In this document: positions 1 through 40,448 of the stretch, piece by piece
Layout: each line of letters opens with the position of its first letter
How positions within the stretch are numbered: position 1 is the first letter of the stretch
Made by a program: the position numbers and the translations under genes
Virus record (IMG/VR): IMGVR_UViG_3300020171_002008
Coordinates: 1 to 40,448 of that record
DNA: 40,448 bases
Strand: one strand, 5' to 3'
DNA from: a virus
The notes under the pieces: model-generated
Database searches by the model: none
The model's input: the letters and a program-made list of their open reading frames with translations, nothing else
Told to the model about the DNA's origin: nothing

Positions 1-53
1 AAAAACAACGTTTCGATGAATTCTTTAAATCATATGGTTGGAAATTAGTTTGA
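1..53 (+). CDS. 3' end of an upstream gene (partial)
   Basis: The frame starting at base 3 is open from the window edge to TGA at 51-53 and gives a C-terminus reading KQRFDEFFKSYGWKLV, which looks like a real amphipathic protein tail. The stop lies 20 bases before the next start. By phage gene order this could be the end of a portal or other head gene, but nothing in 16 residues can show that. A second frame is also open to a stop at 46-48, so the frame choice is a judgement. Confidence 0.4.
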   Translation, partial: KQRFDEFFKSYGWKLV

Positions 54-73
54 TATTGAAAGGAGGTTTTTTT

Positions 74-364
74 ATGCTTCCAGATTTTAACATCTTACGC
101 GAGTATGGTCTTGCAATATTTTTAGTACTAGTTATAGTTGGTCTTTTTACTTATTTATTAAAGACAATAATTAAACAGTGGACGGAACAGTCACTAACTT
201 TTACCTCAATAATTCAGAATCATTTAACACATTCTACTCAGGCAATGAATGATACTTGTAAGATTTTGACAGACATGAAGGGACAGTTGAATAACGCTGA
301 AGAAGCGCATCGAAGAGAGAGAACTGAACATGAAGATATTCTCAGGGAAGTGAAATCAAAATGA
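74..364 (+). CDS. Small single-span membrane protein with coiled-coil tail
   Basis: This 96-residue protein has a hydrophobic segment at about residues 11-33 (YGLAIFLVLVIVGLFTYLL), followed by a charged helical tail rich in E, K and R that is likely coiled coil. I chose ATG at 74 rather than TTG at 38 because AAAGGAGG sits just upstream at 59-66. The stop overlaps the next gene as ATGA. Size and topology fit phage holin-like or spanin-like proteins and other small inner-membrane proteins, but there is no diagnostic motif and no lysin beside it, so the function is unknown. Confidence 0.7.
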   Translation: MLPDFNILREYGLAIFLVLVIVGLFTYLLKTIIKQWTEQSLTFTSIIQNHLTHSTQAMNDTCKILTDMKGQLNNAEEAHRRERTEHEDILREVKSK

Positions 365-3300
365 AGGGAATCTATTTAATTTCTAATCAAGGAACTTTGA
401 TAATTGAAGGCAAGAAAACTCTAATAGTCAAGAAAAAGAAGATACCTGAAGACTATTTGGATAAGGAAGTTTATCTTTGTCAAGATGATTTAGTTCTCGG
501 CATTATAAAATTAAGCAATGAAAAAACTATTACTCTTAAAGAGTTTGAAGAGTTGAAAGACAAGCATTTGATTTCTGAAGAGGATAGGAAATCCTGGTGG
601 AAAGACGCAGAAAGTTTATATGCTTACGATGTGAAGATAGTAGAAAAATTTGAAAAGCTCAAGAAATTCGAACATGAACAAGGTGTTCAAAACTACATTC
701 AAGAAGTGAAATTTAAAAAAGAAATCACTACAACAGATGATATCGATCATTTGGAAGTCTTATATGATGCCGAGAAACTTCATTTAGAGGAGTTTAAAGC
801 TACAGGAATTGATGGTGATCTCAAACATCCTAAAACTAAATACAAGCAACTCCTAGCGGATTTGCGTTATTTAGAGAATGGAGGTTATCCCAAACTCAAG
901 GCAAATGAAAAATGGGGAGATTGGGATTTAAAAACATTACTGGAATATTTTGCCAAAGTCATTGACGCTCTTAGATCTATTTACATGCCGTTGATGCCTA
1001 AAGACGACAAGAATTCTTTTTGGAACTGTTATCGTGAGGCAGAACAATATATGAAATCAAAGCCACCGAAAGAAGAAGAAGTTGCTGAGTGGGACAAAAA
1101 ACGCGAGAAGTTAATCAAATCAATTTCAGATGGTCAGTACGTGGTCTGTGAAGATTGTGATGTTGAAATAGATTATCTGGGTACAATAGAATGTGCTATG
1201 GGGGCTATCGCATGTCCAAACTGTAAATCAATTATAGACCAATATGGGTCATTACTAAACAAGAGATATGATCCGATAGCCCCCGCTAAATTAGAAAAGT
1301 TAACTGATGAAGAGTTGAAAGCAGCACATAAAGAAGCGCATAAAATATGGCAATTATATGAATCAGGCAAATTTAAAGATCTGGAACTTTTAGTCAATAA
1401 TCATATCTTGATAGTTCAAGAAATGTTGCGTAGAAAGATTAAACATGAAAAAGAAGATAAACTTGATGAAGAGTCATTAGAATTTAATCGGGATTATGAT
1501 AAAGATGAAAAAGAACTTCTTTTTAAGCATGAGGAGCTTCATTCTTTTGACTTTGCAGAAGAAGATAATTTCTATGATTTCAAATCTGTTTTAGAGAGAC
1601 ATGATGAAATAATTAAGTCTCTGGAAAATTTTGATATTCAGCATAATTCTAAAGAAGATTTCTTGGATGATTATGTCGAATTTATGAAAAGAAGAAGTAA
1701 TCTCGCTGCAGTTCATCCATCGGGCAAACATAATAAACACAGAGAAGTCATTAAATTAGAAGAAGTACTGCCATATTTCAAAAGTTTTAAGTTGCGTTCG
1801 CCTTTTATATATCTGACAGGTGGATTAACTAATAATGAGCAGACTACAAATGATATAGATATTCTTATCAATTGTACTCAAGAAGAACTCGATAAGATCC
1901 CTTTATTTCAAATGCTTACCTGGCGATTGATGCGTTCATTGCCCAGACGATATTGGAAGAAAATTCAGTTCTTATCAAATAAATGGCAAGGTCCAATCAC
2001 AAATAATATACCTATATATGAACTTGCTTGTTTAAGAACTAATTTAGATAATAAAATTTTTCAAATGTCGCATCAAGATAATGACGAAGAATTTATAAAA
2101 GCATTGATCAGAACGAAAAATCCGAAATCTGAAAAACAAGCACAAAAAGCGAAAAGAGAAGATAAAGTAACGCTGGGAGAATTTTTCTTGCCTCAAAAAC
2201 CAATGCGTGGTGCATTTGAAAATCAAAGAATGACGGTAGATAGTTTTTTGTCTCTATTCAAAGAAGAAGATTACCCAATCTATAATAGTTCAAAACGAGA
2301 TGGTTTTCATAATATTTTAATCAAAGATAAAGATAAAGTTACAATTTTTTCGGAAGATGGTAGTGAGACAACCAAGCGTTTTCCAACTTTAGTTAAAGAG
2401 ATTTCAAAACTAAACATTAATCAATGCGTTTTGCTGGCAGAAATAGAGATGTGGATAGAAAAAATTCATCAACCACGCGAAGTAGTATCAGGTTATGCGC
2501 ATTTGAAATCAGAACCTGATGACAGTTCAATTGTTGCCAGCGTTTATGATTGCGTTTTTTATAACAAAGATGTTCATGATCTTAGTTTTGAATTGCGTAA
2601 ACAACTTTTAGACAAGTTAAATTTTAGGCAATCTACAAATGGCATACCTAATGTAGATATTAAGTTGAATAAGATCCCGCACTATCGCTGCAAGAACAAA
2701 GAAGAACTGAGAAGAACTACTGAAAAACTTCGTAATATCGAATCTTCAGAAGGTGTTGTTGCTTCAATGGCTAAAGCAACTTATAATCTTGCGGGAAAAC
2801 GATCGGGAAGTTTGAAGTTTCATAATAATGCTGCGATCAGTGTTGTGGTATTAGATAAACAAAAAACGAAAATTCCGGGGACATCGAACTACTATTATGG
2901 CGTCGAAATCGAGAAAGAGAAAGTTGATCGCAATAGAGTTAAGAAGATTGGTTCAAATAATTATCTATTGCTGGGAAAAACTTTTTCAACAACTGCAAGC
3001 ATGAAGACAGGTGATAAATTCATTTTAGAATTTGAAACTTTGAATGTTGAATATCATGAAAAGACAGATGAACTTAAACTTACTTGTTGGGTGCCACGAT
3101 TTATCCAAGAAACAAATGAAGCAGTTGATACTATAAAATCAACAATCACCGCAGCGAAAAAAGAAAATCATGTTTTGCAAGAAAAAGATGTGCTTGAGAC
3201 AGGTGAGATTATATATAAGAGTGTTGAGTTTGAGAAACAAGATCCTTATGAAATAATTCCAGAGGAAGAAGATGCACCATATAAGTATACTGTTCAACAC

Positions 3301-5805
3301 CATGCACGCGGGAAGACAATTCACTCGGATTTAAGAATTGAAAGTAAAGATAAGAAATTTTTAATCGGCTGGACGATTATGGATCTTATAGAAGGAAAAA
3401 TAAAAGATCCAATTTTAACAATGAAGGATGCAGCAAAAGCAAACTCTGAAGACAACTTTAAAATTGAATGGAATAAAAAACCTGTAAAAGTAAAGATGCG
3501 CAGAACAGCTGCAGGAAATATTGTTCCGGCAGAAATACGTTCGGCAACCAAAGCCGCTGAGCCATCGGCTTGGCTAGATGTAACTGGTGTAACTAAACCC
3601 GGTGAAGTCGGTGCAACAAAAGATTTTCCGGGTGTATTTACAATGATCGATAAAGGAACTGTTGAGTATTTGGCCCAAAAACCGTATTTTAAGGAGTTGT
3701 GGTTTAGTAATCAAGGTAAACTTCAGGGACGCTGGATCTTTCGTCAGATTTCAGAATATAGACGAGAAGAAAAAACTAAAGGAATATTGCCAGCATCTTT
3801 ACCGCCTGAACGACCCGAAACGTCAGGTTTCTTTTGGGTATTAATTCAGCCTATTGATCAGGTTCCTTACGTCCTTGGGGCTAGAGCCATAGAAAAAAAC
3901 TGGGTGCCACCAGTTCGTTATTCAGCATTGCCACAAAAACTCAAGAAGAAAGTTTCTTCGGAGTTTCAATATTGGAAAGCCGCAAAAGAATCAGATCGCA
4001 TCAGAATCAGAAACAGTTATGTCGAGTGGTTAAAAGAAAATAAGCAATATGATGAACTTAAGAAATGCGGTGCAATTGATATATCTGAAGGGCAACGACC
4101 AAGAATAGATGAAGTAATGATTTTGAGCAGCTATCTGAGTTGTGAAATAAAAGATATATTCCCGAAAATAATTTCAATCCCAAGAGTTAGAGCTGGAAAT
4201 TATTTTGACTCATTGGTAGAAAATACAAAGAATTGTACTTTGGTCGAGATACGAAATTTTGCAAGTTGTGAGATACCTCCTATATATGAAGAAATACAGC
4301 TAAAGAAAAATTTGGTCAAACCCTTTTTGATTGAGGGATTTTATTTCTTTCATGATGAAGAAAAGCAAACGCCATTCATAGTTCAGGTTGCACCTGTTTG
4401 GGGTGGATTTATCATAAAGATAATCTCCCGTACAAGAGATAAGGATTTCAATCTGGAATTATCAAAAAAGATTGAACAGTATGCTAAAGATAATAACATG
4501 TTGAAGGGGGAAAAATTTACGATTTCGGGAGAATTTATAGATGCACATAATTTGACTTGGGAAGATCTTAAATTAAGTACAACTATAAAAGAAAGACTTA
4601 AACATCTAGACTACTTAATCCAAAATAATGAAGATGGTTTAGCATCGCGTGGTCTTTTATTTCTCGGTCCGCCTGGTTGTGGTAAAACACTAACTGGCAA
4701 AATTTTATCCAACTCAAAACCCACTTTCATTTGGATTACATCAAAAGATTTTGCATATACAAGTGTTATAGGAGCAGTTACTACTGCTTTTAGTTTAGCA
4801 AGAGAATTAAGTCCAACAATTATATTTGCAGAAGATATTGATTCTTACATCAGTAGGGAAGTGGTAGATGTATTGAAAACAGAACTTGATGGGCTTCAAC
4901 TCAATAAAGGGGTATTTACGGTATTAACATCAAATTTCCCTGAGAAGTTACCAGAAGCATTAATTGATAGGCCTGGCCGTTTTCATGATGTGTTATATTT
5001 CAGTTTGCCAAATGAAGAAGTCAGAAACGAAATGTTTTCACATTTCTTGAAAAATGAAGAATATGATCCAGAAATTTTAGAAGTTTTAGTTAGAAAAACA
5101 AATGGATTCTCGGGTGCTCATATAAAAGAAATCTGCGATTTTGCAAAGATAATCAAAAAAGAAGATAATGTTTCTTTAGCAAAAGCATTAATGACTTCTT
5201 TGGATAAAGTTATAGAACAAAGAAAATTAATTGCAAGTTTCAAAAATAATCATGAAAATCAATTTAATAGATTTATTACTGAAGATGAACTTATGAGTAA
5301 AGCAATTGGTACTTTTAAATTTGTTCTTCAGCATCATTGGTTCAAACGTTGGAATTGGAAAGAAGATAAGCCCGTCATAGTTGTGAGATCTGGGGCTAGT
5401 GAAGAGCACTGGGATCTTCGCATAGATACCGGTGAAACATCAATTATGCATTGGGTATTAGATAATGATCCGCGTGAAGTTGCAAGCACAACTGCTTTAT
5501 ACAAACCTTGTAATGATAAGTCTTCTATGGATAAAGGTAAGCCAAATGAGAATAAAGATTATTTGAAGCCCGGTACTTCAGAATGGAACCCTACTAAAGA
5601 TACAAGGGCTTGGCTCGATCTTGAAGATTCTGGTGAAGCAATAATAACTATTGACAAACCTATGTTCAAGAGAGTAGAATTAAGAGGCAAAACATTAAAA
5701 GGACTTTTTACTTTAGAACGTGAGGATGAAAAATCTGATTTTTGGATTTTGTCTAAAGCAAAATTACCTGAAACAAAGAAAACTGAGGAGGTGACGAAAA
5801 AATAA
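361..5805 (+). CDS. 1,814-aa multidomain protein: zinc ribbon, nucleotidyltransferase, ATP-dependent ligase, two phosphoesterase domains, AAA+ ATPase
   Basis: Domains read in order. A zinc ribbon (C263, C266, C285, C288). A Pol-beta-type nucleotidyltransferase (GG at 487-488, DID at 498-500). An ATP-dependent ligase core with motif I KRDG (K645), motif III AEIE near 693-696, IIIa VYD 728-730, IV EGVV 797-800 and V lysine near K819, then a probable OB fold (about 835-930). A LigD-like 3'-phosphoesterase domain (H981, H988, D990, R992). An AAA+ ATPase (Walker A GPPGCGKT 1436-1443, Walker B FAEDID to D1494, sensor TSN, DRPGR 1536-1540). A second phosphoesterase-like domain (H1658/H1659, H1683, D1685, R1687). 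LigD-family proteins repair breaks by end cleaning and sealing; that role here is inference. It overlaps the upstream gene (ATGA) and the prohead protease (TAATG), so it is co-expressed with the head genes. No frameshift was seen. It may be packaged or processed. Confidence 0.85.
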   Translation: MKGIYLISNQGTLIIEGKKTLIVKKKKIPEDYLDKEVYLCQDDLVLGIIKLSNEKTITLKEFEELKDKHLISEEDRKSWWKDAESLYAYDVKIVEKFEKLKKFEHEQGVQNYIQEVKFKKEITTTDDIDHLEVLYDAEKLHLEEFKATGIDGDLKHPKTKYKQLLADLRYLENGGYPKLKANEKWGDWDLKTLLEYFAKVIDALRSIYMPLMPKDDKNSFWNCYREAEQYMKSKPPKEEEVAEWDKKREKLIKSISDGQYVVCEDCDVEIDYLGTIECAMGAIACPNCKSIIDQYGSLLNKRYDPIAPAKLEKLTDEELKAAHKEAHKIWQLYESGKFKDLELLVNNHILIVQEMLRRKIKHEKEDKLDEESLEFNRDYDKDEKELLFKHEELHSFDFAEEDNFYDFKSVLERHDEIIKSLENFDIQHNSKEDFLDDYVEFMKRRSNLAAVHPSGKHNKHREVIKLEEVLPYFKSFKLRSPFIYLTGGLTNNEQTTNDIDILINCTQEELDKIPLFQMLTWRLMRSLPRRYWKKIQFLSNKWQGPITNNIPIYELACLRTNLDNKIFQMSHQDNDEEFIKALIRTKNPKSEKQAQKAKREDKVTLGEFFLPQKPMRGAFENQRMTVDSFLSLFKEEDYPIYNSSKRDGFHNILIKDKDKVTIFSEDGSETTKRFPTLVKEISKLNINQCVLLAEIEMWIEKIHQPREVVSGYAHLKSEPDDSSIVASVYDCVFYNKDVHDLSFELRKQLLDKLNFRQSTNGIPNVDIKLNKIPHYRCKNKEELRRTTEKLRNIESSEGVVASMAKATYNLAGKRSGSLKFHNNAAISVVVLDKQKTKIPGTSNYYYGVEIEKEKVDRNRVKKIGSNNYLLLGKTFSTTASMKTGDKFILEFETLNVEYHEKTDELKLTCWVPRFIQETNEAVDTIKSTITAAKKENHVLQEKDVLETGEIIYKSVEFEKQDPYEIIPEEEDAPYKYTVQHHARGKTIHSDLRIESKDKKFLIGWTIMDLIEGKIKDPILTMKDAAKANSEDNFKIEWNKKPVKVKMRRTAAGNIVPAEIRSATKAAEPSAWLDVTGVTKPGEVGATKDFPGVFTMIDKGTVEYLAQKPYFKELWFSNQGKLQGRWIFRQISEYRREEKTKGILPASLPPERPETSGFFWVLIQPIDQVPYVLGARAIEKNWVPPVRYSALPQKLKKKVSSEFQYWKAAKESDRIRIRNSYVEWLKENKQYDELKKCGAIDISEGQRPRIDEVMILSSYLSCEIKDIFPKIISIPRVRAGNYFDSLVENTKNCTLVEIRNFASCEIPPIYEEIQLKKNLVKPFLIEGFYFFHDEEKQTPFIVQVAPVWGGFIIKIISRTRDKDFNLELSKKIEQYAKDNNMLKGEKFTISGEFIDAHNLTWEDLKLSTTIKERLKHLDYLIQNNEDGLASRGLLFLGPPGCGKTLTGKILSNSKPTFIWITSKDFAYTSVIGAVTTAFSLARELSPTIIFAEDIDSYISREVVDVLKTELDGLQLNKGVFTVLTSNFPEKLPEALIDRPGRFHDVLYFSLPNEEVRNEMFSHFLKNEEYDPEILEVLVRKTNGFSGAHIKEICDFAKIIKKEDNVSLAKALMTSLDKVIEQRKLIASFKNNHENQFNRFITEDELMSKAIGTFKFVLQHHWFKRWNWKEDKPVIVVRSGASEEHWDLRIDTGETSIMHWVLDNDPREVASTTALYKPCNDKSSMDKGKPNENKDYLKPGTSEWNPTKDTRAWLDLEDSGEAIITIDKPMFKRVELRGKTLKGLFTLEREDEKSDFWILSKAKLPETKKTEEVTKK

Positions 5806-7202
5806 TGTCTAAAGTAGCAATACCATTTGAAATTGAATTAGATCTTTTGAAAACAAAAGAAGAAAATGGCGTTTGGTATGTTGAAGGTTTTTGTGCGTCT
5901 ACTGAGATAGATCTGCAAGGGGACATAATTACTGAAAATGCTTTCAAAAAATCAGAACAAGATCTTATTGAGAACTCAACTGTACTCTGGAATCACGACG
6001 TGAATCAAGTGATTGGCAAAGTTGCTGAAACAGAAGCTCGAAAAGAAGGTCTTTGGGTAAAGGTCTTGATCAGTAAAACAGTGCCTGAGATATGGCAGCG
6101 CATAAAAGAGGGAGTCGTAAATAAGTTTAGTATTCGGGGTAAAATTATAGATGCGGTGAGAAAATTTGTGAAAGAAGTGAACAAAGTCGCAAATGTTATC
6201 AATGAAATGTATTTAGTTGAAGCATCTTTAGTATCACTGCCAGCGAATCCTGCAGCTAAAACATTGCGTTGGTACATTGAAAAATCTTTAAATGATTATT
6301 TTGCGAAGGGAGGTGAAATTCCTGAGATTCGCAACAACATTGCGAAAGGAGAATCTATGGTAGAAATTCTTGACATGTTAACAAAGATGAGTGAAAGATT
6401 GATTGCAGATGAAGATAAAGCTATTCTCGAAGAGATAAAAGGCAAGATTAAAGAAAAATATCCTTACCCTTATCCTAAAAAGAAAACGGGAGAAGCTTTT
6501 AAGCAAGAAGAGATAGATAGTTTGGAGGCAGAACTTGAAAAAGTTAAAAAGCCAAAGAAAGTTGAAGAACTTACAGAGGAAGAAATGAAAGCTGTAGTTG
6601 ATTTGGCTGATGAAATAAGAAAACAGAAAGCAGATAAGTATCCTTATCCTTATGTGGCTCCTAAAAAGAAATCGGGCGAAACCTACAAGCAAGAAGAAGT
6701 AGATGTGCTTGAAGCAGAACTCGAAAAAGCTAAGAAACCGAAGAAGATCGAGGAACTGATAGAAGAAGAAGAAAAAGCAATAGTTGCTTTAGCTGATGAA
6801 GTTAGAAAAGTGAAAGGCAAAGAGAAATATCCTTATCCAGTTGATGAGGAAACAAAAAAGACAATAGACGAACTTGAGAAAGCGAAAGCGAAAATTGAAG
6901 AAAAAGTAAAGTCTCTCGAAGCTGAAATAAAGGGTTTAAAGGCGGATGCTGAAGTAGAAAAGAGATTTAAGAGTGTGCAACATAATTTCAGTGATAGTGA
7001 AGTAATTAAAGTGAAGGCAATACTTAAGAAGTCTGTGCTTGGTGAAACTTTAACAATTGATGAAACTCAAGCGATTGCTAAAATGGCGCCTAGTTCTCTC
7101 TTTGTAGGTACGAGCGTTGAATCTATTTTGAAGAATATGAGTTCTGAAGACAGAGAAAATTTAATTAAACTTGGTGGTATCAAAACAAAAGTTAAAAGTT
7201 AA
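5805..7202 (+). CDS. HK97-type prohead protease fused to a repeat-containing probable scaffold
   Basis: The N-terminal ~170 residues match the HK97-family prohead serine protease: NHD at 63-65 (catalytic H64), FSIRG with S109, and EASLVSLPANP with E139, which fit the known H/S/E layout. The family cleaves scaffold and capsid N-termini during head maturation. The C-terminal ~250 residues are lysine- and glutamate-rich helix or coiled coil with two ~60-residue tandem repeats headed by KYPYPY, and look like a fused scaffolding (delta) domain. The protein has 465 residues against roughly 200 for a protease alone. The start is backed by GAGGAGGTG at 5785-5793 and overlaps the stop of the upstream gene by one base. 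Confidence 0.9.
   Translation: MSKVAIPFEIELDLLKTKEENGVWYVEGFCASTEIDLQGDIITENAFKKSEQDLIENSTVLWNHDVNQVIGKVAETEARKEGLWVKVLISKTVPEIWQRIKEGVVNKFSIRGKIIDAVRKFVKEVNKVANVINEMYLVEASLVSLPANPAAKTLRWYIEKSLNDYFAKGGEIPEIRNNIAKGESMVEILDMLTKMSERLIADEDKAILEEIKGKIKEKYPYPYPKKKTGEAFKQEEIDSLEAELEKVKKPKKVEELTEEEMKAVVDLADEIRKQKADKYPYPYVAPKKKSGETYKQEEVDVLEAELEKAKKPKKIEELIEEEEKAIVALADEVRKVKGKEKYPYPVDEETKKTIDELEKAKAKIEEKVKSLEAEIKGLKADAEVEKRFKSVQHNFSDSEVIKVKAILKKSVLGETLTIDETQAIAKMAPSSLFVGTSVESILKNMSSEDRENLIKLGGIKTKVKS
6456..6840 (+). repeat. In-frame tandem repeat, 180-189 bp units, in the scaffold part
   Basis: Unit 1 starts at 6456 and unit 2 at 6636 (60 residues later); a third, truncated copy of the KYPYP head starts at 6825. 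Each unit has KYPYPY, a KKK-(T/S)-GE motif, KQEE, LEAELEK, KKPKK and a final LADE-(I/V)-RK helix. The copies differ at many codons, so this is an old duplication and not an assembly artefact. Confidence 0.9.
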
Positions 7203-7219
7203 AAGGAGGTGAATACTAA

Positions 7220-7621
7220 ATGGATGTTGAATTATTGCAAAGTTATATAGGCGTTGATCTTGCTACGGGAGTTTCATGTGGTCCTGGTACTCTCATTAAC
7301 ATATACTCCGGTTCTGGTTTAGCTGGTGGTTCAATGAAAGGCAAACTTGCTGATGCTTCAGATTCACTTGCAGCTCATGGTTTCGCATTAACAAGTGGCT
7401 CAGGAACTAAAGTTGCAGGAATAGCTCAGCGCGTTAGGATAGATCGCGTAGGTAAAGTTTCAAATGTAGATTATATTACAATGACACCGGGACAAACAAT
7501 ATATTTAGGTGAAGACGGCAAATATGAGATTGTTACTACCGGCACTCTTGCTCAGAAAGTGGGTTTTTCTGTTGGTGCTAATGAAGTATTTGTTGATCTT
7601 GACATGGAATTAGGTGCTTAA
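7220..7621 (+). CDS. Probable capsid decoration or head-stabilising protein
   Basis: This 133-residue protein is Gly, Ser, Thr and Val rich with a beta-strand pattern and no membrane segment. Its ending (GTLAQKVGFSVGANEVFVDL) resembles small phage head proteins of the decoration or DUF2190 type, which cap HK97-fold capsids from outside. It lies between the protease-scaffold gene and the major capsid gene, the usual place for a decoration protein. The start follows AAAAGGAGGTG at about 7201-7211. Assignment rests on context and general resemblance. Confidence 0.65.
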   Translation: MDVELLQSYIGVDLATGVSCGPGTLINIYSGSGLAGGSMKGKLADASDSLAAHGFALTSGSGTKVAGIAQRVRIDRVGKVSNVDYITMTPGQTIYLGEDGKYEIVTTGTLAQKVGFSVGANEVFVDLDMELGA

Positions 7622-7645
7622 ACTTGAAAGGAGGTGAAAAAAGTT

Positions 7646-8665
7646 ATGGGAGATTTAACTCGTGGTTATACAACGACTGACAATATAGAATTAAATGAAG
7701 TTCTCTACGGCACAGTATTGCCGATAGTTGAGTTATATAATCAAGAAGAAGTGCTTGATTTGAGAGCTTTGCTTTGTTCAGATCATGACGAGAGTTATAT
7801 CAAGTTCGATGCGAGTGGTCAATGGAAATTTCAGAAGTTAGGTGAATCTGAAAAACCCGCTTCGCGTAAAAAAGTCTGGGGCAAGATGCAAAAAGATACA
7901 GCGAAATATGGTCTTGACATAGGATATACTTTCGATTGGTTGATGAGTGAAGTAGCTAGTTCTGAAGAGATCACTCGTATGGCCAATAAAGCTATCAATA
8001 GAGATAGAGCTCTTCAAACAGCAGTGATTCTTGAAGAATGTTTGACAAGCGGTGGATTTTTTAATGGTTCGTTTGGTGCAGATGAAAAAATGACATTACC
8101 TCCTACTTATGGAGCGAATACCTTTCTAGCAGCTCATACCCATTATGTAGCTTCTGGTTCTGCAACTATAACTCTAGCGACAATCACAGCGATGAAATTA
8201 CACATCAAAGAACATGGTTTTAAGGGCAGAATCTGGGGTTTAATGAATGCCGATATGACAAAAAATGTCGAAGATTTAGCCGGTTGGTATGGAGCTAGTG
8301 CCGGGACGACTACTCTACCGGGAGTTGTAGTTGATAATGTGGCGATAGAAGGTTTTGCGGGTAAACTCTTGGGTATAGAGTGGAAAGAAACTGAATGGAT
8401 GCCAACAGATTATTTATTTATTTGTGGTATTCAAGCTGAAGGTGGTGAAAAACCAGCAAGATATATTCAGAAGAAAAATCCTTCTGCGAAAGGATTGATC
8501 TTAACACCTGGTAGCTATGATCCAAAGTATCCAATCATAGATGCAGATTATATTCATTGGTTAGAAGCATTGATAGTTCTTAGAGGAGCCGGTGTTGTTT
8601 ATCAATTAACTACTGGCGCTTATTCAAGTCCGACAATTACTACTAATGTAGTCGAAGCCGATTAG
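7646..8665 (+). CDS. Probable major capsid protein
   Basis: This 339-residue protein is encoded directly after the protease-scaffold and decoration genes and just before a strong terminator, the normal place of an HK97-fold major capsid protein. It has an acidic helical N-terminal region, a Gly/Thr-rich centre and a beta-rich C-terminus, fitting the family by length and composition. I take ATG at 7646 as the start: the in-frame GTG at 7634 lies inside GAAAGGAGGTG (7626-7636), which is the ribosome binding site for 7646. The strong ribosome site fits high expression. The fold itself cannot be proved by eye. Confidence 0.8.
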   Translation: MGDLTRGYTTTDNIELNEVLYGTVLPIVELYNQEEVLDLRALLCSDHDESYIKFDASGQWKFQKLGESEKPASRKKVWGKMQKDTAKYGLDIGYTFDWLMSEVASSEEITRMANKAINRDRALQTAVILEECLTSGGFFNGSFGADEKMTLPPTYGANTFLAAHTHYVASGSATITLATITAMKLHIKEHGFKGRIWGLMNADMTKNVEDLAGWYGASAGTTTLPGVVVDNVAIEGFAGKLLGIEWKETEWMPTDYLFICGIQAEGGEKPARYIQKKNPSAKGLILTPGSYDPKYPIIDADYIHWLEALIVLRGAGVVYQLTTGAYSSPTITTNVVEAD

Positions 8666-8711
8666 TTTTAAAATAAAATAAAAGATGAAAATGATAAAAT
8701 TTAATATAGAA

Positions 8712-8755
8712 AAAGTAATAAGGCAGTCTAAATTTAAAGACTGCCTTATTACTTT
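8712..8755. terminator. Strong hairpin after the capsid gene
   Basis: An 18-bp perfect inverted repeat (arms 8712-8729 and 8738-8755, loop of 8 bases) lies 46 bases after the capsid stop. The arm starts AAAGTAATAAGGC and its complement ends GCCTTATTACTTT, so each strand presents A-rich bases before and T-rich bases at the end of the stem. The downstream U tract is short (three Ts, then ATAAAAAAAG), so stopping may be partial and the hairpin may also protect the 3' end of capsid mRNA. Confidence 0.8.
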
Positions 8756-8779
8756 ATAAAAAAAGAAAGGTGAGAAAAA

Positions 8780-9163
8780 ATGGCTAAAAAGTATAGAATT
8801 TTACAGAGTTTCACTTATAAAGGTAGAGATGGAAAAAGTGTTAAAGCAATCACTTTGGGACCCGGCGAAGAGGTTCCGGAGTTGGATTCTAACGAACGTG
8901 AACGTTTGCTGAGACTAGAATCTATTTGTGAAGTCAGCGAAAATGGCGAAAATATTAGATATAAAAAGCTTATTGATTTAGATGATGAACAGATAGAAAA
9001 TTTATTAAAAAAAGATAAACACATTATTATGCTTGAGCTTAGAAGAGCTTCGTATTCAAAAGATACTTTATCTAAAATTTATGCTGTAGCTGATAAGATG
9101 ACAAGAAAACCCGATAGAACTTTTTTTGAATTTTTAGAACAAAAAATAGCTGGCGAGATTTAG
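8780..9163 (+). CDS. Hypothetical phage protein after the capsid gene
   Basis: This 127-residue soluble protein is not recognised. The first ~55 residues look beta-rich (KYRILQSFTYKGRDGKS, PGEEV), and the rest is charged helix. It starts behind AAAGGTG at 8765-8771, only 24 bases after the hairpin, so its message is either read-through or starts inside the hairpin region; I found no clear promoter. Its position suggests a head-completion or minor virion protein, but there is no motif to support this. Confidence 0.7.
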   Translation: MAKKYRILQSFTYKGRDGKSVKAITLGPGEEVPELDSNERERLLRLESICEVSENGENIRYKKLIDLDDEQIENLLKKDKHIIMLELRRASYSKDTLSKIYAVADKMTRKPDRTFFEFLEQKIAGEI

Positions 9164-9203
9164 ATAGTTTAATAATTTTGATTGATAGAAAGGAAAAACT
9201 CCT

Positions 9204-11510
9204 ATGATCCGCATTTTAATCCATACTGATTCACCATGTCTCTATTCTGGTCTTGCCCGTTGTGGTCGAGAACTCGCCAAAAGATTTTTTGAAACTCAAG
9301 AAGAAATTGACGATAAGCAAGTTAAAAAATTTGATCTTGCTTATGCTGGTTGGCATCATCAGTCTAAAAGACATAATTATCCCTATTTTATTTATCCTCT
9401 TTCTAAAGGAGCAGCCAATGAAGCAAAGGACTTTAAAAATATTCTTGATGATTTTAGACCTGATGTGGTCCTTTCTATAGGTGATATCTGGAATTTTGTA
9501 AAAATTACAGAAGTGATTTATAATCACAAAGAGATGAATAAATTAAAATGGATCTTATGGTTAACAGTTGATGGTGAAAATTGGCATGTAGCATGGCAGC
9601 ACACATTGAATCTTGCGGATGAAGTTTATGTCTTTTCAAAATTTGGCAGCACAGAAGTGAAAAACCTAACTGGTTATGAACCCGAAGTTGTATATCCCGG
9701 GGTGGATAAAACGATATTTAGACAGATTAATGTAGATTTCAAAACAAAAAAAACAGAATTACCTTTTAATCTAGAAAATACGTTTTTAATTTTAAATGTT
9801 AATCAAAATACCGATAGAAAGAATATTCCTTTAACGCTTGAAAGTTTTGCAGAGTTTGCTAAAGATAAGGATGATACATTCTTACTTCTTGTGACAAATC
9901 CTGACGATCCGTATGGATTTGATCTTTGGCAATTTATTGATAAACTCGGTTTAAAAAAGAAGGTAGCGATAACAAAAGAAGCGGGTCCCGTGAAAGGAAT
10001 GTCAGATGAAAAACTAAATCTTTTATACAATTTATCATCAGTCTATGTTAATACAAGTATTGGTGAAGGTCTTTCACTCCCGATATTAGAGGCCATGGCT
10101 GTCGGACTTCCTATTATTGCAACAGACTATGCTGCTGTTTCTGAACTGATAGATAAGGGCGGAGGATTCAAGATTAATATCGCAGCGTATATATGGGGCT
10201 TTAGTGGTATTAAAAGGGCCATCGCTTCAAAAAGTGATTTAGTTGAAAAATTGAATATTTTATACAATGATTTCAAGGCTAATAAGAATTTGAGAATCGA
10301 GATTGCTAAAAAAAGTAGGGTATTTACTGATCTTTTGTCTTGGGAAAATACAACACAGAAATTCAAAGGAAAGATTGAACTTGCTGTAAAGAAAAAAGAT
10401 GAGAATTTACCATTTTTAAAAACAAAAGTAAAAGTTAATATCATAAATCCGTTGATGATTATTCCTTCATGGGGAAAAAATTGTGGCATAGCGGAGTATA
10501 CCAAGACTTTGATTGAAGCTATGTTTAAGCAAAATCAACAGATTACTGTGTTTCCTTCGTATTCTTTTCGAGAGATACCTGAGTTAATTGAAAATATGAA
10601 ATGTAATTTAGTTCATATTCAACATGAGTTTTCTTTCTTTAGAAGTAAGGCAGAGTTTGGAGAACTTCTACGAAATCTCAGTAAACTTCAAATTAAAGTT
10701 ATTTTGACAATGCATTCATTGGTATCAAATTTTATTTCATTGAATGATTTGATGTTAGTAAATTGTGATGATATTATAGTGCATAACAAAAAATTTAAAG
10801 ATACATTAGAAGAACGTCTAAAGGTAATTCCGGTTGTAACTTTTCGAGGTCCATGTAATATTGAAATTATTGAGATGGGATGTGGTAGTTTGTTTCATAT
10901 TGATGACTCAGAAAAAATTCAAATTAAAAAGAATTTGAATTTAGATGACATGTATCCAATAATAGCATCTTTTGGTTTTCTTAGAGAACAGAAAGGTTAT
11001 TATGATCTTTTATTAGCTTTAAAAGAACTCAAAAAGGTTTACGGAAAAGTATTTCTTCTTATAGTTGCACCTCCTCATGAATTTGGTAGTAAGGTATATG
11101 ACGAGATGTTTTATAACTATATAATTAAGCATAATCTAGAAAAAGATGTTTCGATAATAAGAGAATATTTAAGGGAAGATAAGTTGCTTAAAGTTTTGCA
11201 GTGTGCAGATATTTTTGTTCTAAACTATATAGACTCGCCCATGGGAGGAGGAATATCTGCTGCTGTAAAAACATTATTTAGAGTTCAGAAACCGATACTG
11301 GTGCGGGAAGGCACTGCATTTGAAGATCTTATTAAAGGAGAAGTTTTAAAAATTAGAGGCGGAAATATAAATGTTTTAGTCGATTCAATAAAGACTTTGA
11401 TAGAAGATAAAGAGTTATGTTCCGCTCTAGTAAAAAATGCGAATGATTTTGTATTGAGAAATAATTGGGAAAATGTGGCTAAAAAACACATAGATCTTTA
11501 TTATAAATGA
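9204..11510 (+). CDS. Double GT4-type glycosyltransferase (two GT-B domains)
   Basis: The 768 residues form two tandem GT-B glycosyltransferases. Domain 1 (about 1-395) starts with DSPCLYSGLARCGREL and carries the GT4 donor-site motif GEGLSLPILEAMAVGLPIIA near residues 286-306, whose glutamates bind the nucleotide sugar. Domain 2 (about 405-768) starts with the CGIAEYTKTL acceptor-side motif and ends with a GT4-like segment (DSPMGGGISAAVKTLF). Family members move a sugar from a nucleotide donor to a growing glycan; here two linkages could be made by one chain. AAAGGA lies about nine bases before the start. This is the first gene of the sugar module and overlaps the next by ATGA. Confidence 0.85.
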   Translation: MIRILIHTDSPCLYSGLARCGRELAKRFFETQEEIDDKQVKKFDLAYAGWHHQSKRHNYPYFIYPLSKGAANEAKDFKNILDDFRPDVVLSIGDIWNFVKITEVIYNHKEMNKLKWILWLTVDGENWHVAWQHTLNLADEVYVFSKFGSTEVKNLTGYEPEVVYPGVDKTIFRQINVDFKTKKTELPFNLENTFLILNVNQNTDRKNIPLTLESFAEFAKDKDDTFLLLVTNPDDPYGFDLWQFIDKLGLKKKVAITKEAGPVKGMSDEKLNLLYNLSSVYVNTSIGEGLSLPILEAMAVGLPIIATDYAAVSELIDKGGGFKINIAAYIWGFSGIKRAIASKSDLVEKLNILYNDFKANKNLRIEIAKKSRVFTDLLSWENTTQKFKGKIELAVKKKDENLPFLKTKVKVNIINPLMIIPSWGKNCGIAEYTKTLIEAMFKQNQQITVFPSYSFREIPELIENMKCNLVHIQHEFSFFRSKAEFGELLRNLSKLQIKVILTMHSLVSNFISLNDLMLVNCDDIIVHNKKFKDTLEERLKVIPVVTFRGPCNIEIIEMGCGSLFHIDDSEKIQIKKNLNLDDMYPIIASFGFLREQKGYYDLLLALKELKKVYGKVFLLIVAPPHEFGSKVYDEMFYNYIIKHNLEKDVSIIREYLREDKLLKVLQCADIFVLNYIDSPMGGGISAAVKTLFRVQKPILVREGTAFEDLIKGEVLKIRGGNINVLVDSIKTLIEDKELCSALVKNANDFVLRNNWENVAKKHIDLYYK

Positions 11511-12475
11511 TGATGAATAAGATTAAAATTGTCATAGGGGCACCAACATATAACTCTATTGAAAGACTACAATCTTTACTTACCTCAATAGAATATTATA
11601 CGGATTATAATAAAGAAAATTATAAGATTGTAATTTTGGATGATGGAACTCCCGATTTGAATAAAAGAAAAGAACTGGCGGAACTAGCATTGAGATTTAA
11701 AGTCGGATTTATTCAACATGAAAAAAATGAAGGAATTCCAAAAAGTTGGAATGATTTGACCAGATTTCATGATGCCGAGCTAGTTATTCTTTTGAATGAC
11801 GATATTCAAATTGTTAATGCAAATTGGTTAAGAAGTTTTGTTTACTTTATGGATAATAATCCAAAAGTTGGTAGTTTGGGTTTTGCTATAATACATATTG
11901 ATTCTAATACAAAGTTGCCTGATAAACAGTTTACTCCGCCTTCAGAAGAAGGTCCGCCGAACAGAGTTGGAAGTCCAAATGGCTGCAGTTTCGGCTTTCG
12001 AAAAGAACTATGGGAAAAGATTGTCAATCCCGATAAGTCCATAGGTTTTTATGAGGATCTAATCAGTTTTTATGAAGAATTAAATTTTAATTTTGAAATA
12101 GCAAAGATGGGATTCCAAGCTTTTCAATTAGTAACACCATTATTAGAACATCATGGAAGTTTGACTTTTAATTTGAATCAAAATTTAGCGATAAGAACGA
12201 TGGGAACTTATGTTTCAAATGAAGAATATTTGGCTAGAATGAAAGAAAATAAAAGTTTGTGGATTTCGTATGAAGTTCATGAACAATTAGCTTTGAAAGA
12301 AAATAAATGTTTTAGAATGGATTATGCAAGGATGATGTTCGCGAAACGATGGGGTTGTAAAGATTGGATAAATAATCCACAATCGGAAGTTCATCATACT
12401 CTGGTGGATATTTTACCTAAAATAAAAATTAAATATTTAGATAAGGATTTGAATGAGAAAGAATGTGAGATATGA
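11507..12475 (+). CDS. GT2-family glycosyltransferase
   Basis: This 322-residue GT-A enzyme opens with IVIGAPTYNS, followed by LDDGTPD near residue 43 and the metal-binding LLNDDIQ near residue 98, as in GT2 enzymes. No membrane helix is seen, so it is probably soluble or peripheral. Three ATG codons in a row (11507, 11510, 11513) are possible starts; the first overlaps the previous stop. The 3' end runs over the relic of an HNH gene in another frame (12453-12527), so the original C-terminus may have been changed by that event. Donor and acceptor are unknown. Confidence 0.82.
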   Translation: MMMNKIKIVIGAPTYNSIERLQSLLTSIEYYTDYNKENYKIVILDDGTPDLNKRKELAELALRFKVGFIQHEKNEGIPKSWNDLTRFHDAELVILLNDDIQIVNANWLRSFVYFMDNNPKVGSLGFAIIHIDSNTKLPDKQFTPPSEEGPPNRVGSPNGCSFGFRKELWEKIVNPDKSIGFYEDLISFYEELNFNFEIAKMGFQAFQLVTPLLEHHGSLTFNLNQNLAIRTMGTYVSNEEYLARMKENKSLWISYEVHEQLALKENKCFRMDYARMMFAKRWGCKDWINNPQSEVHHTLVDILPKIKIKYLDKDLNEKECEI

Positions 12476-12527
12476 AAACACTCAAATCAAACGTAAAGTT
12501 CATACATTAGAAAAATATGTTACTTAA
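12453..12527 (+). pseudogene. 3' relic of an HNH endonuclease gene
   Basis: Read in the frame of 12471, the DNA gives YENTQIKRKVHTLEKYVT then TAA at 12525. This closely matches the C-terminus of the intact HNH protein at 13146-14369 (YENIQIERKVHELEKYYLEKL) and that of 15487-16500 (KIQIDRKVHELEKL). By eye about 80% of the 48 bases agree with the first. No HNH core lies upstream, so only the tail of a third copy remains, overlapping the end of the GT2 gene and the start of the methyltransferase. Confidence 0.75.
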
Positions 12528-13140
12528 TATAAATTTAAGAGAAGATATCCAAAAATATTTCCCAAATTTTGAATATTTTAATTGTATTGAATCTGTAAGA
12601 CAAAAACTTGATTTTTCGAGAGCGGATAATCTTACGGGGGTCCAACAAGAAAGTTTTTTATTATACCATATTTTGAAGCAATTTTTTAATAATAGTGGTT
12701 CTGTGGGTTTAGATCTCGGATGTGGTCAAGATCCTCATTGGGGCTGTATCGGAATAAATGACTACTGCGGAAATTGCCATAAAATTTATGGTGGAAAATA
12801 TTCACCCCATATAACTTCTTTAGTCGAGAATATCGATACTATATTCAATGAAAATACATTTAATTTCATAGTAGCTAGCCATATTCTTGAACATGTAAAA
12901 GAACCAATTATAACATTTCGCAAATGGGTAAAATTATTAAGAAAAGATGGCATTATAATTTTGCTTTGTCCGGATGCTCGCTATGAAGAGCATAAGTGGG
13001 ATCCAACTCATGTCAACTTTTTTTCTCCCGATGATTTTGAAAGACAGATTATAAATTCAAATTTAGATTTATTGAAAACCGAAGAATTGGACACATTGAA
13101 CAATAAGTTTAGTTTCAATTATATTGGCTCGCGAATTTAA
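12517..13140 (+). CDS. Class I SAM-dependent methyltransferase
   Basis: This 207-residue protein has the SAM-binding motif VGLDLGCGQD (about residues 66-75), then ASHILEHVKEPI and a KDGIIILLCPDAR strand, the Methyltransf_11/23 pattern. Extra cysteines and histidines (DYCGNCHKIYGG) follow motif I. Such small enzymes in glycan clusters usually methylate sugars or transfer to a nascent chain, but the substrate is not readable. The ATG overlaps the HNH relic, and there is no clear ribosome binding site. Confidence 0.8.
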   Translation: MLLNINLREDIQKYFPNFEYFNCIESVRQKLDFSRADNLTGVQQESFLLYHILKQFFNNSGSVGLDLGCGQDPHWGCIGINDYCGNCHKIYGGKYSPHITSLVENIDTIFNENTFNFIVASHILEHVKEPIITFRKWVKLLRKDGIIILLCPDARYEEHKWDPTHVNFFSPDDFERQIINSNLDLLKTEELDTLNNKFSFNYIGSRI

Positions 13141-13145
13141 TAGAT

Positions 13146-14369
13146 ATGACAAAAATTGAAAAGTTTAAAAAACATATAAAAAATCATTGTTTAATATGCA
13201 AAAAAATTATGTCTTTTTCAAAATCCAAGCGCAAAAGAAAATTCTGTAGCCGAAAATGTTTTTATGAATCACGAAAATATAGAGTTAATACAAAATGCGA
13301 TTTTTGTAAAAAATCAATTATCAAAAGACTGAACGTTTATAAAAAATTAAAACATCATTTTTGCAATAGAGAGTGTCATTTTAAATTTAGTCTTAAATTC
13401 AGAGTCAACTGTGATACTTGTGATAAGATTTTGTATCCACATCCTTATAAAAGAAAGAGAAACAAACATTATTTTTGCAGTCGAAAATGTTTTCATAAAT
13501 TTACATCAGGGGTTACTATGATAGAAGTTACTTGTTTTTTTTGTAAAAATAAATTTCAAATTCAAAAATATCGTAGAAAAAACCAAGAAAGATTTTTCTG
13601 CAGTCGAAAATGTTTCTATAAATTTCTAGCAAAAAATAAAAGTAAAACGATTATCTGTCTTGAATGCAAGAAACAATTTCAAGTTCAAAAATGCATTTTG
13701 AAATTAGGAAAAGGTAAGTTTTGTAATAAAGAATGTTTTTCGAATTATCATTATAAAGAATTTCCATGTTTTTTTTGTGGTAAAAAAATACGCAGAAGGA
13801 AATCTCGTTTAAAAAGTAAACGCAAGATAGGGAGATTTTGTTCAAGAAAATGTTTTGGAAAATGGGAATCCAAAAATATAGTAGGAAAGAATCATCATAA
13901 TTACAATAAAAAAGAAAGGAGATGTGCTTTCTGTAAGAAAAAAATATTGGTTCTTAACTTCGCAGTTAAAAAGAACAAAAATTCTTTTTGTGATAGAAAA
14001 TGCTATGGAAGATGGCAGTCAAAATATCGGGTTGGTAAGAATAGTCCTTGCTGGGTTAATGGTAATTCCTACCAAGAATATCCAGCTGAGTTTAGCGGTT
14101 CACTCAAAGAATTTATTCGAAAAAGAGATCAATATAAGTGTCAGAATAAAAGTTGTGGAATTCCACAGATAGAATGTCTCCAAAAGTTACACATACATCA
14201 TATAGATCATAATCGTAAAAATAATGATTCTATAAATTTAATTGCTTTGTGTCTGAGATGTCATACTAAAGCTAATCGTGATCGTAAATATTGGCAAGCT
14301 TATTATGAAAACATTCAAATCGAACGAAAGGTTCATGAATTGGAAAAATACTATTTGGAAAAATTATAG
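13146..14369 (+). CDS. Free-standing HNH endonuclease with seven zinc fingers
   Basis: This 407-residue, very lysine-rich protein has seven tandem fingers of the form CxxC-x(15-19)-CxxxC (first three at C15-C38, C51-C77, C89-C115; the rest to about residue 290), resembling TRASH/MYM-type fingers. The C-terminal HNH nuclease (about 310-390) has FIRKRDQYKCQ, the HIHHIDHNRKNN core and LCLRCH. The HNH family cuts DNA and often acts as a homing endonuclease; the finger array would read a long target. It lies between a methyltransferase and a CgeB-like transferase, with a second homologue 2.3 kb on. It has no part in sugar chemistry and is probably a selfish element. Confidence 0.9.
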   Translation: MTKIEKFKKHIKNHCLICKKIMSFSKSKRKRKFCSRKCFYESRKYRVNTKCDFCKKSIIKRLNVYKKLKHHFCNRECHFKFSLKFRVNCDTCDKILYPHPYKRKRNKHYFCSRKCFHKFTSGVTMIEVTCFFCKNKFQIQKYRRKNQERFFCSRKCFYKFLAKNKSKTIICLECKKQFQVQKCILKLGKGKFCNKECFSNYHYKEFPCFFCGKKIRRRKSRLKSKRKIGRFCSRKCFGKWESKNIVGKNHHNYNKKERRCAFCKKKILVLNFAVKKNKNSFCDRKCYGRWQSKYRVGKNSPCWVNGNSYQEYPAEFSGSLKEFIRKRDQYKCQNKSCGIPQIECLQKLHIHHIDHNRKNNDSINLIALCLRCHTKANRDRKYWQAYYENIQIERKVHELEKYYLEKL

Positions 14370-14402
14370 AAATAAAAAAAAGATAAAAAAAAGAAGTTAA
14401 GT

Positions 14403-15431
14403 ATGTCTATGAAGATTTTAGCTTTAGTTCATCCAGAATCAGATTATGGAGAAAGTTTTTTAATACAAGGTTTATTTTTAGTTCTTGGTGAAGATAATGT
14501 GATAATTTACCCGCAGAAATTATCATATATGGGATTTACAGACAGTTCTTATTTATTACATTCTGAAAAAAAAAGAGGGATGACTTGCCCAACTGGATAT
14601 ATGGTTCCTAGGAAACTACGCATTTACCCTTTTGAGGAAATTTGTGATCTGATGCATGAATTTGATTTCATAGTGTTATCATCACCCAGACATTATCCGG
14701 TTCATGCATTGAGATTTATAAAACAAATATATGGTGGTAGAATTCCCAAACCAGTAATTTTTTATGATGCGGAAGATTCCGAAGGCCTACGCATTGACTT
14801 AATTGAAGAATTTAAACCCTCCATAATATTCAAACGCGAACTAACACATCCCATTGAAAATGTTTTTCCGTTACCTTTTTCTTCTTGCTTACCATATTTG
14901 CCTTTTTGGAATGAAATTAAAAATAAAGAAAAAGTACTCGATGTTTTTGCTCTTTTTGGCAATACCCACCATTTGCGTTCTGAAACTGCGAAGTTTTTAC
15001 TAGAACAAAATTATCCAAATTCATATGTTGGAATAGATCCTGGCGCATTACCATGGCAAGATGAAAATCGCTTTAAGATTCCGCCACTTAAAGGATATAG
15101 AGATTATCTTGAAACTATGGCATCCTCAAAGATAAATATAGTTGTTCGCGGTCATGGCAGAGATACCGTTCGTTACTGGGAAGCTGCGAGTTTTGAAACT
15201 TTGATGTTGATAAAAGATCCGGGAATTATAATACCAAATCCTTATATAGACAAAGTGCATTGTGTTTATTTCAATAATATGAAAGATTTGAAAGAAAAGA
15301 TTGATTATTATTTAACTTATGATGATGAACGTGAAAGAATAGCATCTGCTTGTTTTGAGCATACAATGAAATATCATACAAATTTGCGACGCGCAGAACA
15401 GTTCATTGAAATTATCAAAAAAGAATTATAA
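14403..15431 (+). CDS. CgeB-like glycosyltransferase
   Basis: This 342-residue GT-B-like protein ends with the CgeB/Glyco_trans_1_2 pattern: RGHGRDTVRYWEAASFETLM near residues 250-270, then VHCVYFNNMKDLKEKIDYYL and a helix ending MKYHTNLRRAEQFI. The N-terminal Rossmann half starts ILALVHPESDYGE. CgeB-type proteins are thought to add sugars to surface structures. ATG at 14403 or 14409 may be used. It is flanked on both sides by HNH genes, so it may have moved with them. Confidence 0.75.
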   Translation: MSMKILALVHPESDYGESFLIQGLFLVLGEDNVIIYPQKLSYMGFTDSSYLLHSEKKRGMTCPTGYMVPRKLRIYPFEEICDLMHEFDFIVLSSPRHYPVHALRFIKQIYGGRIPKPVIFYDAEDSEGLRIDLIEEFKPSIIFKRELTHPIENVFPLPFSSCLPYLPFWNEIKNKEKVLDVFALFGNTHHLRSETAKFLLEQNYPNSYVGIDPGALPWQDENRFKIPPLKGYRDYLETMASSKINIVVRGHGRDTVRYWEAASFETLMLIKDPGIIIPNPYIDKVHCVYFNNMKDLKEKIDYYLTYDDERERIASACFEHTMKYHTNLRRAEQFIEIIKKEL

Positions 15432-15486
15432 ATATACCATTGGGAATTTTGATGTCCATTGCATAAATTTAAATTAAATTAAATAT

Positions 15487-16500
15487 ATGAAAATCAAAAC
15501 CAAATGCGATTATTGTAAAAAAATAATTTTGAAAAGTAGATATTCTATGCATAAACAAAAGCATCATTTTTGCAATAAGCAATGTATGGGTTTATGGCGT
15601 TCAAAATATCATGTGGGTAAATATAATCCATTATGGAACCATGAAAGAAAAAAATGTTATTATTGTGGTAAAACATTTTTTCAAACAAAGTATAGAATTA
15701 AGCGTGCTAAACGTCATTTTTGTTGTGATCAATGCCTTAAAAAATATAGGAAAAAAAATTCTGGGAAATACATTATATGTGATTATTGTGGTAAAAGAAT
15801 ATTTAAATTGTCTTATAATATCAAAAATAGTAAGAATCATTTTTGTAATAGCAAATGTATGGGGAAATGGCGAAGTAAGAATTGGGTAGGAGAAAATACC
15901 CCTTTTTTTAAAAAAAAGAAAGTAAAATGTGATTGGTGTGGTAAAATAAATTATAAGCATCCGAGACATTTTAAATTAAACAAACATCATTTTTGTAATA
16001 GTCAATGTTATGGTAAATGGCGTAGCAAGAACATGATTAGGAAAAATAATCCTAGCTGGAGTTCTGTAAGAGTAAAGTGTACATACTGTAAAACTCAATT
16101 TTTTAGGAAGCGATATAAGTTTGCTAAATTTGGACATCATTTTTGTAATGAAATATGTTATAAAAAATGGATTGAAGTGAATGAAAATAAACCAGGTTGG
16201 ATTGATGGTTCTTCATTTGAACCATATACATCAGAATTTAATAATGAATTAAAAGAATTTATTCGTAAACGAGATAATTACATATGCCAAAACAAAAATT
16301 GTGGAATTCCACAACAAGAATGTAGGACTAAATTGGATGTACACCACATAGATTATAACAAAGATAATTGCGACCCAATAAATTTAATTGCTTTATGTCA
16401 TTTGTGTAACGCAAGAGCTAGTGGTGATCGTGAATATTGGAAACAATATTACCAAAAAATACAAATTGATAGAAAAGTGCACGAATTGGAGAAACTATGA
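15487..16500 (+). CDS. Free-standing HNH endonuclease with five zinc fingers
   Basis: This 337-residue homologue of the gene at 13146 has five CxxC-x(15-17)-CxxxC fingers (CDYCKK...FCNKQC and similar) spaced by ~38-45 residues, often followed by GKWRSKN. The HNH nuclease at the C-terminus has EFIRKRDNYICQ, VHHIDYNKDN and LCHLCN. Its last residues (RKVHELEKL) repeat those of its homologue. It lies between two CgeB-like genes and overlaps the second by ATGA. The different finger number from its paralogue suggests finger gain or loss changes target choice. Confidence 0.9.
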   Translation: MKIKTKCDYCKKIILKSRYSMHKQKHHFCNKQCMGLWRSKYHVGKYNPLWNHERKKCYYCGKTFFQTKYRIKRAKRHFCCDQCLKKYRKKNSGKYIICDYCGKRIFKLSYNIKNSKNHFCNSKCMGKWRSKNWVGENTPFFKKKKVKCDWCGKINYKHPRHFKLNKHHFCNSQCYGKWRSKNMIRKNNPSWSSVRVKCTYCKTQFFRKRYKFAKFGHHFCNEICYKKWIEVNENKPGWIDGSSFEPYTSEFNNELKEFIRKRDNYICQNKNCGIPQQECRTKLDVHHIDYNKDNCDPINLIALCHLCNARASGDREYWKQYYQKIQIDRKVHELEKL

Positions 16501-17471
16501 AAAAAATTAATATTTTATTCATTTCACAGTGGTACTGTGCTAATATACAAAGATTTTTAGCAGAAGGCCTAAGGCAATTAGGGCATGATGTTAAATTAGT
16601 TGGTCAAGTTGTAAAAGATCATTATAATATCAAATGGCCAGAAGAGGATATCCCTCAGCTATTTTTTGAAGTTCCAAAAAATGATCCCATTGATTTGTCA
16701 GCAATAGTTGATAAGTCAACTGCGTTGGGTTTTACTCCCGATATTCTGATCTTAAATGATTGGTGGGACTTTAAAATTGAGAAAACAGAGACAAGGATTC
16801 CATTTATACTTATCTCTCATGAAGGTTGGAAATCAAATTTAGAACGTATACATGAATTTAAACCGACTCTGGCGTTTACCGGACAACCTTTTGGAGTTCA
16901 TGCAGAACCAAGAACAACAATGTATCCCGGTTATGAATGGTTGCCTGGAGCATGCTTACCATCTGTGCATCCGTTACTGAATTATGATAGAGAGTATGAT
17001 TTTGTATTGTTTGCTATGATGTATGATCCAAGACCAAGAATTTGTGAAGCACTTAAGATGAGAGGTTTAAGAATCAGATATGGTAATGTAGCCATAAACG
17101 AATATGCTCTAATGCACAATAAATCATTAACTACAATGAATTGTTCTAATGGACAAGAATATATAAAATGGCGTGTCTTCGAAGCGATGTCTATGGGCTG
17201 TTTAGTAATTAGTGATAAGTTTTATCTGATAGAAAAACTCTTCACAGATGAAGTTCATTATTTATCTGTGAAGACAGACAAACTTTCTGATGGAAGAACC
17301 GCAGCGAATATAGATGATTTAATTGATAAAATAAACTTATGCAAACACAACAAAGAGATTTTCGAGAGAATAACAAAAAATGCGTTCATAGAAGTCAGAG
17401 CGAAACATACATATATGCACAGAGCAAAAATGATCTTAGACAAACTCAATCTTAATGAAAGAATATACTGA
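16497..17471 (+). CDS. CgeB-like glycosyltransferase
   Basis: This 324-residue GT-B-like protein starts INILFISQWYCANIQRFLAE and carries the CgeB/Glyco_trans_1_2 donor-site segment YIKWRVFEAMSMGCLVISDK near residues 222-241, followed by YLSVKTDKL and a C-terminal helix ending HTYMHRAKMILDKL. It resembles the gene at 14403 in architecture. Start ATG at 16497 overlaps the HNH stop. Its end overlaps the next methyltransferase by 17 bases. The sugar and acceptor are unknown. Confidence 0.75.
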   Translation: MKKINILFISQWYCANIQRFLAEGLRQLGHDVKLVGQVVKDHYNIKWPEEDIPQLFFEVPKNDPIDLSAIVDKSTALGFTPDILILNDWWDFKIEKTETRIPFILISHEGWKSNLERIHEFKPTLAFTGQPFGVHAEPRTTMYPGYEWLPGACLPSVHPLLNYDREYDFVLFAMMYDPRPRICEALKMRGLRIRYGNVAINEYALMHNKSLTTMNCSNGQEYIKWRVFEAMSMGCLVISDKFYLIEKLFTDEVHYLSVKTDKLSDGRTAANIDDLIDKINLCKHNKEIFERITKNAFIEVRAKHTYMHRAKMILDKLNLNERIY

Positions 17472-17988
17472 TATACTTTACGAAAAAGTTAAAGAGTTGA
17501 ATGCGAAAGTCGTGCTTGAATTGGGTGTTGGAGAAGCGTATTCAACTATGTTTTTGCTTAGAGCAACACAAGAAGTGCAGGGTCATTTATATAGCGTGGA
17601 TATTCGTTCTATGAAGAGCGGTGTAAATCGCGTAAAAGAAAGTAAATTGGATATGAGTTATTGGACATTCACAAATCAAGATGATCTTGTGTATATTGAA
17701 TCATGGAATTTACCAATAGATATACTTTATATAGATTCCAGTCATTATCTCACGTATACATTTTTAGAATTAGAAGCATATTCTAAATTTGTTAAGCCCG
17801 ATGGGATTATATTAATGCATGATACATTACAAAATCCCACCACTAATCAAGAGGGTTGGGATATTATGCCCGCTATTCATAAATTTATGACATTGCATTC
17901 TGAATGGATATTCGAAGAACTATTAGGTAATGATCCCGGTAAATGTGGTCTCGGGATGTTAAGCCACCGACAGACTCAAAATGGATGA
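17455..17988 (+). CDS. Class I SAM-dependent methyltransferase (Methyltransf_24-like)
   Basis: This 177-residue protein has SAM motif I as VVLELGVGEAYST (about residues 19-31), an acidic strand SVDIRS, DILYIDSSHYLTYTFLELEAY and a GIILMHDT strand ending in an HD pair. This is the Methyltransf_24 or cephalosporin-hydroxylase-like group, found in glycan and rhamnosyl O-methylation clusters. The HD pair could bind a metal. It overlaps both neighbours, which supports co-translation. Confidence 0.8.
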   Translation: MKEYTDILYEKVKELNAKVVLELGVGEAYSTMFLLRATQEVQGHLYSVDIRSMKSGVNRVKESKLDMSYWTFTNQDDLVYIESWNLPIDILYIDSSHYLTYTFLELEAYSKFVKPDGIILMHDTLQNPTTNQEGWDIMPAIHKFMTLHSEWIFEELLGNDPGKCGLGMLSHRQTQNG

Positions 17989-18553
17989 AGTTGTTTTTCG
18001 ACATGCACAGAGCTACTCATGGTGGGATGGGCCATCGCGTTACTATTGTATAAACAGAAACATTATTGCGATGTGTCAGGCAAATACAATGAAAGAGTTG
18101 CTTCTTGCGCTTTTCTCAAAAGGAATTGGTTTTGATATGGGTGGTCCCGGTTTTACTTTTCCAGATGGTCGAAAAGTTCATGGTTTGAATTTCGATTGGA
18201 ACCATGCTGCGGATATTCAAGCAGATATTTTGAATTTACCCTTTAAAGATAATTCATTAGATTTTATTACTTCATTTCATGTTTTAGAGCATCTTATTAA
18301 TATTGAAAGGGCTATTAGTGAATTTATACGAGTTGCGAAATGCAATGGTATCATTTTTTCAGTAATGCCTGATAAAAGATATTTTCTTCATGATAATACA
18401 AATCCAAATTTACCGAAAGGAGCGATAGCGCCAAATGAAATGACGCCAGATGAAATGTTATTGATTCTTAAGAAATTCAACAACATAGAAATATTGCTTT
18501 TTGATTCCCATAAAAATAATTTTGATTTTGATCTTTTATTAAAGAAGATTTAG
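17981..18553 (+). CDS. Class I SAM-dependent methyltransferase (Methyltransf_11-like)
   Basis: The 190 residues include a glycine-rich motif I variant (GIGFDMGGPG near residues 48-57), an ADILNLPFKDNSLDFITSFH segment typical of Methyltransf_11, LEHLINIERAISEFIRV and CNGIIFSVMPDKR. Motif I is atypical (MGGPG for the usual LGCGxG), so SAM binding may be altered. The gene overlaps the previous one by 8 bases and is followed after 12 bases by another methyltransferase. Substrate unknown. Confidence 0.75.
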   Translation: MDEVVFRHAQSYSWWDGPSRYYCINRNIIAMCQANTMKELLLALFSKGIGFDMGGPGFTFPDGRKVHGLNFDWNHAADIQADILNLPFKDNSLDFITSFHVLEHLINIERAISEFIRVAKCNGIIFSVMPDKRYFLHDNTNPNLPKGAIAPNEMTPDEMLLILKKFNNIEILLFDSHKNNFDFDLLLKKI

Positions 18554-18565
18554 AAAGAACTTAAT

Positions 18566-19342
18566 ATGTATCCAGATATTAATGCGGAAAAAGATTTTTT
18601 ACAATTTTTTCATAAACCATATAAAGAAGTAATTGAACCTATGATGAAATATGTACGGCTCGGTTGTAATGAAGATTATATAAAAAGAGAAGCTTTTGCA
18701 AAATATCGTCCAACTACAAGAGAAGAATTAGCTAAACTATATGCCTCAGATGAAATGCTCTCTATGTATGCTAGACATATTGGTGATAATTGGTTTTCCG
18801 CATTAAGTAACATAAGCGAAGAAGAAAAACGAGTAAGTTATATTTATAAGATGGCTTTTGATCTTTTTTCGAATAGACGAGATATATCAATTCTAGATTA
18901 TGGCTGTGGTTCATCTCTTTATTCACTTAAACTCTATTTTCAGGGATTTAATAATATAACTATTGCGGACATTTCCCATAGATTTTTTAGATTTCTGCAA
19001 TTTCTTTGTAAGAAATATCAAATAAAAATGAAATTTTTGCCATTAAGAGATGACAAATCTTTAATTGAGAAATATGATTACATAATTTCTTCGGAGGTTC
19101 TCGAACATGTTTTTGAGCCCGAAGAAGTTCTTGTGCATATTATTGAACATATGAAAGATGATGGGTGGCTATTTCTTTCTACTTTTTTTGATGATATGCG
19201 TGGACAAGATCCAACCCATCTTGTACAGAATACAAAAAGATATAATAGTCCCGATATTTGGTATAAAATAGTAAGACAAAAAGGCTTAATTGCAAAAATT
19301 TTTGATACAAATAATGTAGCCAAAGGTTTTCAGAAGGGATAA
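18566..19342 (+). CDS. Class I SAM-dependent methyltransferase, probably frameshifted at its 3' end
   Basis: This 258-residue protein has a helical N-terminal part (1-110), then motif I as ILDYGCGSSLYS (about 111-122), the acidic TIADIS strand, SSEVLEHVFEPEEVL and DDGWLFLSTFFDD, the Methyltransf_23 type. The frame stops at TAA 19340-19342 after FQKG, but another frame continues coding-like sequence to 19415, which suggests a one-base insertion in the AAGGG run near 19334-19338. The listed end is the stop in the sequence as given. Confidence 0.78.
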   Translation: MYPDINAEKDFLQFFHKPYKEVIEPMMKYVRLGCNEDYIKREAFAKYRPTTREELAKLYASDEMLSMYARHIGDNWFSALSNISEEEKRVSYIYKMAFDLFSNRRDISILDYGCGSSLYSLKLYFQGFNNITIADISHRFFRFLQFLCKKYQIKMKFLPLRDDKSLIEKYDYIISSEVLEHVFEPEEVLVHIIEHMKDDGWLFLSTFFDDMRGQDPTHLVQNTKRYNSPDIWYKIVRQKGLIAKIFDTNNVAKGFQKG

Positions 19343-19415
19343 TTGTGCTTATGAGAATTTGTTTGATAGAGCAGATAGTGAACCAAGAAACCCATCGCCT
19401 TTTTTAGGTGATTGA
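19343..19415 (+). pseudogene. Out-of-frame C-terminal extension of the methyltransferase
   Basis: In the frame shifted by one base the DNA reads DNCAYENLFDRADSEPRNPS followed by PFLGD and TGA at 19413-19415. Its composition (Asp, Pro, Arg, Asn mixed) looks like protein and not like AT-rich spacer. Removing one G at about 19336-19338 would join it to the gene at 18566 and give about 281 residues. Bases 19416-19466 hold only a short spacer. Confidence 0.45.
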
Positions 19416-19466
19416 TAGTTCATATGTTGTAACAAAAAAAATGAAAGAATACATAGATTCAAAAAG

Positions 19467-20387
19467 ATGAAATTAAGTATTATTCTAACATACAGGCCTT
19501 CTTTCTATTCTGGTGGATTATTTTCTGCGGCAACCGCTCAATTTCAAGACGAGAACGGTGTTTGGCGAGATGAAAATGGAAATCCTTGGCAGGGAAGAAA
19601 TGAACTTGAAACAACGATTAGAGCAATAAATAAAAACTCAGTTTATCGGCATAATATAATTTTAACTATTGATAAAGATATATTTCCTAATAAAAAATGG
19701 CTGCAACAATTTGGTAATGTAACTATTTTTAAAAGTGATTTCGAATTAATATCATCGATGAATCCAGTATATAGATCTTCAGCAGCGATTAAACAAGCTC
19801 TTTTTTCTCTAACAGATGATGTGTTTGTTTGTCATTATTATATCTCAGATGTAATTTGTGCAAAATACTGGGATAAATATATCGATGACGCGTATAAAAT
19901 TTATGATGATAGTTGGGTATATGCACCTATGTTTGTTGAACCAAGAAGCCCCGATTCTAGAGGCATAACTTTTCATTGCGGGACTGATGTAGCAAAATCT
20001 TTAGCTCAACAACTTGGAACTATTACAACAGAAAAGATATGGAATGATTGGCGTAAACTTTGTTGTCATTCTTTAACTATACCACCATATACTGAAAAAA
20101 CTTATATTGATGAGAAATATTTTGATGATTGGATTGCGATAGCTAGCCAATATCCAAAACTATATATTGAAGAACACTTCGGATATAGAAATTATGGATA
20201 TTGGGTAAGTTTATGTGGTAGAAATAAGATTTTTAAAAGAGCATTTGAAACAACAGATATTGGTCCTAGTTTTGATATTTTTATCGATAATAAAATAGCA
20301 AATAAAATTATCGTTACACACTCATTTCTTCTTCATGCACATAATGAAGTGAGACTTGATGATATAGAAGTTGATAAAATAGGATGA
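19467..20387 (+). CDS. Divergent GT-A-like glycosyltransferase
   Basis: This 306-residue protein starts LSIILTYRPSFYSGG like a GT-A enzyme and has a LTDDVFVCHYY segment (about residues 112-122) that may be the metal-binding DxD region. The later part (WVYAPMFVEPRS, RNYGYWVSLCGRN) is not recognised. An insert (DENGVWRDENGNPWQGR) follows the first strand. No membrane helix is seen. It comes after the only sizeable gap in this area and overlaps the next gene by ATGA. A glycosyltransferase role is likely but not proven. Confidence 0.6.
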   Translation: MKLSIILTYRPSFYSGGLFSAATAQFQDENGVWRDENGNPWQGRNELETTIRAINKNSVYRHNIILTIDKDIFPNKKWLQQFGNVTIFKSDFELISSMNPVYRSSAAIKQALFSLTDDVFVCHYYISDVICAKYWDKYIDDAYKIYDDSWVYAPMFVEPRSPDSRGITFHCGTDVAKSLAQQLGTITTEKIWNDWRKLCCHSLTIPPYTEKTYIDEKYFDDWIAIASQYPKLYIEEHFGYRNYGYWVSLCGRNKIFKRAFETTDIGPSFDIFIDNKIANKIIVTHSFLLHAHNEVRLDDIEVDKIG

Positions 20388-21376
20388 AAAAGATTTTGAT
20401 TACTGGTCTAACCGGTTTTGTTGGATCGCATCTCGCAGAATACATTTTAAACTTAAATCAAAATTATGAGATTTATGGTATTACTAGATGGAGATCACCA
20501 AAAGAAAATCTCTGTAATATAATTGATAAAGTTAAACTTCTAGAAGGCAATCTTCTAGATTTAAGTTCTGTTATTAGAATTGCTGAAACAGTGTGTCCCA
20601 ATATAATTTTCCATTTAGCAGCTCAGTCTTATGTTCAATCGAGTTTTACTTCGCCAATTGAAACTTTTGATACAAATATTATTGGAACTGTAAACTTATT
20701 AGAAGCGGTAAGATTAACGAAGCAAGATCCAATAGTCCATGTATGTTCATCAAGTGAAGTGTATGGTCAAGTAACTCAAGACGAAGTTCCTATTAAAGAA
20801 ACTTGTCAGTTTAGACCTGCATCGCCATATGCCGCAAGTAAGTGTGCCGAAGACATGATCGCTTTGCAATATTTTTTATCTTATAATATTAAAACAATTA
20901 GAACAAGAGCGTTTACGCATACCGGCCCACGCCGCGGAGATATCTTCGTGATATCATCGTTCGCAAAACAAATCGCAGCAATTGAACTTGGTTTAAACAA
21001 TGTTTTGAGAGTTGGTAATTTAGATTCTGTAAGAACATTTTGCGATGTTAGAGACATGGCACGTGCTTATTGGATGCTTGTAAATCTCTGTGAGCCAGGT
21101 GAAGTCTACAATATAGGTGGTATTGAGACTATGACAATAAAAGAAGCATTGATTAAAATGCTCTCTCTTTCAAAAGAAAAAATACGAGTCGAAGTCGATT
21201 CGAAAAAACTGAGAGCATCAGATGTAACACTGCAAATTCCAGATGTTTCTAAATTCAAAAGTATAACATTTTGGGAACCAATCATTCAGATAAATCAGAC
21301 ATTAGATGACCTCTTAAAATACTGGCGAACTGAACTTAAAAAAAATCCTTGGAAGTTTAAGAAAAATGAGAACTGA
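20384..21376 (+). CDS. Sugar-nucleotide dehydratase/reductase of the GMD/RMD type
   Basis: This 330-residue extended SDR has the NAD(P) motif TGLTGFVGSHLAE at residues 7-19, catalytic CSSSEVYG (S) and SPYAASK (Y and K). HTGPRRGD followed by FAKQIAAIE is typical of GDP-mannose 4,6-dehydratase and GDP-4-keto-6-deoxymannose reductase; the lack of the GQDG start favours the reductase or a related enzyme. With Gmd at 38882 it could make a GDP-6-deoxyhexose such as GDP-rhamnose. It overlaps both neighbours. Confidence 0.8.
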   Translation: MKKILITGLTGFVGSHLAEYILNLNQNYEIYGITRWRSPKENLCNIIDKVKLLEGNLLDLSSVIRIAETVCPNIIFHLAAQSYVQSSFTSPIETFDTNIIGTVNLLEAVRLTKQDPIVHVCSSSEVYGQVTQDEVPIKETCQFRPASPYAASKCAEDMIALQYFLSYNIKTIRTRAFTHTGPRRGDIFVISSFAKQIAAIELGLNNVLRVGNLDSVRTFCDVRDMARAYWMLVNLCEPGEVYNIGGIETMTIKEALIKMLSLSKEKIRVEVDSKKLRASDVTLQIPDVSKFKSITFWEPIIQINQTLDDLLKYWRTELKKNPWKFKKNEN

Positions 21377-21965
21377 GTGGACAAAAGAAAAACTTGATGC
21401 GTTTAGCGAAGAAATTGCAGAGATATATAAACAAGGTAAGATAAGAGCACCGATACATCTTTGCGGCGATAACGCAACTCAACTCATAAAAATATTTGAG
21501 TTAGTTGATGAGGATGATTTTATTTTTAGTACATGGAGAAGCGCATTTCATTGGCTTCTTTCAGGCCGAAGCGAAGAAGAATTGAAGAAACAGATCTTAG
21601 AAGGCCATTCAATGCATGTTTATGGTGATCGATTTTTCACTTCTTCGATCGTGGGAGGAATTGCGCCAATAGCAGTGGGTGTTGCATTGGCATTGAAGAT
21701 GAAAAGGGCAAAAAACAAAGTGTTTTGTTTTATTGGGGATATGGCGGCTGAAACGGGAATAGTTTCTGAATCTATAAAGTATAGCCGTAGACATGATCTT
21801 CCCATTATTTTTGTTATAGAAAATAATTTCTTAAGTGTCAAAACGAAAACACAAGATGTTTGGGGACAATTTGATCGAGAAAATTCAACTCGTTATGACT
21901 ATAAAAGAATTTGGAATCATGCTGGTTGTGGTAAAGACGGCGAGACATCATTCATCTTATTTTGA
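21366..21965 (+). CDS. Thiamine-diphosphate E1-alpha-like subunit, short form
   Basis: This 199-residue protein resembles the N-terminal part of pyruvate/acetoin dehydrogenase E1-alpha: a helical start, SSIVGGIAPIAVGVALALKM, and the ThDP motif GDM at 124-126 ending in NN at 153-154. Typical E1-alpha has 320-360 residues, so it ends soon after the cofactor motif. It is paired with an E1-beta-like gene two bases on, with no lipoyl E2 or E3 gene nearby. In avilamycin biosynthesis the E1-alpha/beta-like pair AviB1/AviB2 adds a two-carbon branch to a sugar; a similar job here, between two sugar SDR genes, is inference. Confidence 0.8.
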   Translation: MRTEWTKEKLDAFSEEIAEIYKQGKIRAPIHLCGDNATQLIKIFELVDEDDFIFSTWRSAFHWLLSGRSEEELKKQILEGHSMHVYGDRFFTSSIVGGIAPIAVGVALALKMKRAKNKVFCFIGDMAAETGIVSESIKYSRRHDLPIIFVIENNFLSVKTKTQDVWGQFDRENSTRYDYKRIWNHAGCGKDGETSFILF

Positions 21966-21967
21966 AA

Positions 21968-22507
21968 ATGTTCAAAAGAAGTGAATATCATAAAGCAATA
22001 AGCGAAGAAAACAAAAAGTTGAGTGAAATATCAAATTCGATATTTATAGGCCAACAAGTTGGAGCAGAAGTTGAGGATTTTTATGGAACTCTTAAAGATG
22101 TGCCTGCTGAAAGAAGATTGGAGATGCCCGTTACGGAAGAACTCCAGTTGGGTATGAGTCTCGGTCTTGCTCTTGAAAATTATTTACCCATTTCCATATT
22201 TCAAAGAATAGATTTCCTTTTGCGGGCAGCGGATCAACTTGTCAATCATTTAGATCTTATAGAAGAATTATCACGGGAGATATTTCGACCTAAAGTTATA
22301 ATCCGTACAACGGTGGGATCAGTTTCACCCATCGATACGGGTCTTCAGCATTCGAAAGATTTAACTGTGGGTTTCTCAAAATTATTAAGAAATATAAAAG
22401 TTATGAAAGTTACAACTCCAAATGAAGTTAAAGAAGCGTATCAATTTGCAAGAGAAGCAGATCGATCTACATTAATTATTGAGATACAAGATCTATATAA
22501 TGTCTAA
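21968..22507 (+). CDS. Thiamine-diphosphate E1-beta-like subunit lacking the C-terminal domain
   Basis: About 179 residues match the pyrimidine-binding domain of E1-beta: MPVTEELQLGMSLGLAL (the glutamate that activates ThDP), ADQLVNH and GLQHSKD with the conserved His. The usual C-terminal transketolase-C domain (about 130 residues) is absent; the gene ends right after the first domain. Start may be ATG 21968 or TTG 21962, which would overlap the previous stop as TTGA. Together with the short alpha partner it forms a minimal ThDP enzyme. Confidence 0.8.
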   Translation: MFKRSEYHKAISEENKKLSEISNSIFIGQQVGAEVEDFYGTLKDVPAERRLEMPVTEELQLGMSLGLALENYLPISIFQRIDFLLRAADQLVNHLDLIEELSREIFRPKVIIRTTVGSVSPIDTGLQHSKDLTVGFSKLLRNIKVMKVTTPNEVKEAYQFAREADRSTLIIEIQDLYNV

Positions 22508-23483
22508 CATATTCGAAGATAAAAAAGTTCTAGTCACCGGTGGTTCTGGCATGATAGGGTTGCCTCTCGTTAAAATGCTATTAGAACGACAAGCGAATGT
22601 TTTTGTCGTTTCTCTCGATAATCTAGCAAGAATACCCAAGGGCGCAGATCTTCAATGTTTAGATTTAAGAAATCTCGATAATTGTTTGCGAGTATGTGAA
22701 GGCATAGATTTTGTATTTCACTTAGCGGGTGTGAAAGGCTCTCCCGATATGACAAGAAAAAAACCCGCAAGTTTTTTTGTTCCTACATTAATGTTTAATA
22801 CAAATATGCTCGAAGCCGCGCGAATATGCGAAGTGAAAAGATTTCTATATACAAGCACTATAGGTGTTTACGCGCCCGCCGAAATTTTTTACGAAGATGA
22901 TGTTTCAAACACATTTCCATCAGAGAATGATAGATTTGCGGGTTGGGCAAAGCGTATGGCAGAACTTCAAATCGAAGCTTATAAAATACAGTATAATTTA
23001 AATAATTTTGTTATAGTTCGACCCGCGAATGTCTACGGTGATTTCGATAATTTTGATTCCGACAATGCAATGGTGATTCCTTCACTTATCAATCGCGCCC
23101 ATAAAGAAAATCCATTAAAAGTTTGGGGCGATGGTTCCGCGATTAGAGATTTTATTCATGCCGATGATGTAGCAAGGGGCATGTTAATTGTTCTTGAACA
23201 GATGCCAGATAAACCAGTCAATCTTGGGAGTGGTGTCGAATATAGCATTAAAGAACTTGTATCTTTGATAATTAACAATTTAGAAGAGAAGCCAAAAATC
23301 ATATGGGATATTTCGAAGCCATCGGGTGACAGAAAACGTCTTATGGATATATCGCGAGCTAGAGCATTGGGTTTTGAACCGCAAATTTTATTAGAAGAAG
23401 GCATAAAAAGAACAATGGCGTGGTATCAAGAACTTGGTCATCTTATTAAAGGTAGATATAATGTTTTTAAGGAAAATCTGTAG
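22500..23483 (+). CDS. NAD-dependent epimerase/dehydratase-like SDR with altered catalytic Tyr
   Basis: The 327 residues hold TGGSGMIGLPLVKML (NAD motif), FHLAGVKGSP, YTSTIGVY, RPANVYGDFDNFD and a GDGSAIRDFIHADDVARG segment, as in GDP-fucose-synthase-like SDRs. The expected YxxxK reads AGWAK, with Ala in place of Tyr, so its chemistry may differ or it may use a nearby residue. I chose ATG 22500 over 22479 because Rossmann fold starts right after it. It directly follows the E1-like pair and may reduce or epimerise its product. Confidence 0.75.
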   Translation: MSNIFEDKKVLVTGGSGMIGLPLVKMLLERQANVFVVSLDNLARIPKGADLQCLDLRNLDNCLRVCEGIDFVFHLAGVKGSPDMTRKKPASFFVPTLMFNTNMLEAARICEVKRFLYTSTIGVYAPAEIFYEDDVSNTFPSENDRFAGWAKRMAELQIEAYKIQYNLNNFVIVRPANVYGDFDNFDSDNAMVIPSLINRAHKENPLKVWGDGSAIRDFIHADDVARGMLIVLEQMPDKPVNLGSGVEYSIKELVSLIINNLEEKPKIIWDISKPSGDRKRLMDISRARALGFEPQILLEEGIKRTMAWYQELGHLIKGRYNVFKENL

Positions 23484-24531
23484 ATTTTTTAGAACCATTA
23501 ATTATCCTTCATATATCATCTTTTTTGTAACGAAAAAATGTAATATGAACTGCAAAATGTGTTTCTATATAAATAATATGAAGAAAACAACTAATGAAGA
23601 ACTTACTGTGTCTGAATATGATAAGATTTCGAAACAAATTAAAGTTCTTAATATTTTGGGTATTTCAGGAGGTGAACCATTTTTACGAGAAGATCTTTCT
23701 GAGATAATAAAAGTTTTTTATAAAAATTGTCAACCCATTGTAATTGATTTACCGACTAACGGATTTTTCACAGATGTAATTATTAAACAAACAGAAAATA
23801 TAATGCCATTCATAAAGAACACTATTTTAGATCTACAACTTTCTCTAGATGGTCCAGAGCATATTCATGATGAAATTAGAGGGTTAAAAGGTAGTTTCGA
23901 AAATTTAAAAGAAACATATAAAAATCTATTGCCTTTAAGAAGAAAATATAGAAATTTAAAAATCAAAATTTGTACTGTTTATTCTCATTATAATCAAGAA
24001 TATATGTTGGATTTTTTTGATATCATCAAAAGAGATTTCAGCGAGATTAATCGTTTAGTTCTTTCTGTTGTTCATGGTAGTGTCAATAACTTAGAAGCTT
24101 TTGATTTTGACTGGAATAAGTACTTTCAACTTTGTGAATATGTAGAAGAATATATTGCTTTAAGAAATAATAGAGATTTACATAGTCTTTTTACTCGCAC
24201 GCTTAGAAAAAAGAAAAATGATTTCTTAAAGACTGTATTAGAAAAACAAGACATGTATAAAAAATGTCAAGCAGGAAGAAAAGTGATCATTATTAATGAA
24301 GTTGGAGATGTATTTCCCTGCGAACCTTTATGGTCAAAAGTAGGTAATCTTAGGGAGAACGGATATCGACTCGATAGTATTTTGAATTCTTCTCAAATGA
24401 GCAACTTTCAGAGAGAGAAAAATGAAAATAAATGTTCATGTCATTGGGGTCTTCCGATGTCAAATAATATATTGTATTCGCCAAAATATTATTTGCCTAT
24501 ATTGATCAATATACTTAAAGATGTTATTTAA
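23461..24531 (+). CDS. Radical SAM protein with C-terminal cysteine cluster
   Basis: The 356-residue protein has the 4Fe-4S motif CNMNCKMC (C27, C31, C34) and LGISGGEPFLRED (SAM-binding GGEP). The C-terminal part (MYKKCQAGRKVIIINEVGDV, FPCEP, NKCSCHWG) looks like a SPASM-type site for extra iron-sulfur clusters. Such proteins modify sugars, peptides or cofactors by radical chemistry. ATG 23461 is preferred to 23434, which lies inside the previous gene. It is the first of three consecutive radical SAM genes. Confidence 0.85.
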   Translation: MFLRKICRFFRTINYPSYIIFFVTKKCNMNCKMCFYINNMKKTTNEELTVSEYDKISKQIKVLNILGISGGEPFLREDLSEIIKVFYKNCQPIVIDLPTNGFFTDVIIKQTENIMPFIKNTILDLQLSLDGPEHIHDEIRGLKGSFENLKETYKNLLPLRRKYRNLKIKICTVYSHYNQEYMLDFFDIIKRDFSEINRLVLSVVHGSVNNLEAFDFDWNKYFQLCEYVEEYIALRNNRDLHSLFTRTLRKKKNDFLKTVLEKQDMYKKCQAGRKVIIINEVGDVFPCEPLWSKVGNLRENGYRLDSILNSSQMSNFQREKNENKCSCHWGLPMSNNILYSPKYYLPILINILKDVI

Positions 24532-25549
24532 AATATTTAAAAGAATTAAAATATTTAGACTTTATTTCAGAGTTGCGTTCACACAACTAACAATTGAAAA
24601 ATTTCTTACTATTCTGAGATATTTCTATTTAGTCTATATATGCAAAAAGCATATTCCCTGGGTGGTTGAATTCTCTATTACGTATAGGTGTCAATGCAAA
24701 TGCTTACATTGTTCTGTGGCGGATTATTTAAATAAAAATAAAACATCTGAAGAATTAACAACAAATCAATGTAAAGATATTTTGAAACAAATTAAGGATA
24801 TTGGTATTCCCAAAGTTGATTTTTTTGGGGGCGAACCTCTAATCAGAAAAGATATTGTTGAACTATCTAGATTTGGATCGTCAATCGGATTATTCATATC
24901 AATTACAACTAATGCTTTAGTTCTTGAACGAGAATTAATCAAAGATTTAAAGAAAGTGAAGGTAAGCTATATAAGTATTAGTCTTGATAGTGTAGAAAAA
25001 GAAAAACACGATAGGTTTCGGGGTATTAATGGGATATATCAAAAAGCTACAAATGCTGTAAAATTCTGTTATGAAGAAAGATTACCCTGTCTCATCTCGA
25101 CATATATAACCAAAAATGATATCTTGGGATTTGGTTCAAGAAATGATAATAGTAATTTAAGAAAAATTATCTCTTTATCAAAAGAAATCAAGGCTTCTGG
25201 AATTAGGGTTCTTTTTCCTATCATATCAGGAAAGTGGCTTAAAAACAAAAAAAGAGCACTTGATTTAATAGAGCAAAAACAAGTTTTAGATTCAATAGAT
25301 TATTCGTTTGTTTTTATAGAAGGTGCTTTTTGTGTAGATAAAGGAATGAAGATCTGTCAATCTCTTACAGGAAAAATGTTTAATATCTCTCCTTATGGCG
25401 ATGTTCAACTATGTGTTATTTATCCAAAATCATTTGGTAATATCAAAAATAAAAGCTTAAAAGGAATTTTATATAGTATGTATAATCATTTTATCTATTT
25501 GAAAAATGAGAGTAGAAGTTGCTGTGATACAGACGGTCTTCTAGTCTAG
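24521..25549 (+). CDS. Radical SAM protein with SPASM-like tail
   Basis: The 342-residue protein has an N-terminal ~45-residue hydrophobic and basic segment that may sit at the membrane, then CQCKCLHC (C57, C61, C64), DFFGGEPLIRKDI and ISISLDSVEKEKHDRFRG. The C-terminus has cysteines (KICQSL, QLCVIYP, SCCDTDG) with the SPASM-like NISPYGDVQLC strand, but the set looks incomplete. It overlaps the previous gene by 11 bases. The pairing suggests the two act on the same substrate. Confidence 0.85.
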   Translation: MLFKIFKRIKIFRLYFRVAFTQLTIEKFLTILRYFYLVYICKKHIPWVVEFSITYRCQCKCLHCSVADYLNKNKTSEELTTNQCKDILKQIKDIGIPKVDFFGGEPLIRKDIVELSRFGSSIGLFISITTNALVLERELIKDLKKVKVSYISISLDSVEKEKHDRFRGINGIYQKATNAVKFCYEERLPCLISTYITKNDILGFGSRNDNSNLRKIISLSKEIKASGIRVLFPIISGKWLKNKKRALDLIEQKQVLDSIDYSFVFIEGAFCVDKGMKICQSLTGKMFNISPYGDVQLCVIYPKSFGNIKNKSLKGILYSMYNHFIYLKNESRSCCDTDGLLV

Positions 25550-25551
25550 AA

Positions 25552-27060
25552 ATGAACATCACTTTAATTAGACCGCCATCATATTCTATTGGGTTTATGG
25601 GAGCTCAATTAGTTCCATATTTAGGCATCACTTATATAGCTGCTTCAGCAAGAAAAGTAGGTCATTCTATTGATATTATCGACATGTGCGGTGAAGATAT
25701 CGATCGCACAGAAGTTTTTTCTAATAAATATATTTCTTATGGTATGTCAATAGATAGATTAAATAATCGAATTAAAAACAAAGACATCATAGGTTTTACC
25801 TGTATGTTTTCTCAAGATTGGCCATTTCATCGCAAACTGATCAGTTATGTTCATTCTTTATTTCCCGATAGTTTATTTGTTGCGGGAGGCGAACATATTA
25901 CCGCATTGCCCGATTTTTGCCTAGAAGATTGTCCAGAACTCGATATTTGCGTTATAGGAGAAGCAGATAAAGTCTTTGTTGATTTAATTAATGCTTTTGA
26001 ACTGAATGAAGATTTTTCTGAAGTCTCTTCTCTTGTCTATCATAAGAATGGATTTAATCATACCCAAAGAGCAAATAGAATAGAGAATATAGATGAATTG
26101 TCTTATCCAGCATGGGATTTAGTTCCTATTGAAAATTATTTATCTAGAAATTTGAACTATCATGTACAGCGAGGTCGTACAATTCCAATGTTAGCCACAA
26201 GAGGTTGTCCATATCAGTGTGAATTTTGTTCAAATTCTAATATGTGGTCAAAACCCTGGATACATAGAAATCCAAAACTGATAGTTGAAGAGATGAAGTT
26301 ATATATTAAAAAGTATAATGTAAAAAATTTTATATTTTCAGATCTTTCTGCTGTAATTGATAAAAAGAAAATAATTGAATTATGTAATGAAATTATAAAT
26401 AATAAAATCGATATCACTTTCCAACTCCCAACATTAAGAACTGAAGTATTAGATAAAGAACTGCTAAAATTAATGTATCATGCTGGATGTAGAGAGTTAG
26501 ATTTCGCTATCGAATCAGCTTCAGATATTGTTTTAAAGAGTATTAATAAACAGAATGACTCGAAGAAAATGACTTTGCTTATAGAAAACGCTTTAGATAC
26601 TGGGTTTAATCTGAGTGCGAATATTGTTATAGGATTGCCTAAAGAAAATTTTAAAGAGTTTTTAAAAAGTTTTTTTCTAACTATCAAACTATCAGTTATG
26701 GGAATGCAAGAACTTAATGTTTTTCCTTTCATTCCATATCCAGGTTCTAAACTTTTTAATGAGTATTTGAAAGTGGAAAAAATTAAATTAAACGATACTT
26801 TCTTTTTAAATCTTTTTTCATACGCTGATCTTGGTAAAGCAATATCATTCTCTGAAAATTTTGGACCAAGAACTTTAAATTGTCTAAGGTTAGTAATGCT
26901 TTCTTCTTTTTATGGCATAATGTTTTTAACGCACCCACATCGTTTATTTAAGCTAATTAAAAATGCTATTCAGGGAAAAACTTCAACGAAATTAGAAAAT
27001 GTTTTATATAGAATTCTAAAAAATATTAAATATTCGCATGATGGATATATCTCAAAATAA
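25552..27060 (+). CDS. B12-binding-type radical SAM protein
   Basis: The 502-residue protein has an N-terminal Rossmann half (about 1-150; FTCMFSQDW, FVAGGEHITALPD) of the cobalamin-binding type and a radical SAM half with CPYQCEFC (C219, C223, C226). A strict DxHxxG cobalamin motif is not visible, as in many family members. Members often C-methylate or otherwise rework sugars, lipids and antibiotics. It follows the previous gene after two bases and overlaps the transketolase gene by 23. Confidence 0.85.
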   Translation: MNITLIRPPSYSIGFMGAQLVPYLGITYIAASARKVGHSIDIIDMCGEDIDRTEVFSNKYISYGMSIDRLNNRIKNKDIIGFTCMFSQDWPFHRKLISYVHSLFPDSLFVAGGEHITALPDFCLEDCPELDICVIGEADKVFVDLINAFELNEDFSEVSSLVYHKNGFNHTQRANRIENIDELSYPAWDLVPIENYLSRNLNYHVQRGRTIPMLATRGCPYQCEFCSNSNMWSKPWIHRNPKLIVEEMKLYIKKYNVKNFIFSDLSAVIDKKKIIELCNEIINNKIDITFQLPTLRTEVLDKELLKLMYHAGCRELDFAIESASDIVLKSINKQNDSKKMTLLIENALDTGFNLSANIVIGLPKENFKEFLKSFFLTIKLSVMGMQELNVFPFIPYPGSKLFNEYLKVEKIKLNDTFFLNLFSYADLGKAISFSENFGPRTLNCLRLVMLSSFYGIMFLTHPHRLFKLIKNAIQGKTSTKLENVLYRILKNIKYSHDGYISK

Positions 27061-27865
27061 TATAGCTTTTCTAGAAAAGAAGACAAAAAGTATCAGAAAT
27101 CAAGTCCTAGATACGATTTTCTATGCTAAAAAAGGTCATATAGGTGGTAGTCTTTCTTGTGTAGATGTATTAACGGTTCTTTATTACAGCGGAATTATGA
27201 AATTTAATTCTATCAATCCAAACTGGGAAGATAGGGATAGATTTATTCTAAGCAAAGGACATGCAGCAGTGACTCTTTATGTGATTTTAGCGGATCTTGG
27301 ATTTTTCAGTCAAGAAGAGTTAATGAATTATCGAGATAGGAAAGGTCTATTACTTAGTCATCCGCATAGAAGAGTTCCAGGCATAGAAGCGGATACTGGT
27401 TCTCTTGGACATGGTCTCGGTATTGCTACGGGTATTGCATTAAGCGCGAAATTAGATAGTAAAGATTTTTTAACATTTGTGTTACTTGGTGATGGAGAAT
27501 GTTGTGAAGGTTCTGTTTGGGAAGCAATACTTTTCGCTGCGCATCATAAACTTGATAATCTTGTTGCGATCATTGACAAGAATGATTTTTGCGCAACAGA
27601 TTCAATTGAAAATTGCGTAAGTTTATTACCCTTAAATAAGAAGTTACGATCATTTAATTGGGATGTTTTGTCAGTAGATGGAAATTCCATTAAAAATATC
27701 CTTTCTGTTTTTAAAAATATTAAAAAGAAAAGAAATAAACCATTGATAATAATCGCGCAAACTATAAAGGGTAAAGGTATTTCATTTATGCAAAATTTTG
27801 CTGAATGGCACCACAAAGTACCTAATGAAGCAGAGTATAAACTTGCGAAAGAAGAGTTGAAATGA
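27038..27865 (+). CDS. Transketolase N-terminal subunit
   Basis: The 275 residues match the ThDP-pyrophosphate half of transketolase: KKGHIGGSLSCVDVL, DRFILSKGHAAV, LGHGLGIATGIAL and the GDGE motif at 151-154 with its distal Asn (IIDKNDF). Split transketolases need a second subunit, which follows directly and overlaps by ATGA. The substrate could be a sugar phosphate or a nucleotide-linked keto sugar. Start at 27038 or 27041; both ATG codons lie inside the preceding gene. Confidence 0.88.
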   Translation: MMDISQNNIAFLEKKTKSIRNQVLDTIFYAKKGHIGGSLSCVDVLTVLYYSGIMKFNSINPNWEDRDRFILSKGHAAVTLYVILADLGFFSQEELMNYRDRKGLLLSHPHRRVPGIEADTGSLGHGLGIATGIALSAKLDSKDFLTFVLLGDGECCEGSVWEAILFAAHHKLDNLVAIIDKNDFCATDSIENCVSLLPLNKKLRSFNWDVLSVDGNSIKNILSVFKNIKKKRNKPLIIIAQTIKGKGISFMQNFAEWHHKVPNEAEYKLAKEELK

Positions 27866-28782
27866 ATATAGATATGCGGGATGCTTTTTTTGATGAATTA
27901 TATAGCATTGCATGTAAAGATAAGCAAGTTATGCTTTTAACAGCTGATATGGGGGCGCGCAGTATTGATAAATTCAGGAAAGATTTTCCAACACAATTTA
28001 TTAATATGGGAATATCAGAGCAAAACATGATCAGTGTAGCCGTTGGTTTAGCATTAAGCGGTAAAAAAGTTTTCGTATATAGTATTATCCCGTTTGTTAC
28101 ATATCGTTGTTATGAACAAATAAAAATCGATATTTGTGGGATGAATTTGCCTGTAACTATAATCGGTATTGGTGCTGGTTTTTCTTATGCAGGTGAGGGT
28201 CCCACACATTACGGAACACAAGATATTGCTTTGATGCGGACATTACCACAAATAAAAATATTAAATTCTTCAGATGGTATTTCGGCAAAAAAGTTTGCTG
28301 AGATTTCATATAAATCAAATGGGCCCATTTATGTCAGAATTGATAAAGAAAAAGTAGACAGTATTCATTCTGAAGATGAAGATTTTTCAAGAGGCTTTAG
28401 TATTTTTCGTGAAGGTAAAGATATTCTACTAATTACTACGGGAATTATGCTTGAGAAAATATTAGAAATCGCCGATCGAATTCAACAATATTCGATACGA
28501 GCAACTATTATCGATTTGTATCAAATTAAACCGATCAATAAGCAACTTTTAGAGATAATCGGCAAATCGAGAGAGACTATAGTAATTGAAGAAAACAACC
28601 TTTCTGGTGGCATAGGGAGTGCTATCTCTGAGGCATTAAATGATGAAAATCGTAATGTTCGTATTAAGAGATTTGCGATAGCAGATGTAGATTGTCTCGA
28701 AACGGGGAGTCGTGAAAATCTTCATCAATTTTTCGGAATCGATATCGATACAATTGTAGATAAAATTATGTCATGGAACTAA
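27862..28782 (+). CDS. Transketolase C-terminal subunit
   Basis: The 306 residues cover the pyrimidine-binding and C-terminal domains of a split transketolase: FINMGISEQNMISVAVGLAL (ThDP-activating Glu), GAGFSYAGEGPTHYGTQDIA, then a C-terminal domain ending with EENNLSGGIGSAIS. Unlike the E1-like pair at 21366-22507 this pair has its C-terminal domain. An SDR gene overlaps its 3' end by 10 bases, making a transketolase-SDR unit. Confidence 0.88.
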   Translation: MNIDMRDAFFDELYSIACKDKQVMLLTADMGARSIDKFRKDFPTQFINMGISEQNMISVAVGLALSGKKVFVYSIIPFVTYRCYEQIKIDICGMNLPVTIIGIGAGFSYAGEGPTHYGTQDIALMRTLPQIKILNSSDGISAKKFAEISYKSNGPIYVRIDKEKVDSIHSEDEDFSRGFSIFREGKDILLITTGIMLEKILEIADRIQQYSIRATIIDLYQIKPINKQLLEIIGKSRETIVIEENNLSGGIGSAISEALNDENRNVRIKRFAIADVDCLETGSRENLHQFFGIDIDTIVDKIMSWN

Positions 28783-29555
28783 ATCTTAAAAATAAAATTG
28801 CTTTAGTCACCGGTAGTACTCATGGCATCGGTCGAAGTATAGCTTTATCTTTAGCAGATGAGAAATGTAATGTTGCTATTTGTTCTAGAGATAAGAAAAA
28901 GATTAATGAAACTCTTGAACAATTAAAAAAACGAAATATTGATCGTCTTGGTATTCAGGCTGATGTGATGGATAAGATTGATATTGAAAGAGTCATGAAT
29001 CAAATTATAGATAAATGGGGCACAATTCATATCTTAATAAATTCCGTGGGAGGCGGCGGGCGTTGGGGTAGTGATATAATCGAAGAGACAGAAGAGAAAG
29101 TATTTTCTGAAGTGTATTGTAAAAACGCTATGGCTGCGGTACGTTTCACAATGCTTGCGATACCTTTCATGCGTAAACAGAAATGGGGCAGAATAGTTAC
29201 TATCACTTCTATTTATGGAAAAGAAGCTGGTGGCAGACCTTGGTATGCGATAGCAAAAACAGCTGAAACAGCATTTATGAAATCGCTTTCAATTAAACAT
29301 TATTTGTCTAAAGATAATATTACTTTCAACTCTGTTGCACCTGGTGCGATTATGATACCCGATACGGGTTGGGAGATTGCTTCTAGAGAAAAACCTAAAG
29401 AGACAGAAGAGTTTTTAAAAAAAGAAATCCCCGCTGAACGTTTTGGCAGACCAGAAGAAATTGCAAATCTTGTCACGTTTCTTTGTTCAGAAAATGCTGC
29501 TTATATTAACGGTGCTTCTATAACCATAGATGGTGGTCAAAGCAGAGCACTATGA
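28773..29555 (+). CDS. Classical short-chain dehydrogenase/reductase
   Basis: This 260-residue classical SDR has TGSTHGIGRS (cofactor), INSVGGGG in place of the usual NNAG, ITSIYG and the catalytic YAIAK, and ends NGASITIDGGQ. It resembles FabG-like reductases that act on keto groups. Being joined to the split transketolase, it may reduce the keto group of the product; no lipid genes are nearby. It overlaps the next gene by ATGA. Confidence 0.88.
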   Translation: MELNLKNKIALVTGSTHGIGRSIALSLADEKCNVAICSRDKKKINETLEQLKKRNIDRLGIQADVMDKIDIERVMNQIIDKWGTIHILINSVGGGGRWGSDIIEETEEKVFSEVYCKNAMAAVRFTMLAIPFMRKQKWGRIVTITSIYGKEAGGRPWYAIAKTAETAFMKSLSIKHYLSKDNITFNSVAPGAIMIPDTGWEIASREKPKETEEFLKKEIPAERFGRPEEIANLVTFLCSENAAYINGASITIDGGQSRAL

Positions 29556-31072
29556 ACAATGTTTTATTAATCTATCCAAAGACTGGAATCGATCTTGGTG
29601 CGACTGTCGCACCACCTCATGCACTGCTAACAATAGCAGCACCATTAAAAGATGAATATAGAGTGAGAATTTTAGATCAGAGAGTGGATTCAAATTTTCA
29701 AACAAATCTAAATGAAGAACTAAAAAAAAATCCAATCTGTATCGGCATTTCAACAATGACAGGAACTCAGATTTCTTATGCTTTACAGATAGCACGAATG
29801 ATTCGAAAATATAATGATAAAAGTCCATTAATTTGGGGTGGCGCCCATCCTTCTAGTGTTCCAGAACAAACAGCAGAAAATGAATTTGTCGATATTGTTT
29901 GTGTCGGAGAAGGAGATATAACTTTTAAAGAATTAGTGAAAGCATTAGAAAGAAATGAATCTCTAGAGAAGATCAAAGGTATAGTATTTAAAGATGGTTC
30001 TGAGATAAGAAAAACAGAAGAAAGATTATTGCTTGATGTTGAAGAACTTCTAGAAACACCGTGGGAACTTATCGATACGGAAAAATATATCCATAGAGAT
30101 TTTTATATGCGGGGCACCCATCGTTCTCTTGATATTGGTCAAACAAGCCGGGGTTGTCCTTTTCAATGCGGATTTTGTTCGAGTGCTACATTGCGTAAAA
30201 GAAAATGGCGAGCAATGTCGGTCGAAAAATCACTTAATAGAATAATTGAACCAGTTAAGCGCTTCAATCTTGATAGCATCTGGATCAGAGATGATGAGTT
30301 TTATATTAATAAAAATAGGGCTTATAGAATTTGTGAAGGTATCGTTAAATCTGAACTCAATATAAAATGGTATACTTCAGGAACTCGTATTGATAGTTTT
30401 AATTCTTCAATGGATGAACAAATCAAGATGTTGAAGAGAAGTGGCGCAGATACTCTTAAACTTGGTGCAGAATCAGGTTCCAATCGAATTCTCGATCTTA
30501 TGAAAAAAGGCATTCACAAAGAAGATACAATAGCTGCCAACTTAAAGATAAAAAAATACGATATAATACCGGTTTTTGCTTTAATGATAGGATTTCCAAC
30601 AGAAACATTCGAAGATATTCATCAGACAATTGATCTTTATAATAAATTAAGAAAAGATAATCGTAAAGCTCAATTTGAGATAATAGGTACTTATTTAGCA
30701 TTTCCCGCAACACCATTATGGAATTTTGCGTTAGAAAATGGTTTAAGGGCACCTCAGAAACTTCAAGAATGGCAGAATTGGCTTTCGGATGAATATGATC
30801 TTGATGGTCGAAAAATACCTTGGTTTAATAAATCTGATAGAAAAAAAATTGGCAATATAACATACACAAGTATTTTAGCAAATGGTATGCGAAATGCTAT
30901 TTTCAGTGTAAGAAATATTTTCTTTCGTTCTTTTTTGAAATTAATATTTATACCGATAAGTTGTCTGGAGCGGTTTAAATTAAAATATAAATTGTATTCA
31001 TTTGCACCAGAACTCGATATCGCAAGATATCTTAGGAGAAAGATATTCTACAACAAAAGAAAATTTTTATGA
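29552..31072 (+). CDS. B12-binding-type radical SAM protein
   Basis: The 506-residue protein has an N-terminal Rossmann domain (GISTMTG, IWGGAHPSSVPEQTA, VGEGDITFKELV) and a radical SAM half with CPFQCGFC (C202, C206, C209), ESGSNRIL and IGFPTET. The overall plan matches the gene at 25552 but the sequences are well diverged. It ends with a basic segment (about 430-506) that could touch membrane. Substrate unknown; by context it may act on a sugar or a lipid-linked glycan. Confidence 0.85.
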   Translation: MNNVLLIYPKTGIDLGATVAPPHALLTIAAPLKDEYRVRILDQRVDSNFQTNLNEELKKNPICIGISTMTGTQISYALQIARMIRKYNDKSPLIWGGAHPSSVPEQTAENEFVDIVCVGEGDITFKELVKALERNESLEKIKGIVFKDGSEIRKTEERLLLDVEELLETPWELIDTEKYIHRDFYMRGTHRSLDIGQTSRGCPFQCGFCSSATLRKRKWRAMSVEKSLNRIIEPVKRFNLDSIWIRDDEFYINKNRAYRICEGIVKSELNIKWYTSGTRIDSFNSSMDEQIKMLKRSGADTLKLGAESGSNRILDLMKKGIHKEDTIAANLKIKKYDIIPVFALMIGFPTETFEDIHQTIDLYNKLRKDNRKAQFEIIGTYLAFPATPLWNFALENGLRAPQKLQEWQNWLSDEYDLDGRKIPWFNKSDRKKIGNITYTSILANGMRNAIFSVRNIFFRSFLKLIFIPISCLERFKLKYKLYSFAPELDIARYLRRKIFYNKRKFL

Positions 31073-31734
31073 AAGTTTCAATTATTATTTTTACTAAAAA
31101 TGAAATTGATGGTATTAAAATTATTATGCCACAAATAAAAAAAGAATGGTATGATGAACTCCTTATAGCTGATGGAGATTCAACCGATGGCACTATTGAA
31201 TATCTTAAAGAAAATAATTATAATTATTTTATTCAAAAAGATAAAGGAATGACAGCAGCATTTAAAGAGGCTTTATTAAAAACTACTGGTGATATAGTTA
31301 TTATGTTTGCACCCGATGGTAATTCTTTACCAGAAACAATACCTGAATTAAGTAACATAGTAAAGAATGGTAATGATATAGCAATTGGTTCGCGTTATTT
31401 CCAAGGTGCCAAAAGCCTTGATGACGATATTATTACTAGATTTGGTAATTGGATGTTTACTTCCTTATTTAATTTCTTTTTTGAAACAAAATTTACGGAT
31501 GTTTTAAACATGTACCGTGCTTATAGAAGAGATTGGCTGATAAAAAATTTTATGAAATCAAATAGTTTAGCTTGGGGTTCTTATTTTTTAGCTAAAGCAG
31601 TAAGAGAAAATTTAAAAATAATTGAGATTTTGAGTAAAGAACCGAAACGTATTGGCGGGAAAAGAAAAATGAGTCCTTTAGTTAATGGTTTTAGTGAACT
31701 TTGTATGATTTTGAAAGAAGGGTTTAAAAATTGA
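31069..31734 (+). CDS. GT2-family glycosyltransferase, dolichol-phosphate-mannose-synthase-like
   Basis: The 221-residue GT-A enzyme has IIIFTKNEIDG, LIADGDSTDGT, KGMTAAFKEAL, FAPDGNSLPE (metal site) and IGSRYFQGAK, the pattern of polyprenyl-phosphate sugar transferases such as DPM1. It lacks the C-terminal membrane helices of some relatives. It could load a sugar onto a host polyprenyl phosphate or transfer it directly. It overlaps both neighbours, the next by TTGA. Confidence 0.82.
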   Translation: MKVSIIIFTKNEIDGIKIIMPQIKKEWYDELLIADGDSTDGTIEYLKENNYNYFIQKDKGMTAAFKEALLKTTGDIVIMFAPDGNSLPETIPELSNIVKNGNDIAIGSRYFQGAKSLDDDIITRFGNWMFTSLFNFFFETKFTDVLNMYRAYRRDWLIKNFMKSNSLAWGSYFLAKAVRENLKIIEILSKEPKRIGGKRKMSPLVNGFSELCMILKEGFKN

Positions 31735-32678
31735 GTATTCTTATATGTGGCGCTTCCGGTTTTATTGGTAGAAATATCTATGAACATTTTCAAAAACAGC
31801 ATGATGTTTTTGGTACATATTTTCGTTCGAAGCCATTTAACCGAGAGCTTATAAAAGCTAATTTAACGAATAAAATTGAAGTTGATAAGATTATAAAAGA
31901 CAAAAATATCATCATTCAAGCAGCCGCAACAACTTCTGGTGCAAAAGATATTCTTACTAAGCCGTATTATCATGTAACTGATAATGCGGTTATGAATTCA
32001 TTGATTTTTAGATCAGCGTTCGAGAATAGAGTTTCTCATGTTATCTTTTTTAGTTGTTCTTCTATTTATCAGCAAAATGGAAAAAAACTTCTTGATGAGA
32101 CAGATTTGAATTTGAATAAAGGACCGTTCCAATCTTATTTTGGGGTTGGTTGGACAAAAATCTATATAGAAAAGCTTTGTGAATTCTATTCAAGAATTAG
32201 CGATACAAAATATACCGTGATCAGACATTCAAATATTTACGGACCGTATGATAAATTTGATCTTGAAAGATCCCATGTTTTCGGCGCGACAGTTACAAAA
32301 GTTATGACTGCTAAGGATAAAATAATTGTCTGGGGCGATGGTGAAGAGAAACGAGATCTTTTATATGTTTCTGATCTCGTTGATTTCGTTAATCTTATAT
32401 TAAAAAAACAAAAAAGTAAATTTGAAATCTATAACATCGGTTATGGTAGTTCAATTTCAATTAATGAGTTAGTAAAAAAAGTAATGTCTCATGCTAAAAA
32501 GAATTTGAAAATAGAGTTTAATTTATCAAAACCAACAATCAAAACAAATATTTGTATTGATACATTTAAGGCAAATCAACTTGGTTGGTTGAGAAAAGTG
32601 ACTTTCGATCAAGGCATCGAAAAAACTATTAAGTGGGGGAATGAGAATTCCATTTGGAACAATTACGATTACCGATAA
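31731..32678 (+). CDS. GDP-fucose-synthase-like SDR with altered catalytic Tyr
   Basis: The 315 residues start at a TTG codon overlapping the previous TGA; the Rossmann motif ILICGASGFIGRN follows at once, so no later start is plausible. RHSNIYGPYDKFDLERSHVF matches GDP-fucose synthase, but the YxxxK position reads VGWTK, Val replacing Tyr (E. coli enzyme: YAIAK). Activity may therefore differ from a 3,5-epimerase/reductase. Its end overlaps the DegT-like gene by 38 bases. Confidence 0.75.
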   Translation: MSILICGASGFIGRNIYEHFQKQHDVFGTYFRSKPFNRELIKANLTNKIEVDKIIKDKNIIIQAAATTSGAKDILTKPYYHVTDNAVMNSLIFRSAFENRVSHVIFFSCSSIYQQNGKKLLDETDLNLNKGPFQSYFGVGWTKIYIEKLCEFYSRISDTKYTVIRHSNIYGPYDKFDLERSHVFGATVTKVMTAKDKIIVWGDGEEKRDLLYVSDLVDFVNLILKKQKSKFEIYNIGYGSSISINELVKKVMSHAKKNLKIEFNLSKPTIKTNICIDTFKANQLGWLRKVTFDQGIEKTIKWGNENSIWNNYDYR

Positions 32679-33834
32679 AAGTAAAGTTTTAGTTAATGAA
32701 ATTCTTAATTCGAAACGGCTTTCTAACGGTAAATATGTTCGAGAATTTGAAGAAAGATTTGCACAACTTATCGGTGTTAACAATGCAGTTGCTGTAAGTA
32801 GTGGTACTGACGCTTTAGTTTTAGCTCTCGCGACTCTTTATGAAGATAAGAAAGTAAAGAGAGGCGATGAGATTATAGTTCCTGCATTATCATTTGTAGC
32901 AACAGGAAATGCAGTTCTACATGCGGGTTTCACACCTATCTTTGTTGATGTTGATAAGAAGACACTGAATATAGATATAGAGAAGATAGAAAAAAAAAAG
33001 ATTACAGAGAAGACAAGAGCGATTCTTGCTGTACATCTAATGGGCAAACCCGCTGATATGGATTCAATAAATAAACTCGCAATGAAATATAATCTTATTG
33101 TGATAGAGGATGCTGCCGAAGCTCATGGTGCTATGTATTACAATAAGAAAGTAGGCACTCTTGGAGATATTTCAGCGTTCTCTTTATATGTAGCGCATAT
33201 TATTTCAACAATAGAAGGTGGTATTATACTGACAAAAAACGAAAAAACTGCTGAGGTTTTAAGATCTCTCAGAGCGCATGGTAGAGCTTGTAAATGTCAA
33301 ACATGTATTTTGAATGTTGCATCAAAAAGTTGTGAAAAACGATTTCTTTATGGTACAGATATCAGATTTATAACTGAACGTATTGGCTATTCATCAAAAA
33401 TGAATGAACTTGAAGCTGCAATAGGTCTTGGTAATTTAGATCTTTATGAAGAAATATTAAAGAAAAGAAGAAATAATTTGATGTTTCTTTTAAATGGTAT
33501 AAAAAAGTTTGATGATTGTTTATACAGTATTGAAGAAGAATCGTATGAAAAAATAGGGCCACATGCATTACCCATAATTTTGAAAGAAAACGCTTATTTT
33601 TTAAGAGATGATCTAGCGAAATATTTAAACCATAATGAGATTGATACAAGAAATCTTTTTTCGTCAATACCTACTCAGTGTGATGGTTATGAATTTTTAG
33701 GATATCATCTTGGAGATTTTCCAAACGCAGAATATATAGGTAATAACGCTATTCATATTGGTGTGCATCAAGATTTGAAAATATCTGATTGTGAATATAT
33801 TCTTGATACTTTAAAGAATTTTTTAAAAAAATGA
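32641..33834 (+). CDS. DegT/RfbH-like PLP enzyme with His for Lys and a cysteine cluster; probable sugar 3-dehydratase
   Basis: This 397-residue DegT/DnrJ/EryC1/StrS-family protein has VSSGTDALVLAL, PALSFVATGNAV and DAAEAHGAMY. At the PLP-lysine position it reads SLYVAHIISTIEGG: His replaces Lys, as in the 3-dehydratases ColD and RfbH (E1). After HGRA comes C-x-C-x2-C-x8-C then EKRF, close to the 2Fe-2S ligand region of RfbH. Known relatives with His remove the C3 hydroxyl of 4-keto-6-deoxy sugars and do not transaminate. Ends with a DegT-type C-terminal half (ERIGYSSKMNELEAAIGL). Confidence 0.85.
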   Translation: MRIPFGTITITDKSKVLVNEILNSKRLSNGKYVREFEERFAQLIGVNNAVAVSSGTDALVLALATLYEDKKVKRGDEIIVPALSFVATGNAVLHAGFTPIFVDVDKKTLNIDIEKIEKKKITEKTRAILAVHLMGKPADMDSINKLAMKYNLIVIEDAAEAHGAMYYNKKVGTLGDISAFSLYVAHIISTIEGGIILTKNEKTAEVLRSLRAHGRACKCQTCILNVASKSCEKRFLYGTDIRFITERIGYSSKMNELEAAIGLGNLDLYEEILKKRRNNLMFLLNGIKKFDDCLYSIEEESYEKIGPHALPIILKENAYFLRDDLAKYLNHNEIDTRNLFSSIPTQCDGYEFLGYHLGDFPNAEYIGNNAIHIGVHQDLKISDCEYILDTLKNFLKK

Positions 33835-34328
33835 AGATAGAAAAGACTTTGTTAGAGAATGTACTCTTGATAAAACCAGATATCTTTGAGGATCATCGCG
33901 GACAATTCATAGAGATTTATAATAAAAAAGAATTCAAAAAAAATGGTATCGATACTGATTTTGTTCAAGATGATATTTCAACAGCTGCAAAAAATATATT
34001 AAAGGGAATCCACGGCGACTTTGTGACAAAAAAATTTATTTCTTGTCTTTATGGAAAACTATATTTCGTTATTTTAGACTATAGAAAAGAATCAAAATCA
34101 TTTGGTGCATGGCAATCATTTATTCTTTCAGATAGAAATAGACATCAGATTTTAATACCACCGGGATTTGGAAACGGTTTTCTTTCTTTAGAAGATAATT
34201 CAATTTTTTCATATAAACAGTCGACTTATTATGATCGCTCTAAGCAATTTACTGTGAAATGGGATGATGAGCGTTTTAATATTTTTTGGCCGTGTGATAA
34301 GCCAATTTTATCTTTAAGAGACTCATGA
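33831..34328 (+). CDS. dTDP-4-keto-6-deoxy-sugar 3,5-epimerase-like (RmlC family)
   Basis: The 165-residue cupin has the RmlC order: DHRGQFIEIYNKKEF, KGIHGD (catalytic His), SKSFGAWQSFILS, IPPGFGNGFL and YKQSTYYD with the tyrosine region, then WDDERFNIFWP. RmlC inverts C3 and C5 of dTDP-4-keto-6-deoxyglucose; the usual GLHYQ is GIHGD here, so it may act on another sugar or at one centre. With RmlA and RmlB at 37.2-38.9 kb it supports a dTDP-deoxysugar route. ATGA overlap on both sides. Confidence 0.8.
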   Translation: MKIEKTLLENVLLIKPDIFEDHRGQFIEIYNKKEFKKNGIDTDFVQDDISTAAKNILKGIHGDFVTKKFISCLYGKLYFVILDYRKESKSFGAWQSFILSDRNRHQILIPPGFGNGFLSLEDNSIFSYKQSTYYDRSKQFTVKWDDERFNIFWPCDKPILSLRDS

Positions 34329-35305
34329 TAATAGTAAGATCACCTTTTCGCATTAGTTTTGCGGGTGGCGGGACGGATTATCCTTCTTGGTATGAGAATA
34401 ATGAAGGTCTTGTTTTTAATGCGACAATAGACAAATATTGTTATTTATTCTGTAGATTTTTGCCGGCTTTTTTCAAATACAGATTTAGAATAAGATATTC
34501 AAGAAAGGAAGAAGTGAATGAAGTTAATCAAATTAGACATCCAACAGTTAGAGGCTGTCTTGAATTCTTGAAAATAGATAAAGGCATTGAATTAGTTCAT
34601 ACTTCTGATCTACCAGCTCGTTCGGGTATAGGCTCAAGTTCGTCGTTCACAGTTGGATTTTTAAAAGCACTTTATGCCCTTAAAGGCGAAATAATCACAA
34701 AGCATGAGCTTGCTTTAAGAGCAATTCACATTGAACAAGCTCTTCTTCAAGAGAATATAGGCGCTCAAGATCAAACTTCCGCTTCATATGGAGGATTAAA
34801 CAGAATTGAATTTAATAAGACAGAGATTATTAGACCAGAACCTGTCATCTTATCTATAGAAGAAAAGAATCTTTTTCAATCTCATCTTTGTCTTTTTTTT
34901 ACAGGGCTTTATCGTAATTCTTCAGAAGTAGCGGGCACTTATGTGAAAAAACTCTATACAAAAAATAAAGAAAAAATGAGAGATCTTAAAGACATGGTAG
35001 ATGAATCTATCGATCTAGTGCATAAAAGAAAATTTAAGGCTTTTGGAGAGTTGCTCAATGAATCATGGCAAATAAAAAAATCTTTATCGAAGACAATTAC
35101 AAATAATAAAATCAATTCAATATACGAAAAAGCAAAGCATTTCGGAGCCTATGGCGGAAAACTTTTAGGAGCAGGCGGTGGTGGCTTCTTTTTGCTTTGT
35201 GCACCACCCGAGAAGCATAATCTTTTAAGAGAAAAATTAAAATTAATATGCGTGCCTGTTGTCTTTGAAAACAACGGTTGTCAAATTCTTTTTCATAATG
35301 AATGA
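34325..35305 (+). CDS. GHMP sugar kinase, heptose-7-phosphate-kinase-like
   Basis: The 326-residue GHMP kinase has RSPFRISFAGGGTDYP at the start, the ATP-binding PARSGIGSSSSFTVG near residues 99-113, IGAQDQTSASYGG and the C-terminal GAYGGKLLGAGGGGFFLL. This matches D-glycero-alpha-D-manno-heptose 7-phosphate kinase (HddA) and related fucokinase-type kinases. In the GDP-heptose route HddA phosphorylates C1. A nucleotidyltransferase-like gene lies 1.5 kb on; GmhA, GmhB and HddC were not seen. Confidence 0.82.
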   Translation: MIIVRSPFRISFAGGGTDYPSWYENNEGLVFNATIDKYCYLFCRFLPAFFKYRFRIRYSRKEEVNEVNQIRHPTVRGCLEFLKIDKGIELVHTSDLPARSGIGSSSSFTVGFLKALYALKGEIITKHELALRAIHIEQALLQENIGAQDQTSASYGGLNRIEFNKTEIIRPEPVILSIEEKNLFQSHLCLFFTGLYRNSSEVAGTYVKKLYTKNKEKMRDLKDMVDESIDLVHKRKFKAFGELLNESWQIKKSLSKTITNNKINSIYEKAKHFGAYGGKLLGAGGGGFFLLCAPPEKHNLLREKLKLICVPVVFENNGCQILFHNE

Positions 35306-35738
35306 TATTTTCATATATTATTTCTATTTATTGAAACATAAAATATTAGTATTTTTTAATCTGAGTAAAGTTATTCTGGAGCTTTCTAAAAGAGCTCTGT
35401 GCCACGATAATTCGAAGTTTAGATTTTCAGAAACTAAAGGAATGATTCCTTTGATGAGACAAATTTGTTTTATTCAATATGGTACTTTAGAATATGAAAA
35501 CTATTTAGAAGATAGCAAAGAAACTATTCAATTACATTTTCTTAAAAATGATCATCATCCTGAGCATTTTAAAAATTACAAAGACATGTCGTTACTCGCT
35601 TTAATAGAGATGCTCGTAGATTGGAAAGCCTCTATAAAAAAACAACCTAACGGAAGCATAGAAAAAAGCTTTGAAATTGCGCGAGAAAGATACAAAATGA
35701 GTGATGAAATATTTCATTTTTTGAAAACATTGATCTGA
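35298..35738 (+). CDS. DUF5662-like protein
   Basis: This 146-residue helical protein has HDNSKF, FLKNDHHPEHF and a LIEMLVDWKA segment, the His/Asp pattern of DUF5662-like proteins, which are frequent in phages and look like HD-type metal proteins. I chose ATG 35298, which overlaps the previous stop by 8 bases; upstream in-frame codons lie inside the kinase. The first ~25 residues are rather hydrophobic. Its role among sugar genes is unknown. Confidence 0.6.
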   Translation: MNDIFIYYFYLLKHKILVFFNLSKVILELSKRALCHDNSKFRFSETKGMIPLMRQICFIQYGTLEYENYLEDSKETIQLHFLKNDHHPEHFKNYKDMSLLALIEMLVDWKASIKKQPNGSIEKSFEIARERYKMSDEIFHFLKTLI

Positions 35739-35750
35739 AAGGATGAAAAT

Positions 35751-36737
35751 ATGAAAATTCTGGTAACTGGTAGCGCGGGTTTCATGGGTTCGCATATCGC
35801 CGATGAATTAACTAGATGGGGATTTGATTTGCTCGGAATCGATAATCTCAGCGGTGGATTTTTACGCAATACTCAAAATCATAAATTTGCAATGTTAGAT
35901 TTAAGAGATAGACATGCGACAGAGAAACTGGTTTCACAATTTAAGCCTAATATCTTATTTGCGTTAGCCGCAAATGCAAGAGAATGTGCGTCATTTTTTC
36001 AACCAATAGATGTGACTGAAGCAAATCTTTATGCATATATTAATGTATTGGAACCTTGTATTAAATATGGACTAAAAAAAGTGGTTTATTTTTCAAGTAT
36101 GAGCCGCTATGGTGATCAAAAAGCACCGTTCGGTGAAGATTATCCTACTAAACCAATAGATGTGTACGCATCTAATAAAGTTGCTGCAGAAGAAATTACA
36201 AAACAACTTGCAGGTGCTCATAATTTTGATTGGACGATAGTGATCCCAAGAAATGTTTTTGGCGAACGTCAAAGTTTAAAAGATCGTTTTAGAAATTTTA
36301 TAGGAATTACTATCAATCATATTTTAAGAAATGAAGATGTCGTAATTTATGGAGATGGTCTTCAGGTTCGATCTTTTTCATATATTAAAAATAGTTTAAA
36401 CTGTTATGTGCAATGTTTAGAAGAAAAAACTAATAACGAAATTATAAATATTGGCGGTTTAGTGACTAAAACTATAAATGAGGTTGCTGAAATAATCATT
36501 TCTAATTTTCCAGAATACAAAGGTAAAATTATTCATCTCCACGATAGATATGGCGAAGTGAAATACGCATGGGCAACCTTTAAGAAATCGATTGATTTGC
36601 TTGGCTATAAAGAGAACTATTCTTTAGAAGAGGGCACTAAGTCTATGTGCGATTGGGCTCGAACGATAGGTCCTCAAAATTGGACAGAAGATAAACTTTC
36701 ATTAATCAACGATAAAGTTCCTATTACATGGAAATAA
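35751..36737 (+). CDS. UDP-glucose-4-epimerase-like SDR
   Basis: The 328-residue extended SDR has TGSAGFMGSHIADEL, an FALAANARECASFF segment, FSSMSRYG and the intact catalytic YASNK, IPRNVFGERQS and GDGLQVRSFSYIKN. The family interconverts or dehydrates nucleotide sugars. The ALAANARE segment replaces the usual HLAA. A weak AAAGGA site lies before ATG. Substrate nucleotide cannot be told by eye. Confidence 0.85.
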   Translation: MKILVTGSAGFMGSHIADELTRWGFDLLGIDNLSGGFLRNTQNHKFAMLDLRDRHATEKLVSQFKPNILFALAANARECASFFQPIDVTEANLYAYINVLEPCIKYGLKKVVYFSSMSRYGDQKAPFGEDYPTKPIDVYASNKVAAEEITKQLAGAHNFDWTIVIPRNVFGERQSLKDRFRNFIGITINHILRNEDVVIYGDGLQVRSFSYIKNSLNCYVQCLEEKTNNEIINIGGLVTKTINEVAEIIISNFPEYKGKIIHLHDRYGEVKYAWATFKKSIDLLGYKENYSLEEGTKSMCDWARTIGPQNWTEDKLSLINDKVPITWK

Positions 36738-36752
36738 AAAAGATTTAAAATT

Positions 36753-37217
36753 ATGGAAAAATACTTATTATCTATAAATAAATTAAAATTAATAATTTGT
36801 TCGGGTTACTTTGATTGCATGCACGACGGACATCTTAACTATCTCAACTCAGCGAAGAAACTCGGTGATTTACTTTTTGTTATAGTAAACAACGATATCC
36901 AAGCAAAAATGAAGAAAGGTTTTTCTTTAATTCCTGAAGACACGCGCGTTAATATTCTTCGCAATTTAAAAGCAGTCGACTTCGCTATAAAAGCTATAGA
37001 TAAAGATCGTTCTGTAAATAAAAGTCTTGAAATAATTCATTCTACCTTCTATAAAATTGCAAATATCATATTTATAAATGGGGGTAATGTAACTATCGAT
37101 AATCTACTTGAGAAAGATATCTGTCAAAAATTGAATATAAATATGATTTTCAATGTTGGCGGTAAAAAAATCCAATCTAGCAGTAAGTTTCTGCTTGATT
37201 ATAGAAAGAAATTATGA
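36753..37217 (+). CDS. Nucleotidyltransferase of the RfaE2/TagD type
   Basis: The 154 residues have the adenylyl/cytidylyltransferase signature SGYFDCMHDGHLNYL (HxGH read as HDGH), LLFVIVNND and EDTRVNILRNLKAVD. Such enzymes activate heptose-1-phosphate or glycerol-3-phosphate with ATP or CTP. With the kinase at 34325 it could activate a heptose-like sugar. The later catalytic segment reads INGGNVT. It overlaps RmlA by ATGA. Confidence 0.8.
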   Translation: MEKYLLSINKLKLIICSGYFDCMHDGHLNYLNSAKKLGDLLFVIVNNDIQAKMKKGFSLIPEDTRVNILRNLKAVDFAIKAIDKDRSVNKSLEIIHSTFYKIANIIFINGGNVTIDNLLEKDICQKLNINMIFNVGGKKIQSSSKFLLDYRKKL

Positions 37218-37933
37218 AGGGTGTCATTTTAGCTGGTGGTTTGAGTAATAGACTCTATCCCTTAACGAAAATAAACAATAAGCATTTACTGCCGATTTAC
37301 AACAAACCTATGATTTTTTATCCTTTAGAAACTCTCATAGGTGCAGGCATCACTGAAATATTGATGGTTACTGGTGGGCAACATGCTGGTGAATTTTTAA
37401 GACTTCTTGGTGATGGTTCTTATTTTGGACTCAAAGAGCTTCATTATACTTATCAAGAAGGAGAAAAAGGCATTGCGGATGCTTTGAGATTAGCAGAACA
37501 TTTCGCTGGCAACGAAAAGATTGTAGTTATTTTGGGAGATAACATCATTGAAAAGAGCATAAAAAAATACGTGAATTTTTTTCAACAGCAAAAAATCGGC
37601 GCTAAGTTACTTTTGAAAGAAGTAGACGCGCCTAATCGTTTTGGAGTTGCGGAGATAAAAAACGAAAAAATCGTTTCTATAATTGAGAAACCAAAATTTC
37701 CAAAATCTAATTATGTAGTAACAGGAATTTATATGTACGATCAGCAAGTCTTTGATATTATTAAATCTTTAAAGCCTTCAGCCAGAAATGAACTTGAAAT
37801 AACAGATGTCAATAATACATATATTAAAAAAAATCAACTTACTTATGATATCCTTGATGGTTGGTGGACTGATGCAGGAACTTTTGATTCATTATTGAAG
37901 GCGAATAATTTAATTTCGGAAAGAGAAAGATGA
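37214..37933 (+). CDS. rmlA: Glucose-1-phosphate thymidylyltransferase-like (RmlA, short form)
   Basis: The 239-residue enzyme has the RmlA signature LAGGLSNRLYPLTKINNKHL at residues 5-24, GDNIIEKS, EKPKFPKSN, VTGIYMYD and DGWWTDAGTFDS. It would make dTDP-glucose from dTTP and glucose-1-phosphate, the first step for RmlB, which follows by ATGA. The typical RmlA has about 290 residues; the missing part is the C-terminal allosteric region, so feedback control may be lost. Confidence 0.88.
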   Translation: MKGVILAGGLSNRLYPLTKINNKHLLPIYNKPMIFYPLETLIGAGITEILMVTGGQHAGEFLRLLGDGSYFGLKELHYTYQEGEKGIADALRLAEHFAGNEKIVVILGDNIIEKSIKKYVNFFQQQKIGAKLLLKEVDAPNRFGVAEIKNEKIVSIIEKPKFPKSNYVVTGIYMYDQQVFDIIKSLKPSARNELEITDVNNTYIKKNQLTYDILDGWWTDAGTFDSLLKANNLISERER

Positions 37934-38874
37934 GAATTTTAGTCACTGGAGTTCTTGGTTTTATTGGTTCTCACTTTGTAAAATATACTCTTGAGAATAA
38001 ACCTGAAGTCTACATAATTGGTTTTTCGCGAAATTCTTCTCAAAAGAATCTGCTTAGGCTTGAGGGTTATCTTAAAAACAAAAATTTTGAACTTATCTTT
38101 GGAGATTTAACTGAAGATATTTCTGGTCTTCTTGAGAATATAGATATTGTTATCAATTTTGCTGCTAAGACTTTTGTCGATCATAGTATTAAAGATCCAA
38201 AACCATTCATAAAATCAAATATATTTGGTACATATGATCTTTTAGAACAGGCAAGAAAATACAAGACATCATTATTTATTCAAATCAGTACCGATGAGGT
38301 TTACGGTGCAATTTTAGAAGGCTCATATAAAGAAGATTCAAGATTAAATCCAACAAATATTTATGCTGCTACTAAGGCTGCTGCTGACTGTTTGGTTATG
38401 TCTTATGGCAATACATATAAACTTCCCTATATTATTACTCGAACGGAAAATAATTTTGGATCATTTCAGCATCCTCAAAAAGTATTCCCTACTTTTGTGA
38501 GGAAAGCTTTGTTAAATGGAAAACTTCCAATTTACGGAGATGGTTTACATACTAGACAATGGCTTAGAGTTGAAGATCACTGTTCGGGAATTTGGCATTT
38601 AATCGAAAACAATGCACGAGGTATCTATCATATAGCTGGAGAACAAGAACTTCAGAATCTAGAACTCGCAAAACGAATTTTGAGAATTTTAGATAAATCC
38701 GAAGATTTGATAGAATTCATACCCGATTTTGATATACGACCTGGACATGATAGAAGATATGCTTTAGATTGCAGTAAACTTCGTTCTTTAGGATGGCAAC
38801 CAAAATATAATCTTGAGAATGGTATCAGAGAAGTCGTCGAATGGTACGCAAAAAATCAATGGTGGCTAAGTTAA
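37930..38874 (+). CDS. rmlB: dTDP-glucose 4,6-dehydratase-like (RmlB)
   Basis: The 314-residue extended SDR has TGVLGFIGSHFVKY, NFAAKTFVDHSI, the family motif STDEVYG, catalytic YAATK, TENNFGSFQHPQKVFPTF and DIRPGHDRRYALD, all typical of RmlB. It converts dTDP-glucose to dTDP-4-keto-6-deoxyglucose, the entry point for the RmlC-like and DegT-like enzymes at 32.6-34.3 kb. It overlaps RmlA by ATGA. Confidence 0.88.
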   Translation: MRILVTGVLGFIGSHFVKYTLENKPEVYIIGFSRNSSQKNLLRLEGYLKNKNFELIFGDLTEDISGLLENIDIVINFAAKTFVDHSIKDPKPFIKSNIFGTYDLLEQARKYKTSLFIQISTDEVYGAILEGSYKEDSRLNPTNIYAATKAAADCLVMSYGNTYKLPYIITRTENNFGSFQHPQKVFPTFVRKALLNGKLPIYGDGLHTRQWLRVEDHCSGIWHLIENNARGIYHIAGEQELQNLELAKRILRILDKSEDLIEFIPDFDIRPGHDRRYALDCSKLRSLGWQPKYNLENGIREVVEWYAKNQWWLS

Positions 38875-38881
38875 TTTAAAG

Positions 38882-39853
38882 ATGAATATATTAATAACCG
38901 GAATTTCTGGGCAAGATGGTTCTTATATGGCAGAATTACTTTTAGACAAAGGCTATAATGTCTATGGTTTAGTTCGTAGACAAAGTGTTGAGAATTTCAG
39001 CAATATAAATCATATTCTAGATAGAGTCAAATTAATTTATGGTGATTTATCGGATCAATCTTCGTTGATAAATGCGATAAACATAGCACAACCAGATGAG
39101 ATATATCATTTTGGTGCAATGTCTTTTGTAGGCATGTCTTGGGATCAACCGGAGTTAACAGCCAACATAACAGGAATCGGGTCACTTAGAATTTTGGAGG
39201 CTATTAGAAAGACAAATGTTAAGACAAAATTTGTGCAAGCTGCAAGTTCTGAACAATATGGAAAAGTATTAGTTTCACCTCAAAATGAAGAAAGTTCTTT
39301 TAATCCTGTGAGCCCCTATGGTGTCTCGAAAACATTTGCATACTTCTTGACCCGAACTTATAGGTTTAGTTATAACATGTTTGCAGCAAATGCAATAAGT
39401 TTCAATCATGAGAGTCCCCGCCGTGGAAAAGAATTTGTTACACGCAAGATAAGTCTTGGTGTTGCTAAGATTAAACTTGGTTTAGCGAATAAGATCTCAC
39501 TCGGGAATTTAGAAGCCAAGCGTGATTGGTCTCATTCCAAAGATATAATAAATGGCATTTATCTCATAATGCAACATAACGAACCAGATGACTTTGTGCT
39601 ATGTTCTGGCGAAACGCATTCAGTTAAGGAGTTTATAGAAGAAGCATTTAGAGTCGCTAATATTCCAGATTGGCAAAAATACATAGAAATTGATCAGCGA
39701 TTCATAAGACCAGCAGAAGTAAACTTACTGCAGGGAGATTACTCTAAAGCAAAACGCATCTTGAACTGGCAACCTAAGATATCATTCAAAGAATTAGTCA
39801 GAGAGATGGTAGAATCAGATATTAAATTACTTGAAAAAACGCTACAAAGATGA
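38882..39853 (+). CDS. gmd: GDP-mannose 4,6-dehydratase
   Basis: The 323-residue enzyme has the GMD signature TGISGQDGSYMAELLLDKGY, ASSEQYGK, SPYGVSK, NHESPRRGKEFVTRKI, EAKRDWSHSKD and the FIRPAEVNLLQGDYSKA tail. It converts GDP-mannose to GDP-4-keto-6-deoxymannose; the SDRs at 20384, 22500 and 31731 are candidates for later steps. No GDP-mannose synthase gene is in the window, so host GDP-mannose is probably used. It closes the sugar module. Confidence 0.92.
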   Translation: MNILITGISGQDGSYMAELLLDKGYNVYGLVRRQSVENFSNINHILDRVKLIYGDLSDQSSLINAINIAQPDEIYHFGAMSFVGMSWDQPELTANITGIGSLRILEAIRKTNVKTKFVQAASSEQYGKVLVSPQNEESSFNPVSPYGVSKTFAYFLTRTYRFSYNMFAANAISFNHESPRRGKEFVTRKISLGVAKIKLGLANKISLGNLEAKRDWSHSKDIINGIYLIMQHNEPDDFVLCSGETHSVKEFIEEAFRVANIPDWQKYIEIDQRFIRPAEVNLLQGDYSKAKRILNWQPKISFKELVREMVESDIKLLEKTLQR

Positions 39854-39859
39854 TATACT
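39831..39859 (+). promoter_or_regulatory. Near-consensus sigma-70 promoter with extended -10
   Basis: TTGAAA at 39831-39836 and TATACT at 39854-39859 are 17 bases apart, and TG at 39851-39852 makes an extended -10. It sits at the end of the gmd gene and would start RNA near 39866, about 40 bases before the small gene at 39909. This is the clearest promoter in the window. Confidence 0.75.
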
Positions 39860-39908
39860 ATATGCATACAAACAAAAACTATAGATTGATAGTTGGAACG
39901 AATCTGTC

Positions 39909-40154
39909 ATGAGCAAGTATGTCTGTTCATGCAGAGTTCTATTTGCAGATCGTAAAGATAGATTTGATGTAGAATGTAGAAATAAGGGTCATACTCTTTT
40001 TGAGATAGCTGATGAGATCTATGTTTTTATCTACGATCTCAAGGAGGAAAACTCTATCTTAAAGAATCGCATAAATAAGCGTAATAAGAGAATAGTTAAT
40101 TATAAAAATAAAATCTCGAAACTTGAAATAGAGCTTCGAGTACTCAGAGCTTAA
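39909..40154 (+). CDS. Small coiled-coil protein, unknown function
   Basis: The 81 residues include CSCRVLF, RFDVECRNKGHTLFEIADEIY and a Lys/Asn/Glu/Leu-rich coiled coil from about residue 45 (NSILKNRINKRNKR). Cys7, Cys9 and Cys24 with His could bind metal. It follows a strong promoter but has no clear AGGAGG site. A stem-loop covers its stop codon and a terminator follows, so it looks like a one-gene transcript. Not recognised. Confidence 0.65.
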   Translation: MSKYVCSCRVLFADRKDRFDVECRNKGHTLFEIADEIYVFIYDLKEENSILKNRINKRNKRIVNYKNKISKLEIELRVLRA

Positions 40155-40198
40155 TTAGCTCTCGCCGCTTACGCGGCACGTCCATTTATTTAGGACAT
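40146..40198 (+). ncRNA. Run of three hairpins in the 3' untranslated RNA
   Basis: Stem 1 is AGAGCT/AGCTCT (40146-40151 with 40157-40162) over the stop codon. Stem 2 is GCCGC/GCGGC (40164-40168 with 40173-40177). Stem 3 is GTCC/GGAC (40180-40183 with 40193-40196), with a possible longer form having one mismatch. They lead into the terminator. This may be a processed small RNA or a protective 3' end; no known RNA family was recognised. Confidence 0.5.
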
Positions 40199-40257
40199 GC
40201 CCTTCTTTGGGCAACTTCTTTAATTTCAAGAAGTTACTTAAGGAAGGGCGTTTTTTT
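40199..40257 (+). terminator. Intrinsic terminator with branched stem
   Basis: A 10-bp stem, GCCCTTCTTT (40199-40208) with AAGGAAGGGC (40240-40249), one G-U pair, encloses an inner 8-bp hairpin AACTTCTT/AAGAAGTT (40213-40220 with 40228-40235). Seven Ts follow at 40251-40257. A short alternative hairpin GCCC/GGGC (40199-40202 with 40209-40212) would compete with the outer stem and could allow read-through. Confidence 0.85.
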
Positions 40258-40314
40258 ATATAGATGAAGAATAGACTAAAAATGTATGGTTTCTTTAATA
40301 AAAAGGAGGACGAA

Positions 40315-40448
40315 ATGACACTCGAAAGTCTAGTTGAGAAATTAAAGGCAGCTGATGGGTTTATGCTTAATGTATCTATTTTAAAGAATGATTCACTCGA
40401 ACATTCTATAATCACGGAGAATTTCAGAAAAATCGATATGATACCATC
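40315..40448 (+). CDS. 5' end of a further gene (partial)
   Basis: ATG at 40315 follows AAAAGGAGG (40301-40309) at good spacing and opens a frame to the window edge (44 codons): MTLESLVEKLKAADGFMLNV and on, helical at first, then strand-like. The strong ribosome site matches the head genes, not the sugar genes, which suggests the phage structural or core genes resume here. Not recognised. Confidence 0.65.
   Translation, partial: MTLESLVEKLKAADGFMLNVSILKNDSLEHSIITENFRKIDMIP

Follow-up and report, generated by a model that had tools for sequence, protein, structure and literature searches.

What would a protein of 1,814 residues, built of several nucleic acid enzymes, do among the head genes of a virus? 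The question is raised by a viral sequence of 40,448 nucleotides (the window, meaning the whole stretch of DNA that was analysed), for which an earlier note had described a giant repair-type polyprotein in the capsid module. The protein belongs to a family of head-module proteins, and it probably travels in the head with the viral DNA.

The giant gene and its neighbours

The gene is a single uninterrupted frame with an ATG start (Table 1), and a chance frame of this length at 32% G+C is not credible. It shares 4 nt with the upstream gene (ATGA at 361-364) and a single nt with the prohead protease gene that follows, where its TAA meets the next ATG (TAATG at 5803-5807); an AGGAGG-type ribosome site lies just 5' of that ATG. 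The small upstream ORF also has an AGGAGG site 5' of its ATG, and a similar small transmembrane ORF lies upstream of a relative in one case (L065). The contig begins 73 bp before the ATG of this ORF, and the window is without its portal. With the prohead protease gene next and the major head protein (MCP) gene after it, the placement of the giant frame in a head module is upheld. Mis-assembly of separate genes, named earlier as one of the findings that would overturn the description, is ruled out by more than 50 other contigs with the same domain set and by the 86%-identical L118, which has the same PE1-AAA-PE2 order followed by protease and MCP, and which also confirms the AAA+ insertion.

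Table 1. Positions in the window of the giant gene, the parts of its product and the neighbouring genes (PE, phosphoesterase; NTase, nucleotidyltransferase).
Feature	Residues	Position (nt)	Strand	Basis
Small ORF with a single transmembrane-like segment; tail polar, probably coiled		74..364	+	Sequence
Giant multi-enzyme gene	1,814 aa	361..5805	+	Sequence; family of 70 unique loci
N-terminal beta-rich domain, ASCH/PUA-like	2-114	364..702	+	Pfam ASCH E 0.02; AF2 pLDDT mostly 72-91
Mostly helical middle region	131-443	751..1689	+	Sequence; AF2 helical, low confidence
Zinc-ribbon-like motif CxxC-x18-CxxC	263-288	1147-1224	+	Sequence; low model confidence
Pol-beta-type NTase domain (likely)	448-640	1702..2280	+	GG487-488, D498/D500; motif and weak profile
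ATP-dependent DNA ligase core and OB-like part	637-940	2269..3180	+	Pfam, PDB profile, AF2, Foldseek
PE1, LigD-type phosphoesterase fold	961-1237	3241..4071	+	Family profile; Foldseek
Domain before the AAA+ core	1247-1390	4099..4530	+	Conserved together with AAA+ in L118, L119, L123, L124
AAA+ ATPase	1391-1640	4531..5280	+	Pfam PF00004 1.8e-17; relatives
PE2, second LigD-type phosphoesterase fold	1650-1807	5308..5781	+	Family profile; Foldseek
S78 prohead protease gene		5805..7202	+	Pfam 1.8e-9; PHROG head maturation protease 5e-23
MCP gene		7634..8665	+	PHROG 2.8e-36

Domains of the giant protein and comparison with LigD

The open frame, the profiles and AlphaFold/Foldseek agree with the earlier view that several enzyme domains are joined in one protein, and structure prediction, proposed there as a check, confirmed the folds of the ligase, PE1, PE2 and AAA+. 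The ligase core, first read from its KRDG and EGVV motifs, is matched by PF01068 (1.7e-13) and by a PDB profile (2e-13); its model has pLDDT >90 over most of 640-950 and matches DNA ligases in Foldseek (2e-18). The catalytic residues are K645 (KRDG), E797 (SEGVV) and K819, and the K, D and G of the ligase are kept in 50, 51 and 51 of 52 relatives, respectively. Exactly one ATP ligase was found in 16 of the 19 large records of relatives and none in the other three, while no NAD ligase was found in any of the 19. A ligase that is the sole one found in most large records would also be compatible with a function in replication generally or in late repair. The ligase is missing from some relatives (L048, L068, L072, L076, L077, L080, L083 and L085), and the L119-L122 lineage has a dead ligase, a dead NTase and no PE, with the AAA+ kept. 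Because of these ligase-less members and the dead ligase of L119-L122, ligation is not a universal function of the family. Judged by these sequences, ligase and PE are separable.

Pfam is nearly blind to PE1 and PE2 (a weak LigD_N match of 0.05, for PE2). Family profiles match archaeal LigD-type PE structures (PE1 1.5e-3, PE2 8e-7), and each of the five best Foldseek matches to the model is a structure of a LigD-type PE, with a target-normalised TM up to 0.80. The modelled fold is the beta-barrel of the LigD-type 3'-phosphoesterase superfamily. Of the doubled phosphoesterase described earlier, the two folds stand, but a second metal site does not hold across the family: H1683/D1685/R1687 of PE2 are present in the window, and about half of the relatives have lost the site. 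Catalysis by LigD phosphoesterases relies on six residues (H, H, D, R, H and Y; PMC4797286), of which PE1 has only four. Its metal-site residues H981, H988, D990 and R992 are retained, and H/H/D/R hardly varies across >60 loci; the canonical His/Tyr pair has become E1067/W1071 (His to Glu, Tyr to Trp). Since both phosphate-positioning residues of LigD-type PEs are replaced, 3'-phosphate removal by PE1 is unsupported, and the repair-type label, in so far as it implied this activity, is too strong. The 3'-phosphatase activity of PE1 is predicted to be lost; the domain would probably remove nucleosides from 3' ends, perhaps at flaps, and not 3'-phosphates.

The NTase motif GG..DID is kept in 51-54 relatives, with G[GS] and both Asp conserved, while no candidate stood out clearly for the third acidic residue of the superfamily signature; the PDB profile matches are to Pol beta/TdT only and weak (E 0.04 to 0.4). 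The domain is likely a Pol-beta-type NTase, but the term polymerase is too strong for it. An ASCH/PUA-like identity for the N-terminal domain is suggested less firmly still, by profile and model; this domain recurs as a C-terminal fusion on the portal in L026 and L027 (portal by PHROG, 7e-17). The zinc ribbon seen earlier is recovered as a motif that aligns with a CxxC pair in L123.

The AAA+ ATPase, likewise recognised before, matches Cdc48/p97 at 1e-36 in a phmmer search of the PDB, and the significant matches in a viral fold library were AAA-type only. Walker A (GPPGCGKT), Walker B (FAEDID), the sensor 1 Asn (TSN) and the Arg finger (RPGR), all marks of the classical AAA clade, are present and are kept in four relatives. 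The Walker B order is ED, not DE, and this is common to the four relatives. In the distant contigs L123 and L124, the AAA+ module is joined directly to a prohead protease in one protein, whose gene sits between those for portal and Phage_capsid. The AAA+ matches among phage records were FtsH-like proteins or AAA ATPases, and no capsid, portal or head-protease genes were annotated nearby in the two contexts inspected.

The comparison system is the ligase-PE-polymerase set of bacterial LigD and archaeal AP-NHEJ (PMC8656161, PMC4797286). The window protein shares with it an ATP-dependent ligase and a PE fold in one protein, the KxDG motif and OB part of the ligase, and the H, H, D, R metal-site residues. 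Unlike LigD, it has a Pol-beta-type NTase where LigD has an AEP primase-polymerase, two PEs, the first without the His/Tyr pair, and a place in a viral head module, with AAA+ or Dam inserted in the family. The contrast drawn earlier therefore holds: no AEP-type primase-polymerase was matched by Pfam in the window protein or the scanned relatives. Nor was Ku recognised in the window, whose genes were scanned with PHROGs/Pfam only, in line with the earlier note; a Ku profile had no match in the 19 large records.

The family and its fusions to the prohead protease

No relative emerged when the complete window protein was searched against viral contigs, and its ligase-PE part, searched against 50,697 phage records, had a sole homologue, in ANMV-1. 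Profile-based scans answered the earlier call to look for the same domain order in phage contigs, giving 70 unique loci including the window, counted after removal of near-identical contigs. Most are uncultured virus contigs, and one is the archaeal virus ANMV-1. Few genomes matched in samples of about 350 each from the phyla of Archaeoglobales and Dehalococcoidia bins. We found no description of an NTase-ligase-PE1-PE2 head-module family in open-licence papers.

The usual gene order is TerL, portal, (MuF), NTase-ligase-PE1-PE2, often with a Dam methylase, then prohead protease and MCP. A portal lies upstream in 39 of the 46 loci with >3 kb upstream. Both 2H phosphoesterase and Dam methylase modules are present among relatives, and Dam methylase and AAA+ are interchangeable extra modules. 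The link to the protease, visible here as the 1-nt overlap, is stronger in the family than first supposed. In 29 of the 70 loci the protein carries a fused protease domain; of the 59 loci with >1.5 kb downstream, another 13 have an unfused protease at a distance of ≤6 kb on that side. The fused proteases are XkdF/Peptidase_S78_2 (1e-18 to 1e-30), and the proteins that contain them have D12 methylase and ligase domains. Nine changes between the fused and unfused states are needed on the tree, at least six of them forced by supported branches. The supported sister of the window, L011, encodes portal, MuF and NTase-Lig-PE1-PE2-XkdF.

The ANMV-1 homologue (KP703175, AJP62006; genome PMC4372165) shares NTase-ligase-PE1-PE2 and has a portal on one side and, on the other, a protein whose C-terminus is minor-head-like. 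It differs in being 866 aa long, in lacking the ASCH-like domain and AAA+, and in having lost the PE2 metal site; it is annotated only as an ATP-dependent DNA ligase, and the portal as MutT-like. In cultured phages and haloviruses, XkdF/S78 prohead proteases share the position TerL-portal-(MuF)-protease-MCP but are without ligase or PE, and the copies inspected are small proteins. Polyvalent proteins, known from phages and also from conjugative elements, include other multi-domain, head-packaged phage proteins, described in Iyer et al. 2017 (PMC5512222) as large, encoded beside head genes in portal-terminase viruses, with methylase, 2H phosphoesterase and Pol-beta NTase among their exchangeable modules. 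The window protein is likewise large, multidomain and head-gene-linked, with exchangeable modules. Text searches of that paper gave no LigD-type PE, no DNA ligase among polyvalent proteins, and no XkdF.

Proposed role and significance

We suggest, with a probability of roughly 0.55, that the giant protein is a head-module polyvalent protein that is built into the prohead and then accompanies the DNA into the next cell. Its synthesis would go along with that of the prohead protease and capsid protein, and its tie to the protease/portal region would bring it into the prohead as cargo. After entry, and before the virus can produce proteins of its own, the ligase, the LigD-type 3'-end domain and the NTase would tidy and seal nicks or ends in the newly arrived genome. 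We infer packaging and delivery from synteny and fusions; the substrate would be DNA, and the AAA+ might act on DNA or on capsid-internal proteins. A 200-kDa protein must fit in the head and be ejected, perhaps only after cleavage, and cleavage by the prohead protease is possible. A more specific proposal, a virion-carried, Ku-less machine for DNA-end processing and ligation, made as a single protein with the head maturation apparatus and with the AAA+, fused in related viruses to the prohead protease, as an ATP-driven protease-like or remodelling machine in the prohead, is tentative.

It is also conceivable, though doubtful, that the protein acts in head assembly or packaging and is never injected, with ligase and PE healing nicks or ends of the concatemer during DNA pumping and the AAA+ remodelling scaffold or protease, either within the prohead or at it. 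The gene's place between portal and protease, the frequent protease fusions, the AAA+-protease fusion in L123/L124 and the retention of AAA+ in L119-L122 while ligase and NTase decay would suit such a role, but the Dam methylase and 2H phosphoesterase modules better fit protection of incoming DNA. We consider it unlikely that the PE folds are mainly structural, as beta-barrel adaptors that tie cargo to the protease or portal with the enzymes as passengers. PE1/PE2-protease does remain where the ligase is lost, and both the decay of the PE2 metal site and the replaced His/Tyr of PE1 agree with this, but the near-invariant H/H/D/R of PE1 is hard to explain without catalysis. Least probable is an ordinary viral DNA ligase with end-healing domains for replication or repair, its gene placed in the late operon by chance, which would account for the intact catalytic residues and for the sole ATP ligase in most large records, but not for a position conserved across many deeply diverged contigs, for repeated fusion to head protease and portal, or for members without ligase at the same position.

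If delivery with the DNA is true, the range of head-packaged multi-enzyme effectors would come to cover ligation and the processing of DNA ends, and would reach viruses whose uncultured hosts are partly archaeal, a setting in which such proteins were thought scarce; PMC5512222 notes a paucity of polyvalent proteins in archaea. The AAA+-prohead-protease fusion would bring an unusual element that uses energy into capsid maturation. The altered PE active site sets these domains apart as their own branch within a superfamily of repair enzymes, one whose biochemistry can be predicted. The recurrent fusion with the head protease opens to direct testing the long-standing question of by what means, and for what purpose, enzymes are loaded into viral heads.

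Head-module location of the family

The giant gene lies in a linear IMG/VR record of 40,448 bp with 32% G+C. Its 5' end overlaps the preceding gene through ATGA and its 3' end overlaps the prohead protease gene through TAATG. A small single-transmembrane-like protein is translationally coupled to it, and a similar protein is encoded upstream of a family relative at locus L065. The window begins too late in the module to include a portal gene.

Features of the window and of related loci
Locus	Coordinates	Strand	Feature	Basis
Window	74-364		Small single-transmembrane-like protein	
Window	361-5805	+	Giant gene	Open frame, 1,814 codons
Window	5805-7202		Prohead protease	PHROGs and Pfam
Window	7634-8665		Major head protein	PHROGs
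Window	9204-39853	single strand	Sugar/surface-glycan cluster	
Window	13146-14369; 15487-16500		Two related HNH endonucleases	phrog_1271
L002 (ANMV-1)	1913-3193		Portal	Pfam Phage_portal_3, 3e-22
L005	3-3314		Ligase with intein-like insertion	
L008	4265-7459		Neighbouring multi-enzyme protein	
L123	3504-6332		Protease-AAA+ fusion	
L124	2452-5001		Protease-AAA+ fusion	

Scanning viral contigs and genomes with profiles, and then removing near-identical contigs, gave 70 unique family loci, the window included. The typical gene order is terminase large subunit, portal, (MuF), multi-enzyme gene(s), protease and major capsid protein (MCP). A portal lies upstream in 39 of the 46 loci having more than 3 kb upstream, a protease domain is fused to the family protein in 29/70, and an unfused protease follows at no more than 6 kb in another 13 of the 59 loci having more than 1.5 kb downstream, counts that are probably lower bounds because the profiles were built from few seeds, several confirmed by Pfam or PHROGs. 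The fused domain is XkdF/Peptidase_S78_2 (Pfam E 1e-18 to 1e-30), and by Pfam the XkdF-fused proteins also bear ligase or D12 methylase domains. At L026 and L027 an ASCH-like domain is joined to the C-terminus of the portal. In the PE1 (first phosphoesterase) tree the window groups with L011 (support 97/84), where portal and MuF precede a form of the protein that is joined to XkdF. The fused and unfused states require 9 changes on this tree, at least 6 of them forced by supported branches. Thus, head association is kept across repeated gene fusion and fission, and the translational link to the prohead protease drawn in the earlier note has a counterpart well beyond the window.

Among 50,697 phage records, the ligase-PE part has a single homologue, in ANMV-1, a virus whose presumed hosts are methane-oxidising archaea (PMC4372165). 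There the family protein is flanked by the portal, whose gene bears the annotation MutT-like phage hydrolase, and by a protein whose C-terminus is minor-head-like.

Directly behind the window's major head gene is a glycan cluster of about 30 kb, with glycosyltransferases, several phrog_540-type nucleotide-sugar epimerases, methyltransferases, radical SAM proteins, one aminotransferase and one FabG-like reductase. It also contains the two HNH endonuclease genes, one with MYM-type zinc-finger-like repeats. At L005, glycosyltransferase/methyltransferase-like genes immediately follow the capsid gene. Modification of capsid or host-surface glycans by the cluster is possible.

Domains and active sites

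From N- to C-terminus, the protein comprises an ASCH/PUA-like beta domain (weak match, Pfam E 0.02), a helical region holding a CxxC...CxxC pair, a nucleotidyltransferase (NTase), an ATP-dependent ligase core with an OB-like part, PE1, a pre-AAA domain, an AAA+ core and PE2. The ligase core proposed in the earlier note is borne out (Pfam 1.7e-13; PDB profile 2e-13; Foldseek 2e-18; AF2 pLDDT mostly >90), as are its two separate LigD-like phosphoesterases. In the AF2 model of residues 951-1814, PE1 and PE2 are confident and the AAA+ is not; the best five PDB matches are all LigD-type phosphoesterases, ahead of any AAA+, and sequence profiles against archaeal LigD-type structures agree (PE2 8e-7, PE1 1.5e-3). 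The proposed Pol-beta-type NTase has the GG...DID motif, with weak profile matches to only Pol beta and TdT (E 0.04-0.4).

Active-site residues are conserved in relatives: in the ligase, the catalytic Lys (50/52), Asp (51/52), Gly (51/52), motif IV Glu (50/53) and motif V Lys (52/53); in the NTase, G (51/51) and two Asp (52/54 and 51/54); in PE1, His (61/62), His (64/64), Asp (64/64) and Arg (63/64). At L005, an intein-like insertion splits the ligase directly past the catalytic motif (KVDGWR/C...HNC).

Canonical phosphoesterases use six residues, H40, H46, D48, R50, H82 and Y86 in Methanocella enzyme numbering (PMC4797286). Alignment to 3p4h places Glu and Trp at H82 and Y86 in PE1; among 30 relatives compared there, Trp occurs in 30 and Glu in 23. 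Since the H82A mutant loses 3'-phosphatase and annealed-end activity and can still remove a flap nucleoside (PMC4797286), we predict from sequence that PE1 has an altered end-trimming activity, not 3'-phosphate removal. PE2 retains its H/D/R residues in the window, and its metal site is gone in about half of relatives; an alternative is that the PE is a structural adaptor.

The AAA+ element and exchangeable modules

A scan with the AAA+ region found L118, which is 85-86% identical and shares the order PE1-AAA-PE2, protease, MCP. The AAA+ insertion is therefore real, and mis-assembly of separate genes is ruled out. At L119-L122, on contigs up to 175 kb, a shorter protein combines NTase and ligase remnants with AAA+; the ligase part has lost its catalytic Lys and the NTase part its DID motif, the AAA+ motifs are intact, and a search for a PE found none. 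At L123 and L124 a single protein carries a prohead-protease domain (PHROG head maturation protease, 4e-6 and 3.5e-7) and, C-terminal to it, the same AAA+ module (39% identical); a portal precedes this protein and a Phage_capsid gene follows it. Thus, the AAA+ is also tied to the head protease, a fusion not seen among the phage records searched. In our reading, the AAA+ would use ATP to remodel either the head apparatus or its cargo.

A Dam-type methylase module is present in 26/70 loci, and at L041-L043 and L045 it lies between PE1 and PE2, the slot of the window's AAA+. At L008, the neighbouring head-module protein has a 2H phosphoesterase (2'-5' RNA ligase superfamily) domain beside a Dam methylase. 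PE and protease occur without ligase at L048, L068, L072, L076, L077, L080, L083 and L085, and for L048, L072 and L080 the large records from which they come have no recognisable ATP ligase anywhere. Exactly one ATP ligase, that of the head module, is found in 16 of 19 large records; the giant protein could alternatively be an ordinary ligase within a late operon. Ku and NAD ligase gave no match in any of the 19, in line with the lack of a visible Ku gene noted before.

Relation to known systems and proposed role

The giant protein works partly like LigD. However, it lacks the full six-residue PE site, an AEP polymerase was not seen, and Ku had no match in the 19 large records, and so we do not class it as LigD. 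It fits the polyvalent proteins, with packaging here inferred. None of the open-licence papers searched describes this DNA-ligase/PE family, which is probably, though not certainly, new.

In phages, being joined to the prohead protease or positioned beside the portal can bring a protein into the head. Large multidomain proteins encoded near head genes have been argued to be packaged and injected (PMC5512222). Based on both, we infer that the giant protein is probably packaged in the virus head and then delivered with the DNA. Observed directly are the domain make-up, the head-module location, the fusions and the conservation of active-site residues. As to timing, it may instead act during packaging. 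Its most likely role would be as a packaged kit, processing and sealing the ends or nicks of incoming DNA, which in some viruses the methylase would protect.
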